From an uncultured Kordiimonas sp. (lineage in GTDB: Bacteria > Pseudomonadota > Alphaproteobacteria > Sphingomonadales > Kordiimonadaceae): DNA of 64,000 nucleotides. A program made the position numbers and the translations under genes. Shown here piece by piece: positions 1 through 64,000 of the stretch (positions are counted from its first letter, which is position 1; each line of letters begins with the position of its first letter). Below the pieces are notes generated by a model. That model did no database searches and was not told the origin of the DNA. It saw only the letters and a program-made list of their open reading frames with translations. The stretch is from positions 1-64,000 of the forward strand of contig CANMRM010000001.1 in the NCBI GenBank assembly GCA_947500295.1. Reading direction: 5' to 3'.

Positions 1-36
1 GGATATGCCCGCACAGGACCCAAACAGACACAACCG

Positions 37-1737
37 TCAGGATAGCCAGTGCTGCGCCAACAATGAAGGCAGGGGCACTGATGCATTCTTCTTGTCGCGC
101 TTGTCGCCGCCTATATTGTTGAGTTCGGATGATTTTGGGATGACATGAGGACCAAACGTGCTTTCGTCCGTACCACTCTGGTAAAAACCCACAAGAGCGA
201 TGCCAACATTCCGGAACATTAACCCGGTGATGGTCACATATTCCGCATCGTAAGTGCTAAAACCCTCAAACTCCCGGCCAAGCTTCAAGATGGCGCCCGC
301 AACAGCCCGCGTCAAAGTGTCCTCGCCGGGCGCCACACTAATCGTCCGGTCAATGCCAAATTGCGCCCCCGGTTCCTGCTTGGGATACCAGGCTACGCCC
401 GTATCATCTCTTTCAGTGGGTATCAGGTCTGAGCTTACACCAAAGCCCGACTGCTTCTTCAAACTCGGCACGAGCAGTCCCGAGGCAGAACGCTCCAACG
501 CAATATTCTCGCTAACAAACCCTTCGGAAATTTTCGGCTTGCTGACGTCATTCAACAAGTTGTTCCGAAAGTCGATACCCGAAACATCATCATAGATCGA
601 GAAAACGTCGCGGCCAGGATCATTGGCAACCAAGTTTTTACGAAAAATGCTATCGACAGGAACCGCACTTCGTTCGCGATCGCTGCCGGCTGCCAACTGG
701 ATGTGGTCGCTGGCGATAATGCTGTTGTTCTCAATGATCGCGTTACGGACCTGATGGTATCGATTGATCGGCGAGTTGGGCACACCGTTCATCACTACGA
801 ACGCACTCCCAAACCGGTACCCTTTCAGACCCTCCATATAGTTGTTGCGAATGGTCTGGTCCGCATTGATCACGCGGATACCGCCAGTGTGTTCCTTGCC
901 ATTTCCAAAGAACACATTGTCTTCAACAAAATTACCATTGCCGTGTCGCAGCGTTAACGTACCGCGAGCCTCAAAAAAAGTGTTGGCACGAATGATGTTA
1001 CCGCCCGATTTAACCGAAATGATTTCGAGCTCACCGTTGGTGCGATCAAAATAATTGTGCTCAACAATGGTGTTTGAATTCGTGAGCGAATAGCGGCTGG
1101 TTCCTATCCGCAAAGTCTCGCCACCATTTGATCCAAGGGGTGGGCGTGGACCAAAGTAATTGTGATCGATTTTATGGCCGTTTTCCCGGCTCTGTTCAGT
1201 ATCCAGTCGAACAGCCATCGTGACGCCGCGGTTGCGCTTTCCTGCCAAATGATTGTGATCAAACCGGTTGTTTTTGCCGTACATAATGACCCAGAAGTCG
1301 CTCTCCCCAGGGTCTGGATTGTTGTAATTATCGATCACCACCTCTGTGACACGGCTGTTGCTGGCCAAATGCGCCTTGTTGCGCCGGAACGAAATCACTT
1401 CGCTTGTGGGCGTGTATCCGTCCTTGAAGACAAGTCCGCGTACAACCAGGTGATTGCCGGCGATCCGCAAATTGCTTTGCCCGGACAAAACAACCTGCCC
1501 TTTGGTTTCGGCCGCAAGCGTGATCGGCCTTTCCGCCGTTCCCTCGCCGGTAAAGACCATCTCAAAATCTGACCAGTTGCCATTTTGTAGAACAATCGTA
1601 TCACCAGGCACTGCGCTCTTAACCGCTTGCTTGTAAGCTTTTTGATCAGCTACCAGAATGTCTTCTGCTTGAACCGTTGCAACAGGAACCAACAGCAGGA
1701 CTGAAAAAGCAAACAGACATTTAAAACCACGGTTCAT
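37..1737 (-). CDS. PL6-family polysaccharide lyase (alginate lyase/chondroitinase-B type), short or aberrant C-terminus
   Basis: Exported lyase that would cleave uronate-containing polysaccharide, probably alginate, by beta-elimination in the periplasm or outside the cell. I use the ATG at 1737 because it gives a clean signal peptide ending TVQA (residues 1-24); an in-frame GTG lies 15 nt upstream. Parallel beta-helix repeats run through the protein. The PL6 active-site region is intact: GELEII (E236, E238, likely Ca2+ ligands), Lys243 in ISVKS and Arg264 in LTLRHG are the expected catalytic base and acid. A second domain appears to begin at VAPGEDTL, about residue 475, but only about 90 residues follow, far less than in two-domain PL6 enzymes. 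The last ~60 residues look degenerate, and a hydrophobic reading continues in another frame beyond the stop towards the window edge. A neighbouring TonB receptor and GntR regulator fit an alginate locus. Family call is firm; substrate is inferred. Confidence 0.85.
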   Translation of the reverse strand: MNRGFKCLFAFSVLLLVPVATVQAEDILVADQKAYKQAVKSAVPGDTIVLQNGNWSDFEMVFTGEGTAERPITLAAETKGQVVLSGQSNLRIAGNHLVVRGLVFKDGYTPTSEVISFRRNKAHLASNSRVTEVVIDNYNNPDPGESDFWVIMYGKNNRFDHNHLAGKRNRGVTMAVRLDTEQSRENGHKIDHNYFGPRPPLGSNGGETLRIGTSRYSLTNSNTIVEHNYFDRTNGELEIISVKSGGNIIRANTFFEARGTLTLRHGNGNFVEDNVFFGNGKEHTGGIRVINADQTIRNNYMEGLKGYRFGSAFVVMNGVPNSPINRYHQVRNAIIENNSIIASDHIQLAAGSDRERSAVPVDSIFRKNLVANDPGRDVFSIYDDVSGIDFRNNLLNDVSKPKISEGFVSENIALERSASGLLVPSLKKQSGFGVSSDLIPTERDDTGVAWYPKQEPGAQFGIDRTISVAPGEDTLTRAVAGAILKLGREFEGFSTYDAEYVTITGLMFRNVGIALVGFYQSGTDESTFGPHVIPKSSELNNIGGDKRDKKNASVPLPSLLAQHWLS

Positions 1738-1859
1738 CAGTTTTTGGTCCACGCCAATGGCCGTTTAAAGGTTGAGGCGGCAGGCACCCGGATGATTATT
1801 GGGGTAGAGATACCTGCAACCGACTGCCAGTACTTGGGTAAATACAATTTGGCACTGTC

Positions 1860-4800
1860 CTAGAATTTCCCTCGGATACCAAAGAACACTCTTGGACCGT
1901 ATACATTGACCTCGGCGAAGTTTGTCCGGATAGGATTGTATTGAACCCGTGGCTCGTTAAACAGGTTAATGACTTCAAGTGAGAGACGCACACTGTCGGT
2001 TAGCTTGTAGGAAGCGCGGGCTTCTACGACACTTGTCGCGCCAACAAAGCGCAGATTTCCGGGCGTGCTAATGAACTGCTGGAAATATTCGCTGCGATAT
2101 TTGTACACCAGTTGGATATCGAGATCGCCATATCCCCAATATAATTGACCCGCAAATACATGTTTGGACAGGCCTGGGATATCGGCGGGTTCCACAATGC
2201 CTACGCGTTCAATCACTGATCCGTCTCCGGCTATGATGGAAGCAGCACCGAAGTTGGCGTCTTCAAACTCGAAGTTCGAGTCTGCATAATTGTAGCTCAC
2301 CTTGACACCCAAACCAGAGAGCGCACCGGGCAAGTTGGTGAAAGTGTGCGCCGCAGTAACCTCAAGCCCGAAAATCTCACTGTTCGAATCGTCCAGTTCC
2401 TGCGTCGTGACAACAGCTGTCAGGTCCTGGCCATCGATGCTAAAGGTTTCAAGCTGACCAACGTTACGGAAACCACCATTGAAGCGCTTGTAGTAAAGAC
2501 CGCCAGCGAGGATGGTGTCCTCTGTTGGATACCATTCCAGGGCCACGTCAAAGTTCCAGGACATCAATGGATCAATCTGCGGGTTACCAAAACCATCGAC
2601 CTGAGCCACCACATCCGCGATGTCGGTTGAGCCATTTTCATTGTCAATGCTAGAGCTGAAAGACCGGCCGATGCCCAGGTCAGACGGATCTGGCCGAGAC
2701 ATGGCGCGGAAGATGCCCATCCGCATCAGAACGTCATCTTCCAGATCCAGAACAATGTTCGCGCTTGGCAAGAAGCGGGTGTATTCATGAGTGTCCCGGA
2801 TGGTGACCAGATTACTGTTGTCGACACCCAGACCCGTGATCGCGCCTGTGTCGTCCCGGTCGAGAACGATAGCACCACGGAACCCATCTGAAGTTACCTT
2901 GGTGTTGACGACACGAACACCAAAGTTACCACGCGTGGGCAGGTCCCCAAACGTTGTTTCAAAGTTGGCTTGAACGTATCCGGCCCACGTTTCTTCCTCT
3001 ACGTCTGTGATCTGAAGCGGGTTGTTGCCCGTGCCCATCACATCGCTACCGAGGAAAACCTGGTCTGCAGTTGGGAAGTCGATGGCCCGGCCCAACAGTG
3101 TTTCAGCCAAACAGATTGGATTGAAAGCGACATAGCTTGCACCGGTCCCATTGGCCAACACATTACCGTCATCGTCCGTATTGGTTATGAGTTCGCCGTC
3201 CGCAACCGACGACAAAAAGTCTGACTCCGGGAAGCTGCTGTAGCGGCAAGCCGCGTTTGCGGCGATGCCGTCGCCTACGTCGAGCGGATTGCCGTCTGTT
3301 TCGCGGCGAACTCTTGGCACCGCGTCATACTTCATTTCAGAGAAGCGGGCACCGGCCATTACATTGGAAATGAAATCTCCGCCCAAATCGTAATCAAAGT
3401 CGAGGCGTATGGCTTCAACACTGTGGTTGCGGAACTGGTTCAGGTCCTCCCGCACGCGAGGCCCCACATCGAAATTGTCCGGGTCCGTAACATCGAAATT
3501 CCGGAATACAAAACGCTGAACATCATCTTCAACAATGACGCCGGCAAAAATGTCTTCCGACCCGCTGTCACCATCAGTGTCTGAACGCAGTCGGGCCTGA
3601 ACGATATTTTCACGACGCTCAGTTTTGGAATAAGAGTAGTCCAGAACAGCACTAAGCCGATCATTGACCTGGTAGGCAATGCTGGCACCACCACCGATGT
3701 ATTCCTCCAGACGTTCAGCGAACTGTGAATTCACTTCTGCGCCATCGAAGGTCGTAAAACCGAGAGGCGCACCAAGGGGGCTGACTTCGAGGGGGACGAT
3801 TTCTCCGTCTTCGCCAGGGTTCAGGATAGAGTTGCCATCGATCGTAAGGTCGTGACGACGCTCCGAGAAATCGCGATCAGAGTATTGGAAATCCAGGTTG
3901 ATGTCCCACCGCTCATTTGGCCGCCACTGTACCGCCGAAAAAACCGAATTGCGCTCGTCGTCCGTGATATTTTGACGGAAATGTCGCTGGCTTGAAGTGA
4001 AGAGGAACGGCGTATTCGCGTCCAGTGCCTGCCCGGTCGCAGGATCAACTTCCAGGTCCAGATCACCCCCACCTGAGTCACAGTTTTGGTCCTGGTCCCC
4101 AAGGCTGTCTACACCAAAATCATCGCTATCCGGGTCACCCGAAATAACATTTCGGCAGTCCCGGAAGCCGCTGGACGTCCGAGATTCCTGTTCAGGGTTT
4201 GTCGTCAGGTTCTTCTGGTATCCAAATGATATACCCACATCGCCAAGACCATTCAGCTCGAACTGGTCAACGTAGCTAAGCGTTATCCTGTGACCAAAAT
4301 CGCGCTCCCGCAGGTCCTTGTCGATGTTGAAGTTGTCGGGATTGTAGTTCAATTTGTATTCGGCCTGAATACGTTGTTTGCCATATTCGAGGGGCCGAAG
4401 CGTATCAAGTTGGATCTGGCCGGAAACGCCGCCCTCGATCAGGCCGGCCTCCATCGTTTTGTAGATCGCCAATTTGTTGAAGAGTTCTGACGGGAACTGA
4501 CTGAAGTTAACCGACCGGTCGCCGGACCCGTTTGCTGCCTCTCGGCCATTGATGACGGTTGACCCAAGGTATGGACCAAGCCCGCGAACTGCAATCTCCG
4601 TCGCACCACCCTGTTCACGGTGTGAAGCCGCGCTCGTGAGCGTTTCGAGCGCTTCACCGATTGAAAGCGCTGGAATGTCACCAATATCGTCGGCACTCAA
4701 GGCATCAACAATGCTGGTTGCCTGTCGTTTAACCTGGATTGACGAACGGACAGTTTGGCGCGTGCCGGTTACAACAATTTCCTCCAGCCTGTCAGCAGCT

Positions 4801-4937
4801 TCGTCTGTATCCGCTTCCTGGGCAGTCACCTGCAGGCTAACCATCGGCAAAGCCGCACCGGCGAGCAACATGGCTTTTAGCGATAGAACGCGTTTATTGG
4901 ACAACCAATTTTTTTGAATCTCTGATGTTGATCGCAT
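1860..4937 (-). CDS. TonB-dependent receptor, TonB-Xanth-Caul subfamily (likely oligosaccharide uptake)
   Basis: Outer-membrane active transporter of 1025 residues driven by TonB-ExbBD. A signal peptide ends near QVTAQEAD, followed by the TonB-box-like stretch EEIVVTGTRQTV. The plug contains SIGEALETL, TEIAVRGLGP and INGREAANG-type motifs, and an EAGLIEGGVSGQIQL segment characteristic of the Xanthomonas/Caulobacter carbohydrate receptor subfamily. The C-terminus ends in an aromatic beta-strand, VFFGIRGKF. The ATG at 4937 is preceded by a strong GGGAGGG Shine-Dalgarno. It lies between a PL6 lyase and a GntR-type gene, so alginate oligomers are the most likely ligand (inference). The upstream region carries a TTGGT-N2-ACCAA palindrome at 5076-5089 that could be the operator of the neighbouring regulator. 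Confidence 0.93.
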   Translation of the reverse strand: MRSTSEIQKNWLSNKRVLSLKAMLLAGAALPMVSLQVTAQEADTDEAADRLEEIVVTGTRQTVRSSIQVKRQATSIVDALSADDIGDIPALSIGEALETLTSAASHREQGGATEIAVRGLGPYLGSTVINGREAANGSGDRSVNFSQFPSELFNKLAIYKTMEAGLIEGGVSGQIQLDTLRPLEYGKQRIQAEYKLNYNPDNFNIDKDLRERDFGHRITLSYVDQFELNGLGDVGISFGYQKNLTTNPEQESRTSSGFRDCRNVISGDPDSDDFGVDSLGDQDQNCDSGGGDLDLEVDPATGQALDANTPFLFTSSQRHFRQNITDDERNSVFSAVQWRPNERWDINLDFQYSDRDFSERRHDLTIDGNSILNPGEDGEIVPLEVSPLGAPLGFTTFDGAEVNSQFAERLEEYIGGGASIAYQVNDRLSAVLDYSYSKTERRENIVQARLRSDTDGDSGSEDIFAGVIVEDDVQRFVFRNFDVTDPDNFDVGPRVREDLNQFRNHSVEAIRLDFDYDLGGDFISNVMAGARFSEMKYDAVPRVRRETDGNPLDVGDGIAANAACRYSSFPESDFLSSVADGELITNTDDDGNVLANGTGASYVAFNPICLAETLLGRAIDFPTADQVFLGSDVMGTGNNPLQITDVEEETWAGYVQANFETTFGDLPTRGNFGVRVVNTKVTSDGFRGAIVLDRDDTGAITGLGVDNSNLVTIRDTHEYTRFLPSANIVLDLEDDVLMRMGIFRAMSRPDPSDLGIGRSFSSSIDNENGSTDIADVVAQVDGFGNPQIDPLMSWNFDVALEWYPTEDTILAGGLYYKRFNGGFRNVGQLETFSIDGQDLTAVVTTQELDDSNSEIFGLEVTAAHTFTNLPGALSGLGVKVSYNYADSNFEFEDANFGAASIIAGDGSVIERVGIVEPADIPGLSKHVFAGQLYWGYGDLDIQLVYKYRSEYFQQFISTPGNLRFVGATSVVEARASYKLTDSVRLSLEVINLFNEPRVQYNPIRTNFAEVNVYGPRVFFGIRGKF

Positions 4938-5050
4938 CTTTCCCTCCCATGGATATGCTGATCAAGCATGCGATTCTTCCCCGACGCATGCTCCTCTCCC
5001 ATGCTCAACACCTATCTATGGCACAAAAATCTGTCAACCATTAAAATATA

Positions 5051-5089
5051 CCAATTTCGTGGTATTGATTGACCTATTGGTTTACCAAT
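5051..5089. promoter_or_regulatory. Putative GntR/FadR-type operator upstream of the TonB receptor
   Basis: Perfect palindrome ATTGGT-TT-ACCAAT at 5076-5089, preceded by a looser inverted repeat ATACCA-N6-TGGTAT at about 5049-5066. The TnGTnnnACnA core is the known pattern for FadR-subfamily GntR regulators. The same core recurs upstream of the regulator gene (6027-6051). No site was tested; the assignment rests on motif symmetry and position in the A+T-rich receptor promoter region. Confidence 0.6.
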
Positions 5090-5218
5090 TAAAATTTACG
5101 CAGTTTTTCTAGATAGTTATTCCTCCCACGGCACGACAGCGCAAAAAAGGTGAAAACGCTGGTACTTTGTGAAACAGGCACTTTGCCCGCTCCTGTGGGC
5201 AAGATTGACGTGTTCGAG

Positions 5219-5963
5219 TCAGCCGATGCGTGAACTGATTGAAAAGCAGGCGCGGCTTGCCGACATTTGCCGCTGTACCGCAGCTACGGCTTCTTCTTCT
5301 GTGGCGACCAACATGGCGTCCAGCAATCGTGCAAAATGCTGACGCATGGCTGCGCGAGCAGCGACAGGGTCCCGGCTCTTCAGAGCATCGACAATAGAGC
5401 TGTGCTCTTCGGTTCGATAGGACGAGTCTTGCGAGCAGACCATCTTGTAAACACCATGGTGGTGCTGGGACTCTATTCTCATTTTGCAGAGCGTTTCAAT
5501 AACATGGATAATTGCTGTGTTGCCGGAAGCGTTGGCAATCGTCATATGAAAATCTTTGTCCGCTTCGTCCGCTTCAGCGCCTGCTTCCTTTGCCATTTCC
5601 GCGATAAACCGTTCAAGTTTGGCAATGTCTGTGTCAGAAATTATCGGTGCCGCCAGCGCAGCCAATTCTCCCTCAAAAACCGCGCGCGCCTCGGTAAACT
5701 CCAAAGGACCAACGTCCGGAATTCTGGGCCCATTGAATCCATCCGGCCTGTCCAGAACATATGCACCTGATCCAGCACGAACCTCTATGTGCCCCATTGT
5801 TTCGAGGAGCGATTTCTGCTTCCCGAACCACCACACGACTGACATCAAATCGATCGGCGAGATCTTGTTCGCCGGGCAACCTGCTGCCTGGAGCAATCTC
5901 GCCAACCTGGATTAACCCAAGGATCTGCTTCGCAACAGTTTTGTACAAACGTCGATCTGGCAT
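5219..5963 (-). pseudogene. GntR-family (FadR/FCD) transcriptional regulator interrupted by a +1 frameshift
   Basis: Two overlapping reading frames together make one FadR-type regulator of about 247 residues. The first (from ATG 5963; a TTG lies 15 nt upstream) encodes the winged helix: LYKTVAKQIL, GSRLPGEQDLADRFDVSRVVVREA. The second carries LETMGHIEVRAGSGAYV followed by the FCD ligand domain, with DFHMTIANASGN and EEHSSIVDALKSRDP supplying the metal-binding Asp/His residues. The frames join if one base is removed from the GCTCCTCG run (plus-strand about 5805-5810), restoring REAEIALETMGH. As given, translation leaves frame within the DNA-binding domain, so no functional repressor would be made. 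It could be a real inactivating mutation or a one-base sequencing error. Adjacent alginate genes suggest a uronate-responsive repressor. Confidence 0.8.
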
Positions 5964-6000
5964 CACGATGCTTCTCAATCAAAACCACCGCCGCTATCGA

Positions 6001-6051
6001 ATTGGTATGCGCAAACGGACGACCAATTGATAAACCAAATTGGTAAACCAA
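6001..6051. promoter_or_regulatory. Tandem GntR-type operator copies upstream of the regulator gene
   Basis: TTGGTAAACCAA at 6040-6051 is the reverse complement of the core palindrome in front of the TonB receptor. A one-mismatch copy, TTGATAAACCAA, lies 13 bp away at 6027-6038, and half-sites ATTGGT and ACCAAT stand at 6001-6006 and 6022-6027. Placement immediately upstream of the regulator suggests autoregulation. Function is inferred from repetition only. Confidence 0.6.
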
Positions 6052-6112
6052 ACAAGTTATGTTGCAGAGACTAATAACGCAGGCTAGGTCGGATGCTATA
6101 CTTTGTAGAAGG

Positions 6113-7081
6113 TCAGTCAGAATGATCCAACTCGAGAGCCACTCTGAACCCGAGCAGCTGACTGTGATATACGGCGAAGTCAGCGGCCTGCGCGCCGGCA
6201 CGTGCCCAGTCCGTTCCTGAAACCCACCCACCACCTTTTGGTGTTCTCCGGTCACACTCACCGCCATCTTCTTCAAGCCATGGGCGTCCATGGGTTGGCA
6301 CAGCAGATTTGTCGCGGTGAAGGCAATCGTCTGTCCATTCCCAAGCATTCCCAATCATGTCGTAAAGACCCCATGGATTAGGCTTGAAACTGGCGACCGG
6401 CGCCGTGTGCAAATAACCATCATTGCAATTGAATACAGGCGCATAGGTGAAGTTGCGGCGAAAATTCTCATCGCCAATATTGGCATAGTCGCATGCATCT
6501 GCATTGGCAAATCCCCAAAACCACGGTCCGCGGGTTCCGGCTCGCGCCGAATACTCCCATTCTGTAGCGGATGGCAACCGGTATGGTTTTCCAGTTTTTT
6601 CAGCAAGCCACGAAACATATGCTGTTGCATCAAAATGGCTGACACAGACGACTGGGTGCTTCTCATTTTGCGGAATACCCGGACTGTGCCACGTATGTGC
6701 TTTTACATAGCCAAGAATGCGGTTGAACCCCCAAGTATTGCACCCATCTGTTGCCATTTGATGATTGGTTTCGTCCATGAAGGTGCGATACTCGGCGCGC
6801 GTTACCTCTGTTTTTCCGATTGCAAACCGATAGTCGAGAACAACTTTTCGTAGCGGCAGGTCACCTCGTTTGGTGTTGGCCTCAAAAGGTTCGACCCCCA
6901 ACGTGCCTTCGCCCGTTGGCATAACCACCATTTCCGGGCACTGGTCGCAATCCTGAAAAGTATCAGGAGCTACAACTTCCTGATCCTGTGCATGCCCAGT
7001 CAGCGCAAGAAAGCTGGCTGATGCCAGCCCAACACACACAGAGAGGCAATGCCTGGAGTAAATATTACTGCATTTATTCAT
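6113..7081 (-). CDS. Exported formylglycine-generating-enzyme fold protein (SUMF1 superfamily, lacks the catalytic Cys)
   Basis: Protein of 322 residues with a signal peptide ending near GHAQDQE, hence periplasmic. The SUMF1/FGE fold is clear: MVVMPTGEGTLG near the start, FAIGKTEVTRAEYRTFM, HPVVCVSHFDATAYVSWL, YRLPSATEWEYSARAG, NPWGLYDMIGNAWEWTDD, then KGGGW and LGFRVAL at the end. In true sulfatase-activating enzymes a cysteine pair follows the GGSW-type motif; here that segment reads GGGWVSGTDWARAGAQ with no cysteine. It is therefore better compared with non-FGE members such as PvdO or NirV, whose roles accompany periplasmic redox systems. It starts 5 nt after the cytochrome c gene and is the last gene of the leftward oxidase operon. 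No sulfatase lies nearby. Confidence 0.85.
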   Translation of the reverse strand: MNKCSNIYSRHCLSVCVGLASASFLALTGHAQDQEVVAPDTFQDCDQCPEMVVMPTGEGTLGVEPFEANTKRGDLPLRKVVLDYRFAIGKTEVTRAEYRTFMDETNHQMATDGCNTWGFNRILGYVKAHTWHSPGIPQNEKHPVVCVSHFDATAYVSWLAEKTGKPYRLPSATEWEYSARAGTRGPWFWGFANADACDYANIGDENFRRNFTYAPVFNCNDGYLHTAPVASFKPNPWGLYDMIGNAWEWTDDCLHRDKSAVPTHGRPWLEEDGGECDRRTPKGGGWVSGTDWARAGAQAADFAVYHSQLLGFRVALELDHSD

Positions 7082-7086
7082 GGCTT

Positions 7087-7533
7087 TTACTGCGTTTCCT
7101 TGGCCAAATAGAGGATCAGAGCTTGTCTGTCAGAAGCTTTCGGCAAACCGGCAAAAACCATTCTGTTGCCCTTCACAAAACCGCCGGGTGACGTGAGCCA
7201 GGCGTCCAAATTTTCCTCGGTCCAGGTAACACCTGCCTTGGAAAGTGGTTCCGAGTAGGCATATCCTTCCTTGGCTGCTGCTTTCGCACCCATTAGTCCA
7301 TGCAGATTGGGGCCCGTCAGATGGCGTTCACCTTCCTTCAACGTATGGCATGACCGACAACGCAAAAACACTATGCGTCCTCGCTTCAGCAAAGCAGCAC
7401 CATCAGTGCGGCCCGAAGAGCTAGCAAGCGTTTTGGTTTCGGCGGCAATTCCTGCAGTACCATTGTCAGCCTGCGCCGCCGGCGCAAGTCCAGCTATTAT
7501 TGAAGTCGCAACGAGAATTTTTTGGATAGTCAT
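7087..7533 (-). CDS. Periplasmic class I cytochrome c
   Basis: Small exported c-type cytochrome of 148 residues. The signal peptide ends around LAPAAQA. The haem-attachment motif CRSCH is at residues 59-63, with GPNLHGLMG after it, and M125 in GNRMVFAGL is the probable sixth ligand; the C-terminal helix DRQALILYLAKE is typical of the family. The ATG follows a GAGGGTCC ribosome site. It is encoded downstream of a CpcT-like gene and a flavin amine oxidase, and directly upstream of an FGE-fold protein. It may accept electrons from a periplasmic oxidation carried out by this cluster; that partnership is inference. Confidence 0.9.
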   Translation of the reverse strand: MTIQKILVATSIIAGLAPAAQADNGTAGIAAETKTLASSSGRTDGAALLKRGRIVFLRCRSCHTLKEGERHLTGPNLHGLMGAKAAAKEGYAYSEPLSKAGVTWTEENLDAWLTSPGGFVKGNRMVFAGLPKASDRQALILYLAKETQ

Positions 7534-7565
7534 AGTCGGACCCTCTTGATATCAGACATGAAACA

Positions 7566-8558
7566 CTAGAGTTCTTCAAAAAGCTGCCGGAAGGTATAGC
7601 CTTCAAGGTGACAAAAGGCGCCCACCTCACCGGCATTTAAACCAAACTGTCGAGATAGCGGGTCTGCCACGCCGTAGGCGACAGACCTACGCTCGCCAGT
7701 TTTGCGCAGCGAATAGTAGATAAAATCAGGACGCGTATCGTAGTAGGGGTATTCCTTTTCACGGAGCAGGAGCTCAAACGCCTGCCCGTCAGTATTGCGG
7801 ACTGCATTGCCCACGCCGCCTTGGCTGTGGATACGCAAGTCCTTAACAATTTGTTGGTCAGCAGGCTTTTCAGCGTAAAAATACACATCGCAGATGTACA
7901 TGCGTGACCGTCGCAACCGAGCTGGCTTGCCCGGCCTGGTTCCTCGGAAAAAGCTGTCATCTGACACTAGGTAAGTGGTGTCATCGCGCCAAAATTTTGT
8001 GGCTGACAAAACAATATTGTGAACTGAATAACGTTGCTCTTCACCGTTACCAAATACACATGTTTTTGCGTCCATACCGCCTTCAAACTGATCCGCCACA
8101 CGGCGGATAAACACATCACACTCTGCGAGAAACACCACATCCTGCGTAGACAGACCTGACAATTTGGATAGTTCGTTGTGCGCACCACGGACGTCACCGG
8201 CATTCCTGAAAAAACCCTGTTTCATGCGGATTGTTCCGCGTTCGAGGTCCGTTTCAAATGTTACCAGCCGCTGGCGAATAACATCATCAGGGTTATTATC
8301 TTTGTATTCTTCCACATAGAATACGTGATCCCCAAATGAAGGCAATTCGATGCGTTTGTGCGCCGTATGAAGACGAATCGGCTTTTCATCTTTGGAGCGA
8401 GAGCGAGCGTGAAACCACAGTTGCTCTTCGTTATCAAATTCCCCCTCGAACCAATCCGCAAGGATCAGCAGATCACGGGCTAGCGGGTTTTCCGCGTCAT
8501 CTGACCGTGCAGGCAAAAAAGCGAACGAAACTAACAAAAGAATTGTCGAAAGTCGCAC
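7566..8558 (-). CDS. Exported CpcT/CpeT-family (chromophore lyase-like) protein
   Basis: Protein of 330 residues starting at GTG 8558, with a GGGGGACAG ribosome site just upstream. A short signal peptide (LLLVSFAFLPARS) directs export. The CpcT/CpeT signature is present: LADWFEGEFDNEEQLW, then LPSFGDHVFYVEEYKDN, followed by VIRQRLVTFETD and a later AECDVFIRR-type segment. In cyanobacteria this lipocalin-like fold attaches bilins to phycobiliproteins in the cytoplasm; in proteobacteria its role is unknown. The C-terminal ~100 residues (CDVYFYAEKP to FRQLFEEL) also look family-typical. A second, shorter homologue is encoded at 17709-18407 in the other arm of the cluster, and each is next to or near a flavin amine oxidase. 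Export argues against a role like that of the cyanobacterial enzymes. The substrate is not known. Confidence 0.8.
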   Translation of the reverse strand: MRLSTILLLVSFAFLPARSDDAENPLARDLLILADWFEGEFDNEEQLWFHARSRSKDEKPIRLHTAHKRIELPSFGDHVFYVEEYKDNNPDDVIRQRLVTFETDLERGTIRMKQGFFRNAGDVRGAHNELSKLSGLSTQDVVFLAECDVFIRRVADQFEGGMDAKTCVFGNGEEQRYSVHNIVLSATKFWRDDTTYLVSDDSFFRGTRPGKPARLRRSRMYICDVYFYAEKPADQQIVKDLRIHSQGGVGNAVRNTDGQAFELLLREKEYPYYDTRPDFIYYSLRKTGERRSVAYGVADPLSRQFGLNAGEVGAFCHLEGYTFRQLFEEL

Positions 8559-8581
8559 TGGCTGTCCCCCGGAAATTAGGT

Positions 8582-10054
8582 CTAAATTTGGGCTAGAATG
8601 TCAAAGGCTGCGCGCTCGCCTGATTCAAAAGCGCCTTCCATGCCGCGTTCCAGAAGGGCAGTGTGTTCTCCGGCAAAATGAATGTTGCCGTGAGGTTCTC
8701 GCATGTGGCCAGCATACTTCTGTACTTGGCCTGGACGCCAGAACACCCAGTCACCCGCACCGTGCACATCCCGATGACAAGACTGCACCAACAAAGGCTC
8801 CAGCGCGCCTTCAAGCGATGGCCTGATTTTGACCAGTTGTTTGATGGTGTAGTCGGCAGCCTGGGCGTCTGTCATGAAATCATATTTGTAAGCCTCGTCG
8901 CCGTTGATGAAGGCAATCGCCGATGACGGACTGCCATCTGGGCCCCTGTTAAGGACGGCGAAACGCTCAAACGGCGTGTCGGTCCACATGTTTTTTGGCA
9001 GACCGTCTTCATTCCAGAATTCCTTTTTGATGCCGAAATGAACCTGAATTGAAATACCGTAGTCGATCTCGTCGACCGCGCTGGATAGACGTGCCGACAA
9101 GCGAGGTGAAAATTTCACGTGACGCAGAACAGGATACGGGATCGAGCAGACCACATGCCGGGCCTTATACTCGGTTCCGTCCCCGCAATAGACAGTTACT
9201 TCGCCGCCAGTGTCTTCAAATGCCAAAACTGTTTTGCCAAGCTTCACGCCATTTTTAAGGCTATTCGCCATGGCGAACGGCATAAGCGAGTTCCCGCCCT
9301 TGATTTGTTGAACTGCGGGCAAGTCTGGGCGGGCCGCTGACATATTCCTGTTGAATTCACCCACGGCGTATCGACGCAGTTCATGGATGGCGGATGTATT
9401 GTCCATATGATCAGTATGAATGATGATGTTCATAAGGCGGACTATATTGTCGTCATAGCCCAGATACTTTTTCATATACTCGCTGTGTGGGATGTCGAAT
9501 TCCGCAAACTCAGGTTTAATCCAGTCATCAAGCGGTCGGCCCGACAGCGGATTGTTTTTGTGCGACAAGGTCCATAACAACCGATCAGGCGCAATCGTCC
9601 TCTCATCGCCCTTCAATGTATTGAGCGGATGGTTTGGCCATTCTTCTGCACTGAATTGCTGGCCCGCCAAATGGAAATATTTGGCGTTAGAGCGCACAGA
9701 GTCTGTCGGCTCAAACAATTCCAAATTCAAGCGTCGAGCCGTATCAAGCATACGTGCGTAATTTCCGCCGATCAGCTCGCCGGCCGCCTCAGGCTGCCCA
9801 GGCACACCCATCAATGTGTATACCCGCCCGCCAACACGATCGCGCCCCTCCAGGGTCAGCACATCAAGGCCCTGCTCTTCCAATAACATCGCCGCGTGCA
9901 GGCCGGAAAGTCCCGAGCCGATCACTAGCACGTCATGGATTTTTTGGCTTCGTGCACGCACAGGTGCCATGCCAGCAATATAGGCCGCGGCTCCACCCAG
10001 CAACACGTCGCGCCGACTAATTATGCCAGAAGGTTTGGAAAAATTTTGCGTCAT
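8582..10054 (-). CDS. Tat-exported FAD-dependent amine oxidase (left arm)
   Basis: Flavoprotein of about 490 residues in the monoamine/polyamine oxidase superfamily. The Tat signal SRRDVLLGGAAAYIAGM lies near the N-terminus, implying export of a folded, FAD-loaded enzyme. The dinucleotide-binding motif VIGSGLSGLHAA is followed by LEGRDRVGGRV, and the C-terminal FAD motif is IHFAGEHTALLERGMEGAFESGERAAFD. I prefer ATG 10054 over the TTG 12 nt upstream. It is the first gene of a leftward operon with CpcT-like, cytochrome c and FGE-fold genes. A clear homologue is at 15906-17420. Family members oxidise C-N or sometimes C-C bonds; the substrate cannot be read from sequence. Confidence 0.88.
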   Translation of the reverse strand: MTQNFSKPSGIISRRDVLLGGAAAYIAGMAPVRARSQKIHDVLVIGSGLSGLHAAMLLEEQGLDVLTLEGRDRVGGRVYTLMGVPGQPEAAGELIGGNYARMLDTARRLNLELFEPTDSVRSNAKYFHLAGQQFSAEEWPNHPLNTLKGDERTIAPDRLLWTLSHKNNPLSGRPLDDWIKPEFAEFDIPHSEYMKKYLGYDDNIVRLMNIIIHTDHMDNTSAIHELRRYAVGEFNRNMSAARPDLPAVQQIKGGNSLMPFAMANSLKNGVKLGKTVLAFEDTGGEVTVYCGDGTEYKARHVVCSIPYPVLRHVKFSPRLSARLSSAVDEIDYGISIQVHFGIKKEFWNEDGLPKNMWTDTPFERFAVLNRGPDGSPSSAIAFINGDEAYKYDFMTDAQAADYTIKQLVKIRPSLEGALEPLLVQSCHRDVHGAGDWVFWRPGQVQKYAGHMREPHGNIHFAGEHTALLERGMEGAFESGERAAFDILAQI

Positions 10055-10124
10055 GATCAGACTCAATATTGGAATTTTCGTCAGTGATTAAGTTGGTTCC
10101 AAAAGCCTAACATATATTATTGGG

Positions 10125-10152
10125 TATACAAGATATATATATGTGTATAAAA
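10125..10152. promoter_or_regulatory. AT-rich inverted repeat in the divergent promoter region
   Basis: TATACA at 10125-10130 and TGTATA at 10144-10149 flank an ATATATAT core, and ATGTGTATAAAA at 10141-10152 matches 11 of 12 bases of the half-site repeated in front of the TonB receptor (11005-11037). It sits between the leftward oxidase operon and the rightward IclR gene, so both could be controlled from here. Inferred operator of the IclR protein. Confidence 0.45.
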
Positions 10153-10219
10153 ACGATGTCTGTGAACTTTTTTAAAGTAGTGTGTTGGCGCACCTCCATG
10201 CACAAGGCGAGGATGTTTG

Positions 10220-10993
10220 ATGAGCGAAATTCCAATCAAATCCGTAAAACGAGTTTTTGAGATACTCGAATATTTTGATCAGCAACGCAGGCCTCTTGCC
10301 GCAAAGGAAGTGGCGGCAAAGCTTGGTTATCCGCTGATGAGCGCCCACGCTCTTATGAAAAGCATGCACTATCTTGGCTATCTGGATTTCGACCAACCGG
10401 ACTGGACCTACACACCTTCCAGGAATTTTCTGGACGTGCTGGACTGGGCATATGATTTCCTCGAGCGGGAAACGGAAATCCTCGACCTGATTAAGGCCGT
10501 AAACCATGAAACGAAAGAAACCGTGAACCTGAGTCGCCGGACACAGGCGCATGTCAAAATTCTTCATGGACATGAAACGTTGGAAGTGGTCGGCGTCAGC
10601 GTGAAAGCAGGCACAGAAATGCCCATCACTCAGTCCCTGACTGGTCTAACGGCATTGGCCTGCTTATCCAAGAGGGAATTCACAACGACTTGGTCTCGAC
10701 TTGAACGCTCAAACCCTGAGTATATTCAACTATTTGACCGTGAATTGCTGGATCAGATCTCGACGGAATTGGCGGCCTGCGGGACGGTGGCCGGCTATGA
10801 TTTTTTTGTAGATGGCATCAGCGCTGTATGCATGCCAGTTAAGGCAAAAATGACCAAAGAAACGCTGATAATCGGCGTTGTTGGACCAACAAATCGCATC
10901 CGCTCGAACGAAACCGCACACAGGAATACACTGGTTAAACTGGCCAATGAATATGGAGTAACGATCTGCCCACCCGGCAAGCCATTTTCTTAA
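10220..10993 (+). CDS. IclR-family transcriptional regulator
   Basis: DNA-binding regulator of 257 residues. The N-terminal winged helix (about residues 5-65) contains SVKRVFEILEYFDQQ, LAAKEVAAKLGYPLMSAHALMKSM and an LGYLD wing. The C-terminal effector domain has ETVNLSRRTQAHVKILH, PITQSLTGLTALACLS and the AGYDFFVDGISAVCMPVKA segment, matching IclR architecture. ATG 10220 has a GCGAGGA ribosome site; a TTG codon directly precedes it. The gene lies between the divergent arms of the oxidase cluster, where related AT-rich inverted repeats occur on both sides, so it is probably the cluster's pathway-specific regulator. Ligand unknown. Confidence 0.88.
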   Translation: MSEIPIKSVKRVFEILEYFDQQRRPLAAKEVAAKLGYPLMSAHALMKSMHYLGYLDFDQPDWTYTPSRNFLDVLDWAYDFLERETEILDLIKAVNHETKETVNLSRRTQAHVKILHGHETLEVVGVSVKAGTEMPITQSLTGLTALACLSKREFTTTWSRLERSNPEYIQLFDRELLDQISTELAACGTVAGYDFFVDGISAVCMPVKAKMTKETLIIGVVGPTNRIRSNETAHRNTLVKLANEYGVTICPPGKPFS

Positions 10994-11004
10994 TTTATAC
11001 ATGT

Positions 11005-11037
11005 ATGTGTATATAAATTGGCATTTTATATACACAT
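11005..11037. promoter_or_regulatory. Perfect 13-bp inverted repeat upstream of the TonB receptor (putative IclR operator)
   Basis: ATGTGTATATAAA (11005-11017) and its exact reverse complement TTTATATACACAT (11025-11037) are separated by 7 nt. A further half-site TTTATACATGT directly precedes it at 10994-11004. It has no U-tract and is very A+T rich, so it is more likely a DNA site than a terminator for the IclR gene, although it lies just past that gene's stop codon. Confidence 0.6.
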
Positions 11038-11149
11038 GTTGACATTTTCCTTCTGAGCCCTTCAAAAATTCCATGACATCAAAAGAGTCGCAGCATTCGA
11101 AAGCTGTCGATCAGTTTGTTGGGGCTTTTAAATCTGGAGGGGATGCCTA

Positions 11150-13489
11150 ATGACTAACGGAACAATCAAATGGCAGTTGCAGGTGAGCACACTGGCGTTG
11201 CTGATGGCCAACCCATCACTATCTGTTTCTGCACAACAAAGCGACGCAGATACTGAAGACGAACTCACACTTGAGACCATCACGGTTACAGCGCGGAAGA
11301 AAGAAGAAAACATTCTGCGTACACCAATCGCAATCACCGCATTTAGTGCGGAACGGATTAGCAGACTTGACCTGCAGGACATTCGCGACTTGCCGGGGTT
11401 CACGCCCGGGTTCGTTTACGAGGCTTTTGCCGGCGTGCCTGGCCGCTTTGACAACTCGCCTCGATTTAGGGGTGTAGACGTCAATACCTTGTCGCCGACG
11501 CGCCAAACTGCGTCCATCTTTGTCGATGGTATTTTTGTCGCTAACGGCATCCAGGGTATTCCGCTGATCGGAGTCGAACGAGTAGAGATCATTAAAGGCC
11601 CACAGTCAGCATTTTTCGGCCGAAATACATTCGGCGGTGCCGTCAATTATGTCACTCGCGCGCCTGGCGAGGAGTTTGGGGGAGAAATCTCGGGCCGGAT
11701 CGCGACCCGAGACGAATACCAGCTTGCCGGCGCGATCGAAGGACCGCTGGTGGAGGATGTGTTGAGCGCACGTATCAGCGGATCCTGGCGCGACAAGGGT
11801 GGACACTATACAAATTCCATCAATGGGGAAGAGCTGGGCCGCGAAAAAACCTGGTCTATTGACGGTTCACTATTTTTCACACCGTCCGAAAATTTCGATG
11901 CACGTCTGCGTGTCAATTATTTTGAAAATGAAGACAATCAGGCAGGGTATTCCTTTTCTGGGTTTCCAGAACACAATTGTGGCCCTTTCGGTGGCACTGA
12001 TACAACGATTTGCGGCAATGTCCAGTTGAACCAGCCAGGCGCCAATACGGAACAGTCAGAAGCCTTTTTCACCGCCTTGAATAACCTGACTGCCTTAAAC
12101 GGCGAACACCGGGATGAGTTCGGTCTGGATCGTCAAAGTTTGAGGATCAGTGGGCAATTCAACTATACGTTCCCGGATAGCAACATCGTCCTGAGTTCGC
12201 TCACCGGTTACAACGAAGAAGACGTCAACATTTTACGAGACGCGGATGACACTGCGGACAATGCCTTTGTTTCCTTTGCTGGCAGGCAATTTCGTGACTT
12301 CAGCCAAGAGGTACGCCTTGCTGGCACGTCTTTCGACGACAAACTGGATTGGTCGTTTGGGGCCAACTATTTCGATCAACGTTTTACCAACAACGGCGAA
12401 TTTATTGTTCCCCCGCTCGGTTTCTTCGCTTTTGGCGGCGGTGAGCCAGCAGAAGAAAACATCGAGACCTTTGGTGTTTTTGGTAGCCTGAGGTACGCCG
12501 TTTCCGATCGTGTCACACTGACCTTCGAAGGACGGTATCAGTCCGACCAGGTGCAGGAAGACGACGACATCACCGATGCCAACGGTCCGTCCAAAGGAAC
12601 ATTCAAAAACTTCCTGCCGCGTGCAATCATTGATTTCCAGGTCACACCAGAAACCCTATTGTATGCCAGTTATTCTGAAGGCAACCTGCCGGGTGGCTTC
12701 AACGGCGAAGTCGCAGCTCTGACGGCTGAGCAGTTCGCAGAATTGCAGGGTATCGAGCCACGCGTGGGCGCCACGTTCAACGAGGAAAAACTGACCAACT
12801 ATGAAGTTGGCGCCAAGCATGCGTTTGCCGATGGCAGAGGCAACGTTTCAGTTGCCGCTTTCTACATGGAACGTGCCAATCAAACCATTCGTCGATCGGA
12901 CCTGATTACCGACCCCACATCTGTGACCGGAACAGATCAAATAAATTACTTCATTAATATCGGTGCTTCTGAAATTCTTGGCGCGGAACTTGAGTCAACT
13001 TTCGTTGTATCGGAGATGCTCACGCTCGATGCCACGCTTGCCTATGTAGACGCCGAGATTAAAGAGTTTGAAACAGGTGTGTTCAACGAAGTTTTCGGGA
13101 CACCGGATGCATCTGGACAGTCTGCGGCGCGGTTCCCTAGGTGGAGCGGCTCGGTTTCTGCTTCATTCCAGGGCGAACTGTCCGATGAATCCAGCTGGTT
13201 TGCCCGGGTTGACACAACGTTCCAAAGCAAACGATATGCGGACGAACTTAACCTGACCAGCGCCGAAGGTGGTGCCCAGGTCAACGTGCGGGTCGGCGCA
13301 GAACTGGACAGTGGCCTCAGAGTGGAACTGTATGTCAGCAATCTGTTCGATGATGACACGCCGACAGCGATCAATCGCTTCCGTGACCTGTCGTTCGCAA
13401 CGCCCCTGTTTGATTTCAGCACGTTTGGATATCAGGTCGGCCTTCGAGATCGTCGGCAATTTGGCATTCGGTCCACTTACAATTTTTAG
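11150..13489 (+). CDS. TonB-dependent receptor of the oxidase cluster
   Basis: Outer-membrane receptor of 779 residues. The signal peptide ends at SVSAQQ, followed by the TonB-box region LETITVTARKKEENI. The plug has TPIAITAF, FRGVDVNTLSP, ASIFVDGIFVANG and VERVEIIKGPQSAFFGRNTFGGAVNYVT, and the barrel closes with RRQFGIRSTYNF. Start supported by GGAGGGG 7-8 nt upstream of ATG. It is preceded by the 11005-11037 inverted repeat and followed by hydrolase, DUF1330, VOC and amine-oxidase genes in the same direction. It probably brings the pathway's substrate into the periplasm, where the Tat-exported oxidases and CpcT-like proteins act. The ligand type (siderophore, pigment, other) is not determinable. 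Confidence 0.93.
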   Translation: MTNGTIKWQLQVSTLALLMANPSLSVSAQQSDADTEDELTLETITVTARKKEENILRTPIAITAFSAERISRLDLQDIRDLPGFTPGFVYEAFAGVPGRFDNSPRFRGVDVNTLSPTRQTASIFVDGIFVANGIQGIPLIGVERVEIIKGPQSAFFGRNTFGGAVNYVTRAPGEEFGGEISGRIATRDEYQLAGAIEGPLVEDVLSARISGSWRDKGGHYTNSINGEELGREKTWSIDGSLFFTPSENFDARLRVNYFENEDNQAGYSFSGFPEHNCGPFGGTDTTICGNVQLNQPGANTEQSEAFFTALNNLTALNGEHRDEFGLDRQSLRISGQFNYTFPDSNIVLSSLTGYNEEDVNILRDADDTADNAFVSFAGRQFRDFSQEVRLAGTSFDDKLDWSFGANYFDQRFTNNGEFIVPPLGFFAFGGGEPAEENIETFGVFGSLRYAVSDRVTLTFEGRYQSDQVQEDDDITDANGPSKGTFKNFLPRAIIDFQVTPETLLYASYSEGNLPGGFNGEVAALTAEQFAELQGIEPRVGATFNEEKLTNYEVGAKHAFADGRGNVSVAAFYMERANQTIRRSDLITDPTSVTGTDQINYFINIGASEILGAELESTFVVSEMLTLDATLAYVDAEIKEFETGVFNEVFGTPDASGQSAARFPRWSGSVSASFQGELSDESSWFARVDTTFQSKRYADELNLTSAEGGAQVNVRVGAELDSGLRVELYVSNLFDDDTPTAINRFRDLSFATPLFDFSTFGYQVGLRDRRQFGIRSTYNF

Positions 13490-13540
13490 AAGAGCCGTGG
13501 CAAGCGCCGGGCAAACAGCAATTGCTTAGCCTGGCAACCT

Positions 13541-13577
13541 TCCGGAGGTGGTTAGACCCCATCGAACCGCCTCCGGA
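13541..13577 (+). promoter_or_regulatory. Strong intergenic hairpin between receptor and hydrolase genes
   Basis: TCCGGAGGTGGTT at 13541-13553 pairs with AACCGCCTCCGGA at 13565-13577 (13 pairs, one G-U, 11-nt loop). No T-run follows directly, so it is a poor intrinsic terminator; it may be an mRNA-processing or stabilising structure that lowers expression of the downstream enzymes relative to the receptor. Confidence 0.5.
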
Positions 13578-13672
13578 CCCAATTTTGAAAAATACTGATT
13601 TAAGAAACCCCCAGTTTTCAATGGACGATACCCAGCCATTTGAAGCGCAACCAGCGGAAAGCGGTTACACCA

Positions 13673-14506
13673 ATGAGCAATTTGAAAAGACTTTTTGTCA
13701 ATGGCCGTTATGGGCAGGTCCATGCCAGGGTGAGTGGACCCGAAACCGCAACCAGGCGGCCGCTGGTATGCCTTCATATGTTCCCGCAGTCCGGCAGAAA
13801 TTTTGAATATTTTGTCGAAGCAGCCAGTGAAGATCGTCTTGTTGTAGCACCGGACTTTCCTGGCTATGGAGAGTCGAGCCCACCACCACATCCAATTTCT
13901 GCGGAAGATTATGCGAGTGCAACGTGGGATGCCATTGATGCATTGGAACTATGCAAAGTCCATGGACAGATTGATATTTTCGGTATTCATGCCGGGGCAA
14001 AGCTGGCCGTGGAGCTGGCCAATCAACGGCCAGGCGGTGTCAATCGAATAGCACTGTCTTCAGCCGCCGTACTCGATAAACCTGAGATAGAACGTCTCAA
14101 GGGTATTTTTTCTCCTATCAAACTGGACGAGGACGGTAGTCGGTTCAAACACCTTTGGCGGCTGCTGGTTGATAACCGAGGCCCCGAAATGTCCCTTGAA
14201 ATGTGCGCAACCAGTTTTGCCGAAATGTTGCGTGGAGGAGAAGGGTACGAGTGGGGACATATGGCCGTCTTCGAATACAACTATAAATTTGCCGATATTC
14301 TGACCAAAATCCAACACCCTGTGGCCCTGCTGAATCCGGGTGATGAACTTTACAAATATACGCCCCGGTCGGCGGAATTTCTTCCAAACTGCACCCTGAT
14401 AGATTTGCCGAACTGGACCCATGGCTACCTTGAAGCACACGCAGAGGCGGCAGCTGACATCATCACCCACTGGATGGATGGAACCTATAAAAAAGCCGCT
14501 GAATGA
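13673..14506 (+). CDS. Alpha/beta hydrolase-fold protein with His at the nucleophile position
   Basis: Cytoplasmic alpha/beta-hydrolase of 277 residues (ATG 13673; 11 extra residues are possible from an upstream start). The fold is clear: VCLHMFPQSGRNF near the oxyanion strand, VVAPDFPGYGESSPP, the nucleophile elbow and a C-terminal acid/base pair D224 (NPGDEL) and H250 (NWTHGYLEAH). The elbow reads G104-I-H106-A-G108, so the usual Ser/Asp/Cys is replaced by His. I recall other proteobacterial members with GxHTG-type elbows, so this may be a distinct subfamily with a non-classical mechanism rather than a dead enzyme. It begins the enzyme block after the receptor and is followed closely by DUF1330 and VOC genes, suggesting shared catabolism. 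Confidence 0.85.
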   Translation: MSNLKRLFVNGRYGQVHARVSGPETATRRPLVCLHMFPQSGRNFEYFVEAASEDRLVVAPDFPGYGESSPPPHPISAEDYASATWDAIDALELCKVHGQIDIFGIHAGAKLAVELANQRPGGVNRIALSSAAVLDKPEIERLKGIFSPIKLDEDGSRFKHLWRLLVDNRGPEMSLEMCATSFAEMLRGGEGYEWGHMAVFEYNYKFADILTKIQHPVALLNPGDELYKYTPRSAEFLPNCTLIDLPNWTHGYLEAHAEAAADIITHWMDGTYKKAAE

Positions 14507-14547
14507 TGATCCAAACCACCCACTAATCAATTAAGGGAAGTAACAAG

Positions 14548-14844
14548 ATGACGGCATTTATGGTTATCGCCTGCAAAATTCATGATCGCGACAAGTTTGT
14601 TAGTGGATATGGACAAACTGTTCCCAAGATCGTCGAGCAGTACGGCGGTGAATACATAATCGTCGCGCCCGGCGCGACGCTTCTTGAAGGCAATCTCGAA
14701 GGATATTCCTCCATTGCGATTTCCAAATGGCCGACGAAGGAAGCGGCTCTGAAATTCTGGAACTCGGATGACTATGCTGAGGTCAAGAAACTGCGTGAAG
14801 GACTGGCCGACGCAGAAGTTCTGGTTGTGGAAATGCCAGCCTAA
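14548..14844 (+). CDS. DUF1330-family protein
   Basis: Small protein of 98 residues with a dimeric alpha+beta barrel (ferredoxin-like) signature of DUF1330: TAFMVIACKIHDRDKFVSGY, VEQYGGEYIIVAPG, LEG, then SIAISKWPTKEAALKFWNS and DDYAEVKKLREGLADAEVLVVE. A clear AAGGGAAG ribosome site precedes the ATG. DUF1330 proteins are structurally related to small monooxygenase/dehydrochlorinase-like barrels but most have no assigned reaction. It lies between the alpha/beta hydrolase and VOC genes in a rightward operon, so it is probably a pathway enzyme or auxiliary factor. Confidence 0.88.
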   Translation: MTAFMVIACKIHDRDKFVSGYGQTVPKIVEQYGGEYIIVAPGATLLEGNLEGYSSIAISKWPTKEAALKFWNSDDYAEVKKLREGLADAEVLVVEMPA

Positions 14845-14881
14845 TTGAATTCCAGATAAGTAATTCCCTACGGAGAGACAA

Positions 14882-15880
14882 TTGTCCGAAGATATTTTTC
14901 AACCACAAAGTTCGCCTGACGACGCCCTCGTTGAACAGCTGCATACCATCACTTACCTCACGGCAGACAAAGCGACCGTAGAGCAGGCATTGCGAACTGG
15001 CTACAAGCTCGATTGGACTGGGTGGAAAAAGCCGAAAGCTCCCGAGTTGGATCAGCTGAATTCATATTTCGGTCTGGTCGGAACCGACTGGGAAATGGCT
15101 TCATTCTATGCGGTGGGGACCGGCAGAAATGTCGGCATCAGAGTAATCTATAGCCCGGAGCCAGCCGATATCGTACGCGATGAGTATGACGGCTTCCTTA
15201 CCGGCGGCGCGACAATCAGTTTTCCCAAGCCAGATTTGTATGACCATGAAAAATTGATGGATTCCATCGGCATCAAGTCCACCATTGGGGTGAAGGAAAT
15301 GGAATTCCAGAGCCCGACTGGCGAAGTTTATGTTTCTGCAGAAATTGTCTATTTTGCGCCTGAAAACATATACCTCATGGCGGTCAAACGGCCTGAAATT
15401 TTTGTGCCAGTAGGCCCCATGGATCCTGATACTGAAATCGGCGGCGCAGCTTACTCGGCCAGATGTGTCGAAAATGCTGATCAGGTCATCAATTTTATGC
15501 ACGATGTATTGGGGTATGAAATTCGTCGCGACGTGGAATTTGAAATTGGTGAGAAATCAGCGCTTCTGATGCCGCAAGGGGCAAAAGAGCGCTTTATTCA
15601 AGCGTTTGCTCCGGGATCATGCACTGGATATTGCGTTATCATGGATCACGGGGACAACAACCGCCCCAGCACTGCATCCAGTTTTGGGCCGCCCTCTCGC
15701 GGCATTGTGATGTGGTCTTTCAGAACCAAGAATTTGGATGAAGTCATCCGCCGAGCAAATAGTTGTGACACACGAATTCTGAAGGCGCCGCAATTCCTGG
15801 ACAGCCCATTTCTGGGAAGCAAAAGAGTTGTAGTTTTGGAAGACCCGAGCGGTTTTCATATCGAAGTTTTTGAAGACTAA
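14882..15880 (+). CDS. Two-domain VOC-superfamily protein (glyoxalase/extradiol dioxygenase fold)
   Basis: Protein of 332 residues starting at TTG 14882; the choice is supported by GGAGAGA 6 nt upstream. Two vicinal-oxygen-chelate-like modules are visible: about 20-170 (LHTITYLTADKATVEQAL to EIVYFAPENIYLMAV) and 185-332 (YSARCVENADQVINFMHDVLGYEI to VVLEDPSGFHIEVFED). The C-terminal EDPSGFHIEVFE strand is the VOC hallmark, with H and E as metal-ligand candidates. No signal peptide. Possible roles are ring-cleaving dioxygenase, isomerase or lyase. It directly precedes the second amine oxidase, with the stop codon about 25 nt before that gene's probable start. Confidence 0.8.
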   Translation: MSEDIFQPQSSPDDALVEQLHTITYLTADKATVEQALRTGYKLDWTGWKKPKAPELDQLNSYFGLVGTDWEMASFYAVGTGRNVGIRVIYSPEPADIVRDEYDGFLTGGATISFPKPDLYDHEKLMDSIGIKSTIGVKEMEFQSPTGEVYVSAEIVYFAPENIYLMAVKRPEIFVPVGPMDPDTEIGGAAYSARCVENADQVINFMHDVLGYEIRRDVEFEIGEKSALLMPQGAKERFIQAFAPGSCTGYCVIMDHGDNNRPSTASSFGPPSRGIVMWSFRTKNLDEVIRRANSCDTRILKAPQFLDSPFLGSKRVVVLEDPSGFHIEVFED

Positions 15881-15905
15881 CAGCAAAGGCAAGACGGAGG
15901 CTGGC

Positions 15906-17420
15906 GTGAATAAGAAAGCAGAATCAACAGGATCATTGTCGGCATCGACGGCGGTTTCACGACGCGCTTTTATCGCAACAGGGTCTGCCGGTTTGGCAAC
16001 CCTCGGCTTGCCTCGGGTTTTTGGTGCGGCTACTCAAAAAAAGCCAGATGTGCTCGTCATCGGCGCAGGCTTGTCTGGGTTGAACGCCGCGCTGATGTTG
16101 GAGGACTCCGGTTTCAGTGTAACCGTTCTTGAAGGATCGGACCATATCGGTGGTCGAGTGATGACCTCGAAGGAAACTGATGTTCCGGGCCACCCCGAAT
16201 TGGGTGCGAGCGGCGTTGGTGGCCACTATGCCGGCGTTCGCCATATGGCCGAACGGTTTAATGTTTCGCTGGTCAGAGAGCGGCCACGCACAGACTCCCG
16301 CAAAGGCGAATTGATGTACCACGTGCGAGGTTCCGGCATTCAAGTCCCGGAATGGCAACACCATAAATTAAACCCGTTTGCCACCGAGGCCCGCAGAAAC
16401 ATCCCACTACACATATTCCAGTTCCTGGCAGCGGGCGAAATAGAGAATCCGCTACCAATCGGCAACCTTGAGGCCTGGCAGAATGGCACGTATGGCGACT
16501 ATGACGTCTCGGTTTTTGACTTTTTGAAAGCCAGGGGTGTACCGGATACGGCCATTCGTCTGGGTACCGGCACCAATATGAGCTACGGCACTCATGCCCG
16601 CGACTTATCCCTCCTCATGGCTCTTCAAAGTGGCAACTTAATCCGGAGTCTTTACGGCGGCTCCGGCCAGTTTGAACGCGTGCCAAGAGCCGGCAAAGGC
16701 GGCAACCAGCGCATTCCTGAGGCGATGGCTAACGGCTTGTCTTCGGAAATCATCCGCAAACAGCATGTTGTTTCAATCCGCTCGACAGACGAAGGCATCG
16801 AAGTTCACACCAAAGACCGCCGCGTGTTTAAAGCAAAGTATTGCATATGCACTGTGCCGTTTTCCGCCCTACGCCATGTGCACGTCGAGCCTTATCTGGA
16901 AGGCCTGCAGGCTGAGGCAGTTCAAACGCTGGGCTACACCCCTGTATTCCAGGCCCATTTTGTCCCAACCCAAAAATATTGGGAGATGGATGAAATGCCA
17001 CCAAGCATGTGGACCGACAAATCACCAGGACGGTTTATGGCGCTTAAAAACGATCCGGCCCGACCCAATGAGGTAACCAGCTGTCTTGCCTATGTAAATG
17101 GCTCCATGGCCCTGTATCTCGACAAGCTCAGGCCCGAGGATGCCGTAGCGCTGATTTTGTCGGATCTTGCCGACATGCGACCCACCACCAAAGGTGCGTT
17201 AAAGTTGGTTAAAACCTGGTCGTGGAACAGAAACCCTTTCGCTGGTGGGGCGTATGCCTATTGGAAACCGGGCCAGATAACACGCTTTTCGAGTGAAATG
17301 CGGACCCCGTGGCATCGCATTCATTTTGCAGGAGAACATACGGCCGTTTTGAACCGCGGCATGGAAGGCGCCATGGAATCAGGCGAGCGCGCAGCTTTTG
17401 AAGTAATGGATAGGCTATAG
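15906..17420 (+). CDS. Tat-signal FAD-dependent amine oxidase (right arm)
   Basis: Flavin amine oxidase of 504 residues, homologous along its length to the one at 8582-10054. GTG 15906 is preferred because GACGGAGG stands 7 nt upstream; a TTG at 15870 in the same frame would overlap the VOC gene. A Tat-like segment SRRAFIATGSAGLATLGLP is followed by VIGAGLSGLNAALMLED (FAD/ADP binding), LEGSDHIGGRV, WKPGQITRFS and IHFAGEHTAVLNRGMEGAMESGERAAFE. Its stop is 2 nt before a small HTH gene. Two related exported oxidases in opposite arms suggest successive or alternative oxidations of related substrates. Confidence 0.88.
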   Translation: MNKKAESTGSLSASTAVSRRAFIATGSAGLATLGLPRVFGAATQKKPDVLVIGAGLSGLNAALMLEDSGFSVTVLEGSDHIGGRVMTSKETDVPGHPELGASGVGGHYAGVRHMAERFNVSLVRERPRTDSRKGELMYHVRGSGIQVPEWQHHKLNPFATEARRNIPLHIFQFLAAGEIENPLPIGNLEAWQNGTYGDYDVSVFDFLKARGVPDTAIRLGTGTNMSYGTHARDLSLLMALQSGNLIRSLYGGSGQFERVPRAGKGGNQRIPEAMANGLSSEIIRKQHVVSIRSTDEGIEVHTKDRRVFKAKYCICTVPFSALRHVHVEPYLEGLQAEAVQTLGYTPVFQAHFVPTQKYWEMDEMPPSMWTDKSPGRFMALKNDPARPNEVTSCLAYVNGSMALYLDKLRPEDAVALILSDLADMRPTTKGALKLVKTWSWNRNPFAGGAYAYWKPGQITRFSSEMRTPWHRIHFAGEHTAVLNRGMEGAMESGERAAFEVMDRL

Positions 17421-17422
17421 CC

Positions 17423-17668
17423 ATGCCAGGTGCAGCTTTCACGTCATCGGCTGGTTACAGGGCAAACGCAGAGAGACTTCGCAGACGTGCACAGGTGCGC
17501 AGAAAAAAACTTACGCCGGAGGATATGGACCGCATGATTGCGGAAGTGGAAGTACACCGCCGCACTGGCATCAGTTTGGGCATCGCCTGCTGTCATGTTG
17601 GCATTTCTGAGGAAACGTATCGCAAGTGGGTCAACAACAGAGCCAAACGAACTTGCCAAACCGTGTGA
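17423..17668 (+). CDS. Small HTH protein resembling an IS3-type transposase OrfA domain
   Basis: Protein of 81 residues. RKKLTPEDMDRMIAEVEV, ISLGIACCHVGIS and EETYRKWVNN match the helix-turn-helix of IS3/IS911-type OrfA proteins (consensus of type KRFTxEQI...ACRxLGIS..TYYxW). No OrfB, DDE domain or terminal repeat is seen. The ATG lies 2 nt after the amine oxidase stop, typical of translational coupling, so it may be a domesticated DNA-binding protein rather than an IS remnant. An internal ATG at 17525 could give a shorter form. Function unknown. Confidence 0.6.
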   Translation: MPGAAFTSSAGYRANAERLRRRAQVRRKKLTPEDMDRMIAEVEVHRRTGISLGIACCHVGISEETYRKWVNNRAKRTCQTV

Positions 17669-17708
17669 TGATTTTCACCGAATGGCATTTACCAAAGAGA
17701 GAGATATC

Positions 17709-18407
17709 ATGAATTTCATTAGACTGTTTTTTGTCAGTCATCTGCTGTTGCCGGTATTCTGTATTCAATCTGCTTTAGCAATGGACAACACCGATAAATC
17801 TGCGGGCCTGGCCTCACAAATATCAGAGATCATGACTTGGTGGGACGGAGACTATAATAACTCAGTTCAGATCGAACAGCTTCTGGCGGATGGCAAACCG
17901 GTATGGCGAGAGGATGGTACCGGCAAAGGTGGGCATATCGAGGTTGTATCACATTATCGACCTGTCACTTTACCCCAGTTTGGCGACCATGTGATCTATG
18001 TAGAGGAAACCAAACACGGTGACCCCAATAATATCTTTAGGCAGCGCATCTATACTTTGACGGCAGACGACGTTGCAGGTGTTGTCCGAGTCAAATTATG
18101 GAACTTCAAAGACAAAAAGAAATATGTCGGTGCTTGGCAGGATTTGTCCAGGATAGCCACCCTGATGCCTGATGAAATGTTCCCGCTTCCAGACAAATGT
18201 GACCTGTTGGTGAAGCGGCAGGACAACAAGTTTCATATGCCCATGACCAACCGCGACTGCGCATTTGGCGAAAACTATTTCAACTACCAAGTTCTGTTGG
18301 GGCCAGACACTTTTTGGTTTCGCGACAAAATCGTAAGCCTCTCGGACGACGAGGTCGTAGAAACCGCAGGGGGTTTCACCTATCACAAATTGAACAAAGT
18401 CCAGTAG
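17709..18407 (+). CDS. Exported CpcT/CpeT-family protein (right arm)
   Basis: Protein of 232 residues with signal peptide MNFIRLFFVSHLLLPVF to QSALA. The start ATG has an AGAGAGAG purine-rich ribosome site; the reading frame extends upstream but without a better start. CpcT-type motifs: IMTWWDGDYNNSVQIEQ, LPQFGDHVIYVEETKHGDP, IFRQRIYTL and a CDLLVKRQ segment, then CAFGENYFNYQ. It is about 100 residues shorter than the homologue at 7566-8558, lacking that protein's C-terminal extension. In cyanobacteria the family binds and transfers phycobilins; an exported form next to Tat-exported oxidases suggests periplasmic handling of a hydrophobic or chromophoric ligand (inference). Confidence 0.78.
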   Translation: MNFIRLFFVSHLLLPVFCIQSALAMDNTDKSAGLASQISEIMTWWDGDYNNSVQIEQLLADGKPVWREDGTGKGGHIEVVSHYRPVTLPQFGDHVIYVEETKHGDPNNIFRQRIYTLTADDVAGVVRVKLWNFKDKKKYVGAWQDLSRIATLMPDEMFPLPDKCDLLVKRQDNKFHMPMTNRDCAFGENYFNYQVLLGPDTFWFRDKIVSLSDDEVVETAGGFTYHKLNKVQ

Positions 18408-18447
18408 CGCCGCCGGCGCAGTAAATGTTTGAAAGCCAGGTCAATTC

Positions 18448-19737
18448 ATGAAGACATTGCTAATTATCTTTGCTCTGCTTGCCACTGTCCTCATTGGTGT
18501 TGCAAGCAAAGCGTCAGACGCCGGGAGCGACCTCAACGCATGCGCAGCAGAGAGGACGATTGCAACAAGCTGTTTAATTGACGCTGCACAGAAACTGCTT
18601 GTGGTGATCGGGGACCAACAAGACAAATTGGATGGTACCATAGAGGTTGCACTTGCCATGAGCACTGCTGACCGTCGCCAGGAAGCTGAAGACATGCTTA
18701 CGGGCGCTTGGAAAAGGCTTGCCGCAGCTGCCAGCGCCGACATCTCTCATCTTGAGGGTTTGTCCGCTCTTGCAGTAGCTGCCAAAAACATTGGCAGTTA
18801 CGCAGTTGGTTCCCGCATTGCAGATGAGGCGATTGCTTTTGCGGAACCGCTGGAGAACACGCCCAAAAAATGGGATTTATTGGGCAAGCTTGCAACAGTC
18901 TATGTCGCTGGCGGGAACGTCCGGGCTGCAGGTCAATTGATAGAACAGATGCCGGAGTCTGACTACGCTTATGCAGCATACAAGGCTAGATCAATAAGAG
19001 AAATGGCGGCGCAGCTTGCCAAACAAGATGATTTCGACGCTGCTCAATCATGGATTGGCCGCATCACCATGGGCTTACCTTATTATCGGGCGACCGCGCG
19101 TACAGATGTTGCAAACCATGCAATCGAAGCGTCTAACCTGGCACTTGCCAATAGACTGGCAGCAACAGCCGCAGCCATGGCACCGACGTTTGAGAACGGT
19201 TATTTCGTGGCGGGAGCCCTTAGAGAAGTCGGCGAAGTCTTTGGTGCCTCGGGGGATCATGAACAGGCTTTGAGCTATTTTGACCGGGCTTTTTTCGAGG
19301 CACAGCTAGCGCCGTCCAAGCAGGAAATGGCGCGCGCGATCAGCCGGGTGGCAACAGGATTGTCTGACCATGGATATTACCAACAGGCCTCGCAGTATCT
19401 GGATCACTCCATCACAATAGCGAATGAAATTGCCACCGAAAACCTGCGAAGCTGGACCATGTATGAAATTGCTGGCTCGGCCGCATATGCAGGTGAATTT
19501 GAATTGGCTGCAGCCCTGTTGCAGCATGTGCCCGACACACCATTTAGTGCCACGCAGTCTCTTCGCAGCTCTGCAAAAAGGGATTTGGCCTGGGGTTTCG
19601 CCAAGCATGGCAAACTACATGAAGCTCTAGCAGTCGTTAGTGAAATCGAGACCAAACGAGAGCAAATACAAGCGCTATCGCGTGTTATCCGCGTAGCTAT
19701 TGACCCAAAGATGAAGGCGCTGCCGCGATATCTCTAG
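18448..19737 (+). CDS. Exported TPR-like helical-repeat protein
   Basis: Protein of 429 residues with a signal peptide ending near IGVASKASDA. The rest is rich in short Ala-rich helical hairpins: LAVAAKNIGSYAVGSRIADEA, LGKLATVYVAGGNVRAAGQLI, REVGEVFGASGDHEQALSYFDRAF, ISRVATGLSDHGYYQQASQYLD, AGSAAYAGEFELAAALLQ and LAWGFAKHGKLHEALAVV. These resemble degenerate TPR/Sel1-type repeats, indicating a periplasmic protein-interaction scaffold. It is the last gene of the right arm, 40 nt after the CpcT-like gene. No catalytic motif seen. Confidence 0.7.
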   Translation: MKTLLIIFALLATVLIGVASKASDAGSDLNACAAERTIATSCLIDAAQKLLVVIGDQQDKLDGTIEVALAMSTADRRQEAEDMLTGAWKRLAAAASADISHLEGLSALAVAAKNIGSYAVGSRIADEAIAFAEPLENTPKKWDLLGKLATVYVAGGNVRAAGQLIEQMPESDYAYAAYKARSIREMAAQLAKQDDFDAAQSWIGRITMGLPYYRATARTDVANHAIEASNLALANRLAATAAAMAPTFENGYFVAGALREVGEVFGASGDHEQALSYFDRAFFEAQLAPSKQEMARAISRVATGLSDHGYYQQASQYLDHSITIANEIATENLRSWTMYEIAGSAAYAGEFELAAALLQHVPDTPFSATQSLRSSAKRDLAWGFAKHGKLHEALAVVSEIETKREQIQALSRVIRVAIDPKMKALPRYL

Positions 19738-19832
19738 CTGCAACGTGTCATCGGCGAATACCACAAAAGGCGGTACGCAAAGCTGACGTAGCTGAGGTTG
19801 CGCGGGATACCTACACTGGCGGGGGAAACGTC

Positions 19833-19940
19833 ATGCGCCTTTATCACGAGACCGCTGAGCTTGAAGAACCAGATGTTATCGAAAAGCTCTGCGATTACTT
19901 CCAATGCAAAATCGCCGACCTACTGGAAATAGAGAAGTAA
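19833..19940 (+). pseudogene. Remnant of a small XRE/Cro-type regulator (C-terminal half)
   Basis: The 35-codon frame ends DVIEKLCDYFQCKIADLLEIEK, the C-terminal helices of short Cro/C1-type regulators (pattern LEKLCEYFNCxVGDLLEY). In-frame codons upstream of the ATG read KADVAEVARDTYTGGGNVMRLYHET, resembling the recognition helix, but no start codon precedes them before the upstream gene. A GGGGG run 5-9 nt before the ATG could still permit translation. Likely a decayed regulator gene at the end of the accessory region. Confidence 0.55.
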
Positions 19941-20083
19941 CTATTGAAGCGCGGCTCGTCTGCTAGAGGTCAATTCGCGTTATTAGGAAATCGGGGTAGC
20001 GGCGAGTTTGGTCACACAAACGGCCGAGGCGCGTTTACAGCCCAACAGTGAAAAGCTAACCCTTTGATTTCTTTATAGGGGAA

Positions 20084-20160
<77 letters not shown>

Positions 20161-20503
20161 AATGCCTGTGTCAGACGGCGCGGAACCTACACGGCGAATC
20201 TGATTCTTGCAAGCCTTAAAACCGTTAATAAATTCGCGAAAATTGGTTAACTTTTTGCCGTCATCTGCCAAGTTTTTGAAAATAGCAAAAAAAATTTTTC
20301 GTTTTTACTAAAAATTTTTCCTTTTTTTATCAGCACCTTATCTAACTGATGTGCATTTGAATAAAATTTTATCCTTTTGATTACCAGAGATTAACAGGCC
20401 TCCCGCTAAAACCATATTCAACGAGCCGCGGTTAAGGTTTGGAAGAGAGGTAACCACCGCACACGCTCCTTGAAACACACATTACACACGATTGGATGGA
20501 ACC
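20161..20503. other. Intergenic, strongly A+T-rich tracts
   Basis: No gene is seen. The segment 20281-20330 contains A/T tracts, including two copies of AAAATTTTTC each followed by a T-run, likely intrinsically curved DNA. The region must carry promoters for the leftward tRNA-Arg and the rightward TonB-C-domain gene; no clear -35/-10 pair could be fixed. Confidence 0.5.
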
Positions 20504-20872
20504 ATGTTGAAGAAATTTAACAAGATATTTGCAGTAGCAATTGCCCTAACTTTCGCTTTTGGCACAGTGAGCACATCAGCTAGCGCCAGCGACATGAACA
20601 GCTGGAAAAAAGCAGTCGCCAAAAAAGTTGCTAAGAAACAAAAGTACCCACGCGCCGCTTTGGCCCGGGAAATTGAAGGCAAGGCAAAAGTTCGCCTCGT
20701 AGTCTCTGCAGATGGCTCTATCGCCAGTCATGAAATCGTTGAGGAAACCGGCCAGGCAATCCTCGACAAAGAAATCGTCAAGCTCGTTGGGCGCCTGAAC
20801 CCGCTTCCTGCGCTGCCGGAAGATCGCACCGAGCTCTCGTTTGTTCTGCCCCTGAGCTGGACACTCAACTAA
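20504..20872 (+). CDS. Stand-alone exported TonB C-terminal-domain protein, copy 1
   Basis: About 122 residues from ATG 20504 (an upstream in-frame TTG is less likely). Signal peptide LKKFNKIFAVAIALTFAF to SASAS, then a single TonB_C-like domain: KYPRAALAREIEGKAKVRLVVSADGSIASHEIVEETGQAILDKEI. The YPxxAxxxxxxGxxxVxxxVxxDG pattern is the TonB/TolA C-terminal fold that touches receptor TonB boxes. Full TonB proteins have a membrane anchor and a Pro-rich linker; both are missing, so it cannot transduce energy alone. A close paralogue follows at 21094-21453. It could be a periplasmic modulator of TonB or an adaptor. Confidence 0.82.
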   Translation: MLKKFNKIFAVAIALTFAFGTVSTSASASDMNSWKKAVAKKVAKKQKYPRAALAREIEGKAKVRLVVSADGSIASHEIVEETGQAILDKEIVKLVGRLNPLPALPEDRTELSFVLPLSWTLN

Positions 20873-20930
20873 GAATAAGTCTGTACGGGAACAAGTTTTA
20901 GTTCTGAGTAAATCCACCGTACAATGTGTG

Positions 20931-20959
20931 ACGGCCCTTTCCCAGGAAAGGGCCGTTTT
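20931..20959 (+). terminator. Intrinsic terminator after TonB-C copy 1
   Basis: ACGGCCCTTTCC (20931-20942) pairs perfectly with GGAAAGGGCCGT (20945-20956) over a 2-nt loop, followed by TTTTA. Twelve-bp stem in the correct orientation. Confidence 0.9.
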
Positions 20960-21093
20960 ACTTTATAGAACAACATATTAATGTTTTTAGCTCCGCCGCT
21001 TTTCCATAACGCTTTGTTAACTTCTCGGCGCCATAAGGACAGCGCCGGGCCCGGCCCGGCCTTCAACCTCCCTTAATGTTTGAGAGTAAATCA

Positions 21094-21453
21094 ATGCGTA
21101 TTTTTATTCCCCTCTTGTCCGCTGCTGCCATCACAATCGGCGTGATTGCCGCGCCCGCGTCAGCAAATGAAGATCTTTCCAGCTGGAAAACAGCTGTTGT
21201 TAAGGCTGTTGCCAAAAAACAGCGTTACCCCCGGTCTGCACTGGCGAGGGAAATTGAAGGCAAGGCGAAAGTTCGCCTCGTGGTCCGGGCCGACGGGACC
21301 ATTGCCAACCATGAAGTTGTAGAAGCAACCGGCGAAAGCATCCTCGATAAAGAAATTCCCCGCCTGGTTAAACGGCTTAACCCCCTGCCATCGTTGCCAG
21401 CCGGCCGCGAAGAGCTCTCTTTTGTTTTGCCGCTCGACTGGTCGCTAAACTAG
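21094..21453 (+). CDS. Stand-alone exported TonB C-terminal-domain protein, copy 2
   Basis: About 119 residues. ATG 21094 is chosen because GAGAGTAAA lies just upstream and gives a direct signal peptide RIFIPLLSAAAITIGVIA-APASA; ATG 21076 has no ribosome site. The mature part, DLSSWKTAV then QRYPRSALAREIEGKAKVRL and GTIANHEVVEATGESILDKEI, is strongly similar to copy 1, indicating tandem duplication. Each copy has its own terminator, so they are separately transcribed. Differences are mainly in the signal peptide and linker. Confidence 0.82.
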   Translation: MRIFIPLLSAAAITIGVIAAPASANEDLSSWKTAVVKAVAKKQRYPRSALAREIEGKAKVRLVVRADGTIANHEVVEATGESILDKEIPRLVKRLNPLPSLPAGREELSFVLPLDWSLN

Positions 21454-21467
21454 TCAGTCACTTAATC

Positions 21468-21503
21468 CATGCCACACACCGCCCAGGTGTGTGGCATGTT
21501 TTA
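21468..21503 (+). terminator. Intrinsic terminator after TonB-C copy 2
   Basis: CATGCCACACACC (21468-21480) pairs exactly with GGTGTGTGGCATG (21486-21498) over a 5-nt loop and is followed by TTTTATT. The T-run overlaps the stop codon of the convergent nadB gene. Confidence 0.9.
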
Positions 21504-23132
21504 TTCCACACGCTCAGACACGGCCCGGGAAAAGGGCACAAGTGTTGTATCACCAGCTTCATCAAGAAGGGCGGGGTAATCGGCAGTATAGTGTAACCCT
21601 CGAGACTCCTTGCGCTGCTGCGCAGACCGGACAATCAGATCCGCAACGGTCACAAGGTTCCTCAGTTCAAGCAGGTCCGGTGTGACACGGAAGTTGCCGT
21701 AATATTCCTGAATTTCGCCAGCCAGGAGGTCAACGCGCCTTTTGGCACGGGCCAACCGCTTGTCGGTGCGCACGATGCCCACATAGTCCCACATAAATCG
21801 GCGAAGCTCTTTCCAGTTATGACTGACAACAACTTCTTCGTCTGAATCGGTAACCTTGCTCTCATCCCAGTCCCGGGCGATGGCCGCGGGCGGACAATTG
21901 TCCTGGCGTGCCAGAATGTCCTCTGCCGCCGCATCCCCGGTAACGAGGCACTCCAGGAGGCTGTTGGACGCCATACGGTTAGCGCCGTGCAACCCGGTAT
22001 GAGCACATTCACCAATTGCATAAAGCTGGTCCAGATCAGTCCGGGCATGAGGGTCAACATTGATACCACCACATGTATAGTGGGCTGCCGGTACTACCGG
22101 AATGTGGTCCGCCGTGATGTCTATGCCCAGCTTCAGACAGTGCCTGTAAATGTTGGGAAAGTGCGAAATAACAAAATCCGCATCCTTGTGCGTAATATCA
22201 AGCCAAACATTGTCCGCACCCGTCCGCTTCATTTCATTGTCGATCGCACGCGCTACGATATCACGGGGTGCAAGTTCCGCCCTGTCGTCATACCGCAACA
22301 TGAACCGGTCACCGTCCACGCCTCGAAGATAAGCCCCCTCGCCGCGCATGGCTTCGGTTATCAAAAATGTCTTGGCATCGGGGTGAAACAAACACGTTGG
22401 ATGAAACTGGTTGAATTCCAGATTGGTGACGCGGCAACCTGAGCGCCAAGCCATGGCAATGCCGTCCCCTGTGGAGGCGTCCGGATTGGAGCTGTAGAGA
22501 TACACTCTGCTGGCGCCGCCAGTGGCTATAATGGTTGCCCGGGCGGAGAATGTTTCAACACGGCCTTTTTTCATATTGAGCACGTATGCGCCGTGCGCCT
22601 GATCGGTATAGGCGGCTTTGTGCTTCAGGTGCCGATTGGTGATGACATCAATGGCGACATGGTGCTCGTAAACGTCAATGTTTGGCTCTTCCATTACCCG
22701 GCTGTTCAGCGTTTTCTGTACAGCCTTTCCCGTGGCGTCAGCCGCATGAATGATCCTACGGTGGCTGTGTCCACCTTCTCGGGTCAGGTGATAATCGTAT
22801 CCGTCTTCTTTTGGCGCGGCCGCCAAACGGTCAAATTCAACACCGAGATCGATCAATCCCTGTATCGCTTTTTTGCCGCGCTCCACCACATAGCGAACGG
22901 CGTCTTCATCACACAGCCCGGCACCGGCAACAAGCGTGTCATCAATGTGCGACTGGATAGAGTCCGTTGCTTCCAGAACAGCGGCGATACCACCTTGTGC
23001 CCACCGGGTTGAACCGCCGGACATACTGCCTTTCGAGAGGACCGCAACGCGCATATGAGGCGCCAGTTTCAGCGCAGCGGTCAACCCCGCTGCTCCCGAG
23101 CCCACAATCACCACGTCGTAGGTCCGGCGCAT
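21501..23132 (-). CDS. nadB: L-aspartate oxidase
   Basis: FAD enzyme converting L-aspartate to iminoaspartate, the first step of de novo NAD synthesis; works with quinolinate synthase NadA. The 543-residue length is typical. [15 protein letters not shown] (FAD binding), [18 protein letters not shown], the [15 protein letters not shown] active-site segment, [39 protein letters not shown] and [23 protein letters not shown] are all present, and the [15 protein letters not shown] pairing is that of NadB/SdhA-type enzymes. The ATG begins 1 nt after the stop of the upstream ABC ATPase gene, so the two are co-transcribed. No nadA or nadC in the window. Confidence 0.95.
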
Positions 23133-23133
23133 A

Positions 23134-24078
23134 TCAGGCAGCCTCGCCCTGAGACGACGTTAGTTGCAGGAAAATGTCTTCGAGGTCGGTCTCGTCAGTC
23201 GCAATGTCCGTGATTGTCAGGCCTGCCGCCTGAACTGCCGCAAGGACTTCACCCACATTGGCATCTGCCTGGCTGATCTGGACAGCCACACGGTGCGCGT
23301 CTCGCACATGCGCCTTGAAACTGCGCAAGGCATTCGGAACACCGTCCAGCGTTTCGGCCAACGTAATGACTATTTCTTTTTCATCGATTCGCTTAAGAAG
23401 TTGTTCTGTAGGCTCGCAACAAACCACCTCTCCATGATTGATAATGGCAATTGTGTCGCAGAGTTCTTCCGCTTCTTCCAGATAGTGGGTCGTCAGAACA
23501 ACGGTTGTACCGCGAGCGTGTAACTCCCTGACATAGTCCCAGAGTTGTTGCCTGAGTTCGATATCAACACCTGCTGTTGGTTCATCCAGAACAAGCACTG
23601 GTGGGTTGTGCACAAGCGCCTTGGCCACCAGCAATCGTCGTTTCATTCCGCCGGAAAGCGACCGTGAGTAAGCATCAGCTTTGTCCAGCAGATGCACGGC
23701 TTTCAACAATTCTTCAGTTCGGCGCTCAGCTTTGGGCACACCATACATACCGGCCTGAACTTCCAGCATTTCGCGCGGGGTGAAAAAAGCGTCAAACATC
23801 AGTTCCTGGGGGACAATACCAATATTGGCGCGCGCGTTTCTTGGGTTCTGGTCTATATCAAACCCCCAAATGGAAGCGCTGCCCTCGGTCTTGTTAACCA
23901 GTCCGGCGAGAATATTGATCGTCGTTGATTTGCCAGCCCCGTTTGGCCCCAGCAAACCAAACATGGAACCGCGCGGAATTTCCAGATCAATACCGGTGAG
24001 TGCAACTTTGTCTTCTGCACCGCCCCGGCCCCGATAAACTTTCTTCAAACCTTTGATATCAATTGCATTTTTCGACAA
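23134..24078 (-). CDS. ABC transporter ATP-binding protein (ABC-2/drug-export type)
   Basis: Cytoplasmic ATPase of 314 residues: Walker [12 protein letters not shown]-loop VPQE, signature LSGGMKRR, Walker [14 protein letters not shown]-loop [13 protein letters not shown]. The C-terminal ~90-residue extension is typical of DrrA/CcmA-like ABC-2 exporter ATPases. Start is TTG 24078, supported by GAGGAAAG 6 nt upstream. The partner permease is not adjacent; downstream is nadB. Substrate unknown. Confidence 0.92.
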
Positions 24079-24239
24079 ATGTCTTTCCTCAGTCCTTTAC
24101 GCACCAGCGACTTGGTCCCATTCCAGCCAATAAGTAGGGCCAAGCGGCTTGTAGCCAACCTAGAGCATAGTATATAGATCAAAAGTCCGCTCGAAAGAGC
24201 CACATATCCCGCGTTACAAATTCCGAACGAGAGTATCCG

Positions 24240-24428
24240 ATGACAATTGAAGCTCCAGAAAAAATAACCGTCACCACCAAAAAAGTCGCTTGTGACGGCG
24301 ACGAAGGTGCCCTTGGTCATCCCCGAGTTTTCCTCACCATGGACGAAAACGGGCAGGTTGAATGTCCATATTGTGATCGGCAGTATATTTTGCAAGGCGG
24401 ACCAACCGACAAAGCAGGCGGCAAATAG
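24240..24428 (+). CDS. zf-CHCC zinc-finger domain protein
   Basis: Protein of 62 residues with the C-x8-H-x(n)-C-x2-C pattern: [16 protein letters not shown] followed by [14 protein letters not shown]. This is the zf-CHCC family, whose mitochondrial relative is the complex I subunit NDUFS6; in alphaproteobacteria it is a common small orphan protein. Starts 161 nt from the divergent ABC gene and ends 30 nt before polA. Confidence 0.9.
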
Positions 24429-24458
24429 CCTCCAAAACACCTCCTGGAGAACCAGCCT

Positions 24459-27239
24459 ATGGCACACGAAGGTACGCCGCATCTCTATCTGATTGACGGC
24501 TCCGGCTATATTTTTCGCGCGTATCACGCCATGGCTCACAGCCGGAAACCGCTCAGCCGCAGCGATGGGACACCGGTCGGTGCCGTATTTGGCTTTTCCA
24601 ACATGTTGATGAAGTTGTTGCAGGACCTGGAGGCGGACGAGAAACCAACCCATCTGGCCGTTATTTTTGACGCCAAAGGCAAAACGTTCCGCAACGATAT
24701 ATATAGCGACTACAAGGCAAATCGGCCACCCGCTCCAGAGGACCTCGTCCCTCAGTTTCCGATTATTCGCGATGCCGTGCGCGCATTCGGGCTTCCGTCT
24801 ATTGAACTTGACGGTTTTGAAGCCGATGATCTGATCGCCACGTACGCACGGGAGGCTCGTGAAGAAGGCTGGGACGTCACAATCGTAAGTTCCGACAAGG
24901 ATCTGATGCAGTTGCTGGACGCTGGCACCGACATGTTTGATACCATGAAGAACGTGCGCACACCGGCTTCAAAGGTGGTGGATAAATTCGGAGTCGGCCC
25001 GGAAAAGGTTGTTGATGTCCAGGCATTAGCCGGGGACAGCGTCGATAATGTTCCGGGTGTTCCGGGTATAGGCATCAAAACAGCAGCCCAGCTGATAAAT
25101 GATTATGGTGATCTTGATAGCCTGCTCGAGCGAGCGGGCGAAATCAAACAACCCAAACGCCGCGAAACACTGGTCGAAAATGCGGAAATGGCGCGCATCA
25201 GCCGCGAGCTTGTGACGCTGGACCGGTTTGTTGAGCTAGACGAAAAAATTGACACTTTTGCGCTCACGCAGCCGGACCCCGAGCCGCTGCTGGCCTTCTT
25301 CGAAGAGCAGGAATTCCGTTCGCTGAAGGTGAAAGCACAGCATGCCTGGGGCGGGGACCTCCCACCCGACCTGCTGAGCGAAGAAGTAGAAAACGTTGAA
25401 AAAAACTATGTCTGCATCACAGATGAAAACGACCTGCAAGCTTGGGTGGAAGAGTGCCGCGCAGTTGGTGTCATTGCCGTCGACACGGAAACGACAGGAC
25501 TGGATGCCACCTCTGCCGACCTGGTCGGGATATCGATAGCGACGGCGCCCGGGAAGGCCTGCTACATCCCTGTTGGTCATGGCGTCGCCGGCGGCGACTT
25601 ATTGTCGGAACGCCCGTCCCAGATCGACAAAGCCGTTGTTCTGGCAGCCTTGAAGCCAATATTTGAAGACCCGGCAATTCTGAAAGTTGGCCAAAACCTC
25701 AAATACGACATGTCAATATTGGCGCGCGAAGGCCTGTGCCTGACGCCCATTGACGACACGATGCTGATTTCCTACGCCCTCGAAGCCGGTATGCATGGCC
25801 ACGGCATGGATGAGCTTGCCGGCATCCACCTCGATATCAGCCCCATATCCTTCAAGGAGGTCGCGGGTACCGGGAAAAACCAACTGACGTTTGATCAGGT
25901 GCCACTGGATAAAGCAACCGACTATGCCGCCGAAGATGCCGACATCACCTTGCGGCTATACAAGCTCTTGAAACCGCGGCTTGCTGCTGAACATGTCACA
26001 ACCGTTTACGAAACACTGGAACGACCCTTGTCGCCGGTGCTGGCAAAAATGGAACGCGAAGGCATCAAGGTTGATGTGGGCACGCTCAATCGGCTGTCAA
26101 ACGAGTTTGCGGAAGGCATCAATCGTCTGGATGCAGAAATCCAGGCACTTGCGGGTCGACCATTTAACGTCAATTCCCCCAAGCAGCTCGGGGAAGTCCT
26201 GTTTGATGATATGGAACTGCCAGGCGGGAAAAAATCATCCAAGACCGGTGCCTGGCAAACCAATGTAGATGTGCTGGAGAAATTGGCGGCCGATGGTCAC
26301 ACCATCCCCCAAAAAGTGATGGAATACCGCCAGTTCGCAAAGCTGAAAAGCACCTACACGGATGCGCTGGTTAGTCAGGTCAACCCGGACACCGGACGCG
26401 TTCACACGAGTTTTCACATGGCCTCCACCACGACAGGACGGCTTTCTTCAAATGACCCGAACCTGCAGAATATCCCGATTCGGACCGGAGAAGGACGCAA
26501 GATCAGAAGGGCCTTCGTCCCGGAAAGCGGCAACATTCTGATTGCCGCAGACTACAGCCAGATCGAACTTCGAATCCTGGCACACATTGCTGATATTGAT
26601 GCCCTCAAGGATGCCTTTGAAAATGGCACAGATATCCATGCAATGACGGCAAGCGAAGTGTTTGGTGTGCCCATCGAAGGCATGGACCCGATGGTCCGCC
26701 GCCAGGCCAAAGCCATCAATTTCGGCATCATTTACGGCATCTCCGCCTTTGGGCTCGCCCGCCAGCTGGGCATTGGCCGCAAGGATGCACAAGGATATAT
26801 CGACGCTTACTTCGAACGCTTTCCAGGTATCCGTGCCTATATGGACCGGACAATCGAGTTTGGCCGGGAACACGGCTATGTAGAAACGCTGTTTGGCCGT
26901 AAATGCCATATCCGCTCACTCATGGACAAAAACCCTATGCATCGTGGTTTTGGGGAACGGGCCGCGATAAACGCCCCGATCCAGGGCACAGCAGCGGATG
27001 TCATCAGGCGAGCGATGATCCGAATGCCTGCAGCACTTGACGCAGCAGGCTTCTCTGACGTGCGCATGCTGTTGCAAGTACATGATGAACTGGTGTTTGA
27101 ATGCCCACTCGGAAGAGAGGCAGGCGCCATCCCGCTAATTCAGGAAACCATGGCGCTCGCCTGCGCACCGGCCGTGGACCTGTCTGTACCGCTGGTGGTG
27201 GATTGCGGAACCGGTCAAAACTGGGAAGAAGCCCACTGA
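24459..27239 (+). CDS. polA: DNA polymerase I
   Basis: Repair and Okazaki-fragment-processing polymerase of 926 residues. The 5' nuclease domain (1-~300) has LYLIDGSGYIFRAYHA, VIFDAKGKTFR, GFEADDLIATYA and DSVDNVPGVPGIG. The 3'-5' exonuclease domain is active-looking, with the DTETTGLD motif and a later YAAEDADITLRLY. Polymerase motif A is ADYSQIELRILAH, motif B RRQAKAINFGIIYG and motif C LLQVHDELVFE. GGAGAA precedes the ATG. The last 25 nt overlap the convergent BLUF gene. Confidence 0.98.
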   Translation: MAHEGTPHLYLIDGSGYIFRAYHAMAHSRKPLSRSDGTPVGAVFGFSNMLMKLLQDLEADEKPTHLAVIFDAKGKTFRNDIYSDYKANRPPAPEDLVPQFPIIRDAVRAFGLPSIELDGFEADDLIATYAREAREEGWDVTIVSSDKDLMQLLDAGTDMFDTMKNVRTPASKVVDKFGVGPEKVVDVQALAGDSVDNVPGVPGIGIKTAAQLINDYGDLDSLLERAGEIKQPKRRETLVENAEMARISRELVTLDRFVELDEKIDTFALTQPDPEPLLAFFEEQEFRSLKVKAQHAWGGDLPPDLLSEEVENVEKNYVCITDENDLQAWVEECRAVGVIAVDTETTGLDATSADLVGISIATAPGKACYIPVGHGVAGGDLLSERPSQIDKAVVLAALKPIFEDPAILKVGQNLKYDMSILAREGLCLTPIDDTMLISYALEAGMHGHGMDELAGIHLDISPISFKEVAGTGKNQLTFDQVPLDKATDYAAEDADITLRLYKLLKPRLAAEHVTTVYETLERPLSPVLAKMEREGIKVDVGTLNRLSNEFAEGINRLDAEIQALAGRPFNVNSPKQLGEVLFDDMELPGGKKSSKTGAWQTNVDVLEKLAADGHTIPQKVMEYRQFAKLKSTYTDALVSQVNPDTGRVHTSFHMASTTTGRLSSNDPNLQNIPIRTGEGRKIRRAFVPESGNILIAADYSQIELRILAHIADIDALKDAFENGTDIHAMTASEVFGVPIEGMDPMVRRQAKAINFGIIYGISAFGLARQLGIGRKDAQGYIDAYFERFPGIRAYMDRTIEFGREHGYVETLFGRKCHIRSLMDKNPMHRGFGERAAINAPIQGTAADVIRRAMIRMPAALDAAGFSDVRMLLQVHDELVFECPLGREAGAIPLIQETMALACAPAVDLSVPLVVDCGTGQNWEEAH

Positions 27240-27670
27240 GATTGCTGGTGGTCCAGAATGCTCGCAATATCGTCCGACAGTGAGCCAAGCGACCGCTCAC
27301 AGGGCAAACGCTGGACCAATTTGCTGATCGCATTATCCCACCCAAACTGGATATGTAACTGTTCCGCTGTCAGGCCATTGGTGGCCCTGTAGGCCATTGA
27401 CCAGCTGCCAAAGCGTCGACTGCCTATCACCTCCTGCGCAACCACTGTGACCGCATCGTGCCGGTCATCTGTCCTGATCTTGGTCATCAGATTTTGCAGG
27501 GTCGCCGTTTCGCCTTCCAGGATCTGGACAAAGATACTGCCGCTGAAAATCAGCGCGCCTGTCAGATCGTCACGAAGATTGTTGCGAACAGCCGTATCCA
27601 GAATAGCGTCGATGTCGTCTCGTGTGATGCGCGGGTCAGCGGCGCTCACATACATAAGGGCTTCAAGCAT
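27215..27670 (-). CDS. BLUF-domain blue-light sensor protein
   Basis: Flavin photoreceptor of 151 residues. ATG 27670 is chosen for its GAAGGGGAA ribosome site and because family proteins begin here; the frame is open further upstream. Key BLUF residues are present: Tyr7 in LMYVSA, Asn31 in NNLRDDLTGALIF, Gln49 in FVQILEG, and Trp90/Met92 in GSWSMAY. No output domain is fused; the ~55-residue C-terminal part would be helical, so it acts through a partner. Its 3' end overlaps polA by 25 bp in convergent orientation. Target process unknown. Confidence 0.9.
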   Translation of the reverse strand: MLEALMYVSAADPRITRDDIDAILDTAVRNNLRDDLTGALIFSGSIFVQILEGETATLQNLMTKIRTDDRHDAVTVVAQEVIGSRRFGSWSMAYRATNGLTAEQLHIQFGWDNAISKLVQRLPCERSLGSLSDDIASILDHQQSQWASSQF

Positions 27671-27778
27671 CTCGTTCCCCTTCGATGCTGTCGGCATGAA
27701 TGACTGCAAAAGCAGTCCGGTCAATGCCGCCTGACCCCCATCTCGCTTCCCTGCTCTCATATTACAGGACAAATTACT

Positions 27779-27809
27779 AAAAAAGGGTGACCAAAAGATC
27801 ACCCCTTTT
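27779..27809 (-). terminator. Intrinsic terminator of the 848-aa TonB receptor gene
   Basis: On the minus strand an AAAGGGGTGA / TCACCC stem with an 8-nt loop is followed by a six-T run (plus-strand A-run at 27779-27784), 20 nt past the receptor stop. Confidence 0.75.
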
Positions 27810-27829
27810 CATTTTCTATGTATTCAGCT

Positions 27830-30376
27830 CTAGAAGTCGTAGGTCAACGCTACGCCCCAAAGCCTTGGTGTATTGGCGTAACCATTGACGGTGCCAGCCT
27901 GAACAACGCCCGGGAAGGCACTCAGGAAATACTCGTCATTGAAGAGGTTCCGGCCAAACACCTGAACGCCAAATCCGTTTTCAAACGAGATACCGGCACT
28001 TGCGTTAAACTGGTTCACTTCACGGTTTACGCCTGGAATATTGTCCACAATCTGAACGTCGCTCTCATGAATATAATCCGCCCGGACAAAGCCATAAGCG
28101 CCACTTTCAAACTGATGGTTATAAGTCGCAGACATCGTGATGCTGAACTCATGAATACCTGCTGGACGGTTACCAGACGCGTCAATGACTGTGCCGTTTG
28201 GCCCGGGTGCATTCTGGAAATCGTCATAAATCGGATCCAGATACGTACCCGCAAATGTCAGCGTCAGTTCGTCAATCGGTGTCCAGGTCGCATCCAGTTC
28301 AACACCCTTGGTCGACTGCTTGCCTGCATTGCCGAGGACAAAGCCGGAGCCCTGGAAGATGTTAGACTGGAAGCCTTCAATCGTCTGGTCGAAGATCGCC
28401 ACATTAAACGCGCCTCGTGGGAAGCGGGCTTTCAGACCAATTTCATAAACAGTCGCGTCCTCGGGACCAGCAAACCGGGTACCGAAATTGCGCGACGTCG
28501 CCAATGAACTGCCAAGAGCATAGTTGTTTGGCAGCAGGCCGGCAGACTGGAGGGCTGCCCCATCGGCAAAGAACGGACGACTGTCACGCGACAGGTTCCA
28601 GGATGTTGCCTTGAAACCGGTTGCCGCACTGAAATAGACGTTCACATTGTCGTTCACGTCATACGTCATACGGGCCGTCCATGTCAGCTTGTCGTCGTTC
28701 GAGCGACCAGACTCAACAGAGTTCGGGAAAGGCAGGAACTGCGGTTGGAACTGCAGCGGCCGCAAGGGCGCTGCAGAGGCGTCAGCAAAAGCTTCAAGAC
28801 CCGCAGTTGTTCCAGGGACCGCCGCTTCGATCGCAGCTATGTTATCCGGTGTTGGCGCAAGGCCTGTTTGCGAGAAGAAAGCAAAGTTGAAGAAGGCTTC
28901 GTTAAAGTCGACATTACCGAAGACATCATTGTTTACCGTCGAACCTGTGATGGTCTTTTTATCTTTGGTGTAGTTGGCACCACCAGTCAAAGTCAGACGA
29001 TCGTTGATGTGAACATCAATGGTCGCAAAAATTGACCATGCCGTGTTGTCTTGCGTGAAGGTTTCCGTTGTGGTCGTGTCCGCCGCAAAGAATGAGCCAG
29101 CAGGCGACCCGGAGAGAGCTTCCAGCGAAGCAAGCGTGCCCGGCGCACCAGCCAGAAAGTCAACATAGGCGCGCGTATCAGCGCCATAGGCAAGACCCTG
29201 AACCTGAGTGATGTCTTCACTGAAGTAGAAGCCACCTAGCATCCAGTCGACTTTGTTGTCCCCTGTAGATGTCAGTCGAATTTCCTGCGTGTATGTGTCG
29301 ATTTCAGCGTTGTTGTTCGCGCTATTGACGATTTCAGCGCTGGTGTAATCGGCTTCACTGTCATTGAAGCTGTCGTTGGCGCGGTAAGACGAAATTGTCG
29401 TCAGCGAGAAGCCGTTAAAGTCGAAGTCACCCTGAAGCGATACGCCCCCGTCCTCAATCTTGTTCACTGGCCGGAAAGTGATCGGTGAGATATAGGCGAA
29501 CGGATCGGCAGGATCCAGAATCGTTTCACCGAGAAGGCCTGAGATAATGCCCGCTGTTGGACCATTAATGATGTTGGTAACACCGCAGCAAAGCTCATCA
29601 ATTTCGCTATAGTCTGCAATCAGGCGGAACGTGATGTCCTCGCTTGGCTCCCACAGAGCCTGCGTACGGAGGTTCCAGCGATCCCGGTCATTGATGTCCG
29701 GCAGGTTGGTATCAAGCGTATCAATGTAACCATCGCGCTTGTTGATGCCACCCGACAAGCTCATCGCGAAGGTCTCAGACAAGCCGCCTGTGATATATCC
29801 CTTCACAAGTTTTTGGTCATAGTTGCCATATTGCACTTCAAAACGGCCTTCAGGGTCATATGACGGTGCTGCTGTCACGACGCTGATAACACCGGCAGAG
29901 GCGTTCTTGCCGAAAAGCGTACTTTGCGGACCACGGAGAACCTCAACACGCTGCAAACGTGGCAAATCGCCGATAGCAGCTGCTGACCGGGACCGGTATA
30001 CGCCGTCAATAAATACACCAACCGACGGTTCGATGCCGGCGTTGTTGGCGCCGTTACCAAACCCACGGATCACGAAGTTTGTGCTCGCGGACGTCTGAAG
30101 GGTGGTTACACGCAGTGACGGTACAACTGATTGAAGATCAGAGATGTCCAGTACGCGGGCTTTTTCAATGGTGTCAGCGCCGGTTACTGAAACAGCGATC
30201 GGCGTTTCCTGAAGGGTTTGTTGGCGCTTTGACGCCGTCACGATAATTTCTTCAAGTGCGAAACCGTCGTCGTCAGCACTTTGAGCCGAAACGCCTGACG
30301 CACCCATAAGGGTTGCGGTGGCGGCGACTGAAGTTAATAGATGCTTGCGCAACGAACGTTGCAGAATGGATGTCAT
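27830..30376 (-). CDS. TonB-dependent receptor (848 aa)
   Basis: Outer-membrane receptor. Signal peptide ends at SGVSAQSADDD, with EEIIVTASKRQQTLQETPIAVSV as TonB box and start of the plug. Plug motifs: FVIRGFGNGANN, SVGVFIDGVYRSRSAAAIGDLPRLQRVEVLRGPQSTLFGKNASAGVISVVTA (split here for length in the protein, about residues 100-165). The barrel ends LWGVALTYDF. ATG is preceded by GGGGAGGG. The sequence resembles receptors of the Sphingomonas/Caulobacter-like iron or aromatic-compound type; no enzyme partner adjoins, so the ligand cannot be inferred. It has its own terminator downstream. Confidence 0.93.
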   Translation of the reverse strand: MTSILQRSLRKHLLTSVAATATLMGASGVSAQSADDDGFALEEIIVTASKRQQTLQETPIAVSVTGADTIEKARVLDISDLQSVVPSLRVTTLQTSASTNFVIRGFGNGANNAGIEPSVGVFIDGVYRSRSAAAIGDLPRLQRVEVLRGPQSTLFGKNASAGVISVVTAAPSYDPEGRFEVQYGNYDQKLVKGYITGGLSETFAMSLSGGINKRDGYIDTLDTNLPDINDRDRWNLRTQALWEPSEDITFRLIADYSEIDELCCGVTNIINGPTAGIISGLLGETILDPADPFAYISPITFRPVNKIEDGGVSLQGDFDFNGFSLTTISSYRANDSFNDSEADYTSAEIVNSANNNAEIDTYTQEIRLTSTGDNKVDWMLGGFYFSEDITQVQGLAYGADTRAYVDFLAGAPGTLASLEALSGSPAGSFFAADTTTTETFTQDNTAWSIFATIDVHINDRLTLTGGANYTKDKKTITGSTVNNDVFGNVDFNEAFFNFAFFSQTGLAPTPDNIAAIEAAVPGTTAGLEAFADASAAPLRPLQFQPQFLPFPNSVESGRSNDDKLTWTARMTYDVNDNVNVYFSAATGFKATSWNLSRDSRPFFADGAALQSAGLLPNNYALGSSLATSRNFGTRFAGPEDATVYEIGLKARFPRGAFNVAIFDQTIEGFQSNIFQGSGFVLGNAGKQSTKGVELDATWTPIDELTLTFAGTYLDPIYDDFQNAPGPNGTVIDASGNRPAGIHEFSITMSATYNHQFESGAYGFVRADYIHESDVQIVDNIPGVNREVNQFNASAGISFENGFGVQVFGRNLFNDEYFLSAFPGVVQAGTVNGYANTPRLWGVALTYDF

Positions 30377-30616
30377 AAAGCCCTCCCCAGACTTCTATTG
30401 ATAAAGACATGACACTCTGTGTTTTGCACAGCAACATGTATGACGGCCTTCTGGCACAAAGGCTCTTGCATCCAGTTACCACGCACATCAGAGGTCAGTT
30501 TTAAGCACTTCCATTAATATCTTCCCTTGAGTCGTCGAAAACGTCAAGTTCTTCATAACCTTGGCTTTGATCTGTTTCGAAAAAGTGTCACACGGAAACA
30601 ACACTGGACCGCAGAC

Positions 30617-30645
30617 AAAAAAAGAGCGGCCACAGCCGCTCTTTT
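30617..30645 (-). terminator. Intrinsic terminator of the 895-aa TonB receptor gene
   Basis: AAAGAGCGGC and GCCGCTCTTT form a stem with a 4-nt loop, followed on the minus strand by a T-run (plus-strand A7 at 30617-30623). Lies 24 nt after the receptor stop codon. Confidence 0.88.
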
Positions 30646-30668
30646 AAAATTAGGGATGTTCCAGAGAC

Positions 30669-33356
30669 TTAGAAGCGCGCCTGAACCCGGGCGTAAACCA
30701 TACGTCCACGAGGGTCATGGGTCCGCGATTCGAAGCCGCCGTTAGTGGCAACCCGTGGCGGACGCTTGTCAAACATGTTGATGACGCCAAACTGCAGGCT
30801 TGTGCCATCGGCATTGTCAATAAGACTGCCCAGGTTCAACGTATATTGAGCATCCACAGTCGTGTGGCTGTCGATATCGCCGTTTTCAACGCCAGCAATG
30901 ACCTGGTCATCATCCATGCCGCTGATATGGCGGATATAGAAACGAGCATCATGCGTGTCGTTGTTGAAGGCCATGCCTGCGTTCCAGCGCCATGCTGGCG
31001 TTGGGCTGCCGAAGTTCGAGAAGTTCCGGCGGGCTGCACCATCGATAGGGTCCGCAGTTGGGTCCAGTTGCAGCTCATAGTCTAGGACATGTGTACCTTC
31101 GAAGAAGGGCATGAACGTACCGATATCGCTCTCGATCGTTTGGCTGATGTTCCAGTCAAAGCCTCTTGTTTTAACCGAAGAGGCGTTCACAAAGTTCGCC
31201 AGTACAATCAGGATGTTCCCTGTTGGCAGGCCACCCGCGCGAATGACATTCGGACCGGTTGGGTCTGCATCCACTACAGCCTGGAAGTTTTCCTGAATGA
31301 TCACATCCGTGAAATCATAACGCCAGTAATCAAGGTCAAACTTGAACCCTGAAGACGTCGCATAGGACAGGCCAAAGTTGATGGCTTCACCTTGCTCAGG
31401 CACCAGATTGCGGGTTGAAGCATCAGGTGTCCGGACGGCGGCAAAAGCAGTACCGTTTGTGACCGGGTCACTGACCTGGTTCAAGGAAGTATTCTGACCC
31501 GACTCCTGGAACACGCTTGGTGCCCGGAAGCTGGTTGAATAGCTGCCCCGGAACGACAGATCGTCTGTTGGGCGCCACAGAAGTGAGAATTTCGGATCAA
31601 TTGTGTCACCGATAGTGCCGCCATAATCCTCGAAGCGAACTGCTGCCTGGAAATCGATGGTATCAGCAAGTGGAACCAAAGTTTCCGCAAACACAGCATA
31701 GGCCGTGCGGCTGTCGGAGAAGTCCTGACCACCAATTAGGAACGCAAATCCATCTGCGTTCGAAATATCATCCAGGTCGGAAGCAAAGCCCTCGTCACGG
31801 AACTGGAAGCCAAGTGCAAGGCCGATATCGCCCGCACCGGTTGAGCCAACCGTACCGGAAACCACAGCGTCAATGACCGTCAGTTCAGCATCGGTATCGA
31901 GCACCTGAGTGCCAATGATCGAGTCGAGAACATTTTGGCTGTTTGGCAGCACGCTGAAGCTGGTAGCGAACGGGTTGTAGTATTCACAAGGGCCAACACC
32001 GGGCGTGCCCGTTGCTGGGTCACAACCAACACCACCCAGACCGTTCAGAGCGTTCTGGAAGTTGGTAGTGATCGTATCTTCCGTTCTGACCACACCGGAT
32101 GATTCGGCGCGCGTGAACGCAAGGTCGTAGGACCAGTCGTTCGCAAGCGTTCCGGTAAGACCAGCGCTTACACGCCATGTTTCGCGGTCCTGGCTGGCTG
32201 GTGACACGTCACCGCCGTTACCAATCGCACGGCCAAAGAACAGGATCGGGCCCAGTGACGCCGGGAAAATGTTCGCAGGGTGATCGGCTGGTACAACAGC
32301 GTTGGCAAGCTGCAGGAACGGGAAGGTAGGTGAGTTGCCACGAATAACCGACTGATCGGCGTATGATGCTTCTACACGAAGCTCGTGGTCACCGCCCAGT
32401 TGCTGGGTGATAACGCCAAATGCCTGGACACGTTCTTCTTCCGGCACAAGGTTGAAAAACTCACCAAAGTCGAACCGGCAGAACCCAGCTTCAAACGGAA
32501 TGCCCAAACCATCAAGGATGGGTTGTAGGTCGGTGCGCGCAAGCGGGAAACCACCCTGCGCCTCACAGCCTGTTGGATCAATAACAGGGAGCTGCCCCAG
32601 CAGGAAGAATGCACCAGGATTACCCAGAGAAGACGTATCATCAATCGGGTTACTCAGGCGCCGCTCTGCGGTTGTCAGGGGTGTCCGGTCATAATAGCTC
32701 GCCGCAACCATGATGTTAGTGGTGTCGCCGGCCCAGCCGAACTTGCCTTCGATCAACGTGTCTGCCTGACTGCCTTCGTCGGTAAGAGTCTGATACTTGG
32801 CACCAACCTCAAAGCCTTCAAAATCGTCATCGGTGATGAAGTTGACAACACCCGCCACCGCATCTGTACCGTAAATTGCCGCCGCGCCGTCTTTCACGAT
32901 TTCAAGACGCTGAATGGCGATCTGGGGAACCAATGAGCTGGTATCAACAAAGGCGATACCATCGTTGGTGGTGTTGGGTGATACAACCTGACGACGCCCG
33001 TTCATCAACACGAGGGTGGAAGACACGCCAAGGCCGCGCAGGTTAAAGTTCGATGTACCGGTTGTTGAACCCTGGGTAAAGGCATCCGGGTTGTTCTGTG
33101 CACCATTGTTGATGGTGAGTGTTTGCACAAGGTCGGCCACATTGCTGGCGCCGATCTGATTCAGATTATCCGACCCGAACACCGCAATCGGCGACGGGCT
33201 GTTCGCCTGGGTTTTGCCTTTGATGTAAGTACCGGTGACGACCACCTCTTCGATTTCGGTGTCCGCGTCGTCCTGTGCTTGCGCGGTTGCACCCGCAAGC
33301 ATAGCCAGGCAACCCGCAGTTAACGCGGTTGCCCGGTAGAAACGATTCTGGCGCAT
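30669..33356 (-). CDS. TonB-dependent receptor (895 aa)
   Basis: Outer-membrane receptor with signal peptide ending at GATAQAQDD and TonB-box region EIEEVVVTGTYIKGK. The plug contains SNFNLRGLGVSSTLVLMNGRR and IQRLEIVKDGAAAIYGTDAVAGVVNFIT, a pattern of the large alphaproteobacterial/gammaproteobacterial 'RGLG..TLVLLNGRR' receptor subfamily often linked to peptide or sugar uptake. The C-terminal barrel strand is MVYARVQARF. Strong AGGAGAG ribosome site before the ATG. It follows the same direction as the 848-aa receptor but is separately terminated. Confidence 0.93.
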   Translation of the reverse strand: MRQNRFYRATALTAGCLAMLAGATAQAQDDADTEIEEVVVTGTYIKGKTQANSPSPIAVFGSDNLNQIGASNVADLVQTLTINNGAQNNPDAFTQGSTTGTSNFNLRGLGVSSTLVLMNGRRQVVSPNTTNDGIAFVDTSSLVPQIAIQRLEIVKDGAAAIYGTDAVAGVVNFITDDDFEGFEVGAKYQTLTDEGSQADTLIEGKFGWAGDTTNIMVAASYYDRTPLTTAERRLSNPIDDTSSLGNPGAFFLLGQLPVIDPTGCEAQGGFPLARTDLQPILDGLGIPFEAGFCRFDFGEFFNLVPEEERVQAFGVITQQLGGDHELRVEASYADQSVIRGNSPTFPFLQLANAVVPADHPANIFPASLGPILFFGRAIGNGGDVSPASQDRETWRVSAGLTGTLANDWSYDLAFTRAESSGVVRTEDTITTNFQNALNGLGGVGCDPATGTPGVGPCEYYNPFATSFSVLPNSQNVLDSIIGTQVLDTDAELTVIDAVVSGTVGSTGAGDIGLALGFQFRDEGFASDLDDISNADGFAFLIGGQDFSDSRTAYAVFAETLVPLADTIDFQAAVRFEDYGGTIGDTIDPKFSLLWRPTDDLSFRGSYSTSFRAPSVFQESGQNTSLNQVSDPVTNGTAFAAVRTPDASTRNLVPEQGEAINFGLSYATSSGFKFDLDYWRYDFTDVIIQENFQAVVDADPTGPNVIRAGGLPTGNILIVLANFVNASSVKTRGFDWNISQTIESDIGTFMPFFEGTHVLDYELQLDPTADPIDGAARRNFSNFGSPTPAWRWNAGMAFNNDTHDARFYIRHISGMDDDQVIAGVENGDIDSHTTVDAQYTLNLGSLIDNADGTSLQFGVINMFDKRPPRVATNGGFESRTHDPRGRMVYARVQARF

Positions 33357-33540
33357 GTTTCTCTCCTGAGTATTGAAAGCGTGATACTTTATAGTCCTTC
33401 CCAGTTATATTGGATAAGACGAAACGCTTTAGGGTCAAGAGATTAGCAACGTCGGTTTACGCTACGGCAAGCAACCTGTAGTAATTCTACAACAGTCCTT
33501 TCCCCGTCTGGCGCCGTAGCAGAAATCCGGAAACAGGAAC

Positions 33541-34029
33541 TTACGCAGGCTTGATCAGGGCTTGTTTGACAAAAACATCTGCCTTTCCTTCTCCCAGTCG
33601 ATGATTCAGGAACTGGGAAAGGTAGGCACGAACAATATCCGGATCGATAGGCTTATTGACATCGAACCGTTGCTTTGAAAGCGTGGTCAGGGCACTGAAA
33701 AAATCCGACCGTATCTGTGGGAGTCGCAGGCGCACAATCTCTGAATCTTTTTGTTCCTGCACCACCAGCGTGAGGGTCATAGAAACACGGCCCACCAATC
33801 GCCCGCGCTCAAACATCGAAAACGTAAAGGGGTCCATGTCGATACTCAGCTTGCCTTCTTCAGGCATGGCGCCGTCCTTGGCGAGTACAACCGGGTTCAC
33901 GGACAGTGAAATAAGCAGAAGGGCCAATGCCAACAAAATCTTCGAAGAGAAACCTGATCCCCCCAATCCCGACCGCCTCAGCAAACCAGTGCTTCGGGTC
34001 AGTGTCTTCGAATTGATTATATGGCTCAT
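33541..34029 (-). CDS. Membrane-anchored FliL-like protein
   Basis: About 162 residues from ATG 34029; the frame can also start 36 nt earlier. One hydrophobic segment (KILLALALLLISLSVNPVVLA) follows a basic N-terminus. The soluble part reads LSIDMDPFTFSMFERGRLVGRVSMTLTLVV, then VRLRLPQIRSDFFSALTTLS, and DIVRAYLSQFLNHRLGEGKADVFVKQALI. The order, with beta-strand 'F..F.RGR....V.mtL.L', a 'lPqiRd.f...L' helix and a C-terminal strand, resembles FliL and related basal-body-associated proteins, but overall similarity is weak. The giant SBBP protein and a sigma-54 promoter nearby make a flagellar or surface role plausible. Confidence 0.5.
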   Translation of the reverse strand: MSHIINSKTLTRSTGLLRRSGLGGSGFSSKILLALALLLISLSVNPVVLAKDGAMPEEGKLSIDMDPFTFSMFERGRLVGRVSMTLTLVVQEQKDSEIVRLRLPQIRSDFFSALTTLSKQRFDVNKPIDPDIVRAYLSQFLNHRLGEGKADVFVKQALIKPA

Positions 34030-34124
34030 ATTGAAAATCCTGCCAGAGTTTGCGCGTGAGACCAAACGAAGAAGACCATAGCGACCACTGATAAACAGGA
34101 ACTTAACACATCAATTTCAGCCTA

Positions 34125-34182
34125 GTGCAATATGCGACATAATGTTGCATATTGCACCTATTCACTGACGCAATATGCAACA
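34125..34182. promoter_or_regulatory. Palindromic GCAATATGC motif cluster (putative upstream activating sequence)
   Basis: GTGCAATATGC (34125-34135) and GCATATTGCAC (34147-34157) form a perfect 11-bp inverted repeat, extended inward to 16-bp arms with one mismatch. A third copy, GCAATATGCAACA, is at 34170-34182. The copies are centred about 150 and 117 bp upstream of the predicted sigma-54 start site, the normal distance for an enhancer-binding protein. They could alternatively control the leftward FliL-like gene. Confidence 0.55.
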
Positions 34183-34224
34183 GTTCTCATCCAAGCATCC
34201 GATATCCAATAGCGAAATATAATA

Positions 34225-34237
34225 TAAAATATTGATT
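34225..34237. promoter_or_regulatory. IHF consensus site
   Basis: TAA-AATA-TTGATT is an exact match to YAANNNNTTGATW (reverse complement of the IHF consensus WATCAANNNNTTR), in an A+T-rich flank. It lies between the palindrome cluster and the sigma-54 promoter, as expected for IHF-assisted looping. Confidence 0.55.
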
Positions 34238-34266
34238 TAAAAGGATTTTTATATATTCACAAAACA

Positions 34267-34282
34267 TGGCACGCGCTTTGTA
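34267..34282 (+). promoter_or_regulatory. Sigma-54 (-24/-12) promoter
   Basis: TGGCACG-CGCT-TTGTA matches the consensus TGGCACG-N4-TTGCW at every fixed position except the C of the -12 GC. Spacing is exact. The predicted start, about 12 nt after the -12 element, is near 34293, which is 3 nt before the first base of the first structured hairpin. No coding sequence follows in this direction before a terminator. Confidence 0.75.
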
Positions 34283-34295
34283 ACGTTGTTGATAC

Positions 34296-34377
34296 CTCTC
34301 GAGCAGGGGTGCGGGAATAGGTTTAAATTTACTCGACCCCCAATCGTGCACCTGTTCCCGCGAACCCTGCTAGAGAG
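34296..34377 (+). repeat. Tandem hairpin unit 1
   Basis: Outer stem: 34296-34308 with 34365-34377 (12 pairs, one G x A mismatch at 34301/34372). Inner stem: 34311-34322 with 34350-34361 (12 pairs, one G-U). Apical loop 34323-34349. A 38-nt core, 34319-34356, is identical to unit 2. Confidence 0.85.
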
Positions 34378-34397
34378 AGTTAAAGTTTCAGAGATTT

Positions 34398-34475
34398 CTC
34401 GGGCAGGGGCTCGGAAGCAGGTTTAAATTTACTCGACCCCCAATCGTGCACCTGTTTCCATAGTCCTTGCCCGAG
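34398..34475 (+). repeat. Tandem hairpin unit 2
   Basis: Outer stem: 34398-34408 with 34465-34475 (11 pairs, one G-U). Inner stem: 34413-34422 with 34450-34459 (10 pairs, one G-U). Loop 34423-34449 is identical to unit 1. Relative to unit 1, pair 02/71 changes A-U to G-C, 15/57 changes G-C to A-U, and the 01/72 mismatch becomes G-C, all preserving the structure. Confidence 0.85.
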
Positions 34476-34480
34476 GGTTT

Positions 34481-34512
34481 AAAAAAGCGGCTCTTCAAAA
34501 GCCGCTTTTTTT
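34481..34512 (+). terminator. Intrinsic terminator, probably bidirectional
   Basis: AAAAAAGCGGCT (34481-34492) pairs with AGCCGCTTTTTT (34500-34511) over a 7-nt loop and ends in seven Ts. The A-run on the other side makes it usable for the leftward SBBP gene ending at 34585 as well. Confidence 0.9.
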
Positions 34513-34584
34513 CTGTCCAGACACCTGGAATGTCCGGAAAAACCACAAAAAAACACAGAAACCTTCCAAGAAAATCCGGAAAAT

Positions 34585-37500
34585 CTACGCAAACAAGCTG
34601 AGAGTTGGCGACGCAGCACCACTTTGCAGCCGGGACAAACCTGTCTGAAAGTTTGCAATTTGGGCAAGCGTACGAGATGAAGGCGTACCCTTCTCCACTT
34701 TCGACTGATTCAGCAATTGCTGCTTGATGGGATCGAACCGGGTGGATCGGAAAGCTCGCTGAGAGGTGGCAATCGCATTGTCGAGCAAACCCAGCACAAA
34801 TTTTGCCGTCGCCTTATCTTTCAGGTTGAGCGCGCCGCCCAGGCCCAGCGCAAACACGCCGCCCAGATCCTCTTCGGGTGGAATATCCTCATCGTCACCC
34901 AAGTCAAACACTTCGTTTTTTGGCAGCAATTTTCCCGGCTCCAGGCCGATGCGGCTCAGCAAGTCCCTGTCACCGTTTCCAGCAATAAGGTCGATGGACA
35001 CGCCGTCATCCAACGTACTGATCTTCAGCTTGTCGCCCTCAGCCGTTGACGAAACATCAACATCAATTTTGCCAAACGCAGCGACCCGCAACTTCCGCTT
35101 GATGTCGTCAAACGTATCGCCCGAATCCAAGTCGATTTTTTTCCGCGCGCCATCATCCACTCTGATATAAAAATAGTCGCCTTCACGCGCGGTTGTCTGA
35201 GTTTCAAGGTCAAGCGTTTGATCACCCTCTATCAAACCTGTCGGCAGACCAAGTGTCTCAAGAACTGAGTCTCCCTGACTGGTGAAAGCCACACCTCCAA
35301 CAGCCGAACGGGCCAACCCTTCACCATATTGCTCAGTATTTTCCAGGGCGCCGCTGGTGCCATCCAGGCGAGCGACAAACCCATCGGTCGCTCCGCGAGC
35401 GGTTTCCCCACTCAGGGTACCCGTGGTGGAGCCCGCCACATACACTTTGCCGCCCTGAACCGTCAGGTCGCTGATGCCATCGGTGCCATCCGTCGAAAGG
35501 TAGGTCGTGAAATCGGCAGTTAGCGTGGATGTCCCCGCAAAGCTGAAGCCACTGACAAATCCTTCCAGGCCGCCGTTCGCCGTTTCATTCACTGCCGCAG
35601 CACCGGACGCATCCAACGCGCCATTTGCCGTAACCCCGGATACATAAACCTTGCCGTTGGAGGTATCGACAGTGATGCCCGATAGTTGGCCTCCGGACCC
35701 CAGCGCACCAAGGCTTACACTGGCGTTTTGGGTTGAAAGGTCAGAGCCAGAGAGACGCACAACCGACGCCGATCCGGCCTCTTCAAGGGCAACAAACAAA
35801 TCGTTGTTGCCATCGACCGCCAGTCCCTTGATCACATCGTCGCCGGAAGCACCAAAAACGTTTGAACTGGTCAGTGAACCATCACTGCCGTTAAGTTTAA
35901 GCACCAGAGCATCAGACTCGCTAGTCGCTCCGGTGGCAAAACTGATCGCAGCCGTCGCGCCGCCAACATAGATGTCATCGTTTGAGTCGATGGCCAGAGC
36001 GTAAGCTTTTGTCTCGGCAAACGTATCAAGCTGGTAGCGAAAAACCTCATCACCACGCTTGCTGACTTTCACAACAAACGCATCGTTGCCACCATTTATG
36101 ACATCCGCTTCAGACAATGGGCTTTCGGTCGCGCCGGCGATGATCACATTGTCCTGGCTATCAACTTTAATATCAAAGGCCTCGGCAGATTCAGCAACAC
36201 CCAGCAACCGCGAGAACACCACATTGCCTTCGGTGTCAAACTTGGTCAAAAACACATCCTGGGTGTTGGCCGTGTTTAGCTGATGGCCAAAGCTTCCTGC
36301 CGAGGTGCCCACAACATAGATGCCGCCATCACTATCCACTGCGACCTTCGCCCCGACTGTGTCGGCGTTGACACGATTGTCAGCATCGACATTGGTTATC
36401 GACAGGGAATTGTCTTCTTCGGTGGTGCTTGTGCTGTCAGTATTGTTGGAACTTGTTACATCTTCCTCGGCATCGGACAAAAACTTGTCGCGAAGCGATG
36501 CGATTTCCGGATCAAGGTCATCGTCTTCCTCTTCGGCGACAAGCCCCTTGATCTCGGTTGCGGCATAGTCGATCCCAACAAATGACGTGGTGTCATCCAG
36601 CGTGATCGTGCCATCAATGTTATTGAATTCGCTAATTCTGCTGGCAATAGCAAAATCGTCATCCAGCTGACTGACCGCCGATACGGCATAAAGCGTTGGT
36701 TCAGCGACAGCCGCAGAAAGTGAAATTTCTTCGGTTATGGTTCCTTCAACCTTGAACCCATATTGGCCTGTGTCAGCGTTGCGTGTCACATTGAAGCGGG
36801 ACAAGTGTTTGGCTGTGAAATTGCCAGACGTATCAAACGTCGATGAAGTACCGGGATATCCGGACCCTTCGTCTGCGCTGAACTCGAAACCAACAAGACC
36901 TGCCTCGGTCGCAGTATCCGGCGGCGTATAAACAAGTTTGCCCGCAAGGATATCGGCAACTGCAATCTCCTGCCCGTTTGTGACATCTACCTTGTCAAGC
37001 TGCAGGCCCTCAGCAGTGGTGTCGATACGCACGGTTTGAAGGTTTCCGTCAGTGCTGTTGAAGTCTGCTGTGGTCAGTGTTTTCGCGGCTGGAATTTTCA
37101 GAGCTTCGATCTGGGCGTTTATGTGATCCTTAACGCTGTTGAGTGTCAGGTCACCAGAAATACCACTCAGGTCGACAGTGATATCATCTGTGTTGCCGCT
37201 TTTCTCGATGGATACGGTGAAAACCTCAGTGCCGGTCAAGCCGGTCAGAGCAGTGTCAGGGTTACCCACAATGAAAGAGCCATTCGTTCCAGTCTGGTTT
37301 TTGCCCGTCCGGGTCGTGGCCTCTGTGTTGTATTCTTTTTCACCAAGAAATATGTCGAGCTTGTCAAGCTCCGTTGACGACAGATAATTCCGAACTTCGT
37401 CCAGACCCGATTGAAACTGCTCATCAAGTCGATCCAGCGAAGAATCCAAAGTTGCGCTTTCGGACGCGTATTCAGCAAGAACACGCAAGTTGGAAAGCGC

Positions 37501-37857
37501 ACTGAACAAGACGAAGGTTGCCGTTTGGTCCGCATCTTCTGCAACCGACTCCAAAACCGGGTCGTCCAGATCGATGAAACTGGTCAACTCCCGGACTTCC
37601 CGGACCTGCTCATTGAGCGTCGTCGGCTCCTCGGGAATCTGCCATGGTGGAATAACCGCCGGGCCGTCGTTCCTGCCAAAAGAAAATTGCGCGGCGCGCT
37701 GGTCGGCAGTCAGGCTGTTGAGGCTGATCTTGGCAAGCTGCGCTTGAGCGTTCAGAGCAATCAGGGAGCTGCTAATTCCGGCAATTTGTGGACGAAAACT
37801 CTCCTGCCCGGCAGTGCCGAACAAGCCTCCTGAGTTTTGTGGTCCAAAAAACGCCAT
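34585..37857 (-). CDS. Giant SBBP-repeat beta-propeller protein (possible FlaEY-like flagellar-regulon protein)
   Basis: Acidic protein of 1090 residues without a classical signal peptide. The N-terminal ~190 residues are helical. Next comes a low-complexity beta region with an acidic linker (EEEDDDLDPEI and a Ser/Thr/Glu-rich stretch, about 440-490). The middle third is a run of SBBP-type propeller blades, each of the form 'DVFLTKFDTEGNVVFSRLLG ... AFDIKVDSQDNVIIAGAT', e.g. DAFVVKVSKRGDEVF, YALAIDSNDDIYVGG and GITVDTSNGKVYVSG. The C-terminal ~200 residues include YFYIRVDDGARKKIDL and a helical end, FRSTRFDPIKQQLLNQ, with flagellin-like character. I recall Caulobacterales proteins labelled FlaEY with similar organisation, but the match is from memory. 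Likely a secreted or surface-associated structural protein. Confidence 0.65.
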   Translation of the reverse strand: MAFFGPQNSGGLFGTAGQESFRPQIAGISSSLIALNAQAQLAKISLNSLTADQRAAQFSFGRNDGPAVIPPWQIPEEPTTLNEQVREVRELTSFIDLDDPVLESVAEDADQTATFVLFSALSNLRVLAEYASESATLDSSLDRLDEQFQSGLDEVRNYLSSTELDKLDIFLGEKEYNTEATTRTGKNQTGTNGSFIVGNPDTALTGLTGTEVFTVSIEKSGNTDDITVDLSGISGDLTLNSVKDHINAQIEALKIPAAKTLTTADFNSTDGNLQTVRIDTTAEGLQLDKVDVTNGQEIAVADILAGKLVYTPPDTATEAGLVGFEFSADEGSGYPGTSSTFDTSGNFTAKHLSRFNVTRNADTGQYGFKVEGTITEEISLSAAVAEPTLYAVSAVSQLDDDFAIASRISEFNNIDGTITLDDTTSFVGIDYAATEIKGLVAEEEDDDLDPEIASLRDKFLSDAEEDVTSSNNTDSTSTTEEDNSLSITNVDADNRVNADTVGAKVAVDSDGGIYVVGTSAGSFGHQLNTANTQDVFLTKFDTEGNVVFSRLLGVAESAEAFDIKVDSQDNVIIAGATESPLSEADVINGGNDAFVVKVSKRGDEVFRYQLDTFAETKAYALAIDSNDDIYVGGATAAISFATGATSESDALVLKLNGSDGSLTSSNVFGASGDDVIKGLAVDGNNDLFVALEEAGSASVVRLSGSDLSTQNASVSLGALGSGGQLSGITVDTSNGKVYVSGVTANGALDASGAAAVNETANGGLEGFVSGFSFAGTSTLTADFTTYLSTDGTDGISDLTVQGGKVYVAGSTTGTLSGETARGATDGFVARLDGTSGALENTEQYGEGLARSAVGGVAFTSQGDSVLETLGLPTGLIEGDQTLDLETQTTAREGDYFYIRVDDGARKKIDLDSGDTFDDIKRKLRVAAFGKIDVDVSSTAEGDKLKISTLDDGVSIDLIAGNGDRDLLSRIGLEPGKLLPKNEVFDLGDDEDIPPEEDLGGVFALGLGGALNLKDKATAKFVLGLLDNAIATSQRAFRSTRFDPIKQQLLNQSKVEKGTPSSRTLAQIANFQTGLSRLQSGAASPTLSLFA

Positions 37858-38103
37858 TATCTCGCTCTGTTACTCTCGTTGCGCCATATCAGGCGACCGC
37901 CCTTATCGGCAATTTTTGCCCACTCGGCATAAACTGCCCATCTGGTTTCCCAAATCAAAACAATCGACTCGAAAAATCAGGCAATAACTGCCGCCCGATT
38001 GCAAATCAGGCGGTTTCTGATTACATGTCTTGCAAACATTGTGACAAATACTGGCTTCAACCGGTAAAGTTCACCGCGACAAACGACAACAAGGAAATTC
38101 TCG

Positions 38104-38418
38104 ATGACCGCGCTTTTCTGGCTGATTGATGCTGTACTTGGCTTCTATTATTTTTTGCTGATCGTCACCATCATCATGAGCTGGCTGGTTGCTTTCGGCA
38201 TTATCAACAGCTACCAGCCATTTGTGCAGACCATACAACGCTTCCTCTATGCAGTTACAGAACCGGCTCTTGCGCCAATCCGGAGAACACTTGGTCGGTT
38301 TCTCCCCAGTCTGGGAGGCATTGATATTTCGCCAATTATCCTGATCTTCCTGATCTTCGCGCTGCGGGTTTTGCTGAGAAGCGACATCGCACCCCTGTTC
38401 GGAATTTACGCCTATTAA
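38104..38418 (+). CDS. YggT family membrane protein
   Basis: Integral membrane protein of 104 residues with two YGGT hydrophobic units: FWLIDAVLGFYYFLLIVTIIMSW and ISPIILIFLIFALRVLL, separated by the conserved FLYAVTEPALAPIRRTLG. The family is linked to cell-shape, osmotic and cofactor-insertion roles; exact function unsettled. The next gene, DUF167, follows it as in many proteobacteria. Confidence 0.92.
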   Translation: MTALFWLIDAVLGFYYFLLIVTIIMSWLVAFGIINSYQPFVQTIQRFLYAVTEPALAPIRRTLGRFLPSLGGIDISPIILIFLIFALRVLLRSDIAPLFGIYAY

Positions 38419-38455
38419 GGCACACGGCCCGCACCCTGAAGGCATCAAAATTCTG

Positions 38456-38740
38456 GTGCGTGTGGTTCCGGCTGCGCGCACATCAAAACTGGACCGTCTG
38501 ACCGAAGACGCCGCAGGCGCTGTTCGACTGCGCATACGGGTTGGTGCGCCGCCAGACAAAGGTCGGGCCAACAAGGCCCTTATCAATCTATTCGCGGCAA
38601 AACTGCGGTTGCCCCGGTCCGCTATTCAGATTATAGCGGGGCTGCAATCCAGAGAAAAAACCTTGTTGCTGTCCGGTGACACCGGCACCCTGCTGGCAAA
38701 GTTTGATTCCCTGATACTGGATGAAGAAATAACGGGCTAA
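38456..38740 (+). CDS. DUF167/YggU-family protein, start uncertain
   Basis: Small cytoplasmic protein. VRVVPAARTSKLD, AVRLRIRVGAPPDKGRANKAL and INLFAAKLRLPRSAIQIIAG, then SREKTLLLSG, are the DUF167 pattern. The GTG at 38456 gives 94 residues but removes the first beta-strand (EGIKILVRV), which is encoded in frame upstream. No ATG, GTG or TTG is available there; an ATT codon overlaps the YggT stop, about 48 nt upstream, with GGAATT before it. Either a rare ATT start is used or the protein is shortened. Sits between yggT and folD in one operon. Confidence 0.8.
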   Translation: MRVVPAARTSKLDRLTEDAAGAVRLRIRVGAPPDKGRANKALINLFAAKLRLPRSAIQIIAGLQSREKTLLLSGDTGTLLAKFDSLILDEEITG

Positions 38741-38779
38741 CCGGGGCACATGCCTTGCCCCAAAACCGGGAGCGAAATC

Positions 38780-39673
38780 ATGCCTGCCACCCTTATTGAC
38801 GGCAAAGCCTTTGCCCAGACAGTACGCGACCGGGTCGCCAAAGATGTTGCTGGCCTGAAGTCCTCGCATGGTATCACGCCCGGGCTTGCCGTTGTTATTG
38901 TGGGCGAAGACCCTGCCAGTCAGGTTTACGTCAAAAACAAGGTGCGCCAGACCGCCGAGGTTGGCATGAACAGTTTCCATTTTGAATTTGAGGCAACGGT
39001 TGATCAGGCTGCGCTGATTGCAAAAGTGCAGGAGTTGAACGAGGACCCTGCCGTCAATGGCATTCTGGTACAGCTTCCGCTGCCCAAACACATGGACGAG
39101 GCATCGGTTATTGAAGCCATCGACCCCGCCAAGGATGTTGACGGCTTCCACGTGGTGAATTCCGGCTTGCTCGCCACAGGCGGCGGCGGCATGGTGCCCT
39201 GCACGCCTCTTGGGTGCCTGATGATGCTCGAGGACCAGCACGGCGACATGAGCGGCATGAAGGCCATTATTGTCGGCCGCTCCAACATCGTCGGCAAGCC
39301 TATGGCCCAGCTGCTGCTTGATGCCAATTGCACGGTTACGATTGCACACAGTCGCACGCGAAATCTCGCTGAAGAGGTCGCGGCCGCAGACATTGTGGTG
39401 GCTGCCGTGGGGCGGCCCGAAATGATCAAAGGCGACTGGATTAAGGCGGGCGCAACGGTGATCGATGTCGGCATCAATCGGATCCCGGCCCCCGAACGCG
39501 GCAACGGAAAAACACGCCTCGTCGGTGACGTGGAATTCGCGGGCGCGGCCGAGCGCGCAGGTGCTATAACACCTGTGCCTGGAGGTGTTGGCCCCATGAC
39601 CATTGCCTGCCTGCTGAAAAACACTGTTACTGCCACGCTGGCCCAGAACAAAATTGAACTGCAACAGGACTGA
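38780..39673 (+). CDS. folD: Bifunctional methylenetetrahydrofolate dehydrogenase/cyclohydrolase
   Basis: Interconverts 5,10-methylene- and 10-formyl-tetrahydrofolate via methenyl-THF with NADP. ATG 38780 follows GGGAGCG; protein 297 residues, as usual. [15 protein letters not shown] carries the catalytic Lys and Tyr; [47 protein letters not shown] (NADP site) and [16 protein letters not shown] are diagnostic. Central one-carbon metabolism gene within the yggT-DUF167-folD-marC block. Confidence 0.97.
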
Positions 39674-39685
39674 CGGAGCTATCCG

Positions 39686-40309
39686 ATGTATGAAATCTTT
39701 ATATCTGCGTTCATCGCCCTGTTTGTAATTATCGATCCCATCGGGATCGCCCCCGTTTTTGCAGGGCTGACCAAAGACGCGCCTGCCAAATTCCAGCGTT
39801 TGATGGCCATTAAAGGAGTGCTCATCGGTACCCTGATTCTGGTATTTTTCGCTTTCATGGGCAAACCCTTCCTTGGTGCTCTCGGAATCTCCATCGATGC
39901 CCTCCGGATCGCTGGCGGATTGATGCTGTTTATCATTGCCCTGGAAATGGTCTTTGAAAAACGCCACGACCGAAAACGTGAAGCTGCCGAAAAAATGGAT
40001 GATTTTTTCGAGGATGTTTCTGTTTTTCCGGTGGCCTTGCCGCTGCTGGCCGGGCCGGGTGCAATCACCACGATAATGCTAGCAGTTGCAGACGCTGGTT
40101 CAAACACCGTAGCCCAACTGGCCGTCACCGGGGCTCTTCTGGTTGTCATGGCTATCAGCCTTGTCGTTTTTCTGGCGGCTGGTCCCGTGATGAAGCTTAT
40201 GGGGCCAACGGTTAATGCTGTTTTGACCCGCCTTCTGGGCGTCATTCTTGCCGCGCTGGCAACCCAGTTTGTTCTGGATGGCCTCAAGAACGCCTTTTCC
40301 GGCGCATGA
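39686..40309 (+). CDS. MarC family membrane protein
   Basis: Inner-membrane protein of 207 residues with about six TM helices: FISAFIALFVIIDPIGIAP, IKGVLIGTLILVFFAFMG, AGGLMLFIIALEMVF, FPVALPLLAGPGAI (family hallmark), ALLVVMAISLVVFLA and LLGVILAALATQFVLDGL. MarC proteins have no proven transport substrate. It starts 13 nt after folD, so likely the same operon. Confidence 0.92.
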   Translation: MYEIFISAFIALFVIIDPIGIAPVFAGLTKDAPAKFQRLMAIKGVLIGTLILVFFAFMGKPFLGALGISIDALRIAGGLMLFIIALEMVFEKRHDRKREAAEKMDDFFEDVSVFPVALPLLAGPGAITTIMLAVADAGSNTVAQLAVTGALLVVMAISLVVFLAAGPVMKLMGPTVNAVLTRLLGVILAALATQFVLDGLKNAFSGA

Positions 40310-40363
40310 GGCGTTCACGCATTCATTCGGTCCATTCATGACTGACTGAGCTAATGTATACCT

Positions 40364-42034
40364 ATGAAAAGGCTTAAAACTTTATTGCATGCAGTGGTTT
40401 TTTTGACGGCCATCATTCTACCATGCGGCGCGGTACAGGCTCAATTCGTGCAAATCACATCCGGCACGCCGCAGCAACTGCATACCGATGAAACCTCGAT
40501 AGACAATATTGAAGATCGCACGGACTGGCAGGCCTATACCGGTGCTATCGAAGAAGACGGCGGTACGCTCTGGTTTCGCCAGCCGATCAGACTTGACTGG
40601 ACAAACCCCCTGCATGCAAACAATCCCCTCGCCTTAACCGTTCAGGTCAGAGGGCTTTATCACGCTTACTGGGATGGCCACCTAGTCGCTTCCAATCACC
40701 ACCGCGGTGCAGCGGCCAGCGAATTCAGCCGGCTTATGTTGCCAGTGAGTGACATTGAAGAAGGAGACCACTGGCTCTATTTCAGGATTGAAGGTGTCGG
40801 CCTCAAGGCCGGAGACAGCGTGCGCCTGGGTGTCTTCCCCACTGATCTTTCATCTGATTTCTTTGGTGTGCACTTCACAGTCATCATCGTATTTCTGGTT
40901 TCAACGTCCAGTCTTATTGCCAGCGCCTATTTCCTCTATGTTGGCGCACAGGGGACACGGCGTTGGACATGCCGCGTGGCAGCAGTCACCACCTTTCTTG
41001 CAGGCAGCCTGATGTATCTGGACAGGGCGCGCTTCCTGACACCTTATCCCTATAGCTGGCAACCCGCTATTGAAGCCGCGATGGCGGCAATGACTGTCAG
41101 CTTCATGGTGGGTTTGGCGGCGTATGCAGCCTTGCGCCTGAAGCTGGCAAAGCCTGCCTTTTGGGCGCTCGGTGCTTTTGGGGCCATTGTTACAGCGCTA
41201 CCCGAGACAATGCCGTTTGACACGGATACACGTGCCTTGATGCTGCTGGGTTTCTATATGCTTATGCTTTGCGCATATGCGCACCGTACGGAGCCCCGGC
41301 GCGCAGCCCTTCTGGCCGGTGGCATTGGGGTCGGCATGCTGGCGCTGCTGGTGCAACCCGACCAGAAAATGCTTTTTGTCGCAACGGTCACGTTGCTATT
41401 TGGCATTGAACTGGGAGTTGATCTGCATCGCCGCAAATCGGAAGCACAGCGGCTCGCGCTCTTGTCGTCACGGCTGCGCGGCGACCTGCTGCGACAAAAC
41501 ATCAAACCCCATTTTCTGATGAATTCCCTGACCGCTCTCATGGAATGGATTGAAACGAGCCCTGAAGACGCAATCGATTATATCGACGGACTGGCTGAAG
41601 AGTTCAGGACACTTTCGGACTTTTCGGGTCGAAACGCTGTAAGTTTCAGGGAGGAGCTGGCTTTGTGCGAAATTCATCTGGCCCTTATGAGCAAGCGGCT
41701 CGAAAGCTCTATTACGCTAAAGACCAGCAACATTGATCCTGACGTTTTAGTGCCGCCTGCCGTATTTCATACCTTGATAGAAAACGCACTGAGCCATAAC
41801 GACTATCGAGGCAAACAGGTTGAATTGGAACTATGCGTGCTAAAGTCCGCGCAGGGCACCGTTTATGAGTTTCGAGCACCTGCCGAGGGTCACAAACCTT
41901 CTGGCCTCAACACGGGCTTCGGCACCCGCTATGTCCTTGCCCGACTTGAAGAGTTTTACGGAAAGGCTTTTCGGTTCACGTCTGACCAGATAGGATCGTT
42001 TTGGGTATCGAGAATTGAACTGTCCAAAGGCTGA
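40364..42034 (+). CDS. LytS/YehU-type sensor histidine kinase
   Basis: Membrane kinase of 556 residues. A signal peptide ends at GAVQA; residues 27-165 form an extracytoplasmic beta-rich domain (YWDGHLVASNHHRG, DHWLYFRIEG) like 7TMR-DISM/galactose-binding sensors. Seven hydrophobic helices follow at about 168-355, then the His_kinase region with H383 in RQNIKPHFLMNSLTALMEWIE. The ATPase part has FHTLIENALSHN (N box) and GFGTRYVLARLEEFYG, but no clear DNG (G1) motif. Pairs with the LytTR regulator 11 nt downstream. Signal sensed unknown. Confidence 0.88.
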   Translation: MKRLKTLLHAVVFLTAIILPCGAVQAQFVQITSGTPQQLHTDETSIDNIEDRTDWQAYTGAIEEDGGTLWFRQPIRLDWTNPLHANNPLALTVQVRGLYHAYWDGHLVASNHHRGAAASEFSRLMLPVSDIEEGDHWLYFRIEGVGLKAGDSVRLGVFPTDLSSDFFGVHFTVIIVFLVSTSSLIASAYFLYVGAQGTRRWTCRVAAVTTFLAGSLMYLDRARFLTPYPYSWQPAIEAAMAAMTVSFMVGLAAYAALRLKLAKPAFWALGAFGAIVTALPETMPFDTDTRALMLLGFYMLMLCAYAHRTEPRRAALLAGGIGVGMLALLVQPDQKMLFVATVTLLFGIELGVDLHRRKSEAQRLALLSSRLRGDLLRQNIKPHFLMNSLTALMEWIETSPEDAIDYIDGLAEEFRTLSDFSGRNAVSFREELALCEIHLALMSKRLESSITLKTSNIDPDVLVPPAVFHTLIENALSHNDYRGKQVELELCVLKSAQGTVYEFRAPAEGHKPSGLNTGFGTRYVLARLEEFYGKAFRFTSDQIGSFWVSRIELSKG

Positions 42035-42045
42035 GCGGACGCGCA

Positions 42046-42798
42046 ATGGCGTTTAACCTACTCATTGTGGAAGATGAACCTCTTGTCGCAAAGAGGTTGG
42101 TTCGCCTGTCCGGGGAAGTGATGGGTGAAAGAATTGCTTCATCGAGACTGGCAATTGACATTCGCTCTGCGCGAGGCGTTCTCGCCGATGAGCCCATTGA
42201 CCTTATTCTCCTTGACCTCAACCTGACCGGCAAAGACGGGTTTGACCTGCTGCGCGAGTTCACGGCAAAGGCCGCTCACACTATTGTGGTTTCCGCTGAA
42301 ACAGACCGCGCCATAGAAGCCTTTGACTTGGGCGTTCTCGACTTCGTTGCCAAACCCTTCACCCGCGCCCGGCTGGAAAAAGCACTGGTGCGTTTTGACC
42401 CATCGGCGAGTGGCGGCGAACTGCGTGCCGGTGGGATCACACCGCCTCCTTGCGCCAAGCAGGTTGCTTTTGAAGTCGGACCAAGGGTGGAGACGGTCGA
42501 CGTAAATGACATCATCTACTTTAAAGGTGCAGACAAATATTCTGAAGCGACGCTGAAGAACGGATCAATCAAGTTCCACAGCAAGCCCCTGAGCAGGCTT
42601 GAAACGATACTCTCCGGAAAATTCATCCGAAGCCACAAGTCATTTCTGGTGCACATCGAGGCCATCAAGGCGTTGCGATCCCGAGAGGGCAGCAGATATG
42701 AAATTGATCTCGCTGATGGTCATTCCCTTCCGATAGGCCGAACACGAGTGGACCATGTCCGACGTCTTCTGGCGGCACGGGAAACAGCACCTGCATGA
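42046..42798 (+). CDS. LytTR-family response regulator
   Basis: Response regulator of 250 residues. Receiver domain: acidic pocket IVEDEP, phospho-acceptor D57 in LILLDLNLTG, and the conserved Ser/Lys in VVSAETD and FVAKPF. The DNA-binding LytTR domain (about 145-245) has VDVNDIIYFKGADKYSEATL, KPLSRLETILSGKFIRSHKSFLVH and SLPIGRTRVDHVRRLL. Cognate partner of the preceding kinase. Target genes unknown; a possible target is the convergent outer-membrane barrel gene, but no LytTR direct repeats were noticed. Confidence 0.93.
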   Translation: MAFNLLIVEDEPLVAKRLVRLSGEVMGERIASSRLAIDIRSARGVLADEPIDLILLDLNLTGKDGFDLLREFTAKAAHTIVVSAETDRAIEAFDLGVLDFVAKPFTRARLEKALVRFDPSASGGELRAGGITPPPCAKQVAFEVGPRVETVDVNDIIYFKGADKYSEATLKNGSIKFHSKPLSRLETILSGKFIRSHKSFLVHIEAIKALRSREGSRYEIDLADGHSLPIGRTRVDHVRRLLAARETAPA

Positions 42799-42804
42799 CC
42801 TTGC

Positions 42805-43599
42805 CTAAAAGGTGAACCGGGCAACCAGGCGCAGCCGACCCGGGGTGCCAAATTCGTAATCCCCACCAACTTGAAAATTGTCGCTGATGTGATAGTAGGC
42901 ACCTGCACCGGCAAGGACTTTGCCGCTGAACCCTATGCGCCCATCATTCGCCGTTACCAGCTTGCCGTTGCCATTGTAGCGTACATATCCGAGAAGTTCG
43001 GTCCGGCTCAGCACAATACCACGGACACCAACCCTGCCGTCCAGGGCTGTGCGGCTGCCACTGGCTTCCGCTAAACTGGCGCTAACAGGCCCGCCCGGTG
43101 TTGCAAGCGATGCTGCACCAAAATCAATTTTGTTGTGGGTAATACCCGCTTCAGCAAACAGACTGAAATGAGGATTGGATTTGGTGTGCAACCCAAAAGC
43201 CGCCCGGAATTCCTTTTGGTCCAAGGCCGCAACGCCGGCGGCAGCCGGATTGCCGAATTCGTCGCGGATAGTTAGCCCGGCGTCATGAGACGTCTGCAGA
43301 TAATCGGCTACTGCATGGAAACCAAGCCCGTCTGACCCCCACGGCAAAGCCACCGAAAAACGCGCGCCACCACCATTGCCAGTGGCGTCCGAAAGCGTGC
43401 CGAAATTGTCGTCCGCCGTGTTGCCCACACCGTCCCGGTCGTTGATGCCAACGCCGTTGGCATTGAAGTTGTCATGGGAGAAAGCGCCTTCCACAAAGGA
43501 ATAGCTGATCTGTTTCGTTTCATCATCCGCTGCAGCGCAGGTACTAATGCCAAAACCGAAAGCCGGAACGAGCGCTGCCAGTATTATTGAACACTTCAT
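42805..43599 (-). CDS. Outer-membrane beta-barrel protein
   Basis: About 264 residues from ATG 43599, with a near-perfect AGGAGGAAA ribosome site. The signal peptide ends at STCAAADD. The mature protein is amphipathic beta-strand rich: ISYSFVEGAFSHDNF, GGGARFSVALPWG, GLGFHAVADYLQ, FRAAFGLHT, FSLFAEAGITHN, VLAGAGAYYHISDNFQVGGDYEF and a final LRLVARFTF ending in Phe, as required for Bam-mediated insertion. A Gly/Asp-rich turn (NDRDGVGNTADDNFG) resembles Ca2+-binding calcium loops. Ends 7 nt from the convergent response regulator. Small porin-like or adhesin role unknown. Confidence 0.75.
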   Translation of the reverse strand: MKCSIILAALVPAFGFGISTCAAADDETKQISYSFVEGAFSHDNFNANGVGINDRDGVGNTADDNFGTLSDATGNGGGARFSVALPWGSDGLGFHAVADYLQTSHDAGLTIRDEFGNPAAAGVAALDQKEFRAAFGLHTKSNPHFSLFAEAGITHNKIDFGAASLATPGGPVSASLAEASGSRTALDGRVGVRGIVLSRTELLGYVRYNGNGKLVTANDGRIGFSGKVLAGAGAYYHISDNFQVGGDYEFGTPGRLRLVARFTF

Positions 43600-43752
43600 G
43601 TTTTCCTCCTGAAGTCCTTGCATTGTTTTGCAGGCACAAGAGTGCGCAACCGGTCGGCCAAACTCGACGGACGACACGGCAACGGCTCAGGCTTTTCGCC
43701 AACGTCTCAATGCGTGACGGCTATTTCGGAAGAAAATTCTGGGAGCGTGTCG

Positions 43753-44346
43753 CTACTCGCCCCGAGGGTCTGTGGCCACCATATCATCCCGTTTCTGGGC
43801 AGCCTCGAACCAGGAGGCGGTTGCAGGGTATTTTGATTGCCAGTCGATTTCGGGCAAACGGAAACACAAATAGTCAAGGGCTGCTGCTGTTGCCATCGCG
43901 TCCAGGCGCCAGTGCTCAAGGGCCTGAATTGCGCCGTCTTCCAGGTGGGCAAGCCCCCGCTCAATCGCCGCCCGCCAGCGATCCAGCCAATAGTCCGAAC
44001 GCTCGGCAGCAGGCCGGCGCATCTCCATGACAATCGCAAGAGCGGCGTCGGTCATGCCATCGGCGAGCGCCTGTCGTTTGAGGATTTCGGTTTTGGCGCG
44101 ACCCGTGTCGTTCATACCGGCTCGATCGAGCAGAAACTCAACAATGACCCGACTGTCAAACAGCGCCGGTTCACCTTCCACGACAAGCGCGGGAACTTTC
44201 GATAGCGGATTGGCCTCAAGAAATCCCGCAGCCGGCTCGAGCGGATTGACCGGAACGATCTCAATGTCGTCGATTAGTCCCAAATGACGGGCCACCAGTA
44301 ACACTTTGCGGGTGTATGGTGAGGTTATTGAATAATAAAGCTGCAT
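43753..44346 (-). CDS. Glutathione S-transferase family protein
   Basis: 197 residues. N-terminal thioredoxin-like domain: LYYSITSPYTRKVLLVARHLGL (catalytic Ser/Cys region), NPLSKVPALVVEGEPALFDSRVIVEFL with the cis-Pro and Glu/Asp-Ser glutathione-binding residues. C-terminal helical domain: ALADGMTDAALAIVMEM, DRWRAAIERGLAHLED. The call is a beta/zeta-like bacterial GST; substrate unknown. It is monocistronic between the barrel and a secreted DUF protein. Confidence 0.9.
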   Translation of the reverse strand: MQLYYSITSPYTRKVLLVARHLGLIDDIEIVPVNPLEPAAGFLEANPLSKVPALVVEGEPALFDSRVIVEFLLDRAGMNDTGRAKTEILKRQALADGMTDAALAIVMEMRRPAAERSDYWLDRWRAAIERGLAHLEDGAIQALEHWRLDAMATAAALDYLCFRLPEIDWQSKYPATASWFEAAQKRDDMVATDPRGE

Positions 44347-44579
44347 GGTCGCGGTCGTTTCCCTGATGGTTTTGGTTTCCTGAGACCCATTTATCCATCA
44401 TGTGGGGCGCTCAGCGTGAAAACAAGGGCAATCCGCTGTTTTAGCGACCTTGTAGAAAGTTTAGCCGTTAAACCAAAGTCCCGATTGGGCGACCAAGACG
44501 CGCAATCTACAGTCCAGTTTGGGTGTGACGGGCTGACGCTCCTTTGGACGGACGCTCGATAAACAGGGAGGGAAATCAC

Positions 44580-45293
44580 ATGAAGAGGACAGGCTTGGCA
44601 TTAATGTGCGCTACTTTATTAAGCGCCTCGGCAACTGGCGACGAAGCAAGCTGGCGGTCGGAAATCGACATGAAACGGGCCGACATGAACCGCTTTTCGA
44701 TGCGGATGATCAATGAAGGCAAAGACGCGGGCGGCATGACATATGGCTGGCAGCGCGAAGGCAACACCTATGTGATCCGCGATCGCACGGAAATGAATCC
44801 TAATATTCTCGAGACAGCGACAGGCGTTATTGATGCTCGCACACTGCTACCGATCAGCAATGACATCGATTTTGCAATGGGTGGCTCCCGCAATGTATTT
44901 GACCTCGAATGGCAAAACGGCGCACTCATAGGTGAAGTGCGTATCAGCCCCGAAGGCGGCGACGCGCGCACCGTCGATGTCAGCAACGCCGAACACCCAG
45001 CAAGCGCTCTCAGGCTCAGCATTTTTGGCCTGATCGCAGGCCTGCCGCTTGACGCCGGGTATTCCGTTGATTTGCCCTGGTACAATACGCTCTCCAACAG
45101 CATAGAAAACATCACGCTCGCCCATGCAGGATTTGAGACGGTTGAAACTCCTGCCGGCACCTTTGAAACCCACAAAGTTCACATCCAAAAGGGCACGCCT
45201 GAAAACATGGTTTATGTCACCCGCGCAATGCCACAGCGCATAGTGCGTATCGATGTTTTGGGCCGCCCAATGCATTTTGAGAGGCTGCCCTGA
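44580..45293 (+). CDS. Exported DUF3108-like protein
   Basis: 237 residues from ATG 44580 (GGAGGG ribosome site). Signal peptide LALMCATLLSASATGDE. The sequence is beta-rich: SMRMINEGKDAGGMTYGWQREG, NVFDLEWQNGALIGEV, GYSVDLPWYNTLSNSIENITL and ETVETPAGTFETHKVHIQKG. The 'VETPAGTFETHKV' pattern is typical of DUF3108/lipocalin-like periplasmic proteins. No enzymatic motif. Followed 80 nt later by a secreted VOC protein. Confidence 0.6.
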   Translation: MKRTGLALMCATLLSASATGDEASWRSEIDMKRADMNRFSMRMINEGKDAGGMTYGWQREGNTYVIRDRTEMNPNILETATGVIDARTLLPISNDIDFAMGGSRNVFDLEWQNGALIGEVRISPEGGDARTVDVSNAEHPASALRLSIFGLIAGLPLDAGYSVDLPWYNTLSNSIENITLAHAGFETVETPAGTFETHKVHIQKGTPENMVYVTRAMPQRIVRIDVLGRPMHFERLP

Positions 45294-45337
45294 CAGTCGC
45301 TTGACGCAGCGCAATGAGTTAAACTTCCTCTGGGTCT

Positions 45338-45360
45338 ATCAAGGTTCGACAAACCTTGAT
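45338..45360 (+). promoter_or_regulatory. Hairpin abutting the ribosome site of the secreted VOC gene
   Basis: ATCAAGGTT (45338-45346) and AACCTTGAT (45352-45360) form a perfect 9-bp stem with a 5-nt loop ending directly before the GGAGGGG Shine-Dalgarno of the downstream gene. Too few Us follow for a terminator; it may set translation efficiency or mRNA stability. Confidence 0.5.
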
Positions 45361-45373
45361 GGAGGGGTAAACC

Positions 45374-45943
45374 ATGCGTGCATTAATTGTCTTACTGGGG
45401 CTACTAATCAACTCGCACGCAGGCGTACATGCCCTGCCCGTGCCGGAGCAGGACAGGGTCGGCATCGACTTTCGGCGCACAACACTGGTTGTGCGGGATA
45501 TTGATACGTCCCTGAAGCTTTACCGCGATGTCCTTGGCATGAAAGTTATCTACGATCAGATGATCCGCACGCCTGTCGGCAAACCCGATAATGAGACAGA
45601 CCGGATCAGACGTCTGGTGTTTTTGCGCGCCAACGATACCTACATCGGTGTTTTGGGCCTGCTCGAGTACCAGAAACCGCGAAAAGAACAGCCGATAAGC
45701 CGTCTGGCGTTCGAACCGGGCACCAGCGTGCAGCTTTTTGCGACGACGGATTTGCCCGCGAAATTTGAAGCTGCACAGCAGGTTCCCGGTGTTGAAGCGA
45801 TGACAGCACCGCGCATTGTGCATTATCCAAACTATGATGGAACCGGCACAATAGCCGTGCGCGTCAGTATCATCACGGACCCGGACGGCTTTGTGCTGGA
45901 AATCAATGAACCGCTGACGGACCTCAATGTCGCGCGCGACTAG
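45374..45943 (+). CDS. Exported VOC-family (glyoxalase-like) protein
   Basis: 189 residues with signal peptide ALIVLLGLLINSHAGVHA. One VOC module: DFRRTTLVVRDIDTSLKLYRDVLGMKVIYD, VFLRANDTYIGVLGLLE, and the C-terminal ITDPDGFVLEINEP. ATG is preceded by GGAGGGG. A secreted single-domain VOC protein may be a lactoylglutathione-lyase-like or resistance-type enzyme; the substrate is unknown. The last 4 bases overlap the convergent YtoQ gene. Confidence 0.85.
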   Translation: MRALIVLLGLLINSHAGVHALPVPEQDRVGIDFRRTTLVVRDIDTSLKLYRDVLGMKVIYDQMIRTPVGKPDNETDRIRRLVFLRANDTYIGVLGLLEYQKPRKEQPISRLAFEPGTSVQLFATTDLPAKFEAAQQVPGVEAMTAPRIVHYPNYDGTGTIAVRVSIITDPDGFVLEINEPLTDLNVARD

Positions 45944-46431
45944 CGATCAAGCGTACCGTCAATGACGTAGGCCAGGATTTTGGCGACTTGGGCCGGTGTT
46001 TCGCAGGTGGCAAGTGCGGCGCCGTCCACTTCCTTGAGGGCATGTGTGAACTCCGTCGGATGCTGCACGATCAGGCTTTTGCCAAGCGCTGCCGCATACC
46101 CTGCATCAAACGCCGCGTTCCACTGGCGGTATTTTTCACCGAAACGCACCACCACAATGTCGGCGTCGGCGATCAGCTTGCGCGTGCGGATGGCATTCAC
46201 TTTGGCTCCCATGTTATCACGCCAGAAATTGCTTTCAGGCTCACCGAGGATAACCGCGCCAGCATCGTCGCTGTCCGCATGCACCGTTATCGGCGCCGTA
46301 AAGGTGACCGGCAGGTTATGCGCCTTTGCCGCCGCTTCTATTTCGCTGCGCCAGTCGCTATGGATTTCACCGGATAGATATACGGTCCAGGTTGTAATGA
46401 TACATCTTCTCCTACTGTGTGGTTGTACCAA
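45940..46431 (-). CDS. YtoQ-family protein, start codon disturbed
   Basis: Small protein of the YtoQ family: WTVYLSGEIHSDWRSEIEAAA, GEPESNFWRDNMGAKVNAIRTRKLI, ADADIVVVRFGEKYRQWNAAFDAGYAAALGKSLIVQHP. Function unknown in any organism. The only in-frame conventional start is TTG 46431, which would add VQPHSRRRC and overlap the AEC gene by 20 nt. A normal ATG (about 46408) with an AGGAG site is out of frame by one base; removing one T after it restores MIITTWTVYLSG. So a frameshift at the start, or a non-standard ATC/ATT start, must be considered. Last gene of the argG-AEC-ytoQ run. Confidence 0.8.
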   Translation of the reverse strand: MVQPHSRRRCIITTWTVYLSGEIHSDWRSEIEAAAKAHNLPVTFTAPITVHADSDDAGAVILGEPESNFWRDNMGAKVNAIRTRKLIADADIVVVRFGEKYRQWNAAFDAGYAAALGKSLIVQHPTEFTHALKEVDGAALATCETPAQVAKILAYVIDGTLDR

Positions 46432-47353
46432 GCCATATGAGCAACATCGAAAGAGTTACAACCGATGTTGCCGTTGACACCACCACGGTGGTTGCCGCCC
46501 GGCGTGATCCAATGCCGTATTGTTCGCCAAATGTGTAGGCCACCATCCCTGTTGGCAGAGCGGCGGTCAGTGTCGCGACACCCACCCATAAAGGCTGGAG
46601 ATCCAGTAAGAAGTGAGTTGTCGAAAACACCAGCACAGGCAACAGCAATAACTTGAACGCAACAGCAATAATTGCCTGCTTCAGATCGCCTGCTATTTTG
46701 AACCCTGCAATTGCCACACCCGCCGCAAAAAGACCCGTGGGCGCCGCAGACTGGGCTGGCAGTGCCAGCACCCGGTCAAGCCATTCCGGGAACGGCAACT
46801 GAAGTGCCGACCAAACAAGTCCGGACACCAGGGCAATCAAAAGCGGGTTTTGCCCCAGGCTCGATAGTGTTTTGCGCAAGACACCCGGCCCTCCCGGCAA
46901 ACGGCTGGCTCGCTCTGCAATAACAGTGGTGATGGTCAGCAAAGTCAGACTATGAAAGCTCAGGATGACCAACAGCAGCCTCACGCCTTCGCTACCAAAC
47001 GCGCCCTCAAGGATCGGGATGCCGATAAACCCGCCGTTTGCAAAGCAGGATGACAGGGCAAACACGCCTTGTTCAGCCGCAGTGAGCCGAAACGCAAACT
47101 TCGAGACCAGAACGGCCAGTCCATAAAGCGCCAGAAGGGCTGAATAGTACCCCACAACAAGCAACAGCTCGTCCGCCTGCGGTAGCGTTGCGGGCGCAAT
47201 TGACCGAAACATGAGCGAGGGAATGGCAACGTACCAGACAAAGGCAATCAGGATCCCACTGGACCCTTTTGGGAACAATCGCGTCTTGCCCAGCCCAAAC
47301 CCGACCATCATGATCAGGAACACCGGGCCGATGATCAGAAAAACATCGCCCAT
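46412..47353 (-). CDS. AEC family transporter
   Basis: Inner-membrane permease of 313 residues with about ten hydrophobic helices, e.g. VFLIIGPVFLIMMVGFGLG, GILIAFVWYVAIPSLMF, FALSSCFANGGFIGIPILEG and PTGLFAAGVAIAG. The FANGGFIGIP and C-terminal TLTAALPTGMVAYTFGEQYG segments match the auxin-efflux-carrier superfamily (malonate/organic-acid transporters in bacteria). Starts 15 nt after argG, same strand; possible joint regulation. Confidence 0.9.
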   Translation of the reverse strand: MGDVFLIIGPVFLIMMVGFGLGKTRLFPKGSSGILIAFVWYVAIPSLMFRSIAPATLPQADELLLVVGYYSALLALYGLAVLVSKFAFRLTAAEQGVFALSSCFANGGFIGIPILEGAFGSEGVRLLLVILSFHSLTLLTITTVIAERASRLPGGPGVLRKTLSSLGQNPLLIALVSGLVWSALQLPFPEWLDRVLALPAQSAAPTGLFAAGVAIAGFKIAGDLKQAIIAVAFKLLLLPVLVFSTTHFLLDLQPLWVGVATLTAALPTGMVAYTFGEQYGIGSRRAATTVVVSTATSVVTLSMLLIWLGTTTQ

Positions 47354-47368
47354 GCGTTCAGCTTGCCT

Positions 47369-48604
47369 CTATTCGTAACTTGGTGGTTCTGTAATTTTTC
47401 CGCGCTGCCTTAGTAGCTGGAGCCTGAGGGCGTTCAGTTTAATAAAGCCTTCTGCATCCCGCTGATCGTAAACACTGTCTTCCTCGAAGGTGACATGTTC
47501 CATCGAGTAAAGGCTGTAGGGGCTCTTGCGGCCCACCACGTGTGCTGCGCCTTTATAGAGCATCAGCCGCACCGTGCCCGCGACAAATTCCTGGCTCTTA
47601 TCGATAAGCGCCTGCATCATATCGCGCTCGGGGCTAAACCAGAATCCGTTGTAAATGGCCTCGGCGTACTTGGGCATGATCTCGTCCTTGAGATGCATCG
47701 CACCCTTGTCGAGCGTGACCTGCTCGATACCCCGGTGGGCAGCGAGAAGGATCGTGCCGCCCGGCGTTTCGTAGATACCGCGCGACTTCATGCCCACAAA
47801 CCGGTTCTCAAGAAGGTCAAGCCGCCCAATACCATGCTTACGACCATATTCGTTCAAGGCAGTCAAAAGCGTAGCCGGGCTCATGGCGACGCCGTTGATG
47901 CCAACTGCATCGCCCTTTTCAAACTCTACTTCAATGTATTCAGGCTCGTTCGGCGCATCAGCGACCGGGTCATCCGTCCGGCTGTAGACATATTCTTCCG
48001 CGCCTTCCCACGGGTCTTCGAGTGCCTTGCCCTCGCTTGAGGTGTGCAGAAGATTGGCATCCACACTGAAGGGACTTTCCCCGCGCTTGTCCTTGGGCAC
48101 CGGAATCTGGTGTTTTTCTGCAAAATCAATCAGCGCCGTGCGCGACGACAAGTCCCATTCACGCCAGGGTGCGATAACCTTGATATTCGGGTTCAAGCCA
48201 TAGTAGCCCAGCTCAAACCGGACCTGGTCGTTGCCTTTGCCGGTGGCGCCGTGGCACACAGCATCGGCTCCGGTTTCAGCGGCAATTTCAATCTGTCGCT
48301 TGGCAATCAAGGGACGCGCTATGGCGGTACCAAGCAGATAAAGGCCTTCATAAACGGTGTTGGCCCGAAACATCGGGAACACATAGTCACGGACAAATTC
48401 TTCGCGCAGGTCCTCAATATAGATTTCCTCGATGCCAAGCATCTCGGCTTTCTTGCGCGCGGGCTCAAGCTCTTCACCCTGACCCAGGTCAGCGGTGAAA
48501 GTCACCACTTCACAGTCATAAGTGACTTGCAGCCATTTAAGGATGATCGAGGTATCAAGCCCGCCAGAATAGGCAAGCACCACTTTATTGATTTTGTCGG
48601 CCAT
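47369..48604 (-). CDS. argG: Argininosuccinate synthase
   Basis: Joins citrulline and aspartate in arginine synthesis with ATP. 411 residues. The ATP-pyrophosphatase P-loop is [17 protein letters not shown]; other marks are [56 protein letters not shown] and [16 protein letters not shown]. Type I argininosuccinate synthase. First gene of a leftward run followed by an AEC transporter and YtoQ protein. No arginine repressor site was identified. Confidence 0.98.
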
Positions 48605-48766
48605 GGGGAGCGCTCCGGTCTTTCATTCTGCGCCGCGAGTATAGGCCTGCCCCTGCGTCCGTCAATCTCTGACGCATGCTTAATTTTTCTGAACCCACGT
48701 CAGAAAATCTAATGCATGATCGAGGCTGGCAAAAAAGTTTCTTCGAATTAAAAATAGGCCTTGCCC

Positions 48767-48781
48767 CTGACGTAACGTCAG
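48767..48781 (+). promoter_or_regulatory. Palindrome in the MerR-type gene promoter (probable auto-operator)
   Basis: CTGACGT-A-ACGTCAG is a perfect 15-bp dyad lying 33 nt before the start of the TipA-like regulator and just after TTGCCC (48761-48766), a plausible -35 element. MerR-type operators lie in the elongated -35/-10 spacer, as here. Related CTGACG and CGTCAG half-sites occur at about 48670 and 48700. Confidence 0.6.
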
Positions 48782-48814
48782 CTCCCAAAACGGGTCTGTG
48801 GAAAGGAAAGCGGC

Positions 48815-49585
48815 ATGACTTTATTGTCTATTGGCGAGGTTGCAAAACGGTCCGGCATCACGGTCCGGGCGCTACGGCATTATGAAAACATTGGGCTCTT
48901 GAAACCCCAACGCACCGAGGCACGACAGCGCGCCTATGCTTACCGTGATATTACCCGCCTGCAGCACGTCCAGATGTTGAAGCGAACGGGCCTGACACTC
49001 AATCAGATCAAGTCACTCGTCCAACACAGCGACTGGAAGGCCGAGGATGTCCTGAAGATCCAGCGACAGATGGCAGCTGACGAGCTTGAAAAGGCCAAAA
49101 CCAGACTGGGATTGCTGGATGAAGCCCTTGCCTGTGTTGCCGCTGGCGAACCCGCTGACCTTTCCACGCTGTGTCACATCATCAAAATGGGAGAACACGC
49201 CATGAGCGAGGAAAAATGGCAAAAGGTATGGGACAAATTCTACACCGATGAAGAGCAGGAACGCTGGAAATCGGCGAAAATGAAACTGTCAGACGACGTG
49301 ATCAGGGAACATGAACGGAAATGGCCGGCGCTACTGGCTCGCACAGAGGAGCTGGTGGGTACCGACCCGGCCGCACCCGAGGCGCAAGCGATCGTGAAAG
49401 AATGGAACGCGATGACACAAGCCATTTACGACATTGACCCCGTGCTGACCGAAAGTGCCGGCAAGCTTTATGACAATATGGACGACTGGCCGGCCGACGG
49501 CCCGGAACCACCCTTTTCAAAAGAGGTATGGGCTTTCATCAAGGAGGCTGATGCAGTCCTAAAAGCGTCTGAAGTAAACACCTAG
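48815..49585 (+). CDS. MerR-family regulator with TipAS-like C-terminal domain
   Basis: 256 residues. N-terminal MerR winged helix: LLSIGEVAKRSGITVRALRHYENIGLLKPQR, YAYRDITRLQHVQMLKRTGLTLNQIKSL. A long dimerisation helix (about 75-115) follows. The C-terminal domain MSEEKWQKVWDKFYTDEEQERWKSAK, then KWPALLARTEELVGTDPAAPEAQAIVKEW, is TipAS-like, a domain that binds structurally diverse hydrophobic drugs such as thiopeptides. Likely multidrug-responsive, autoregulated via 48767-48781. No efflux gene is adjacent, so targets are elsewhere. Confidence 0.9.
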   Translation: MTLLSIGEVAKRSGITVRALRHYENIGLLKPQRTEARQRAYAYRDITRLQHVQMLKRTGLTLNQIKSLVQHSDWKAEDVLKIQRQMAADELEKAKTRLGLLDEALACVAAGEPADLSTLCHIIKMGEHAMSEEKWQKVWDKFYTDEEQERWKSAKMKLSDDVIREHERKWPALLARTEELVGTDPAAPEAQAIVKEWNAMTQAIYDIDPVLTESAGKLYDNMDDWPADGPEPPFSKEVWAFIKEADAVLKASEVNT

Positions 49586-49680
49586 GTCACAACAGCTCAC
49601 CTCAGTGTGACGCGCCTTTATTGGTGCGTCGCACTATGCCTCACTAGAGTCCCTTTGTACAAATTCAAAAGGCGTACAAA

Positions 49681-50166
49681 GTGGGTTCACGTTTTAAAAT
49701 TGTCTCAGCGTTGCTGTTGCTGCTTTCTGCATGTGGGAAAAGCATCCTCACACCGGCAACTTTGACAAATGCCTCGGCAGGGTTGGGCATCAAAGGGTTT
49801 GACCCAATTGCCTACCATTCCACCAGCAAAGCAACTGAGGGCAAAGCAAAGCACCAGTCCCTTTTTCAAGGGGTGGTATATCAGTTTGCAACCGCGGAAA
49901 ACCGGTCGGCTTTTGAGGCAAATCCGGAAAGGTATTTACCAGCTTACGGCGGATACTGCGCCTACGCGATGTCAAACGGAAACATCGTCGACATCAACCC
50001 CCGGAACTGGGCCGTGATCGACGGTCAACTCTATTTGAACGCCAACATAGTGGCTCAGGGTTTGTGGTCCATCAACCGGCCGGAAAAAATATCCAAAGCC
50101 GACAGGCACTGGCAGGACCTGAAGGCGGCGGCAGTGCCACGACCAAACCTTCACGACAGAAGGTGA
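49681..50166 (+). CDS. YHS-domain lipoprotein
   Basis: 161 residues, GTG start with an AAGGCG site. A lipobox LLSAC at the end of the signal sequence (Cys at about residue 18) indicates a lipoprotein. The YHS domain reads IKGFDPIAYHSTSKATEGKAKHQ, YQFATAENRSAFEANPERYLPAYGGYCAYAMSNG. YHS domains occur in metal-handling and oxidoreductase-linked proteins; the Cys and His may bind metal. It lies after the MerR-type gene but with its own 95-nt leader. Confidence 0.88.
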   Translation: MGSRFKIVSALLLLLSACGKSILTPATLTNASAGLGIKGFDPIAYHSTSKATEGKAKHQSLFQGVVYQFATAENRSAFEANPERYLPAYGGYCAYAMSNGNIVDINPRNWAVIDGQLYLNANIVAQGLWSINRPEKISKADRHWQDLKAAAVPRPNLHDRR

Positions 50167-50222
50167 GGTGCGACGGGGACCATCGCACCTCGCTTGCCGC
50201 ACCTGATGGGGAGCAGGGGGAT

Positions 50223-50891
50223 TTAAGCCGCGTCCCGCCAGTGAGGCGGGTAAGCAGCATCGAAACCGGGCAGGGCCTCAACCCGTTTCATCCAAGCGGC
50301 AAGCTCAGGGAAGTCTTCGGCATAGTCCGGTATGTTGGGTGTTATGCCCGGCACCTGAATTGTCGGGCCAATCCGGGCGATCATCGCCAGGTGCGGATAC
50401 AGCATGACGTCCACAGCGGACGGTGCATCACCCGCCATAAAGTCATTGCCATCAAGCCAACTGCTCACGGTTCTGATCTCATCACCAACTAGGGCAAAGC
50501 TTTCGTTGATCTCGTCTTCCTTGCCGGCGAAGCTCTGCGCCAAAATCGGACGCGCTGCTGTAGCCAGAGCTGTGCCGAGATAAGCATCCATTTCCATCAC
50601 ACGCCGCCAGATCAAAGCCGCCTCTTTGGGCGTATGGCCAAACAGGGGCGTCTCAGAGTACGCGCGGTCCAGGTATGCGAGCACAGCGATCGACTCGTAG
50701 ACGGTGACATCGCCGTCCACCAGCACCGGCACTTTGCCGCGCGGATTGAGCGCCAGAAACTCAGGTTTCCGGGTGTCGCCTTCACTGGAAGACAGTAGTT
50801 TTGCATCATACGCCAGCCCCTTCAGGCCGAGGGCAAGCATGGCGCGCCAGGCGAATGGGCTACCGGAGACAAAATAGATGGTGCGTGACAT
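50223..50891 (-). CDS. Glutathione S-transferase family protein
   Basis: 222 residues from ATG 50891, with GGAAGGATCC upstream. TIYFVSGSPFAWRAMLALGLKGLAYD (N-terminal, catalytic-Ser region), NPRGKVPVLVDGDVTVYESIAVLAYLD with the expected cis-Pro and Glu-Ser. The C-terminal helical domain includes WLDGNDFMAGDAPSAVDVMLYPHLAM. Stand-alone detoxification-type GST; substrate unknown and not obviously related to the GST at 43753-44346. Confidence 0.92.
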   Translation of the reverse strand: MSRTIYFVSGSPFAWRAMLALGLKGLAYDAKLLSSSEGDTRKPEFLALNPRGKVPVLVDGDVTVYESIAVLAYLDRAYSETPLFGHTPKEAALIWRRVMEMDAYLGTALATAARPILAQSFAGKEDEINESFALVGDEIRTVSSWLDGNDFMAGDAPSAVDVMLYPHLAMIARIGPTIQVPGITPNIPDYAEDFPELAAWMKRVEALPGFDAAYPPHWRDAA

Positions 50892-51003
50892 AGGATCCTT
50901 CCTCCACTGAATGACATCACTGTGGATAGAGATTGGAAGGCGGCGGGAATTTACCACCGCCCATATTTGCATGGCGGCTTATGCAGATTTGGACCAGGCA
51001 GGA

Positions 51004-51450
51004 TCAATTGAAGGTCAATTGAAAATCGTCTGTCGTTACGGTGATTTTTTCGAGCTTGAAAGGCTCAACCTTCAAGAGGCGTTCACCAGCGACAAAATTG
51101 CCTACGAGCAGATAGATTTCATCGCCATCGTCAAAACGCGCCCATTCAAGCGGCTGGCCAGTGATGAAGCCCGGCGGTACTTGATAGTGATTAACGAGCA
51201 GGTCGTCCCGGTATTTGGTCATGAACATCATGCGATTGTTGAACCAGGCGCCCGAACCACCGTTCAGGATGGCGTTCGCGAGTTCCGGCGTATGTATCGT
51301 CAGCAGATCAACCGCCAGCGCCGTATCATTGTTTGCCCCCGCCTCCACCTCAAGCGGCACAATAGGCGGTTGGCGAACGCAGCCGGTAACCAGCAGGAAA
51401 CAGGCGAGCAAACCGCCTGCAACCCCAAGTTTTCCCTTAATCATGCCCAT
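51004..51450 (-). CDS. Hypothetical lipoprotein, co-transcribed with the ureohydrolase gene
   Basis: About 148 residues. Signal with lipobox LLVTGC. The mature part, VPLEVEAGANNDTALAVDLLTIHTPEL, WFNNRMMFMTKYRDDLLV, YQVPPGFITGQPLEWARFDDGDEIYLLVGNFV, is beta-rich and resembles a recurring class of small proteobacterial lipoproteins of the 'NNxxAVDLv.v...L' type, some loosely linked to secretion systems. I do not assign a function. It overlaps the last 14 bp of the upstream ureohydrolase gene (ATG 51450 or 51444), showing translational coupling. Confidence 0.65.
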   Translation of the reverse strand: MGMIKGKLGVAGGLLACFLLVTGCVRQPPIVPLEVEAGANNDTALAVDLLTIHTPELANAILNGGSGAWFNNRMMFMTKYRDDLLVNHYQVPPGFITGQPLEWARFDDGDEIYLLVGNFVAGERLLKVEPFKLEKITVTTDDFQLTFN

Positions 51451-52867
51451 GATCAATGGTGAGCGGGCTCAAGTAATGCGGCTCGGTCAGGCCGCGTTTG
51501 CGCATGGCGATACCGGTCAGGCATTCCCGCAATACCCTGTCTGCGTTCTGGGCCGTGGTGTAACCCGGATCAACCAGCGGGTTCACTTCCACAAGTTCAA
51601 ACCCGACAATGTTTTTTTCGGCACAAAGCCGCCGCACGATCGGGAACACTTCCCGGGTTGTCAGGCCGCCAGGCTCAGGGGTGCCGGTGCCGGGCGCATA
51701 GGCCGGATCAAGCACATCAATGTCGAATGAAATAAAGATATATTCGGGGCCGTCCAGCACTTCGTCCATCACACGTTTCATCACCTGATCCCAGCCGTCC
51801 TTTTCAATCTCCGCCATAGTATGATAGCGAAGACCGTGCTCGCGCATCCATTCAAAGCCTGATTTGCCAGGCCAGTAGCCGCGCAAGCCCACCTGAATAA
51901 AGTTTGGACCGGGCACCAGTTCTTCGGCAAACAGCCGGTGCACGGGTTGACCGTGAGAAAGCAAGTGGCTCTGGCCACGTCCGGCATCATAATGTGCATC
52001 AAAATGCACCACACCCACATTGCCGGCACCAAACACGTCAACAACGCCCGCGACATCCGGGTACATCAGGGAATGGTCCCCGCCGACAATCATCGGGATT
52101 GCGCCCGCGGTTGCCACCTCCCGCACCATCTTGCGGATATGCCGGATACTGCGCTCAAGGCTCAGGCCATCAACAGCGATATCCCCATAATCAACGATCG
52201 TCAGTTCGTTATTGGGTGAAATCATCGTGTGCATATGCGGTGGCTGCACCGGGCTGTTGCCCTTATAGACATTGCCTGTCCTGACGGCGCGCGGACCATA
52301 GCCCGCTCCGCGGTAGCCTGTGCCAGTATCAAGCGGCACACCCATAATGGCCACTTCGACTTCACCTGCAACCAGGTCCTCTGGCGTTATGGCCACCGGC
52401 ATGTTCAGAAATGTCGGAATACCAAGCTTGGGGCCGGACCCGAAATAGCGATTGATGTTGATGGGGCCGGGCTCACGCGGCGTATCAAACTCAGCCGGAC
52501 GCGGCAGACGCCATCTGTTAAACCCGCCGGTCTCGGTGTTGAGGGGAATGGAAGCCATATCTGTTTCGGGGTTGAATTTCGACAGGTCCCGAACCCGGAT
52601 CATGGCCCGCACATAAGCAGCGATTGCCTCCGGTGTTTTGTTTTCCAGTCGCTTGAACAGAATGTCATGCCGCTCGGCATAGCCAAGCGCTTCTTCCCCC
52701 AAGAGGAAGGTCAGTTCATCTTCCGTCAGCTGTTCAAGTTTGGCGGACAGAGCTTCAGGGACTTCAGCAGGTTCAAACTCTTCTTTTGCGTCATCCTGTG
52801 CGAGCACAGCAGGCAAGCCAGCAAACAGTATGGCGGCCATCAGACCGAAACGCGTGAAACTCTTCAT
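51437..52867 (-). CDS. Exported ureohydrolase (arginase/agmatinase superfamily) with N-terminal extension
   Basis: 476 residues from ATG 52867 (AGAGGAAG site). The signal peptide (LMAAILFAGLPAVLAQ) is unusual for this normally cytoplasmic family. A ~130-residue extension follows, then the ureohydrolase domain: GGDHSLMYPDV, VVHFDAHYDAG, HFDAH-type metal ligands, and FISFDIDVLDPAYAPGTGTPEPGGLT. These are the binuclear Mn2+ or Ni2+ ligands of arginase, agmatinase, guanidinobutyrase and guanidine hydrolase. The substrate is a guanidino compound; agmatine, guanidinobutyrate or guanidine cannot be distinguished here. Followed by an overlapping lipoprotein gene, which suggests periplasmic, envelope-bound action. 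Confidence 0.85.
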   Translation of the reverse strand: MKSFTRFGLMAAILFAGLPAVLAQDDAKEEFEPAEVPEALSAKLEQLTEDELTFLLGEEALGYAERHDILFKRLENKTPEAIAAYVRAMIRVRDLSKFNPETDMASIPLNTETGGFNRWRLPRPAEFDTPREPGPININRYFGSGPKLGIPTFLNMPVAITPEDLVAGEVEVAIMGVPLDTGTGYRGAGYGPRAVRTGNVYKGNSPVQPPHMHTMISPNNELTIVDYGDIAVDGLSLERSIRHIRKMVREVATAGAIPMIVGGDHSLMYPDVAGVVDVFGAGNVGVVHFDAHYDAGRGQSHLLSHGQPVHRLFAEELVPGPNFIQVGLRGYWPGKSGFEWMREHGLRYHTMAEIEKDGWDQVMKRVMDEVLDGPEYIFISFDIDVLDPAYAPGTGTPEPGGLTTREVFPIVRRLCAEKNIVGFELVEVNPLVDPGYTTAQNADRVLRECLTGIAMRKRGLTEPHYLSPLTIDHGHD

Positions 52868-53029
52868 AAAACTTCCTCTCGACCCCAAAATCTTCTCGAA
52901 AACCGACCTTAACAGGCTGGAGAAAAAAGCGCAAAGGGACCAACACGTGCTGTCACGGGTCGGCGGTGCGTGGTCATAAAGCCGCGAATTTCCTATGATT
53001 TTCACCACCACGACAGCAAGGAAACCACA

Positions 53030-53632
53030 ATGAAAAACATAGCAAAACGAACCTCAACTTTCACCTCTGCGTTGACAATGCTGGCCTGTTCTACTCTGGC
53101 TTCAGCCCAAACTGAAAACCACGCCAGCCTGCACGCCTACGGCATGCCAGACACCAGTGTTGAAGCCTTTTCCGACTATGCCTTCAAACGCGGCGAATGG
53201 CAGGCGACCATGACCTCAATTGACGCCGACGGCACACGCCGGCAACTTCAGTCCAAGGCCCTTATCACAACCTTCTACCATTCTGACGGACGCACGGTGC
53301 AAACCTGCTTCAATGCGCCAAACTTCCACTCAACGGATGTGCGGGCCTTTGATGAAACAACCGGCTTGTGGCGGGCTCAGTTTCTAAATGCACGTGCACA
53401 GCGGTGGAATGACATCACCAGCAGGAAAAACGACGGCGTTCTGGAAACGCTGGTCCCCGGCGGCTATGCCGGGACGGAAGCCTTTGACGTCAAAACAGTG
53501 GTTTCGGTCATTAATCCCGACCAGTTTGTCAGTAAGGTATTCCGCCGCCAGCATGGCAGCGAAAACTGGGTGCAGACGTTTGAACTGACCTATGACCGGA
53601 TAGAGAACACCCCGACAGGCCCCAGATGCTGA
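53030..53632 (+). CDS. Exported hypothetical protein (DUF1579-like)
   Basis: 200 residues from ATG 53030. Signal peptide TLACSTLASAQ. The remaining beta-rich sequence has SDYAFKRGEWQATMTSIDADG, FYHSDGRTVQTCFNAPNFHSTDVRAFDETTGLWRAQFLNARAQRWN and a final FRRQHGSENWVQTFELTYDR. The pattern, 'GxWxxxWxxID.DG' strands plus 'W...FLnar', resembles DUF1579-type lipocalin-like periplasmic proteins. It is divergent to the ureohydrolase gene. No enzymatic motif seen. Confidence 0.55.
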   Translation: MKNIAKRTSTFTSALTMLACSTLASAQTENHASLHAYGMPDTSVEAFSDYAFKRGEWQATMTSIDADGTRRQLQSKALITTFYHSDGRTVQTCFNAPNFHSTDVRAFDETTGLWRAQFLNARAQRWNDITSRKNDGVLETLVPGGYAGTEAFDVKTVVSVINPDQFVSKVFRRQHGSENWVQTFELTYDRIENTPTGPRC

Positions 53633-53635
53633 CGC

Positions 53636-54085
53636 CTATAGCTCCAGCCACATTTCAACCAGGTCGATGCCTGCTACAATGCCGTCCTTTTCGCGGCTGG
53701 TTTCCTTAAAACCATAGGGCAGGAAGAAGCTGGCCGTCTGCGGGCTGGTCGTCACACGAACCCGGTCCGCGTCGCCTCGCTCACGCACAGCATCTATACG
53801 GGCCTGAAACAGCCTTTTGCCAAGGCCCCTGCCCTTATAGTCCGGATGGACCATGCCCCAGCTCGTGTGGGCCACACGGGTTTCCGGCAAGGGTATATAG
53901 CCGCCGCATCCAACAATATTACCTGCGTCTTCAAGCACCAGATAGGTCCCCGGAGGCTCCTGAAGAAACTCCCCGAAAGTTGCCCGTTCCTCTGGCGCAA
54001 AATACTCAGGTGTATTGGCGTCCAGCACCGCGAGGCAGCCTTCGCGGTCTTTACTTTCATAGTGTCTGAGCACGATCTCGGGCAT
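53636..54085 (-). CDS. GNAT-family N-acetyltransferase
   Basis: 149 residues. GNAT fold: IVLRHYESKDREGCLAVLDANTPEYF, YLVLEDAGNIVGCGGYI, WGMVHPDYKGRGLGKRLFQARIDAV (acetyl-CoA pyrophosphate loop R/Q-x-x-G-x-G/A as KGRGLGKR), and VTTSPQTASFFLPYGFKETSRE. The acceptor amine is not known. Starts 3 nt after the rlmN stop, likely co-transcribed with it. Confidence 0.93.
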   Translation of the reverse strand: MPEIVLRHYESKDREGCLAVLDANTPEYFAPEERATFGEFLQEPPGTYLVLEDAGNIVGCGGYIPLPETRVAHTSWGMVHPDYKGRGLGKRLFQARIDAVRERGDADRVRVTTSPQTASFFLPYGFKETSREKDGIVAGIDLVEMWLEL

Positions 54086-54088
54086 GGC

Positions 54089-55318
54089 TCAGGTCAGGCC
54101 GGTTGACGAATGATGCACGGTTTCGCTGGTTGCAGCGGCAGCCACAGCCGCCTCTGCCTCGCGCGCGAGCTCGGCCTTGGACTTCTTCTCGGATGCAGAC
54201 TTCAGCTGCCCGCAGGCGGCCATGATGTCGCGCCCGCGCGGGGTGCGGATAGGCGCCGAAATGCCGCCCTCATAAACAATGTCGGAAAAGCGCTGGATCT
54301 GGTCCCAGTCACTGCATTCATAGTCCGTGCCCGGCCAGGGGTTGAACGGGATGAGGTTCACTTTGGCGGGCAGTTTGTACTTGCGGATAAGCTTTACGAG
54401 CTCGCGTGCGTCCTTGTCGCTATCGTTCACGCCCTTCAGCATCGCATATTCAAACGTGATGCGCCGCGCATTGTGCGCGCCCGGATAGTTGGCGCAAGCT
54501 GTAAGAACCTGCTCCAGATTGTATTTTTTGTTGATGGGCATGATGTCGGTGCGCACGTCGTCCCGGACCGCGTGCAGCGAAACCGCGAGGTTGACGCCAA
54601 TTTCTTTGCCGCACCGTTCCATGTGCGGGACAACGCCCGAGGTCGAGAGCGTGATGCGGCGCCGGGAAAGCTGGATGCCCTCCTCGTCCATCACGATCTC
54701 CAGCGCTTTTTTGACATTGTCGAAATTGTAGAGCGGCTCGCCCATGCCCATCATCACAATGTTGGTCACGCGCCGCCCTTCGGTCGGGTTTTCCCACTCA
54801 CTCAGGTCATCGCGGGCGATCATCAGCTGGGCGACAATCTCGGCAGCCGTCAGATTACGCACGAGCTTCATGGTGCCGGTATGGCAAAACTTGCAGTTCA
54901 GCGTACAGCCAACCTGCGAGGAAATGCACAGTGTGCCCCGATCTTCTTCAGGGATGTAAACCGTCTCAGCTTCATTACCGTCCGCGAAGCGGATCAGATA
55001 CTTGCGTGTGCCGTCGTTTGAATATTGCGCTTCGACGATCTCAGGCCGCTTGATGATGAAGTGATCGGCGAGCCGGGCGCGCACATCCTTCGAGACATTC
55101 AGCATGTCATCAAAGCTGGTGACGCCGCGGTGATACACCCAGTGCCAAACCTGGGCAGAGCGCATCTTGACCTGCTTCTCGGGCACACCGATCGACGCGA
55201 TAGCCTGCTTGAGCTCGGTGCGGTCCAGTCCAAGGATGTTTTGTTTATCACCATCAGGGTTGTCACGAGGAGAGACAACCACCGGGTTGCCGGATGGGGT
55301 AACCTGCATTTTCTTCAC
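54089..55318 (-). CDS. rlmN: Dual-specificity 23S rRNA A2503 / tRNA A37 methyltransferase
   Basis: Radical-SAM methyltransferase of 409 residues (longer than the E. coli protein because of a C-terminal Ala/Lys/Glu-rich tail). The [4Fe-4S] cluster motif C-x3-C-x2-C is [11 protein letters not shown]-binding [37 protein letters not shown] and [12 protein letters not shown] follow, and the C-terminal methylated Cys is in AACGQL. It makes m2A in the ribosomal peptidyl-transferase centre. A GNAT gene follows 3 nt downstream. Confidence 0.97.
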
Positions 55319-55445
55319 CTTGCCTTTTGCGTGAGGCTAGCTCGCGCGCCAGGTCCTATTGGCCCCTTCGCGTTCCACGAAGACGGGCGGTTAAACTGGA
55401 GCGGCTTATACGCCTCGCCAATCAGATTGTAAAGGAGGCTTGAGC

Positions 55446-55973
55446 CTACCGGCAAGCGGTCGTGATGGCATTGTAGGCGGCCGTGAAACCGGACAAGGAG
55501 TATGTGTCCGTGGTATTGGTGCCACGCTGGCTGGTGGCATTCACAACTAGCCGGTTGCCGCGCCGCATGGCCGCCACCGTTTTGGCGTCATCCGCCGGGT
55601 CGTAGGCCCAGGCACCCGATCCTTCGGTGAAAAACTCAAACCGGCTGCGGCCGTCAACACGCAATACAGCGTCCTGACCTTGCCGGATCGGATATCCGAC
55701 CACCACATTCACTTCACCCGTGACACCGTATTCAGGTCGGTGAGAAACCATAATGTATATATCCCCGCGACGTGCGCCTGCCCGGCTTGCCTGGCTCGAT
55801 TTCGGGCTTGAAATCATATGGCAGGTTTTCTGCCCGTTCGGGTATGTATAAACAAACGCATCCCAGTCCCTGTAGGCACCAAGATGCCGCCGCTTTTCAC
55901 TTTGCGCGTCGGCACTGCCACCGCCCAGAAGTGTCGCTGTCAAAAATATTGCAGATAACAAAGCCGCTTTCAT
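55446..55973 (-). CDS. IalB-family (invasion-associated locus B) protein
   Basis: 175 residues from ATG 55973 (AGGTGGGA site). Signal peptide AALLSAIFLTATLLGGGSADAQ. YRDWDAFVYTYPNGQKTCHMIS, the IalB-like Trp/Cys start, then RGDIYIMVSHRPE, SRFEFFTEGSGAWAYDPADDAKTVAAMRRG and a C-terminal FTAAYNAITTACR with the second Cys. The family is small, periplasmic and common in alphaproteobacteria; despite its name it does not imply virulence. Upstream is a TrmH-type methyltransferase in the same direction. Confidence 0.85.
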   Translation of the reverse strand: MKAALLSAIFLTATLLGGGSADAQSEKRRHLGAYRDWDAFVYTYPNGQKTCHMISSPKSSQASRAGARRGDIYIMVSHRPEYGVTGEVNVVVGYPIRQGQDAVLRVDGRSRFEFFTEGSGAWAYDPADDAKTVAAMRRGNRLVVNATSQRGTNTTDTYSLSGFTAAYNAITTACR

Positions 55974-56048
55974 TGCCGGTCCCACCTTATCAGTCGTGCG
56001 TGTGCACATTTAATCGTCATTGCCGCCCGCGGGCAAGCATCAGCTTGG

Positions 56049-56606
56049 TCACACCTTCGTTTTTTTGGCCCGGCGGTTCCTGACACCCCCATGTATATGG
56101 GGTGGCTTTGGCTCTGGCGCTTTGCCCGTCATCAGGGGCCGCTCCGGATATCCGCCCAGCACCCGGTGCCGGTCGTACATCACAATCGCGCCCGCAGTTG
56201 CGACGTTAAGGCTGAACTTTGTCGGGATTTTGATCAGACTGTCACAGCGCGCGAGCATGTCAGCGCTCAGGCTCGACCGCTCTCCACCCAGCACATAGAC
56301 GGCCTGCATCGGGTGTTTGAAACTCGGCAAATCGACTGCATCATCCGATATCTCGATGCCCACCAGCTGACAACCCTGTGGTACATCAACATCGGCTGCG
56401 GTTTCATAGTTGAAAAACGGAATATTCTGGTGACTTTTGCTCGTGTCCGTGAAGTCTTTGGTTACCAGCTCACCTGAATGCGCAATAACTTTAGGGTTCA
56501 CGGCAAAAACAAAACTGGCGCCAAATGCATGGGCGGTACGAATGAGATTGCCAACATTGCCGGCCTTTGATGCCTGATCGATCCCGATCCCGAAGTAACC
56601 ACGCAT
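56049..56606 (-). CDS. TrmH/SpoU-family RNA methyltransferase
   Basis: 185 residues from ATG 56606 (GGGAT site; a GTG at 56630 is less likely). SPOUT-fold hallmarks: IDQASKAGNVGNLIRTAHAFGASFVFA (motif 1), YVLGGERSSLS (motif 2) and IKIPTKFSLNVATAGAIVMYDR (motif 3, knot and SAM loop). Most similar to the class of proteins with ribose 2'-O methylation of tRNA or rRNA; the target is not known. The basic tail (RNRRAKKTKV) could bind RNA. Confidence 0.92.
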   Translation of the reverse strand: MRGYFGIGIDQASKAGNVGNLIRTAHAFGASFVFAVNPKVIAHSGELVTKDFTDTSKSHQNIPFFNYETAADVDVPQGCQLVGIEISDDAVDLPSFKHPMQAVYVLGGERSSLSADMLARCDSLIKIPTKFSLNVATAGAIVMYDRHRVLGGYPERPLMTGKAPEPKPPHIHGGVRNRRAKKTKV

Positions 56607-56771
56607 AGAGTTATCCCAAAAGCTCGTCACCGGAACTCATGCGACCCGACGGGGCCGTGTACCGGTTAGCGTGCTTTTCTGACGCCTGCGCGGGTAAAAA
56701 TCAATAGGCCAGCAGGCAGGCAGGGGCAAACCTCTCTCTGTTTGCCCCGGTCATCCAGTGCAGAAAATCGA

Positions 56772-58403
56772 TTATGCGGTAAGGCTTTCGGCGTTGATGC
56801 CTCTGGACCTGAGCGCTTTCTTCAGCGGCGTCATCTGGGCGCTATAGTGCTGCCAGCGGCCTTTTGAGCTGCGATACAGGGCTTTCCGGACCTGGTGGGC
56901 GCTGTAGGTGTGCACAGCGCGTTTCTGTTTATTGAACTCCAGACAGTCCGCATGCCAGTCCATCCCAATATGGCCCATGGTCTGGCGCAAAATCTGCTCC
57001 ATGTCGTCAACCATGGATTCGTAGGCCACGGGCAATATGGAAAAACCACGCTTCTGCCAAAAGCCCATAATCCGCTCTTCAAGATATATGAAGTCACCTA
57101 TGGATTGCAGGTCAGTTGCGTAGATGTTGGCGCGGTGCAGGGGCGAGAAATATATCGACAGCCCCACATCCATGATGTTGCGGTGGCTATGAAGGATCGA
57201 AGCATGCGGGAACAATTTTGCCAGAAAGCCGAGGTGTCGGCTGTTGCCCAGCATTTTGTCCACGACAAACTTCAACGGCTGACTTTTTCCTGCGGAACCA
57301 GCCACCCGTGCCGCCTCGCGCTTTGCCTGCTCAAAAAAACGGGAACGCCATTCCGGCATTTTGGCTTGCGCTTGCTGGATACTACCCTGCCGCAACAGGT
57401 CTTCAGCCTCTTTTGCCAGCGTGGGGATTATGTCGTTTTCGCCCAGACTAACCGCTGAAGGGTGCGCCGCCAGGGCCTGGTCCAGCAACGTGCTGCCTGT
57501 CCGGGGCAAACCAACGATAAACATCGGCTTAAGGTCTGTTGGCCGGCTGTCGGGCGACAGTTTGTCGAAGAGCGTGCAACGTTCCTCGAATTGCCGGAAT
57601 TCCTGCTCACCGTCAAAAGTATTTCCCGCCATCTGAGGAATAGATTTCATTTGATCATTGGCTCGTACAATCGCATCGAAGGCGCGCTCGTAGGACCCGC
57701 GCGCATCATAGATGCGGCCTATGTCAAACAGCATGCCGGCGCTGTTTGCCGGACCGGTCGCCCCCTCAAGGGCGCGGTGCTCAAAGCGTTCCAGAAGCCG
57801 GTCATCAACCTTCCCGGGCGAAACGCGCGACAAAACATTGAAAGCGACAGAGTTAAGCGGATCCAGCAACAGAAGTTTTCTGGCAGCAGCTTCTGCAGCG
57901 CCCATTTCCCCATCGGCAAGCAGATAGCGACACAGAAGACTATTCAATCCGGCGTGCTCCGGCGCGGCCTTCAATCCGCGGTTCAGGGTCGGGCGGCCGC
58001 GCACCGTGTCCTGCTGGTGCAGGCAACAGGCGGCAAAAAGAGCGTTAAGCTCAGGGTCATTTGGAAAACTCTCCAACAGCGGCACCACAAAGCCCTCTGC
58101 CGTGCGATACTGCATGTGAGCCACAGCCTCTTCTGCCCAGAAAAACAGAGACACAGCCTTTGTCTTGGCATTCAGTCTTGCGTGGTATGAAAGCGCAGCC
58201 TCCGCAGGCTTTTGATGCCGCCCCAGAACTGCTGCAGCGCCGTAAAGCAAATAGTCGGCAAGCGTTGCAAAAGGGTCATTCCCCCGAGCGAAGTATTCGA
58301 CAACTGCGCCAAAATCTGCCGCCTCCAGCTGATAATAGAAAGGATGGTGCCTTACGCCAACCTCATGGAGAATGGTGTGCCAGTCATACGGCTGGTTTTG
58401 CAT
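56772..58403 (-). CDS. TPR-sulfotransferase fusion protein
   Basis: 543 residues from ATG 58403 (GGGGGCAG site). The N-terminal ~265 residues form tetratricopeptide-like helical repeats (ADYLLYGAAAVLGRHQKPAEAALSYHARLN, ELNALFAACCLHQ, IGRIYDARGSYERAFDAIVRAN). The C-terminal part is a PAPS-dependent sulfotransferase: the 5'-phosphosulphate loop FIVGLPRTGSTLLDQAL, and HSHRNIMDVGLSIYFSPL with the 3'-phosphate-binding Arg/Ser region. Acceptor unknown (glycan or small molecule). No PAPS synthesis genes are in the window. Monocistronic. Confidence 0.9.
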   Translation of the reverse strand: MQNQPYDWHTILHEVGVRHHPFYYQLEAADFGAVVEYFARGNDPFATLADYLLYGAAAVLGRHQKPAEAALSYHARLNAKTKAVSLFFWAEEAVAHMQYRTAEGFVVPLLESFPNDPELNALFAACCLHQQDTVRGRPTLNRGLKAAPEHAGLNSLLCRYLLADGEMGAAEAAARKLLLLDPLNSVAFNVLSRVSPGKVDDRLLERFEHRALEGATGPANSAGMLFDIGRIYDARGSYERAFDAIVRANDQMKSIPQMAGNTFDGEQEFRQFEERCTLFDKLSPDSRPTDLKPMFIVGLPRTGSTLLDQALAAHPSAVSLGENDIIPTLAKEAEDLLRQGSIQQAQAKMPEWRSRFFEQAKREAARVAGSAGKSQPLKFVVDKMLGNSRHLGFLAKLFPHASILHSHRNIMDVGLSIYFSPLHRANIYATDLQSIGDFIYLEERIMGFWQKRGFSILPVAYESMVDDMEQILRQTMGHIGMDWHADCLEFNKQKRAVHTYSAHQVRKALYRSSKGRWQHYSAQMTPLKKALRSRGINAESLTA

Positions 58404-58718
58404 AGGTCTGCCCCCGCTGACGGCGAGCGCGTGACCATGGGCCCACATGGGCGCCCGGGTCGGAACAAGGCCACGATCATTAGATTGTCATCAGCCCCAT
58501 GGTTGCTCTGGCAACTTCTGTGGAGGGGGGCTTGAAGGCGTGACCATGGAATTTACGGCGCATCACCGAAACTGTCGATGACGCAAGAGTACGCCGCACG
58601 AGTCGCAAATTTCCACCAAACCTTAGATTAATCTATTGATATATATACATTTATGACTCTTCGTTTAGAGCCAAAGTTATAGTCCGGACCTGAATCGCAG
58701 TGGTTGCAAGCAGGCTAG
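58404..58718. other. Intergenic, no gene recognised
   Basis: Between the sulfotransferase start and the MFS gene end. No conserved protein, RNA fold or clear repeat was seen. The segment 58630-58660 is A+T rich (TTGATATATATAC) and could be promoter-related for the leftward sulfotransferase gene, but is far from it. Confidence 0.4.
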
Positions 58719-60011
58719 TCAGGCCCCTGTGTCTATTACCTCCGGCACCCGCTTGCTGTCAGGGTGCAGGGCCATCACAAGGCAGCTGAGAACAATGATG
58801 GAGGATGCTATGATGAGCGACATCTCGAGATTCCATTCGAATGCCACGCCCATTATAACGCTGGCAATGGGAATAAGGCCAACTGACATGAACATGAAAA
58901 TGCTCATCACCCGGCCCATTTGTGCCTCCGGTGTCGACTGTTGGACAAAAGTCGTGAAATGTACCCAGATATAACTGTCCATACAGCCAAAAATCAGGAA
59001 AAGGGTCATGGCAAACCAATAGGGCTCATACAGGACGATCAGTCCGATTGAAGCACCCGAGCCGATGAAGATGAAGAACATCGTTCGCACCAGATTTTCA
59101 CGAGAAGGCCAATTGACCGAGCCCGCCGTTACCGCGCCGGCAAGGGCGCCCACACCGTAGGCCGCTATTATGAGGCCGTAGACATACGCTGGTTCCAGAA
59201 ACCGCTCCTTGGCTAGCGCTGGCAGCCCGACAAAGATTGGCGTCTGGAAGAAAAACTCCAGCACCGCAACACCCATAAAGCCGAGCCGGATTGCAGGCAC
59301 AGACCAAACCCATTTCACTGCTTCACGAACTTCCTGAAACATGGATGACACTTTCTCTTCAGCCTCATCTTTCAGGGACCGTGTGCGAACAAAAAGAAGT
59401 GTCAGAAAGGAAAAGGCAAAGGTGAAACCATCGAGAAAAAACGCCCGGGCAAACCCTGCCCTATTGCTTTCATAGGTGGCGGCATTCAGGCCGGTATCAT
59501 GCCCCATCGTGTTGACCTCGCCGGCAATGACAAAGCCGGCAATCGCTGGCCCGAGGATTACACCAACCCACACCGACCCCTGCATAATAGCGTTACCGGC
59601 CTTCAGGTCTTCCTTTGCCACAACAGACGGCACCACAGACGTGGCGGCAGGGTAGAAGAATGCATCCGCAAGCCCAAAAGCGACGGCTATCACGAAGATT
59701 ATCGTCAGGGATGCCTGATCGATATAGATCAGATAGGCGAGCAAAAAGACCAGAGCACAGCGAAGCAGGTTGGTGACAAGCATGACATTTCGCGGGCTAG
59801 TCCGGTCAACAATAGCACCCCCGACAAGCATCAACACAGCGCGTGGCAATCCCTGAGCAGCAAAAACAAAGGCGGTGAGGGCGGGGCTGCCTGTTAATTG
59901 CAAAACCAAAAAAGGGAAGGCAATCAGGCTGATATGGTCACCAATCACTGAGACAAACTCACCGAGCCACAGGGTAAAAAAGTTGCGATCTCTGAATAGC
60001 TTCAGCATTTG
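58719..60011 (-). CDS. MFS transporter (EntS-like exporter)
   Basis: 430 residues from ATG 60011. Twelve hydrophobic helices; motif-A-like region VGGAIVDRTSPRNVML between helices 2 and 3, and similar ALAGAVTAGSV later. FFTLWLGEFVSVIGDHISLIAFPFLVLQLTG and ASVIMGVAFEWNLEMSLI match the MFS_3/EntS (enterobactin exporter) family. The start has GAGGCAAGG. Divergent from yciB, 100 nt away. Substrate unknown; drug or siderophore export is usual for the family. Confidence 0.92.
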   Translation of the reverse strand, partial: QMLKLFRDRNFFTLWLGEFVSVIGDHISLIAFPFLVLQLTGSPALTAFVFAAQGLPRAVLMLVGGAIVDRTSPRNVMLVTNLLRCALVFLLAYLIYIDQASLTIIFVIAVAFGLADAFFYPAATSVVPSVVAKEDLKAGNAIMQGSVWVGVILGPAIAGFVIAGEVNTMGHDTGLNAATYESNRAGFARAFFLDGFTFAFSFLTLLFVRTRSLKDEAEEKVSSMFQEVREAVKWVWSVPAIRLGFMGVAVLEFFFQTPIFVGLPALAKERFLEPAYVYGLIIAAYGVGALAGAVTAGSVNWPSRENLVRTMFFIFIGSGASIGLIVLYEPYWFAMTLFLIFGCMDSYIWVHFTTFVQQSTPEAQMGRVMSIFMFMSVGLIPIASVIMGVAFEWNLEMSLIIASSIIVLSCLVMALHPDSKRVPEVIDTGA

Positions 60012-60114
60012 GCCTTGCCTCAACGTCAAAAAGGGCACACATCTAACGAAAGCGGGATCAACGCCTCAAGCGTGGATTGCGAATTGAGATACCCGAGAGG
60101 CCAAGAGAGTTTGA

Positions 60115-60744
60115 ATGACTGATAAAAAAGCAACAGATGCTGCAGTTGGGCAACAGTCGAGCGAATCGACCATGGAGTCGACGGTTGAGTCGGGCACACC
60201 AAAACCGGCAGCCTGGATCAAACCCACCATCGAGTTTGGCTCCCTGATCAGTTTTTTTGTCGCCTTCCAGATCGGCGGTATATATGCCGCCACCGGCACC
60301 TTCATGGTGGCTCATCCCCTGTCGATGCTGGCCGCAAAAAAATGGCTGGGTCATATTGCCAAGGTGCAGTGGTTCACGCTGGTTGTTGTAATTGTCATGG
60401 GGGGACTGACCCTGTGGCTGCAGGACGAAACCTTTGTGAAGATGAAGCTGACTGTCATCAACGGCGCCTTTGCTTCCGTTCTGCTTTTTGGGCTGCTGAC
60501 CGGTCGTCTGTTCATCAAGCACCTGATGGAATCAGCGCTTGAGATGCCTGACGCGGGTTGGCGCATGATGACCCGCAATTTCATTGGGTTTCTGGTTACC
60601 ATGGCGGTGGTGAACGAGTTGATCTGGCGCAACTTTTCAACCGAGCTGTGGGTGAATTTCAAAACATTCGGGTACATGGGCGCCATGCTTGTGTTCATGA
60701 TTGCGCAGGCACCGTTCCTCGCCAAATATCTGCCGGAGGAATAA
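60115..60744 (+). CDS. yciB: Intracellular septation protein A (YciB/IspZ family)
   Basis: 209-residue inner-membrane protein. After a variable, acidic 35-residue start come conserved helices: FGSLISFFVAFQIGGIYAATGTFMVA, WFTLVVVIVMGGLTLWLQD, KMKLTVINGAFASVLLFGLLTGRLFIKHLM, WRMMTRNFIGFLVTMAVVNELIWRNFSTELWVNFKTFGY and VFMIAQAPFLAKYL. The N-extension with Ser/Thr/Glu repeats is unusual. Role in envelope/cell division; not essential in E. coli. Confidence 0.92.
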   Translation: MTDKKATDAAVGQQSSESTMESTVESGTPKPAAWIKPTIEFGSLISFFVAFQIGGIYAATGTFMVAHPLSMLAAKKWLGHIAKVQWFTLVVVIVMGGLTLWLQDETFVKMKLTVINGAFASVLLFGLLTGRLFIKHLMESALEMPDAGWRMMTRNFIGFLVTMAVVNELIWRNFSTELWVNFKTFGYMGAMLVFMIAQAPFLAKYLPEE

Positions 60745-60753
60745 CCGGCTTTG

Positions 60754-61536
60754 TCAGCCCGCCGCCTCCAGAACACTGCGGCACAGGCCTGGCAACCTGT
60801 CAGCGAAGGCCACCTTCTCCGTTGGTACCGCAACAAACTCCCAGCAGGGTCTTTGAAGGCGCCAGTCTTTCGGCGTGAAGGGTTCGCCTGAAAGCCAGAA
60901 GACCTGCATATCCATTTCTTCGAAAAACCCGAAAAAATCGTCGGCCTCATAACCATAGACAAGTGCAGACGCCTGGCGTCCATTTTCAAAAACAACCAGA
61001 GGTCTGGACCGGGTCAGGCAACGCCTGGCCCCCATCAGGGCATGCAGTTCGCCGCCCTCGATATCAAGTTTGATGCAGGAAACCTTTTTGAAGCGCGGCA
61101 ACATGCTGTCGAGTGTTTTTTGTTTGACCGGTACTTCCACCAGGCCGCCTTCTTTGTCATCAAACGGGGCCTTGCGGCGGCGCAGTCCGCTGAAAGCCGG
61201 TCGGTTTTCAAAGTGGTTGAAGGTAACGTTGCCCTTCGTGTCGGCAAGGGCCAGCTGATGCAGTTTTACGTTCCCGATCTTCTTCTTTTTTACCTGCCTT
61301 TTGAGCCGTCTGTAGAAGTTTTCCAGCGGTTCAAATCCGTAAACAAGACCTTTGGGCCCCACGGCTTCCGACATGGGAAAAAGATGAGCGCCCCGGTGCG
61401 CGCCAACATCAACGGCAAAATCCCCCGGCGTGAGCCAGTCTTCATAAATGGCCTGAACCACGTTCTCGAACAGCCGCCCAACAGCCACGCCTGTTTCTTC
61501 CGACGTGTGGTGAAACTCATGGATCAAGTCAGACAT
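60754..61536 (-). CDS. FkbM-family methyltransferase
   Basis: About 260 residues from ATG 61536, chosen because it starts 5 nt after the upstream gene's stop and has AGGCG; the frame is open further upstream. GDFAVDVGAHRGAHLFPMSEAVGPKGLVYGFEPL is SAM motif I; GNVTFNHFENRPAFSG, VSCIKLDIEGGELHALMGARRCL and RPLVVFENG are FkbM motifs. Methylates hydroxyl groups of small molecules or sugars (substrate unknown). Operon partner is another class I methyltransferase upstream. Confidence 0.9.
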   Translation of the reverse strand: MSDLIHEFHHTSEETGVAVGRLFENVVQAIYEDWLTPGDFAVDVGAHRGAHLFPMSEAVGPKGLVYGFEPLENFYRRLKRQVKKKKIGNVKLHQLALADTKGNVTFNHFENRPAFSGLRRRKAPFDDKEGGLVEVPVKQKTLDSMLPRFKKVSCIKLDIEGGELHALMGARRCLTRSRPLVVFENGRQASALVYGYEADDFFGFFEEMDMQVFWLSGEPFTPKDWRLQRPCWEFVAVPTEKVAFADRLPGLCRSVLEAAG

Positions 61537-61541
61537 GAGAT

Positions 61542-62303
61542 TTAACGCCTGAAAATTTTCCGAAGAGAACGAAACGGACGCTTCCTTTTTTTTGTAGTTT
61601 TTTTTCGGTGAGAAAAATACCGATCGTAAAAGCTCTGGAACGGCATGCCATCGTCTACGTAAAATGGTTTGCTTTTGTAGGCTCGCCGCTGGTTGTAGCC
61701 CTGCTGCCACCAGCCATCGCCTTCATTCCAGAAAGTCGTGGCGTCGGTGCGCCTGAATATAGCTGTAGTTTTCGCCACTTCTTCAAGTTTCCACATGACA
61801 TCCTCCTGCAGAATATCGGCCATACGCCCAATAGACGCGATATGGACGTCGTCAATAATCAAAAGGCCTTCCGGCTTGATGTGAGGATAGAAAAAATAAT
61901 ACTCCATGTCAGGAAAAGGGTATCCATGTGGGCCATCTATCAGGACACAATCGTATTGACCGGTATGCTGGTAGTCTTTGAGGGTTCGTTGCGTGGGCCC
62001 CGGTACCCAAGTGGTTTTTTCCGCACGGAACAAATCAGACTCTTCATAGTATTTTACACTGGAACCTGCCCCTTTCGACCGGTCATCAAGGCAAAAATAG
62101 ACATGATGCTCGGAGAGGTTGGAAAAGAAAATAGTTGAACGTCCGCAGCCGGTCTCCGCAGTGAGTCTGGCATCCGGGTCCAAATGTCGCTCAATGGCTT
62201 CCAGAACATCATAGTGCAAACCACCTGCGGCATGAATCTCCCGGTCTGCTTCGTGTTTTTCCATGACACGGGCAAATGGCCTGCCATCTTTTCCTGAAGA
62301 CAT
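61542..62303 (-). CDS. Class I SAM-dependent methyltransferase-like protein
   Basis: About 253 residues from ATG 62303 (GGGGGATT site). DARLTAETGCGRSTIFFSNLSEHHVYFCLDD is a modified SAM motif I (TGCGRST), and YDCVLIDGPHGYPFPDMEYYFFYPHIKPEGLLIIDDVHIA forms motifs II and III. C-terminal basic stretch KKTTKKRKRPFRSLRKIF. Similar proteins occur in glycan or cephalosporin-hydroxylase-like clusters, but no family name is certain. Overlaps the operon with the FkbM gene downstream. Confidence 0.8.
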   Translation of the reverse strand: MSSGKDGRPFARVMEKHEADREIHAAGGLHYDVLEAIERHLDPDARLTAETGCGRSTIFFSNLSEHHVYFCLDDRSKGAGSSVKYYEESDLFRAEKTTWVPGPTQRTLKDYQHTGQYDCVLIDGPHGYPFPDMEYYFFYPHIKPEGLLIIDDVHIASIGRMADILQEDVMWKLEEVAKTTAIFRRTDATTFWNEGDGWWQQGYNQRRAYKSKPFYVDDGMPFQSFYDRYFSHRKKTTKKRKRPFRSLRKIFRR

Positions 62304-62356
62304 CAAATCCCCCAATCAATTTAGTTTTCAGCCGGAAAATCGACAAATAGTTTCGT

Positions 62357-62896
62357 TCAGATATGTTCCCATCCTGATGGATTTGTAAAAGGCGCAAACC
62401 CGGATTGGCCCTTCACCTCATGGAAATGGTTCAGGACCCAATGCACACTGGGAAAAGCAAGCTCATCCCATGGAATGTCTTCCCAATTGAACAATTGAAC
62501 CTCCAGGCTTTCATACCCGGGCTTGAAGTCCGGGCTGGAAAGCTCCGCCCGGTACATCATATGCACCTGACTGATGCGCCGCACGGAATAAACACCCAAG
62601 AGATCAATAATCTCGATGGCGGCACAGGCTTCTTCCTGCGCCTCCCGTATCGCCCCTTCATGGGGTGCTTCACCCATTTCCAAAAAACCGGCCGGGATGG
62701 TCCATTTGCCTTTTTGCGGAAAAATTGCGCGCTTGCACAACATCACCTGATCCCCGTGCGTCACAACGGCACCGGCAATGATCTTCGGGTTTTCATACGC
62801 GACATATCCGCAGTCACGACACACCAGCCGTTCGTGATCGTCACCTTCCGGCACTGCACGGTGAAAATGATCAGGTGTAAAAGGCGGGTTTGACAT
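62357..62896 (-). CDS. Nudix hydrolase with N-terminal zinc-ribbon-like motif
   Basis: 179 residues from ATG 62896; upstream in-frame ATG at 62920 less likely. [17 protein letters not shown] segment is a Zn-ribbon remnant (one CxxC). The Nudix box [23 protein letters not shown] fits GX5EX7REUXEEXGU except for the last Gly, replaced by Cys. PAGFLEMGE start is the ADP-ribose/NADH-pyrophosphatase-like class. Hydrolyses a nucleoside diphosphate-X; exact substrate unknown. Confidence 0.9.
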
Positions 62897-62953
62897 GACC
62901 CTAATGTGGCGCGCCAGCACCCCGTCGTCCAGTCACCATTGTGAAATTATCAG

Positions 62954-63313
62954 CTAGACGAGAATATTGACGATCTGACCCAGAGGCTGCCCGCGTTCGC
63001 CGTCCGGCGCATTTGAAAGCCTGCCCGCGGGCGCTTCCCGCCGGTTGCCCTCAAAGTCAGCAGCACGCCTGCCAGCGTCTTCAATCTCCGCCGACGTCGA
63101 CAGCTGGTTGCTGCTCGCTGATTGTCGTACAGGAGCACGGCGATCCGGTGTCGGCAAATCCTGGCGTGCGTCAACGCGTCCGCTGATGACGTTTTGCGGT
63201 GTCGTATTGCTGTTGTTGCTAACGCCCGCAGGTGCCCTGCCGGAAACCCGGCTCTGCTGGCTCGCTTGCAACTGTGCCTGCAACGCAGACGCACTGGTAT
63301 TAATATCGACCAT
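62954..63313 (-). CDS. Hypothetical low-complexity protein
   Basis: 119 residues, ATG with GAGGTCCG upstream. Rich in Ser, Ala, Gln, Arg and Asn; no signal peptide or membrane helix. DINTSASALQAQLQASQQS start and GQPLGQIVNILV end are the only ordered-looking parts. Similar disordered proteins lie near flagellar or cytochrome-assembly genes in alphaproteobacteria, but I do not recognise a family. Probably expressed (good ribosome site). Confidence 0.5.
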   Translation of the reverse strand: MVDINTSASALQAQLQASQQSRVSGRAPAGVSNNSNTTPQNVISGRVDARQDLPTPDRRAPVRQSASSNQLSTSAEIEDAGRRAADFEGNRREAPAGRLSNAPDGERGQPLGQIVNILV

Positions 63314-63432
63314 GGTCTTCGGACCTCAATGATATCAGGTCGCCACTTCAGCTGGGGGAGGGCAGCCGCCTTCTTCGCGCCCGGATTAGATCTTTCCGAC
63401 TTTTAACCTAGGCTCAAGTCGTAAAAGCTTTG

Positions 63433-64000
63433 TTAAAGATCAGGATTCTCTTGGAGATTGTCAAGAAACGCCTGCAGTTCCACCGATTTTTCACCCGGAT
63501 TGGCTGCAATTCCACTCTCTAGCGCTGTAATTGCGGCCTCGCGGTCACCAAGAGCGAGCTTTGAGCGCGCCAGCATGAGCCAGCCGCGCGTATCCGAAGG
63601 GTCCGAGTCGAGCCTGTCCTCAAGGCGCGCCAGCATGGAGGCCATGAAAGCTTCGCGCTCTTCCTCGCTCATGGCATCCACAACCGCGATGTCCCGGTCA
63701 CTCAATGCAGGCGGTGCCACACCAAGCGCGGAAAGCTGTTGTCGAAGTTGCGGCATCCAGGGCGCATCAGCCGACGACCTGTCAGCCAGCGCCGTCCATG
63801 TTGCACGGGCGGCAGCTTCATTGCCGGACTGCACTTGGGCCAGCCCCAGATAATATTGACCGGCAGGATGATCAGGCGCCTTGTCGATTAGCGCCGCCAG
63901 CACCAAACGCGCGGCCGGTGTCAGCTGTCCGCCCGCATGAGCGATATAGGCCTCCAGCTCGTTTGCCCGCCAGTTGGGCTCATCCGGGTTCATCTGCGCC
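63433..64000 (-). CDS. CcmI-like TPR protein of cytochrome c maturation, 5' end beyond the window
   Basis: The frame stays open to the window edge on the minus strand, so the gene is partial. The visible C-terminal ~190 residues are TPR units: TPAARLVLAALIDKAPDHPAGQYYLGLAQVQSGNEAAARATWTAL, then LARLEDRLDSDPSDTRGWLMLARSKLALGDREAAITALESGI. 'LxxRLxxxPxDxxGWxMLARSxxxLG' is the CcmI/CcmH-C-terminal periplasmic pattern; CcmI holds apocytochrome c for haem ligation. Full length and membrane part lie outside. Confidence 0.75.
   Translation of the reverse strand, partial: AQMNPDEPNWRANELEAYIAHAGGQLTPAARLVLAALIDKAPDHPAGQYYLGLAQVQSGNEAAARATWTALADRSSADAPWMPQLRQQLSALGVAPPALSDRDIAVVDAMSEEEREAFMASMLARLEDRLDSDPSDTRGWLMLARSKLALGDREAAITALESGIAANPGEKSVELQAFLDNLQENPDL

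Follow-up and report, generated by a model that had tools for sequence, protein, structure and literature searches.

The window, by which we mean the whole 64-kb stretch of Kordiimonas DNA analysed here, carries at 34125-34515 what we consider, with a probability of roughly three in four, to be the gene for a regulatory small RNA that depends on sigma-54 and is turned on by a LuxO-type activator. The predicted RNA is about 220 nt long, has a sigma-54 promoter upstream (Table 1) and belongs to a family whose fold, promoter and enhancer are conserved among relatives, and its genome of origin (G000; 4.27 Mb in 13 contigs) encodes both RpoN and a LuxO-type protein, LuxO1.

Table 1. Elements of the predicted small RNA gene and its two neighbours, in window positions.
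Feature	Position	Strand	Remarks
Divergent neighbour, weakly FliL-like	33541..34065	-	PF03748, 14.5 bits (cut-off 24.6); beside the RNA in 29/34 loci (tblastn)
LuxO-type upstream activating site 1, GTGCAATATGCGA	34125..34137	.	2 mismatches to TTGCANNNTGCAA; ~-140 cluster
LuxO-type upstream activating site 2, TTGCATATTGCAC	34145..34157	.	1 mismatch; ~-121 cluster
LuxO-type upstream activating site 3, ACGCAATATGCAA	34168..34180	.	2 mismatches; ~-98 cluster
IHF-type bend site	34225..34237	-	exact consensus match
Sigma-54 promoter, TGGCACGCGCTTTGTA	34267..34282	+	motif scan and conservation in relatives
Small RNA, predicted	34294..34515	+	5' end ~34293/34294, 3' end at terminator; from fold, covariance model R1 and promoter spacing
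Hairpin module 1	34294..34381	+	106 bits with model R1; among the 25 model-building rows
Apical loop, module 1	34322..34354	+	contains core TTTACTCGACCCCCAATCGTG
Hairpin module 2	34394..34481	+	83 bits with model R1; likewise a model row
Apical loop, module 2	34422..34454	+	33 bases identical to module 1 loop
Intrinsic terminator	34481..34512	+	stem flanked 5' by an A run and 3' by a T run
Convergent neighbour, SBBP-repeat (FlaEY-like in the earlier reading), 1090 aa	34585..37857	-	PF06739, 47.9 bits; beside the RNA in 32/34 loci (tblastn)

The sequence-only reading had proposed an undescribed small RNA with an enhancer, a bend site, a sigma-54 promoter and a terminator in order, and comparison of related sequences lends support to that proposal. 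Both inverted repeats of its palindromic cluster (34125-34182) were recovered, one of 16 nt (34125-34140/34142-34157, 94% complementary) and the other a perfect 13-nt match (34143-34155/34170-34182), and three LuxO-type sites are packed there within 56 bp upstream of the RNA promoter; over the whole window, sites with up to two mismatches number 26 versus 52 expected, i.e. they are not enriched. In the 64 kb the sigma-54 site alone matches TGGCACGN4TTGYA, a motif expected 0.03 times. The exact IHF consensus, present on the minus strand, occurs four times in the window versus 2.0 expected, so the IHF site by itself proves nothing. The start placed at ~34293 fits the promoter spacing seen in relatives and would fall at the conserved ACCUCUCGAG, while the two tandem hairpins form a 100-bp repeat with 75% identity between copies; the fold of 34290-34515 reaches -102.9 kcal/mol (z = -7.4), a stability matched by none of 200 shuffles. 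The terminator arms were located as described (34481-34495 pairing with 34497-34511) and, given the A run before the stem and the T run after it, the terminator may also serve the convergent gene. The region was said to hold no reading frame, and no ORF of at least 90 aa lies within it. Upstream of the FliL-like gene, at 34092-34107, we also observed TAAACAGGAACTTAAC, similar in several relatives by eye, which we take to resemble a CtrA box.

Nucleotide searches recovered the RNA in 28 of 59 related genomes, all within the window's family. The covariance-model search that had been recommended, run with a model (R1) built from 25 sequences, extended this to all 29 Kordiimonadaceae genomes and to three genomes of other families (G034, G042 and G035), that is, 32 of the 296 genomes of the order; in a sample of 385 genomes of the class, the single match was the window's own genome. 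It is conservation across the family that sets the arrangement apart from chance. The G035 match is weak (29 bits) but adjoins a FlaEY-like gene. The loop sequence TTACTCGACCCCCAATCGTG was present in 23 public contig stretches assigned to Kordiimonas, Kordiimonadaceae, Kordiimonadales or Alphaproteobacteria/Sphingomonadales metagenome-assembled genomes. Among cultured species, the RNA is carried by K. gwangyangensis, K. marina, K. sediminis, K. laminariae and K. aquimaris. The Rfam search, likewise recommended, gave no family at the gathering threshold and none for 11 related loci; at E <= 10 it returned 16 matches, none of them Qrr, and a match to STnc250 (25.8 bits vs a cut-off of 42) was taken as chance. 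A joint pattern of a sigma-54 site and TCGACCCCC occurred in 37 of 296 genomes, comprising 28 of the 29 family genomes, G042, G050, G061 and six genomes of family f5; the six f5 matches were taken as chance, uninspected. The reversed control had two matches (G003 and G022). G050 and G061 are not listed among the R1 matches. At their candidate loci a sigma-54-like site (reading TTGA in G061) is kept together with one or more LuxO-type sites, and the hairpin loop has CUCGACCCCCA on a different stem; no FlaEY-like gene was found within the 1.5 kb fetched on either side.

In a MAFFT alignment of the 25 model rows, two-sided changes occur at 4 of the 19 pairs, compared with a mean of 1.1 in shuffles, of which 6 in 500 score as high. 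With the structure shifted by -2 or +2 columns the count is 5 or 4, although the share of paired cells then drops from 97% to ~54%. When 31 rows are fitted to the model, 10 of 19 pairs are two-sided, versus a shuffled average of 2.4 (no shuffle of 500 reached the count) and 4 to 5 in slid structures, a count that rests on an alignment fitted to the model itself. Alignment A4 omits L126 and L127, whose matches did not reach E = 1e-6, and alignment A3, which held an antisense row, was dropped. The inner CGA-CCCCCAA-UCG hairpin of the module is almost unvarying. The loop TTTACTCGACCCCCAATCGTG is invariant in 25 of 25 model rows, which were picked by an exact CTCGACCCCCAATCGTG match, so that invariance of the core among them is by selection; independent model matches retain most of the loop core, and the exact 13-mer CGACCCCCAATCG is found in 29 of 29 family genomes. 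Most rows also conserve the 5' strand ACCTCTCGAGCAGGGG, whose 3' partner drifts, a pattern suggesting that the 5'-end sequence is important as well. The other main loci read have a single module, with no second one found.

Promoter conservation was assessed over 32 distinct loci (35 tried, three duplicates dropped), with the G035 locus and the sibling RNAs described below left out. The presence of a sigma-54-like site in 35 of 35 loci is partly by construction, since the search expression demanded TGG and TG with approximately the correct spacing; over the 32 loci, TGGCA is found in 31 and TTGY in 29, and the RNA 5' end lies exactly 11 nt after the sigma-54 16-mer in 30. The locus has a conserved -24/-12 element at a fixed distance from the RNA start and RpoN in its genome, the two features by which we class it as a putative sigma-54-dependent small RNA gene. 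Across the 32 loci, 72 upstream sites match TTGCANNNTGCAA with no more than two mismatches, versus 9.9 +/- 3.3 in 200 dinucleotide shuffles (maximum 22). At least two occur in 25 loci (1.3 in shuffles) and at least one in 29, and most fall in three phased clusters at about -140, -121 and -98. This upstream site is the published LuxO site TTGCAWWWTGCAA, which also serves SypG at V. fischeri qrr1 (PMC10162802). IHF sites are exact in 6 loci versus 0.7 in shuffles, and within one mismatch in 23 versus 8.8. Three loci (L028, L042 and L043) have no LuxO-type site within two mismatches; two of the genomes concerned, G002 and G024, have LuxO1, and the sites of L042 are replaced despite LuxO1 being kept in G002, which has the same RNA. 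By eye, L028 and L042 carry TGTCT/AGACA palindromes where LuxO-type sites would be.

A stricter pattern combining enhancer and promoter matched 43 places in 29 of 59 genomes and none in the reversed control. By coordinates, 15 of these places correspond to RNA promoters and 17 are no more than 10 kb from a LuxO2 gene; two are in G008 on a contig other than that of its LuxO2-like match, and the nine that fit neither group were put down to chance. The window's own RNA promoter misses this pattern because its third site starts with ACGC. An apparent promoter exchange was seen in one genome, G035, where the RNA (L127, G035:C3:203006-203086) stands beside a FlaEY-like gene as elsewhere. This genome has RpoN and no LuxO-type gene match at E <= 1e-120; no LuxO-type site within three mismatches was found in 200 bp at this RNA, and by eye a sigma-70-like TTGTCT-17-TATATT element lies 6 nt before the RNA start.

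Sibling RNAs were found at seven loci (L119-L125) in six genomes (G020, G007, G022, G008 twice, G002 and G004). They carry the loop UUUACUCGACCCCCAAUCGUGC wholly or nearly, in other, mostly shorter hairpins, and the loop common to them is therefore probably the working part of the RNA. No sigma-54 promoter was seen by eye at these loci, and L122 and L125 have TTGACA-type, sigma-70-like promoters by the same means; the L122 fold has z = -3.0 and that of L125 z = -1.7, with 10 of 200 shuffles equal or better. A further exact loop match was noted at G000:C3:236142-236154 (locus L158, 1620-1660). Read on the plus strand, this stretch complements the RNA loop exactly over 20 nt and has a second partial site beside it; it may be a sponge or a relic. 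In this it is like QrrX, a sponge RNA of Vibrio (PMC12559287); unlike QrrX, it was absent from the 30 other genomes searched, has no plus-strand terminator, shows one 10/12 promoter match where 0.8 are expected, and folds no better than shuffles.

To identify candidate activators, we considered the nine strong sigma-54 activators of G000, three of which (LuxO1, LuxO2 and L047), picked after reading their sequences, were scanned against NCBIfam. LuxO1 (C1:145828-147243) scores 607 bits with the LuxO model (next family 385) and LuxO2 (C5:377844-379220) 547 bits (next family 378), and these are the only G000 proteins matching that model at E <= 1e-120. The LuxO equivalog cut-off of 800 bits (NF041946) is reached by neither, nor in any of the 59 genomes, and for this reason we term them LuxO-type. 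The best solved relative is LuxO 5ep0 (452 bits vs 313 for the best non-LuxO chain), LuxO being the best family and structure by a wide margin, while L047 is best matched by the NtrC model (422 bits; FlbD model 369). Of 11 residues needed for DNA binding by V. cholerae LuxO (PMC11407668), our own alignment shows 7 kept in LuxO1 and 9 in LuxO2, and since the NtrC-type L047 also keeps 7, the helix residues do not discriminate. RpoN is encoded at C1:140412, ~5 kb from LuxO1. By coordinates, the distance between rpoN and luxO1 is likewise 5 to 6 kb in G021, G024 and G026 and ~100 kb in G034, while G042 and G050 have the two genes on separate contigs.

LuxO-type genes at E <= 1e-120 were present in 38 of 59 genomes. 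In a quick IQ-TREE phylogeny, a LuxO1 group of 36 rows, joined at a fork with support 90 that we mark as open, includes one row for each of the 29 family genomes and seven from other families, and a LuxO2 group of 12 rows includes genes from 10 of the 29 family genomes; the tree leaves out second matches in G016 (554 bits), G008 (535 bits), and G007 and G023 (~410 bits). Matches to the RNA model occur in 31 of the 36 genomes with a LuxO1-clade gene versus 1 of 23 without, a co-occurrence that is not independent evidence because most of these genomes belong to one family; outside the family the figures are 2 of 7 versus 1 of 23. G034 and G042 have both gene and RNA, and the remaining five LuxO1-clade genomes from outside the family (G033, G041, G050, G051 and G054) have no RNA model match, G050 alone among them having a diverged candidate. 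A 2004 survey assigned LuxO to most Proteobacteria when one-way best hits were used, and to few organisms when hits had to be reciprocal (PMC524169).

LuxO2 adjoins a hybrid kinase (GAF, HisKA, receiver and Hpt domains) and an H-NOX protein (PF07700, 91 bits). A few kb away, divergent sigma-54-like sites with upstream LuxO-type sites precede a sugar-transferase/export gene and a pyruvyl-transferase-like gene, both named by reading the sequence, and this promoter pair recurs in L242 to L246, L255 and L260. A gene read as hnoX-type has such a promoter in six relatives (L242 to L246 and L248); none was found before it in G000. Exosortase-like genes, again by reading, were also seen near the H-NOX, kinase and LuxO2 genes (L160/L241, G000:C5:364000-383000). 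In Vibrio, H-NOX with HqsK feeds LuxU and LuxO (PMC3759921), and HnoX/HahK acts on SypG and the syp polysaccharide (PMC12369376).

We searched for pairing partners of the loop. The 13-mer CGACCCCCAATCG, used in a loop-complement search, occurs at 38 places in 30 of 59 genomes; in Kordiimonadaceae its places off the main locus are sibling RNAs and G000:C3. One of the 38 places is in G053. As a perfect target, TTGGGGGTCGA (41 places in 16 genomes) is absent off the main RNA in 6 of the 16, and in a seventh it falls in a sibling RNA only. Pairing with 30 luxO1 gene leaders was inconsistent, with an 8-nt match in four. Duplex energies at the 54 ORFs of the window, a number that gives little power, revealed no convincing site: two ORFs did better than the best of 50 mononucleotide shuffles (20492-20872, plus strand, by 4.0 kcal/mol; 50223-50972, minus strand, by 1.4 kcal/mol), and the FlaEY-like gene ranked third at -21.5, its best shuffle being -21.9.

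Taken together, we propose that phosphorylated LuxO1, perhaps also LuxO2, would bind the three phased TTGCANNNTGCAA sites, whose positions relative to the -24 element are about -98, -121 and -140, that the AT-rich spacer would be bent by IHF, and that sigma-54 polymerase would initiate at about 34294, a position derived from sequence and conservation. The transcript, predicted to stop at the intrinsic terminator, would display the loop UUUACUCGACCCCCAAUCGUGC on one long hairpin in relatives or on two in the window. C-rich seeds are known to pair with Shine-Dalgarno regions, and the loop most likely pairs with target mRNAs at G-rich stretches around their translation starts. By a logic resembling that of Qrr, a sessile, polysaccharide-making state might thereby be joined to the silencing of other genes.

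The identity of the activator bears directly on two other explanations. The sequence-only reading had taken the neighbouring genes as a hint of flagellar-regulon control, and an activator of the FlbD/FleQ type could drive the RNA in time with flagellar assembly, given that the RNA lies between the FliL-like and FlaEY-like genes at most loci (Table 1) and that G000 has seven strong sigma-54 activators besides the LuxO pair, of which L047 was scanned. We regard this as improbable: the enhancer is the LuxO site, which is also found before exopolysaccharide genes of the same genome and before hnoX-type genes near LuxO2 in relatives, the FliL similarity falls below the Pfam cut-off (and in NCBIfam is 16 bits vs a cut-off of 131), and the G050 and G061 candidates have no FlaEY-like gene in the stretch fetched. 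The best NCBIfam match of that gene is an SBBP lipoprotein model (87.8 bits, cut-off 400). It is rather unlikely, too, that LuxO2, the H-NOX/exopolysaccharide regulator, rather than LuxO1 is the main activator, in which case nitric oxide would govern the RNA. The same sites do occur at LuxO2-linked promoters, and V. fischeri qrr1 is activated by both LuxO and SypG through overlapping sites (PMC10162802), but LuxO2-clade genes in the tree come from only 10 of the 29 family genomes, whereas LuxO1 and the RNA are present in 29 of 29.

Other alternatives concern what the element does. A C-rich hairpin that titrates an RNA-binding protein in the manner of CsrB, instead of base-pairing, is a reading that we regard as unlikely. 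In its favour, the module is doubled in the window and stands alone in sibling RNAs, its inner hairpin hardly varies, and no conserved perfect target was found in the 16 genomes with TTGGGGGTCGA; the single module at the other main loci read is few for a protein sponge, and pairing RNAs, too, usually have long invariant single strands. That the conserved sequence is a cis element, belonging on the minus strand to the 3' UTR or terminator of the convergent FlaEY-like gene, we find hardly credible, even with that gene adjacent at nearly all loci and a terminator that may work both ways. The plus-strand promoter and its 11-nt spacing to the RNA start are conserved in 30 of 32 loci, the model scores 106 bits on the plus strand versus 26 on the minus (having been built from the plus strand), and sibling RNAs occur at other loci. 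The earlier proviso, conservation solely as the leftward gene's 3' UTR, thus seems not to hold, given the RNA's own conserved promoter and the diverged candidates without a FlaEY-like neighbour.

LuxO-driven sigma-54 small RNAs are at the centre of Vibrio quorum sensing, and our results suggest a similar control circuit in a distant bacterial class. Within the open-access literature searched (subscription journals and preprints lie outside it), the matches listed include no such RNA in Kordiimonas and show LuxO/sigma-54 RNAs only in Vibrionaceae. On balance, we lean towards an alphaproteobacterial order with a LuxO/sigma-54/small-RNA switch of its own. Its RNA family would have no sequence relationship to Qrr, and its two activators would form a LuxO/SypG-like pair, one member of which is wired to H-NOX nitric-oxide sensing and exopolysaccharide genes. 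The RNA would have stayed at a single locus in several families as its body diverged and, in a genome without a LuxO-type match, would have had its promoter exchanged; siblings share its loop. If so, marine alphaproteobacteria would hold an independent or very old version of the circuit, with a different RNA and the same enhancer code, in which activator and site can be the conserved part and the RNA replaceable. Clear tests could then address which LuxO acts, which of nitric oxide and cell density provides the input, and what partner the loop has.

Like the Qrr/LuxO system of Vibrionaceae, the Kordiimonas gene combines a sigma-54 promoter, upstream TTGCAWWWTGCAA sites, a predicted, terminator-ended small RNA and a probable LuxO-type activator. 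It is not a Qrr: it has no match to the Rfam Qrr model, and unlike Qrr it has three phased sites, a hairpin module with a C-rich loop, an alphaproteobacterial host and no known LuxR/HapR-type target. The resemblance to V. fischeri extends to the activators, where LuxO and SypG are ~48% identical (PMC10162802): LuxO1 and LuxO2 are likewise paralogues (51% identical), one of them beside polysaccharide genes with sites, and, as in the HnoX/HahK-SypG-syp system, an H-NOX protein and a hybrid kinase are present. Unlike in V. fischeri, the hnoX, kinase and LuxO2 genes are here neighbours at one locus, and in six relatives, though not in G000, the hnoX-type gene itself has a sigma-54 promoter with LuxO-type sites.
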